Below are positions 1 through 14,580 of a DNA stretch of 14,580 bases, one piece after another. Made by a program: the position numbers and the translations under genes. Every line of letters starts with the position of its first letter. The first letter of the stretch is position 1. Source of the DNA: Bacteroidales bacterium UBA1204 (lineage in GTDB: Bacteria; Bacteroidota; Bacteroidia; Bacteroidales; F082); NCBI GenBank assembly GCA_002310075.1, contig DBXU01000172.1:1477-16056 (forward strand), read 5' to 3'. Under the pieces are notes generated by a model that saw only the letters and a program-made list of their open reading frames with translations, searched no databases and had not been told where the DNA came from.

Positions 1-1305
1 TGCAAAGACGAGCCTTTCCAAAGGATGATCAACCAGGGCATGATCCAAGGCCGTTCGAGCTTCGCCTATCGTGCCAACATGGAAAAGCTTTGCGAATACG
101 GTGTTTGGCAGCTCATCAAGGACAACAAGATGGGCGTGAAGTTCGAAAAGGACTTCAAGGATGGCCGTCGTCGTTTTGACTTCTTCTGTCCCGAGAAGGG
201 CATCCTCATTGAGATTAACCGCATGGGTAACCTCGAGAAGGTGGCTGAGCCTTGGAAGGATTATGCTAAAGAAAAGGGATACAAACTGCTTTTGGTCCCT
301 ATCATTGATGTCGTGAGAGATTATATGTATGGCACCGACAAGGTCGAACAGAAGATCAAAGACCTTGTTGCAGGCAAGGAAGTTCCCGTGTTTGAGGATG
401 GCGCTCCGCTTCCGTCGGTGCCGCTGTTTATCTCCAAAAACATGAAGGACCGCGAACTGTTCAGCGATCCGATTCATGTGGATATCAACATGGTGCATAA
501 CGACATCCTTGATGTGGCCGAGTTCTGCCAATGGCGCGACGACCTGAAGGATGCCAAGTTCATCTTCGAGAAGGACAAGGACGGCAACGACATCTATGTC
601 TGCGGCAATGAGGTGGAGAAGATGTCGAAATCGAAGTATAATGTGCAAAATCCCGACGACCTTGTGGAGAAATACGGTGCCGACACGCTGCGTCTCTATG
701 AGATGTTCCTCGGTCCCTTGGAGCAATCCAAGCCGTGGGATACGCAGGGTATCGAAGGCACATTCCGCTTCGTGCGTAAGTTCTGGAGGCTGTTCCATAA
801 CGAGAACAACGAGTTCTGCGTCAGCAATGAGCCTGCCACTGCGCCCGAGTTGAAGAGCCTGCATAAGCTCATCAAGAAGGAAGAGGACGGCATCGAGAGC
901 ATCTCGTTCAACACTGTCGTTTCAGCCTTCATGATCTGCGTCAATGAACTGGCTGACATGAAATGCAACAAGCGTGAGATCCTTGAGCCTTTGACGGTGA
1001 TGATTTCGCCTTATGCACCGCATATCGCCGAGGAGTTGTGGCACCTGCTGGGTCATGAGACCTCGGTGGTGAACGCCGCGTTCCCCGCTTACGACGAGAG
1101 CAAGACGGTGGAAAACAGCTTCAACTATCCTATCAGCATCAACGGTAAGATGCGCTTCAATATGGAACTGCCTGTCACGATGAATGCCGAAGAGGTACAA
1201 GCCGCCGTGCTCGCTGCCCCCGAAGCCGCCAAATGGATTGAGGGCAAGCAAGTGCGCAAGGTTATCTACGTGCCGAAGAAGATCGTCAATATCGTGGTGG
1301 GATAA
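1..1305 (+). CDS. leuS: Leucyl-tRNA synthetase, 3' part (5' end outside window), with endonuclease-like insert
   Basis: Class I synthetase that charges tRNA-Leu in the cytoplasm. The frame is open from base 1, so the N-terminus, HIGH motif and editing domain lie upstream; 434 residues are visible. Seen: the QGMIQGRSSFAYR segment that closes the catalytic core, PIHVDINMVHNDILD, the KMSKS loop (619-633, residues 207-211), the YGADTLRLYEMFLGP stretch typical of Bacteroidota LeuRS, an anticodon-binding helical domain (about residues 240-365) and a small C-terminal domain ending in KKIVNIVVG. Odd: between FAYR (ends at 72) and LFISKNMKD (from 424), where I expect only a few residues, there are about 115 extra ones resembling DUF559/Vsr-type endonuclease folds: GVKFEKD, then RRFDFFCPEKGILIEIN with Asp60 and Glu71, then KGYKLLLVP. 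The insert sits where bacterial LeuRS carries its leucine-specific domain. The stop TAA directly abuts the convergent fucosidase stop. Identity is very sure; insert assignment is inference. Confidence 0.97.
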   Translation, partial: CKDEPFQRMINQGMIQGRSSFAYRANMEKLCEYGVWQLIKDNKMGVKFEKDFKDGRRRFDFFCPEKGILIEINRMGNLEKVAEPWKDYAKEKGYKLLLVPIIDVVRDYMYGTDKVEQKIKDLVAGKEVPVFEDGAPLPSVPLFISKNMKDRELFSDPIHVDINMVHNDILDVAEFCQWRDDLKDAKFIFEKDKDGNDIYVCGNEVEKMSKSKYNVQNPDDLVEKYGADTLRLYEMFLGPLEQSKPWDTQGIEGTFRFVRKFWRLFHNENNEFCVSNEPATAPELKSLHKLIKKEEDGIESISFNTVVSAFMICVNELADMKCNKREILEPLTVMISPYAPHIAEELWHLLGHETSVVNAAFPAYDESKTVENSFNYPISINGKMRFNMELPVTMNAEEVQAAVLAAPEAAKWIEGKQVRKVIYVPKKIVNIVVG

Positions 1306-2709
1306 TTATTTCTGCCGCATTTCAAACACCACCGCGTGTGACATCTCGAAACTGTTCGGAAAATCGATGCGGTAGCGACCATCAGCCTCTCTGCAAAGGG
1401 AGGCTTTCTTTTTGCTTCCCAAGACCTTGATTTTTCCGGTTTTGAGCGTCATGCCTTTGCCGTCGAACCAATAGGTGTCGGGCACGGGACTTTCCTGCTC
1501 ATCCAAGAGGAAAATGCCGTAGACTTTGTCGCCTTTTTGGGTGAAGCGGAACTTGCCGTAGGTGAAGGGATAGATGGGGCGTGTGCCGTAGATTGCCTCG
1601 CCGTTCACTTGCATCCATTCGCCGATTTCCTTCATGCGGAGCAGGGCTGTGTCGGGCAGGTTTCCGTCGGCATCGGGGCCAACGTTGAGGAGGAAGTTGC
1701 CGCCTTTGGCCACGATGTCGCACAAGAGATGGATGAGTTTGTTGGTGCTTTTATAGGTGTCTGTCGAGACATACGACCATGAGTTACCCATCGACATACA
1801 GGTTTCCCAGGGATAGGGAAGGAGTGAGTCGGGCACCTGCTGTTCGGGGGTCTGGTAGTTTTCGTATTTGCCACCTACCGAGCGGTCAACGATGATGAGG
1901 TCAGGGTTGTTCTCGCGGGCGATGGAGGCCACCGTGGGCATATCGATGTCTTGGATGTAGCCTTGACAGCCGAGCCATGGGCGCGTTTCGTCGTTCACGC
2001 TCCATTCGGGACGCACCCAGCCGCCGTCGAGCCAAAGGATGTCGATATCGCCGTAGTTGTGGGTAAGTTCGCGTATCTGTCTGTGGGTGAATTGCTTGTA
2101 TTTCTCGAAACGCTCAGGCATGGCCGTTGGGTCATAGTTGACATTACGGTCGGGAGTGGCCCACTCGTGCGCCCAGTAGTCATCGCAGTGCCAGTCAGGT
2201 TTGGAGAAGTATAGACCTGTCCAAAAACCCTTTTCGCGGAAGGCTTTCACCACCTCGCTAGTGATGTCGGACTTGGGATTTTTGGAGAACGGACAGCTTG
2301 GGTCGACAGTTGAGTAGGGAGTCTCCTTGGTGCCGAACATACAGAAGCCGTCGTGATGTTTCGTGGTGAAGACGACGTATTTCATGCCCGCGTTTTTAGC
2401 AGCCTCGGCCCATTTTGAAGGATCAAAATTCTTCGGGTTAAAGGTTTTGTTAAGATTTTGATAATCAGTCTTGTATTTGTAATAATCGGCACCATCACGG
2501 TTGATCCAAGGCTCGTTGCAGATGGACCACGACTCCACCACTTCCCATTGGGCGTAGATGCCCCAGTGCATCATGAAGCCAAACTTGAGGTCTTGCCATT
2601 GGCTGATGCGGTGGGTGATGACGGGGTCGGTTTCGGGCTGTTGGTCGGATTGTGCAAACGATATAGAGCAGATGCTGAGAAACAGGAAGAGGATGGCTTT
2701 TTTCTTCAT
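1306..2709 (-). CDS. Exported alpha-L-fucosidase, glycoside hydrolase family 29
   Basis: Retaining exo-glycosidase predicted to release terminal L-fucose from glycans, probably in the periplasm or at the surface. The 467-residue length is normal for GH29. Residues 1-20 form a Sec signal peptide (KKK, hydrophobic core, SFAQ). Then GH29 landmarks in order: WQDLKFGFMMHWGIYAQWEV (37-56), KHHDGFCMF (117-125), FYFSKPDWH-like GLYFSKPDWH (165-174), DIDILWLDGGW (221-231), where Asp228 fits the catalytic nucleophile, TPEQ (287-290), PWETCMSMGNSWSY (300-313) and GGNFLLNVGPDADG (336-349). The acid/base Glu varies within GH29; Glu289 or Glu302 are candidates I cannot separate. A beta-sandwich-like C-terminal region follows (about 375-467). 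No lipobox is seen. The gene is monocistronic here, convergent to leuS, with a TATCTTTG promoter box just upstream. Linkage and substrate are not predictable from sequence. Confidence 0.95.
   Translation of the reverse strand: MKKKAILFLFLSICSISFAQSDQQPETDPVITHRISQWQDLKFGFMMHWGIYAQWEVVESWSICNEPWINRDGADYYKYKTDYQNLNKTFNPKNFDPSKWAEAAKNAGMKYVVFTTKHHDGFCMFGTKETPYSTVDPSCPFSKNPKSDITSEVVKAFREKGFWTGLYFSKPDWHCDDYWAHEWATPDRNVNYDPTAMPERFEKYKQFTHRQIRELTHNYGDIDILWLDGGWVRPEWSVNDETRPWLGCQGYIQDIDMPTVASIARENNPDLIIVDRSVGGKYENYQTPEQQVPDSLLPYPWETCMSMGNSWSYVSTDTYKSTNKLIHLLCDIVAKGGNFLLNVGPDADGNLPDTALLRMKEIGEWMQVNGEAIYGTRPIYPFTYGKFRFTQKGDKVYGIFLLDEQESPVPDTYWFDGKGMTLKTGKIKVLGSKKKASLCREADGRYRIDFPNSFEMSHAVVFEMRQK
1384..1413 (+). 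terminator. Rho-independent terminator for leuS, inside the convergent fucosidase gene
   Basis: Perfect 8-bp stem (AGCCTCTC at 1384-1391, GGGAGGCT at 1398-1405, one T-G wobble), 6-base loop TGCAAA, then a T-rich run TTTCTTTTT at 1405-1413. The orientation fits transcripts leaving leuS, whose stop is about 80 bases upstream. Because the fucosidase stop touches the leuS stop, the signal lies within the antisense of fucosidase codons for its C-terminal region (around KKKASLCREAD). Confidence 0.7.
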
Positions 2710-2730
2710 GGAAACGGTGTTTTATGCCGC

Positions 2731-2766
2731 CAAAGATACAAAAAAAACCACGATTCGCAGGGCAAA
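2731..2766 (-). promoter_or_regulatory. Putative Bacteroidota-type promoter of the fucosidase gene
   Basis: On the minus strand TATCTTTG (2738-2731) matches the Bacteroidota -7 consensus TAnnTTTG exactly and lies 21 bases before the ATG. A TTTTG that could serve as the -33 element is at 2767-2763, about 24 bases away, a little longer than usual, so the upstream element is uncertain. Confidence 0.5.
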
Positions 2767-2935
2767 ACCTGCAAGTTGTGGTTAGGATTCTATGTGATTG
2801 AAGCTTTATTTTCAGGGCGTTGGTCGTCGGTTCGGGCGAAAACCATCATATAGGGAAGACATAATAGTATGGAAATAAGTTTTTTTATGTGAAATAACTA
2901 TTATTATGCAATAAGTAGTAAAATGGATGAAAGAG

Positions 2936-2967
2936 TTTTCGCTGAATCAATAATTTGATTATTTTTG
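2936..2967 (+). promoter_or_regulatory. Putative promoter of the three-gene cassette, overlapped by an inverted repeat
   Basis: TATTTTTG (2960-2967) fits the Bacteroidota -7 box TAnnTTTG; a TTTC (2937-2940) lies about 19 bases upstream, one base off the TTTG -33 element. The inverted repeat AATAAT-TTG-ATTATT (2949-2963) overlaps the -7 box and could be an operator. The predicted leader would be about 95 bases and includes ATTTGCAAAT at 3038-3047. AT-rich context makes chance matches likely. Confidence 0.4.
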
Positions 2968-3067
2968 CTGGATTATTTGAATAGTGTATGTGTTTCTAGT
3001 TTAATGATAATTAACTCTGTAAAAGGAGTTTCTAGATATTTGCAAATTATAAAACAACAAGAAAGAA

Positions 3068-4231
3068 ATGGATAATATTGAAACGAACTTCGTTGAAGGT
3101 GATGTGAATAGCGTAGAAAAAGAAATAATTGGAAATGATCCAATTACCGTTCCTTTTGATCCAAATCTGATAAAAATACGAAGAGATCCTTTTACACTTG
3201 GTGAATTGATTGACAAAATAGAACATAATGAAGTGAATTTTAAGACCGCATTTCAACGTAAAAGTGATTTGTGGGATAAAACCCAACAAAGCAGGTTGAT
3301 AGAATCTGTTTTATTACGATTACCGTTACCTGCTTTTTATTTTGATGAAATAATTGAACATGAAGATGATCTAGAGAAACGCAAAACAATATGGCAAGTC
3401 ATAGATGGATTGCAAAGATGTAGTGCTTTCAATCATTTTATAGTGGAAAAAACATTTTCATTAGAAAACCTTGAGTTTCTAACTCAGTTTAATGGCAGAT
3501 TTTATGTAGACTTGCCGAGAGAATTGCAACGTCGTATTTCTCAAACTCCTATTACGGTTTATGTTGTTGAAAAAGGCACACCTGAAGAAGTTAAGTTTAA
3601 TATATTCAAACGCATCAATACTGGAGGTCTGATCCTTACACCTCAAGAGATAAGGCATGCGATGAACCAAGGAATTCCAGCGGATTTTGTGGCAGAATTG
3701 GCAGATTTGGTGGAATTCAAAGATGCTACATGTCATATTATTAAAACCGAACGCATGGAAGATAGGGATTTTGTTACGAGATATGTTTCGTTCTATCTTC
3801 AAGACTATAATGCTTATCAACCTGATTTGGATAGTTTTATGAACAAGGGAATGAGCAAGATTAAGTCGTTGTCTGATTTTGAACGTGTGGAAATGAAGTC
3901 CCGGTTTATTAAATCCATGCAAACAGCAATAAAACTGTTTGGTGATGATGCGTTTAGGAAACGGACGAATATTTATGATAGAAGAAAGCCTATTAATAAG
4001 GCTTTGTTTGAAGTTCAAAGTGTAATCTATGCAAAGATGGAAGAACCACAGTTGCGATTACTTATAAGTAAGAAGCAGGTTTATAATCAAAAGTTTATTG
4101 AACTGAATAACGATGAGAAGTTTAGATATGCCATTTCTTCTGGTACAGGACAAAGAGAAAGTGTAATTAGAAGATTTTCTGAGATGAAACGAATTGTAGA
4201 AGAAACAATTGAAGAAAGAATAATGATATGA
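3068..4231 (+). CDS. DUF262 (GmrS-N/ParB-like) protein, first gene of putative defence cassette
   Basis: 387 residues. DUF262 is known from the type IV restriction enzymes GmrSD and BrxU and from many defence loci, where it binds or hydrolyses nucleotides and takes part in DNA recognition or cleavage. Seen here: FQRKSDLW (62-69, the QR...W signature), QSRLIESVLLRLPLPAFYF (74-92), VIDGLQR (111-117, equivalent of the DGQQR catalytic motif), FKRINTGG (180-187), LTPQEIRHAM (190-199) and MEDRDFVTRYVSFYL (230-244). The C-terminus has no HNH (DUF1524) nuclease motif, so unlike GmrSD this is a DUF262-only protein. Start chosen at 3068, preceded by AAGAAAG. Its final codons overlap the next ATG by 4 bases, so translation is probably coupled. 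Codon use is AT-rich compared with the leuS and fucosidase genes. Role inferred: sensor or regulator of the downstream ATPase and effector. Confidence 0.88.
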   Translation: MDNIETNFVEGDVNSVEKEIIGNDPITVPFDPNLIKIRRDPFTLGELIDKIEHNEVNFKTAFQRKSDLWDKTQQSRLIESVLLRLPLPAFYFDEIIEHEDDLEKRKTIWQVIDGLQRCSAFNHFIVEKTFSLENLEFLTQFNGRFYVDLPRELQRRISQTPITVYVVEKGTPEEVKFNIFKRINTGGLILTPQEIRHAMNQGIPADFVAELADLVEFKDATCHIIKTERMEDRDFVTRYVSFYLQDYNAYQPDLDSFMNKGMSKIKSLSDFERVEMKSRFIKSMQTAIKLFGDDAFRKRTNIYDRRKPINKALFEVQSVIYAKMEEPQLRLLISKKQVYNQKFIELNNDEKFRYAISSGTGQRESVIRRFSEMKRIVEETIEERIMI

Positions 4232-5367
4232 TTACAAATTTTTATATTGAGAATTTCAAGATTCATAAAAGCACCAATTTGAATCTTAAAAACTTGAATG
4301 TATTAACAGGCCAAAATAGTAGCGGCAAATCATCGATTATTCAAATGCTTTTGTTGCTGAGACAGAGTTATTTGAAAGGCGAATTGGCAAATGGGCTTCA
4401 GTTACAGGGCGATTTGTGTAATGTCGGGTTAGTTTCTGACGCCGTGTGTAAGTATGCTAATGAAGACATCGTGAAAACAGGCTTTGTTGAGGATAATATG
4501 CGGTTTAATTGGGGGTTTTCGCAAAAAAGCAATAGTATTTTTCAGGATATGATTCCTGCTGATGAGAATAATGTTGCGGTTGGTGATGCCATACCTGTCC
4601 TCTTTTCAAGTGACTTTCAATATATAAGTGCTTCCAGGTGGTGTCCACATGAGTCATACCCACTTAATACGAGTGCAGTTGAAATAAAGAAACAAATATC
4701 TAGCGAACTAGGTCTGTGTGATTTGGTTCCGCATTATTTGTATTATTATGGCAAAGAGAAGAAGTTGATAATAAATAAGGAATTAAAACATGATGGAACA
4801 GATTCTCTTGATTTGATAGATCAGGTTTCTGCATGGGAAAATGTTATCAGCAAAGGAGTAAATGTTATTCCACAAAGGGAAGGCAAAGCATTTGTATTGA
4901 AGTATTCGTTTAATAAGCCCAATGATTTCGTATCGTCAGACGAGTTTAATGCGACAAATGTCGGATATGGATTAAGTTATGCCCTTCCGATAATAGTGGC
5001 ATTACTTACAGCCTCTGCCAATAGCCTAATTATAATTGAAAATCCAGAGATACATTTGCATCCTCACGGCCAGTCTGAATTGGCCAAATTGATTGCAAGA
5101 ACTGCCCAAACGGGTGTTCAAATTATTGTTGAAACCCATAGCGATCATATTATTAATGGAATCTTAGTTGCCACAAAGCAATTTGAAAGTGAGGGGAAAG
5201 GAGTGGATTGTAATAGGGTTCAATTGTTTAATTGCAAAAAGAATGACGATGTTCAGACCGCAGAAGTAACTCCAATAAATATCATTGGAGATGGGAAGAT
5301 AGATGTTCAGCCAGAAGGCTTCTTCGATCAGACGGAAAAAGACTTGAGTTATCTACTAGGATTTTAG
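4228..5367 (+). CDS. AAA/ABC-type ATPase with DUF3696-like C-terminus, second gene of cassette
   Basis: 379 residues, SMC/RecF-like head ATPase of the AAA_15/AAA_21 kind common in antiphage systems. Motifs: N-terminal FYIENFKIHKSTNLNL (5-20), Walker A GQNSSGKSS (28-36), Q-loop region IIQMLLLLRQ (37-46), signature-like NVGYGLSYALP (244-254), Walker B with IIIENPEIHLHP (268-279), Glu274 being the likely catalytic residue, and H-loop VETHSDHIING (301-311). The end, DGKIDVQPEGFFDQ (355-368), is the pattern I associate with DUF3696. No TOPRIM domain follows, so it is not an OLD-family nuclease such as GajA. Starts in an ATGA overlap with the DUF262 gene and is followed after 4 bases by the effector candidate. 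Inferred role: energy-dependent switch or scaffold that responds to a trigger and releases the third protein. Confidence 0.9.
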   Translation: MITNFYIENFKIHKSTNLNLKNLNVLTGQNSSGKSSIIQMLLLLRQSYLKGELANGLQLQGDLCNVGLVSDAVCKYANEDIVKTGFVEDNMRFNWGFSQKSNSIFQDMIPADENNVAVGDAIPVLFSSDFQYISASRWCPHESYPLNTSAVEIKKQISSELGLCDLVPHYLYYYGKEKKLIINKELKHDGTDSLDLIDQVSAWENVISKGVNVIPQREGKAFVLKYSFNKPNDFVSSDEFNATNVGYGLSYALPIIVALLTASANSLIIIENPEIHLHPHGQSELAKLIARTAQTGVQIIVETHSDHIINGILVATKQFESEGKGVDCNRVQLFNCKKNDDVQTAEVTPINIIGDGKIDVQPEGFFDQTEKDLSYLLGF

Positions 5368-5371
5368 CATT

Positions 5372-6169
5372 ATGGAGTATTTGAATGTCTTTTTGCTGTT
5401 TCCTGCAACTGATGAAGAAATACTTGCATTGGGCGAAGACTACAACAATTATTCGAGTGTTCCCCAAGATTTGGCACTAATAAAATCTCTATTGCCAAAT
5501 GGTTGCTATAAGTTTTTCTATGATTCTGAAAACATTGCTGCATTTTGCAATAAGGCAAGTCAATTATGTAGTGATGTGTATTTGTATAAATTAAAGGAGC
5601 AATTATTAAACTTGTTGAGAAAGAATGCGATAAATGTATCAAAACAGCCATTACATAAGTTTGATCGTTGCTATTATCAATGGGATGGAATGAATGCTTC
5701 GATTTGTATAAGAAACGATAGTCTCTTTAAATCTGCTGCTGAATGTAATGAGAAAACAATAGTGATTTCGTTTTTGTATCAAGATTCATGGCATCGTGGC
5801 ATTGTACCCATACTGATTGATGCTCTTCATTATCAGAATTTACCAGCTTTATCGAATATTCCATATTTTAACCCAATTGGCACTTTTGTTGAGTGGTATA
5901 ACAACCATGGGCCTAACAGTTTTTTTTACCTATCTGATACGAGTAGATTTGAAAGAACATGTTGGGTAAGGAGAGAGTCGAAACAACGCATATACAAGGA
6001 AATAGAAACTGATAGGTATTGGTATTATGATTTTTTCCATAAAGATAACAGCGAACATTATGAAGTGTTTGACTCTGTGGGAAACCACATTGGGGAGGCT
6101 GATTGTAATGGGATTATAGATGAATCTAAAAAAGATAATAACAAATCTATAAGAAACATTCTTCGATAA
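5372..6169 (+). CDS. Putative effector with C-terminal colicin E3-like ribonuclease domain, third gene of cassette
   Basis: 265 residues, no signal peptide or membrane segment, so cytoplasmic. Residues 1-200 match no family I recognise (mixed alpha/beta, with FFYDSENIAAFCNKASQL at 48-65). The last about 65 residues align by eye with the cytotoxic domain of colicin E3, which cuts 16S rRNA in the decoding centre. A basic run VRRESKQRIYKE (199-210) precedes RYWYYDFFH (215-223), matching the E3 segment IYEWDSQH. Asp220 and His223 fall on E3 Asp510 and His513. Glu231 in HYEVF fits Glu517 after a four-residue insertion. GNHIGEAD (237-244) matches GQHLGSFD, and Lys258 in DNNKSI stands where E3 has Arg545. 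Four bases separate it from the ATPase stop. No small acidic immunity gene is adjacent; the ATPase/DUF262 partners may restrain it. Gene certain, ribonuclease call moderate. Confidence 0.82.
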   Translation: MEYLNVFLLFPATDEEILALGEDYNNYSSVPQDLALIKSLLPNGCYKFFYDSENIAAFCNKASQLCSDVYLYKLKEQLLNLLRKNAINVSKQPLHKFDRCYYQWDGMNASICIRNDSLFKSAAECNEKTIVISFLYQDSWHRGIVPILIDALHYQNLPALSNIPYFNPIGTFVEWYNNHGPNSFFYLSDTSRFERTCWVRRESKQRIYKEIETDRYWYYDFFHKDNSEHYEVFDSVGNHIGEADCNGIIDESKKDNNKSIRNILR

Positions 6170-6216
6170 AGCTACAATGTAGTATCATGTACAATCTTGA
6201 TAGGATAGAGGGCGTC

Positions 6217-6250
6217 TTGATGCAATTCCCATTGTTCCATATGGCATCAA
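6217..6250. repeat. 7-bp inverted repeat after the cassette
   Basis: TTGATGC (6217-6223) and GCATCAA (6244-6250) form a perfect 7-bp stem around a 20-base loop in the gap between the convergent cassette and the exported-protein gene. No T run follows on either strand, so it is a weak terminator candidate at best. Nothing else recognisable lies in 6170-6355. Confidence 0.25.
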
Positions 6251-6355
6251 ATATAAGTATTATCTATGAACTATAGCTATTATGCAAAAAGCTCAAAGAA
6301 TAATACCTATTTCTTCATCTTTTTTAGGGTGTTTTCTGTATAAAGTAAAGATGCT

Positions 6356-6808
6356 TTATTGCGAGTTCCCCTGCTTTTGTTGTTTGTCTTCAAGCCAGTT
6401 CAAGTATCTTTTTATGTGTAGTATTCCTAAAGTATATGAACCTGCAGTATAAGATATTTTTCCAGAGTTGTAGAAATAAATATATCCATGGTCGCTATGA
6501 ACAAAACAACGATAACCCGAAATGGTGTATTCGCCACCCTCATCAAACAAAGACAGCATGTCTTTTAAAGACTTGATGGCTTTCTTTTCTGTTCCAAGAC
6601 TAATCCACACGGTTTTATCTTCAAACTCATTGTCGCTATGGATGTTAATAGCGTATGATTTGCTTTGGGTGTCGTAAACGAATTCAAAAAAGTTCTCGAT
6701 AGGATGTTCATAGCGTTGCTTGTGTTTTGTGATGCTTACTTGTGCTTGCGATTCTATTCCAACAAAACACATCACTATGAGAAATGCTTTAATTGCTATC
6801 GCTTTCAT
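6356..6808 (-). CDS. Small exported protein of unknown function
   Basis: 150 residues from the chosen ATG at 6808; an in-frame ATG at 6844 would add 12 residues (MSKYSIISNARK). The inner start is preferred because it gives a clean Sec signal peptide: MKAIAIKAFLIVMCFVGIESQAQ, cleaved after about residue 23. No lipobox, so periplasmic or secreted. The mature part is beta-rich by eye (FFEFVYDTQSKSYAINIH, YTISGYRCFVHSDHGYIYFY) with a helical end, LGILHIKRYLNWLEDKQQKQ. I do not recognise the family. It shares the AT-rich composition of the cassette and converges on it, so it may have arrived with it, but there is no functional link in the sequence. Confidence 0.7.
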   Translation of the reverse strand: MKAIAIKAFLIVMCFVGIESQAQVSITKHKQRYEHPIENFFEFVYDTQSKSYAINIHSDNEFEDKTVWISLGTEKKAIKSLKDMLSLFDEGGEYTISGYRCFVHSDHGYIYFYNSGKISYTAGSYTLGILHIKRYLNWLEDKQQKQGNSQ

Positions 6809-6890
6809 TTTTCTCGCATTTGAAATAATAGAATACTTGCTCATCCCCTCGTTGATCCTCGCAATATTAGATGCCGTTTGGGTCGGAAGA

Positions 6891-7091
6891 TTATTCCTGT
6901 TCCATCAGTGCTCTGACTTCCTTGGCTTTCACGGTGTAGATGTTGCCATCAGCATCGCAGAAGCAGAAGGTGCCGTTGTGGCGGCAACGCATGGTAAGCA
7001 AGCGCTGCATCGAGAGGTCGAGGCCGCTCATCAATTTCTTGGTGAAGGACGAAACTTCATTCTTCTTGGCATTCACTGTTACTGTTGTCAT
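6891..7091 (-). CDS. Small protein overlapping the zeta-like kinase gene; antitoxin candidate
   Basis: 66 residues from ATG at 7091 (MTTVTVNAKKNEVSS...RALMEQE). The frame extends to an ATG at 7157, but that would lie deep within the kinase gene; the inner start leaves a 35-base overlap with the kinase 3' end, a normal arrangement for coupled genes. N-terminal half is helical and basic (SSFTKKLMSGLDLSMQRLL), followed by RCRHNGTFCFCDADGNIYTVKAKEVRALM, a short beta-hairpin plus helix. No family recognised. Position and size make it the natural partner of the kinase, but the order (toxin-like gene first) differs from classical epsilon-zeta operons. Confidence 0.6.
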   Translation of the reverse strand: MTTVTVNAKKNEVSSFTKKLMSGLDLSMQRLLTMRCRHNGTFCFCDADGNIYTVKAKEVRALMEQE

Positions 7092-7650
7092 ATTGTCTGA
7101 TCTTTTTGAATTTTTCTTCGTTATAAAACTTAATGGATTTGATGTTACCTTCGGCAATCACTTCAGAGGGCATGATGCTGTTGTCGATGAACAGGAAGTA
7201 GTCAACGACGGGGCAGTAAAGATGAAACAAGTTCTTGATGCCTGCTCTGTAGCGTCTGCGGATGATACTGTCGTCCACATGATGACCGCCGTGCTTCACT
7301 CGCTCTGCCACGCGCTGGATGGCCAGGTCGGGGCTCTGCAGCCAGAAGTAGATGAGGCTGGCTTTATAGCCTTCCTGACGGGCTTTGTTGATGAGGGCGT
7401 GGTAGGATTTGGCGGCCAAGGTGGTTTCGATGGCAAAGTCTTCTTTGTCATTGATAAGTTTTTTGATGCGCGACAACATCAGACGACCTGCGGCGACCTT
7501 GGCACCGTCAGGGTTGAGCGGCGACAAGCCCTTGGCAATCTCGTCGCAGTTGACAAACTCCTTGCACTGCAACGTCTCGGGCAACACGGTCAAAGAAGCC
7601 GTTGTTTTTCCTGCTCCATTACAACCTGATATGATATACAGATTCGGCAT
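7057..7650 (-). CDS. Zeta-toxin-like P-loop kinase
   Basis: 197 residues from ATG at 7650. The frame continues upstream to 7797, but that stretch contains the predicted promoter and is not conserved-looking, whereas MPNLYIISGCNGAGKTT is the usual N-terminus of this family. Motifs: Walker A GCNGAGKTT (9-17), FVNCDEIAKGLSPLNPD (32-48) with Asp36 as the probable catalytic base, FAIETTL (72-78), YFWLQSPDLAIQRVAERVKHGG (101-122, lid region) and IIRRRYRAGIKNLF (129-142). Classical zeta toxins phosphorylate UDP-N-acetylglucosamine and poison peptidoglycan synthesis; many chromosomal relatives, including this compact type, have no proven substrate, so toxicity is inference. The gene is followed by the overlapping 66-codon gene and preceded by a promoter box and a tandem 10-bp repeat. 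Base composition matches the flanks, not the AT-rich island. Confidence 0.85.
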   Translation of the reverse strand: MPNLYIISGCNGAGKTTASLTVLPETLQCKEFVNCDEIAKGLSPLNPDGAKVAAGRLMLSRIKKLINDKEDFAIETTLAAKSYHALINKARQEGYKASLIYFWLQSPDLAIQRVAERVKHGGHHVDDSIIRRRYRAGIKNLFHLYCPVVDYFLFIDNSIMPSEVIAEGNIKSIKFYNEEKFKKIRQYDNSNSECQEE

Positions 7651-7705
7651 CAAAAAATAAATTTCTCTCGTTTTGTTTCTGCCAATAGTATGCCAGAACA
7701 CGCCG

Positions 7706-7734
7706 CAAAAATACAAAAATTGTGAATATGTCAA
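7706..7734 (-). promoter_or_regulatory. Putative promoter of the zeta-like kinase pair
   Basis: Minus-strand TATTTTTG (7713-7706) fits the TAnnTTTG -7 box, with GTTG (7735-7732) about 18 bases upstream as a -33 candidate. This lies 56 bases before the chosen ATG at 7650, which supports that start over 7797. Confidence 0.45.
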
Positions 7735-7753
7735 CACTTTTCCACACTTTTCC
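7734..7753. repeat. Tandem 10-bp repeat next to kinase promoter
   Basis: ACACTTTTCC occurs twice head-to-tail (7734-7743 and 7744-7753), exactly one helical turn apart, touching the predicted -33 element of the kinase promoter. Such phasing suits a regulator binding two sites on one DNA face, as in autoregulated toxin-antitoxin operons, but binding is only inferred. Confidence 0.45.
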
Positions 7754-7862
7754 ACGATATTTTTTTGTTGGAAAATCGCTAATCTCTTGAAAAACAAACA
7801 AATCGATCTCCTGACAAAAACTGAGGCGGTTTTCTCGAAAAGTTGTATTTTTACAGCCTAAA

Positions 7863-8420
7863 ATGATTAGGATGAAAATAAGGAATCTGTCATTGTTGCT
7901 TCTGCTTTCTTTGGTGATCGTTTCCTGTATGGGAAAAGTGGAATATCCTATCGAGCCAAGGATCGCTTATGAAGGTTTTACGTATCTGTTCAATGCCGAC
8001 AGCACTTTCAGCGGAGAAGGCATCATAGCCTTTTCCTATACCGATGGTGACGGTGACCTTGGCCTTGACGATAGTGATACACTACCGCCTTTCGGTTTTC
8101 ACGATGCCCATTATTACAACATGATCATCGACTATATGAAATATGTCGATGGTGAGTTCGTCAAGACACCCCTCTTAAGTTGGAATGTGCAGACCCAGTC
8201 CTATGATACGGTTTCATTCGATGCCCGATTCAAGCGACTTCGTGATTCTGATGAACCGAAAGCCATATCAGGACGAATGTTAAATACAGTTCCGGTGCAA
8301 AATCCATTCTCCCCGAACGACACCATCAAGTTTGAAATACATATTCTCGATCGCGCCTTGCATGAGAGTAACGTGATCCAAACTGACCCGATTTTCACCA
8401 ACCCTATCTTGAAGAATTAA
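7863..8420 (+). CDS. Lipoprotein of unknown function, first gene of M1 peptidase operon
   Basis: 185 residues; ATG at 7863, with an alternative in-frame ATG at 7872 (MKIRNLSL) giving an equally good signal. Lipoprotein signal: hydrophobic LLLLLSLVIVSC with acylated Cys22, so anchored in the inner or outer membrane. The mature part contains FSYTDGDGDLGLDDSD (57-72), an Asp/Gly-rich calcium-binding-like loop common in Bacteroidota lipoproteins, then DAHYYNMIIDYM, and ends with IHILDRALHESNVIQTDPI. No enzyme motif. The next gene starts 11 bases downstream, so it is probably co-transcribed with the secreted peptidase. TATTTTTA at 7846-7853 is a near-match to the -7 box. Confidence 0.8.
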   Translation: MIRMKIRNLSLLLLLSLVIVSCMGKVEYPIEPRIAYEGFTYLFNADSTFSGEGIIAFSYTDGDGDLGLDDSDTLPPFGFHDAHYYNMIIDYMKYVDGEFVKTPLLSWNVQTQSYDTVSFDARFKRLRDSDEPKAISGRMLNTVPVQNPFSPNDTIKFEIHILDRALHESNVIQTDPIFTNPILKN

Positions 8421-8431
8421 TACTTATAAAT

Positions 8432-10747
8432 ATGAAACGTCTTTTCTTATTCTTGGTAGTATTGCTGGCCTTTGCCACTGCACAAGCACAAACCGCAGGT
8501 GAAGGTATTAATGTGACGCACTATGAAATCCATGTTTGGGATTTCGACTTCGCCAACTGCACGTTGCAGGGCGAGACCTTCATCGATTTCACCACCACTG
8601 CGAGCATAAATGCCGTTGTGTTGGAGCTGAAAAGCCTTACCGTTACCGATGTGGCCTCCGATTTATACGGTGTGGATAGCTTTGGTCAGGAGGGCGACTT
8701 TTTGACCGTCACCTTCGACGAACCGATTGGAGCAGGCGTGAGTGTCACCCTCGACGTGCGCTATGGCGGCTCCCCCTTCAGCGAGACATGGGGCGGTGTG
8801 GAATGGTGGCGTCCTACTCCTAATAGCATCCCTGATCGTGTCTACAATCTCGGCGTGGGCTTCGACAGTCAGCCACACAATTTGGGTAAGACTTGGTTTC
8901 CTTGTGTAGATAACTTCACCGACAAGGCTACCTACGATGTCTTTGTCACCACGACCAATGACAAGAAGGCCATCTGCGGCGGTAACTTCGTAGAGACCAC
9001 CGACAATGGTAATGGCACCTCCACCTGGCATTGGAATACACCTCAGGAGATTGCCACCTACCACATCTCGTTTGCCGTGGGTGATTATGAGCTTTGGGAG
9101 GATGTCTATCATGGCATCGAGCGCGATATTCCCATCACAGTATATGCCAAACCAGGACAGATCAATAGCGTTCCAGCTTCGATGGTGCATATCAAGGAGA
9201 TTGCTGCTTTTTTTGAAGAGAGTATGGGCGCCTATCCGTTCAACCGTATCGGTTATGTGGTCACGGAAAAAGGTTGCATGGAACACACCGACAACATCGC
9301 CATCGTGCCCAGTGTCGTGAACGGCACGACCGACAACGAGGAATACATAGCCCACGAGCTTTCGCACATGTGGTCGGGCAATTTGGTGACTTGCGCCGAG
9401 GCGGGCGACATGTGGCTCAATGAGGGTTTTGCCCAGTTCTGGGGCGCGTTTTATGAGTCTGCGGTGTATGGAGAAGGACATTTTCAAAACACCATCTCGA
9501 ATAAGGTCAATACCATCAATGCTTGGTGCAACAATCCTAACAACTGGATGCCTCTTAACAATATGCCGCTTGACATGACTTATAACACCAATGCCATTTA
9601 TGAACGAGGTGCCGTCATCGTCAACACGTTGATGAACTACATGGGGCGTGAGAACTTCCTCTCTGCCATGCGCCAGTATTTCCAGCAATATGCCTATCAA
9701 ACTGCCACTTCGGAACTACTATGCGATGCTTTGACCCAGTATTCCGGCATTGATATGCATGGATTCTTCGACACCTACGTCTATGCTAGCGGTATGCCCC
9801 ATCTCTATGCTGTCATCGAATCGATTACACCGATGGGCAGTCAATACGAGGTGACACTCCATCTGAGCTACCAGCACATTGGCGACACGCATATCGGACA
9901 AAACAACAGGTACGACGTCACTTTTATCGGCCCTGATTTCCAGTTGGTCACCGAACAAGTCAATTGGGATGGCTTGCATAGTGATGTGACCCTTACGCTT
10001 GATTTCGAACCTGTCGGCATGGTCAACGACTTCAATAATAGCTGGCTCGATGGCAAGACCCAGAAAAACTTGATGTTGAGATCAACTGCGCAGCAAAATT
10101 TCGCTTACTTTACTGCCAAGGCCAACTCCATTACGGATTCGGTTTTTGTTAGCGTGGAAAACCATTTTATCGAGCCTTATGATGATCCTTTAGTGCCTTA
10201 TCTTACCCTTTCAACCAAGCATTTCTGGACCATTAATCGTTATGATTTCGGCGAGGCTGAGGTGGAGGGCTGGTTCGACTTCTCTAAAAACAACGATGGA
10301 GACATCATTCAAACCCAAAACGACTCGGCCACGTTGCTCTATCGCCGCAATGCTTCTGAAGCATGGCACGAGATTCCATACACACTTTATCCGGGCAGCT
10401 CATGGAAACAAGGTCGTTTTATGGTTGATAATCTCCTTTCGGGAGAGTATGTTGTCGCGTCTTGGGACAAGGAAGCTCTAGGAGTCGAAGAAGTGTTTGT
10501 GGAAGAACAAAAGATGCGTGTATATCCCAATCCTGCAGATAGGCAAGTGAATCTCCATTGGGCGAAAGCCTCTGATGGCATGGTGTTATTATATGATATG
10601 AAAGGGAATCTGCTTAAGCAGGAGGAGTATTCAGGCACAGACCATGTCGTACTTGTTGTGGAAGGTTTGGCATCAGGCAGTTATATCATCAAGCGCATCG
10701 ACAAGGGAGGCGCGGCTGTTGAATCGGAAACAATCATCATAAAATAA
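8432..10747 (+). CDS. Secreted M1-family metallopeptidase with type IX secretion sorting domain
   Basis: 771 residues. Zinc-dependent aminopeptidase-like enzyme. Signal peptide 1-20 (MKRLFLFLVVLLAFATAQAQ). An M1 N-terminal beta domain (about 24-235) is followed by the catalytic domain: GCMEH (281-285) in place of GxMEN, HELSH (308-312) and NEGFAQFW (330-337), where His308, His312 and Glu331 form the HExxH-X18-E zinc site with Glu309 as base. Tyr390 in AIYERGA is the likely transition-state Tyr. Residues 455-680 are beta-rich. The end (about 693-771) is a Por/type A sorting domain: KMRVYPNPADRQVNLHW, LYDMKGNLLKQ, LASGSYIIKR. This routes the protein across the outer membrane through T9SS to the surface or medium. 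It sits between two lipoprotein genes with 11- and 6-base gaps. The His in the exopeptidase motif may alter N-terminus recognition. Confidence 0.95.
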   Translation: MKRLFLFLVVLLAFATAQAQTAGEGINVTHYEIHVWDFDFANCTLQGETFIDFTTTASINAVVLELKSLTVTDVASDLYGVDSFGQEGDFLTVTFDEPIGAGVSVTLDVRYGGSPFSETWGGVEWWRPTPNSIPDRVYNLGVGFDSQPHNLGKTWFPCVDNFTDKATYDVFVTTTNDKKAICGGNFVETTDNGNGTSTWHWNTPQEIATYHISFAVGDYELWEDVYHGIERDIPITVYAKPGQINSVPASMVHIKEIAAFFEESMGAYPFNRIGYVVTEKGCMEHTDNIAIVPSVVNGTTDNEEYIAHELSHMWSGNLVTCAEAGDMWLNEGFAQFWGAFYESAVYGEGHFQNTISNKVNTINAWCNNPNNWMPLNNMPLDMTYNTNAIYERGAVIVNTLMNYMGRENFLSAMRQYFQQYAYQTATSELLCDALTQYSGIDMHGFFDTYVYASGMPHLYAVIESITPMGSQYEVTLHLSYQHIGDTHIGQNNRYDVTFIGPDFQLVTEQVNWDGLHSDVTLTLDFEPVGMVNDFNNSWLDGKTQKNLMLRSTAQQNFAYFTAKANSITDSVFVSVENHFIEPYDDPLVPYLTLSTKHFWTINRYDFGEAEVEGWFDFSKNNDGDIIQTQNDSATLLYRRNASEAWHEIPYTLYPGSSWKQGRFMVDNLLSGEYVVASWDKEALGVEEVFVEEQKMRVYPNPADRQVNLHWAKASDGMVLLYDMKGNLLKQEEYSGTDHVVLVVEGLASGSYIIKRIDKGGAAVESETIIIK

Positions 10748-10753
10748 AGAATC

Positions 10754-11290
10754 ATGAAAAAAACCTTTCAATTGTGCGTGTTGCTTTTTATGGTGGCAAC
10801 ACTTTTGAGCTCTTGCAAAGAAGATAAGAAAGAGTGGAGTTATATGTATGGCTATAATAGGGAAGATGTGTTGGGCAACTATACATTTTCCAATATTCCT
10901 AAGGCATTTGATGGATTGGAGGAAAACGTCTACTGTCATATTTGCGATTCTGCCATGGTTAGCATTACCAGCTCAGGGGAGAAAAGCATTTTGTTCGAGT
11001 TGAACAGCCCTTCGGATAACGTGTTTAGAGTTTTTAACGGGCTTCCTTCGCTTACGCCTAATGACTTTATGATCGATATGTTGGGTAGTTGGACATCTCT
11101 TTCCAGCAGCCGTTTGAGAAGGAACTCTGTAACTGCCTATGTCTATAAGAACGACAAGGACGATCGACGTTTGAGTGGCTTTGTAGCGGAGAACTATTGG
11201 AAAGTCATCACTTACCCTGACTCTGACGACAAAGATACGATCTTTGATTACAGCATCAAGTATCATTTTGATGTAGTCAGAGACAGGTAA
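10754..11290 (+). CDS. Lipoprotein of unknown function, last gene of M1 peptidase operon
   Basis: 178 residues starting 6 bases after the peptidase stop. Signal peptide with lipobox LLSSC, acylated Cys21, followed by KEDKKEW, a charged stretch reminiscent of the lipoprotein export signals that send Bacteroidota lipoproteins to the cell surface (inference). The mature part is beta-rich by eye (VLGNYTFSNI, AMVSITSSGEKSILFEL, TAYVYKNDKDDRRLSGFVAENYWKVITYP) and ends in IKYHFDVVRDR; it resembles small Bacteroidota lipocalin/calycin-like lipoproteins, though I cannot name a family. The stop TAA at 11288-11290 directly abuts the stop of the convergent kinase gene. Confidence 0.78.
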   Translation: MKKTFQLCVLLFMVATLLSSCKEDKKEWSYMYGYNREDVLGNYTFSNIPKAFDGLEENVYCHICDSAMVSITSSGEKSILFELNSPSDNVFRVFNGLPSLTPNDFMIDMLGSWTSLSSSRLRRNSVTAYVYKNDKDDRRLSGFVAENYWKVITYPDSDDKDTIFDYSIKYHFDVVRDR

Positions 11291-12799
11291 TTATTTCTTC
11301 AGTGTGATGCGGAAAGTGGTGCCTTGTCCTACCACCGATGACTTTACGGCAATTTTTCCTTTGTGGTAGTCTTCGATGATACGTTTGGCTAATGAAAGAC
11401 CAAGACCCCAGCCACGTTTCTTACTTGTGAATCCAGGGTTGAACACCTGCTTGAGTTGTGATTTTGGGATGCCTTTACCCGTATCACTCAAGTCAATATG
11501 GACATGGTCGCCATCATCAATGAGGTCGAGGGTGATTTTACCATGGTCGCCCATGGCATCGACAGCATTTTTAGTTAGGTTCTCAAGCACCCAACGGAAT
11601 AGCGAAGGGATCAAAGGCATCGTCAGTTCTCCCTCTGGCAGGTTGATTTCAAACTCAAACTTCTTGGAGAACCGTTTCTGCAAGTAGTCCATCGTGTCTT
11701 GGATAAGGTAAACCATGTCGGTGGGCTCAGGCACTGGCACAGAACCGATCTTCGAGAAACGGTCTGTGACAATTTGGAGGCGCTCAATGTCCTTTTCCAT
11801 CTCATGAGTGCCTGCAAAAGGTTCTTCTTGCATTTTCAGTAGTTCAATCCAACCCATAAGCGAGGAAAGAGGCGTGCCTAGTTGGTGTGCGGTTTCCTTG
11901 GCCATACCAGCCCATACCTGATTCTGCTCCGAACGGCGGGCATAGCTGAAAAGGAGATAAGCGATCAGTAGGAATAGAGCAAATACAACAAACTGGATGA
12001 CGGGGTAGTAGCGCATCTGTTGCACCAAGTCAGTGGTGCGGTAGAAGATGCTGGCCTTGCCCTTGTTCATGAACTCAATCTGAAGAGGGTCGTTCTCGTC
12101 ACGCATGATGGCAAGTTGCTGTTTTACGTAGTTTGTGTCTTGCATCAATAGTGAATCGAGATTGCCGAAACTTAGAATTTGTGTCTGGTCTTCGTTGGTC
12201 ACGATGACAGGTACGCCCATCGAATTGAGAGTGATTTCTTCCATGAAATGGTCTGACATGTCTTCCAAGACGGCCTTTAAGTCGGTGTAGATACGCGACT
12301 CGTTGTAGTAAAGCCATTGCACGGTTCCGTAGCCAGGATCTATCTTGATTGGGGGGAATTTGGAATATGCTTGTTGCATCTCTGAGTCGAAGGTGGTTTT
12401 CCCTTCCTGCTCGGATGGCAGGTTGGCTTTCGACATGATGTTGCCTTCGCTGTCGGTGAGGATCAATGGAATGCTGATATTCTTACGTATGATGTCCAGA
12501 TAGACCGCGGTATTCTCATTGGTAGAGATGTCAATGACACGACGGTAGGCATTAGCCAATAGTTCGACACGCAGCTGCTCCTGCTCGCTCACCTTGTTGA
12601 AGAACTCTTCAGTGGACTTCATCATCACGGCGTGCTGTTCCATGGCAGCAGCCCACATCCTTACCTGTTTGACTTCTTGCTCGGCAATGGATTTCACTAG
12701 GTGGTTGGTGTACCATAACGATACACCTATAATGAGAAGGGCAATGACAGCCAAAGCCCATTTCCATCGCTTTTTGTTCGTATATAGGTTCGTTTTCAT
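11291..12799 (-). CDS. Membrane sensor histidine kinase
   Basis: 502 residues. Two membrane segments (about 14-32 and 266-286) enclose a periplasmic sensor region of about 230 residues with a coiled-coil start (KSIAEQEVKQVRMWAAAMEQHA) and a PAS/Cache-like part (IPLILTDSEGNIMSKANLP, GVPVIVTNEDQTQILSFG). There is no obvious HAMP; the second segment runs almost directly into the H box AKETAHQLGTPLSSLMGWIELL (300-321), with phosphoacceptor His305. The ATPase domain has N box ENLTKNAVDAM (406-416), G1 DTGKGIP (439-445) and G2 GWGLGLSLAKRI (463-474). All key residues are present, so it should be active. No response regulator is visible in the window. It starts 30 bases after rpoN on the same strand, suggesting co-transcription; the partner could be a distant NtrC-type activator, but that is inference. 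Confidence 0.94.
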   Translation of the reverse strand: MKTNLYTNKKRWKWALAVIALLIIGVSLWYTNHLVKSIAEQEVKQVRMWAAAMEQHAVMMKSTEEFFNKVSEQEQLRVELLANAYRRVIDISTNENTAVYLDIIRKNISIPLILTDSEGNIMSKANLPSEQEGKTTFDSEMQQAYSKFPPIKIDPGYGTVQWLYYNESRIYTDLKAVLEDMSDHFMEEITLNSMGVPVIVTNEDQTQILSFGNLDSLLMQDTNYVKQQLAIMRDENDPLQIEFMNKGKASIFYRTTDLVQQMRYYPVIQFVVFALFLLIAYLLFSYARRSEQNQVWAGMAKETAHQLGTPLSSLMGWIELLKMQEEPFAGTHEMEKDIERLQIVTDRFSKIGSVPVPEPTDMVYLIQDTMDYLQKRFSKKFEFEINLPEGELTMPLIPSLFRWVLENLTKNAVDAMGDHGKITLDLIDDGDHVHIDLSDTGKGIPKSQLKQVFNPGFTSKKRGWGLGLSLAKRIIEDYHKGKIAVKSSVVGQGTTFRITLKK

Positions 12800-12829
12800 A
12801 AAGTGAAAAACGAATTTTTTGCTATAATA

Positions 12830-14320
12830 TTATATCTTTTTCCGCATCCTCGCGACAGGAATTCCCAGCTGTTCCCTGTATTTCGCCACGGTTCGGCGAG
12901 CGATAGGATATCCTTTGTCTTTGAGGATAATCATCAGTTCCTCGTCGGTCATGGGTTTGGTTTTGTCTTCCGACTCGATGCAATCTTTCAAGATTTTCTT
13001 GATTTCGCGGGTTGATACTTCCTCGCCTTCATCGTTGGTGATTCCTTCACTGAAGAAGTACTTCAGGAGGAAGGTGCCATAGGGGGTTTGTACATATTTG
13101 CTGTTGGCCACGCGAGAGATGGTGGATATGTCGAGCCCTACCTTGTCGGCCACATCTTTCAAGATCATAGGCTTGAGCTTGGTTTCGTCGCCTGTCAAGA
13201 AATACTCTTGTTGTATGTCGATGATGGCTTTCATGGTGATGTAGAGCGTGTTTTGCCGCTGGCTAATGGCGTCGATGAACCATTTGGCGGCATCAATCTT
13301 TTGCTTTACAAACTGCATGGCCTCTTGTTTGCCTCGAGAATCTTTCTCACGAGAAAACTCTTCCAGCATTGACATGTAATTCTTGCTGATGCGGAGCTCT
13401 GGGGTGTTGCGTCCGTCAAGTGATAATTCTACCTTGTCATCCCTGATGGTCACAAAGAAATCTGGAGTGATGTAATGAATGCTCTTTAGCCCTGCACTCG
13501 AAGCGTCAACGGGTTTTGGATTGAGTTTTAGAATTTGGTCCAGGGCATTTTTAAGGTCCCGATTAGTAGCTCCTGTTTTTTTTGCGATCTTGCTGTAATG
13601 CTTTTTGCTGAATTCATCAAAACAGTCTTTGATGATGGTGATGGGAAGGCCCAAGTCAAGGAAAGGGTTTTCCTCCTGCATTTTGTTGAGCTGGATGAGC
13701 AGACATTCCTGAAGATCCCTGGCGCCGATGCCCGGTGGGTCAAATTCTTGGATGATTTTTAAAACGTCAGCAACTTCTTCTTCGCTGGCTTCTATATTCA
13801 TCGTAAACAGGAGGTCGTCTACAATGTTAGGAATGGGACGACTCAAATAACCGTTGTCATCAAGATTACCAATAATATACTCTCCAATGCTAAGTTGTTT
13901 GTCAGTCAAATCGTGGTAGGAGAGTTGTTGGTTGAGATAATCTTGAAAGCTTTCCTCGTTGACGACAGGAGCTTCATAGTTGTCGTCGTCACTGCTATAG
14001 TTGTTGGCTTGGGTGCGGTAAGAATAATCATCTAGGTCTTCGTCCTGGAGGTAATCATTAATATCGAATTCTTCCTCCTTGTCGAAGTTGGTTTCTTCGT
14101 CGTTGTAGTCATCATTCTCACTTTCATCGGTGTCAACGGGTTGCTCATCCTCATACTCATTCTCGTAAGTGTCCTCTAAGGCGGGATTGGCTTCGATTTC
14201 TTCCTTGATTCGCTGCTCGAGTTCGATTAATGGCAGTTGCAAAAGCTTCATCAGCTGAATCTGCTGAGGGGAGAGCTTTGTCTCCATTCGCTGGGTTTGA
14301 GTCAATCGTTGGTTGTTCAT
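12830..14320 (-). CDS. rpoN: RNA polymerase sigma-54 factor
   Basis: 496 residues, normal length. Region I: Gln/Leu-rich activator-responding N-terminus RLTQTQRMETKLSPQQIQLMKLLQLPLIELEQRIKEEIEANPAL (5-48). Region II (about 49-120) is strikingly acidic, with long Asp/Glu/Asn/Tyr runs, as is usual in Bacteroidota but more extended than in proteobacteria. Core-binding region about 123-260 with YIIGNLDDNGYL (148-159) and FDPPGIGARDLQECLL (193-208). DNA-binding part: ITPDFFV, then HTH LKDVADKVGLDISTISRVANSKYVQTPYGTFLLKYFFSEG (387-426), and the diagnostic RpoN box ARRTVAKYRE (474-483). Directs RNA polymerase to -24/-12 promoters and needs an AAA+ activator. Starts 77 bases after asnS, with an inverted repeat in the gap, and is followed by the histidine kinase after 30 bases. 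Confidence 0.97.
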   Translation of the reverse strand: MNNQRLTQTQRMETKLSPQQIQLMKLLQLPLIELEQRIKEEIEANPALEDTYENEYEDEQPVDTDESENDDYNDEETNFDKEEEFDINDYLQDEDLDDYSYRTQANNYSSDDDNYEAPVVNEESFQDYLNQQLSYHDLTDKQLSIGEYIIGNLDDNGYLSRPIPNIVDDLLFTMNIEASEEEVADVLKIIQEFDPPGIGARDLQECLLIQLNKMQEENPFLDLGLPITIIKDCFDEFSKKHYSKIAKKTGATNRDLKNALDQILKLNPKPVDASSAGLKSIHYITPDFFVTIRDDKVELSLDGRNTPELRISKNYMSMLEEFSREKDSRGKQEAMQFVKQKIDAAKWFIDAISQRQNTLYITMKAIIDIQQEYFLTGDETKLKPMILKDVADKVGLDISTISRVANSKYVQTPYGTFLLKYFFSEGITNDEGEEVSTREIKKILKDCIESEDKTKPMTDEELMIILKDKGYPIARRTVAKYREQLGIPVARMRKKI

Positions 14321-14329
14321 TTAGTTAGA

Positions 14330-14390
14330 AGTTTGGAGTTAGGAGTTAGGAGTTTGCCTATATATTCAACACTACAAACTCCTAACTCCT
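14330..14390. repeat. Heptamer repeats and 16-bp inverted repeat between asnS and rpoN
   Basis: A 7-base unit AGTT(A/T)GG is repeated three times from 14330 to 14350 with a partial fourth copy. AGGAGTTAGGAGTTTG (14341-14356) is exactly complementary to CAAACTCCTAACTCCT (14375-14390), leaving an 18-base AT-rich loop. The stem could form in the asnS-rpoN transcript. There is no T run after it, so it is more likely a repeat element or an RNA stability/processing stem than a classic terminator. Confidence 0.75.
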
Positions 14391-14397
14391 CACTCGG

Positions 14398-14580
14398 TTA
14401 ATACAAGCAGTTCTTAGGTGTACGCGGGAAGGGGATGACGTCGCGGATGTTGGTCATTCCGGTGATGAAGAGCAACAGACGTTCGAAGCCGAGGCCATAG
14501 CCGGAATGCGGCACCGAGCCGAAGCGGCGGCTGTCGAGGTACCAGTCCATGGAGGCCTCGGGGATACCGACCTCATGCAT
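14398..14580 (-). CDS. asnS: Asparaginyl-tRNA synthetase, C-terminal end (5' part outside window)
   Basis: Only the last 60 residues are visible; the frame runs off the window, and the Met at the edge is internal. Class II aaRS motif 3 is clear: [15 protein letters not shown] (27-41) with the conserved Arg34, preceded by [15 protein letters not shown] and followed by [19 protein letters not shown], the characteristic AsnRS/AspRS terminus. The [12 protein letters not shown] ending with a Cys near the terminus points to AsnRS. Charges tRNA-Asn in the cytoplasm. First visible gene of the asnS-rpoN-kinase series. Confidence 0.95.

What the first reader, a model, noticed from the sequence alone, without database searches (positions are those of the whole stretch)
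3068..6169. Possible three-gene defence system: DUF262 protein, DUF3696-like ATPase and colicin E3-like ribonuclease
Seen: three genes on one strand, joined by an ATGA overlap and a 4-base gap, in AT-rich DNA between housekeeping-like neighbours. Established: DUF262 and SMC/RecF-like ATPases are recurrent parts of antiphage systems, and colicin E3 stops translation by cutting 16S rRNA. Inference: the DUF262/ATPase pair senses a trigger and licenses an rRNA-cutting effector, giving translational shutdown. The absence of a small immunity gene suggests control by the complex itself. I do not know a named system with this exact set; existing multi-gene ATPase systems (for example Menshen) must be ruled out, as I do not recall their domain content well enough.
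Basis: partly seen in the sequence, partly recalled or inferred. Interest (0 to 1): 0.87.

Follow-up and report, generated by a model that had tools for sequence, protein, structure and literature searches.

The report
Menshen defence system, colicin-E3-like effector
Three neighbouring genes in a Bacteroidales-like genome match an already named anti-phage system, Menshen; the third protein ends in a domain that is predicted to fold like colicin E3, suggesting that it stops infected cells by cutting their ribosomal RNA.

The parts
3068..4231 (+). nsnA: DUF262 / GmrSD_N protein, 387 aa; motif I-D-G-L-Q-R at residues 112-117
   Evidence: PADLOC NsnA 6.4e-128 over 15-382; Pfam GmrSD_N 1.2e-19; motif position, compared with the (I/V)DGQQR motif told in passages of PMC10952713
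4228..5367 (+). nsnB: AAA_15/AAA_21 (SMC/OLD-like) ATPase with DUF3696 C-terminus, 379 aa; Walker A GQNSSGKSS at residues 28-36
   Evidence: PADLOC NsnB 8.8e-99 over 1-377; Pfam AAA_15 4.6e-28 and DUF3696 8e-08; motif position
5372..6169 (+). nsnC: effector, 265 aa
   Evidence: PADLOC NsnC PDLC03889 6.1e-24 and PDLC03893 1.9e-18, residues 185-264 only; 28 homologues
5372..5884 (+). N-terminal domain of NsnC (about residues 1-171), possibly PIN-like fold
5885..6166 (+). C-terminal colicin-E3-like RNase domain of NsnC (about residues 172-265): Asp220, His223, Glu231, Lys258

Best explanation
This is a Menshen anti-phage system (nsnA-nsnB-nsnC) whose effector NsnC carries a colicin-E3-like ribonuclease. 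Most likely, NsnA (DUF262 nucleotide-binding sensor) and NsnB (ATPase) hold NsnC inactive and, on sensing infection, release or activate it. The E3-like domain then cuts 16S rRNA in the decoding centre, translation stops, and the infected cell is lost before phage is made. Shown here: the gene set, the homology, the predicted E3-like fold, the conserved residues, the conserved gene unit, and that no conserved flanking immunity gene was found. Inferred: sensing, control by NsnA/NsnB, rRNA as the substrate, and the defence outcome. I put the Menshen assignment at about 0.95, the E3-like RNase at about 0.8, and 16S rRNA as the target at about 0.6.
For: NsnA and NsnB match over nearly full length and NsnC over the effector domain. 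Two separately built NsnC models, that of the window and that of the divergent L083 protein, each have colicin E3 in the first five rows and the 16S rRNase CdiA-CT of E. cloacae (4ntq) further down. Over 27 rows (window and 26 relatives; P0028 left out, P0001 not aligned) Asp220 and His223 are in 27, Glu231 in 26 (Asp in one), Lys258 in 26 (Arg in one). The colicin E3 triad is His/Glu/Asp (passages of PMC2615495). nsnA and nsnB lie directly upstream of nsnC at 6 of 6 loci found with gene 3, L001 and L002 being close relatives, and at L083. No flanking ORF of 35 aa or more is shared across the deeper loci except pieces of a Mod gene in L003 and L004. Third genes vary while nsnA and nsnB stay: 14 of 15 scanned third genes match NsnC models, and one ends in a YoeB domain (5.4e-16).
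Confidence: 0.75

Rival explanations
1. The E3-like domain is an RNase of the wider BECR fold group but cuts tRNA or mRNA rather than 16S rRNA.
For: BECR toxins cut many RNAs; a review calls the E. [quoted passage not shown] Another Menshen third gene carries a YoeB domain, which by recall is a ribosome-dependent mRNase.
Against: The specific PDB matches of this domain are colicin E3 and CdiA-CT ECL, both 16S rRNases, in two separate models, and the Asp-x-x-His ... Glu set is conserved.
Confidence: 0.25
2. The PIN-like N-terminal half is the catalytic part or a second nuclease.
Confidence: 0.1
3. The trio guards a neighbouring restriction-modification enzyme, as PrrC does, and is triggered by phage anti-restriction proteins.
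For: L004 has the trio between type III Mod and Res with gaps of 3 and 1 nt; in total 9 of 25 trios have an adjacent co-directional R-M or BREX-type gene. PrrC is silenced by a linked type I R-M enzyme and activated by T4 Stp (passages of PMC2610378).
Against: The window trio has no R-M neighbour; none was found next to L001, L005 or L006 (the gene next to L002 and a 130-aa ORF in L006 were not scanned). DUF262 loci without nsnB show a similar rate, 3 of 12, so this may be only defence-island clustering.
Confidence: 0.1
4. It is a selfish toxin-antitoxin-like stabilisation module rather than phage defence.
For: Toxin-like effector in AT-rich, perhaps acquired DNA.
Against: Homology to Menshen; a review says that mutation or deletion of the DUF262 genes of Menshen and Dazbog abolished phage resistance (passages of PMC10952713).
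Confidence: 0.07

Closest known systems
Menshen (NsnA-NsnB-NsnC), Millman et al. 2022 (cited in PMC10952713, not read); PADLOC PDLC03877, PDLC03878 and the NsnC models
   Same: Same three families in a compact co-directional unit
   Different: NsnC matches the models only at residues 185-264; its N-terminal half is a different or strongly diverged type
Colicin E3 rRNase domain (1jch, 1e44, 4v5k)
   Same: Predicted fold of the C-terminal 93 residues; conserved Asp/His/Glu and a basic residue near the C-terminus
   Different: Short protein without room for colicin receptor-binding and translocation domains; no conserved immunity-like neighbour found; no PF09000 match; presumably cytosolic and controlled by NsnA/NsnB
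CdiA-CT of Enterobacter cloacae (4ntq), a 16S rRNase
   Different: Delivered between cells, with a CdiI immunity protein
PrrC / RloC anticodon nucleases
   Same: ATPase motifs plus a translation-disabling RNase; some Menshen loci lie inside R-M operons as PrrC is linked to one
   Different: Different nuclease and target; three proteins rather than one; no R-M neighbour in the window
PD-T4-2
   Same: DUF262 first gene (PD-T4-2_A 2.5e-30)
   Different: Far weaker match than NsnA (6.4e-128)

Membership tests
Menshen | NsnA, DUF262 protein | tested here: met
   PDLC03877 6.4e-128, residues 15-382 of 387
Menshen | NsnB, SMC/OLD-like ATPase | tested here: met
   PDLC03878 8.8e-99, residues 1-377 of 379
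Menshen | NsnC third gene directly downstream | tested here: met
   PDLC03889 6.1e-24 and PDLC03893 1.9e-18, C-terminal 80 residues only; same position as at related loci
Menshen | phage protection that needs the genes | not testable with these tools
   needs phage plating
E3 rRNase (PF09000) | PF09000 profile match | tested here: not met
   no match of the whole protein at E 0.1 or of the C-terminal fragment at E 10
E3 rRNase (PF09000) | E3 fold | tested here: met
E3 rRNase (PF09000) | catalytic Asp, His, Glu | tested here: inconclusive
   conserved Asp220, His223, Glu231 fit the Asp-x-x-His ... Glu order of E3 (E3 residue numbers recalled), but no residue-level structural alignment was available
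E3 rRNase (PF09000) | cuts 16S rRNA between A1493 and G1494 | not testable with these tools
   needs primer extension or RNA sequencing
E3 rRNase (PF09000) | adjacent immunity gene | tested here: inconclusive
   246 flanking ORFs of 35 aa or more at seven loci compared by BLASTP; none shared across the deeper loci except Mod gene pieces in L003 and L004; a fast-evolving gene could be missed, and L001 and L002 end about 0.4 kb downstream
PIN nuclease | PIN fold | tested here: inconclusive
PIN nuclease | conserved acidic active site | tested here: inconclusive
   acidic at 14-16 (26 of 27 rows), 22 (25) and 150 (27), but Asp138 in only 20 of 27; no residue-level structural alignment was available

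The most novel reading that the evidence does not exclude
An E3-type rRNase that works as a purely intracellular immune effector without an immunity protein: NsnA and NsnB themselves act as the antitoxin and trigger. The rRNase cassette has been joined to at least two NsnC N-terminal parts that are dissimilar in sequence, and in some genomes the trio sits inside a restriction-modification operon and acts as its guard.
Probability: 0.2. Interest if true: 0.6.

Novelty: new member of a known kind. Interest (0 to 1): 0.32.

Why it matters
It ties a Menshen effector to a well understood enzyme, which makes Menshen's mechanism directly testable: one rRNA cut site and a few catalytic residues. It also suggests bacteriocin-type toxin domains recruited as phage-defence effectors without their usual immunity protein. 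The gain is modest, because Menshen is described and, from its title, so is its domain polymorphism.

Tried and rejected
A new, unnamed system: rejected, since PADLOC matches all three genes to Menshen.

Sequence proof of E3 kinship: phmmer and profile searches of the PDB found no E3 chain, Pfam found no PF09000, and PF09000 rang in 0 of 7 related genomes and 0 of 14 controls, so that last search says nothing. Foldseek had no hit below E 0.001. The E3 claim therefore rests on VIA-align and residue conservation.

A shared N-terminal domain with other NsnC proteins: no clear signal for the window type against 15 third genes by hmmsearch or hhalign; only L006 weakly matched PDLC03909 in that part (7.3e-07).

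Copies in viral contigs: none confirmed. A single-sequence scan of genome contigs confirmed none; the alignment scan gave 6 loci. No convincing integration repeats. The R-M guard idea was weakened by the control loci.

Papers: the key Menshen paper (Li et al. 2025, NAR gkaf357, PMC12065111) is not held; only its title was seen, in two reference lists. The E3 catalytic-motif paper (PMC2279995) is not held, and a search for the E3 residue numbers found nothing useful. Of the 11 papers holding both 'Menshen' and 'phage' I looked at passages of three. Searches found nothing in their listings on an E3-type NsnC or on Menshen nested in R-M operons; their reach is open-licence papers only. Of PMC9990079 I saw passages and section 9.

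Mended on rechecking: an earlier wording said that the N-terminal half had only one fully conserved acidic position; one search counted five well conserved ones, so the rival that the PIN-like half is catalytic went from 0.08 to 0.1.

Full report
Observation. The window holds three + strand ORFs exactly where described: 3068-4231, 4228-5367 and 5372-6169. The first two overlap by ATGA; the last two are 4 bases apart. Their GC is 33.8, 36.8 and 33.5%, against 51-53% for the two ORFs to the left and 41-51% for the six ORFs measured from 6940 on. The neighbours include an antisense alpha-L-fucosidase and, further right, an M1 peptidase and a histidine kinase. A secretion sorting domain in the peptidase and the relatives found below suggest a Bacteroidales genome; no whole genome is held for the window.

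What the genes are. Pfam gives GmrSD_N (DUF262) for gene 1, AAA_15/AAA_21 plus DUF3696 for gene 2, and nothing for gene 3. PADLOC gives NsnA at 6.4e-128 (residues 15-382), NsnB at 8.8e-99 (1-377), and NsnC at 6.1e-24 and 1.9e-18 over residues 185-264 of gene 3. These are the three Menshen proteins. Other systems score far lower (PD-T4-2_A 2.5e-30 for gene 1; HEC-03B 2.5e-35 and AriA 9.5e-31 for gene 2). A review says that mutation or deletion of the DUF262 genes of Menshen and Dazbog abolished phage resistance (passages of PMC10952713).

Residues. Over 27 rows (the window and 26 relatives; P0028 left out), Asp220, His223, His229 and Glu242 are invariant, Glu231 is Glu in 26 and Asp in one, Lys258 is Lys in 26 and Arg in one. 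Colicin E3 uses a His/Glu/Asp triad (passages of PMC2615495). From recall, these are Asp510, His513 and Glu517 with Arg545, so the Asp-x-x-His spacing fits and Lys258 would stand for the arginine. In the N-terminal half, acidic residues are well kept at 14, 15 and 16 (26 of 27 rows), 22 (25) and 150 (27), while Asp138 is Asp in 20 of 27; whether they make a PIN active site is open.

Conservation of the unit. A profile search of genome contigs returned 6 loci. All 6 have nsnA and nsnB directly upstream, and all 6 genomes have an NsnA match; L001 and L002 are close relatives. A search of viral contigs confirmed none. In 393 genomes of one order the gene-3 profile hit 3, of which G003 and G006 were already known and G616 is L083. 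In this search and in that only the first few candidates of each genome were scored, so the counts are lower bounds.

Swapped third genes. NsnA matched 30 of 395 genomes of the phylum at E <= 1e-60, at 35 places. I fetched or already held all 35. Of these, 18 have an nsnB homologue and a following third ORF; one (L054) has a shortened nsnB match, one (L067) no nsnB, one (L068) ends near a contig end, and 14 (L069-L082) have no nsnB; 13 of those 14 have a co-directional ORF of 153-347 aa directly after the DUF262 gene. Of the 18, only L003, the centre of the search, is E3-type. I scanned 14 of the other 17 third genes, plus L083, with PADLOC: 14 of 15 match NsnC models, L058 being the exception. 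L050, L059 and L065 were not scanned; L065 is nearly identical to L064, and the other two have the same lengths as L049 and L058. L051 ends in a YoeB domain (5.4e-16). NsnC is thus a modular effector, and E3-type is a minority type in this sample.

Immunity gene. Among 246 flanking ORFs of 35 aa or more at seven E3-type loci, BLASTP matches between loci occur among the window, L001 and L002, which share flanks; between L003 and L004, from a methyltransferase gene; and twice marginally (E 0.004-0.005). L001 and L002 end about 0.4 kb downstream. So no conserved immunity gene was found, though a fast-changing one could be missed. Control by NsnA/NsnB or by NsnC's own N-terminal half is the natural inference.

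Context. In L004 (Alistipes muris) the trio lies between type III Mod and Res, with gaps of 3 and 1 nt; L003 has pieces similar to that Mod gene upstream. Of 25 trios (window, L001-L006, 17 further ones of the phylum sample, L083), 9 have an adjacent (within 450 nt) co-directional R-M or BREX-type gene: L004, L050, L052, L056, L057, L059, L060, L062 and L083. Two adjacent ORFs were not scanned (L002 upstream, a 130-aa ORF in L006), and the loci are not all independent. In 12 of the 14 DUF262 loci without nsnB (L070 and L073 left out) the figure is 3: L076, L078 and L082 (an 81-aa neighbour in L074 not scanned). So lying in R-M operons is common but not special to Menshen. The window trio has no R-M neighbour: the adjacent genes are the fucosidase and a 162-aa ORF without Pfam or PADLOC match.

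Mechanism. Most likely NsnA and NsnB respond to infection and release NsnC, whose E3-like domain cuts 16S rRNA and stops translation. The gene set, predicted fold, residues and conserved unit are shown, and no conserved immunity gene was found; sensing, release, the substrate and defence are inferred.

Novelty. [quoted passage not shown] text not held). I cannot say whether it names an E3-type NsnC. I rate this a new member of a known kind, with interest mainly in how directly the mechanism could be tested.

Noticed in passing
L004:3692-11451: E3-type Menshen trio nested between type III Mod and Res genes with gaps of 3 and 1 nt, a PrrC-like arrangement.
   Followed up: partly
L003:5010-5521: Pieces similar to the type III Mod gene of L004 lie just upstream of nsnA, as if an R-M operon had decayed around the trio.
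   Followed up: no
L051:4338-5195: A Menshen third gene with an NsnC-type N-terminal part and a C-terminal YoeB domain (Pfam 5.4e-16).
   Followed up: partly
L069-L082: 14 NsnA-like DUF262 loci without nsnB, 13 with an ORF of 153-347 aa directly downstream (some HEPN-like by eye, untested); 3 of 12 examined sit next to R-M genes.
   Followed up: partly
window 6940-7629; L001:9048-9230; L002:5495-5653: The window, L001 and L002 share the downstream 229-aa gene (85-94% identical to the window over the part held), but upstream flanks differ: fucosidase in the window, an outer membrane efflux protein gene in L001 and a 92% identical one in L002.
   Followed up: no
window 6356-6844: Antisense 162-aa ORF with no Pfam or PADLOC match lies in the same AT-rich block as the trio.
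   Followed up: no
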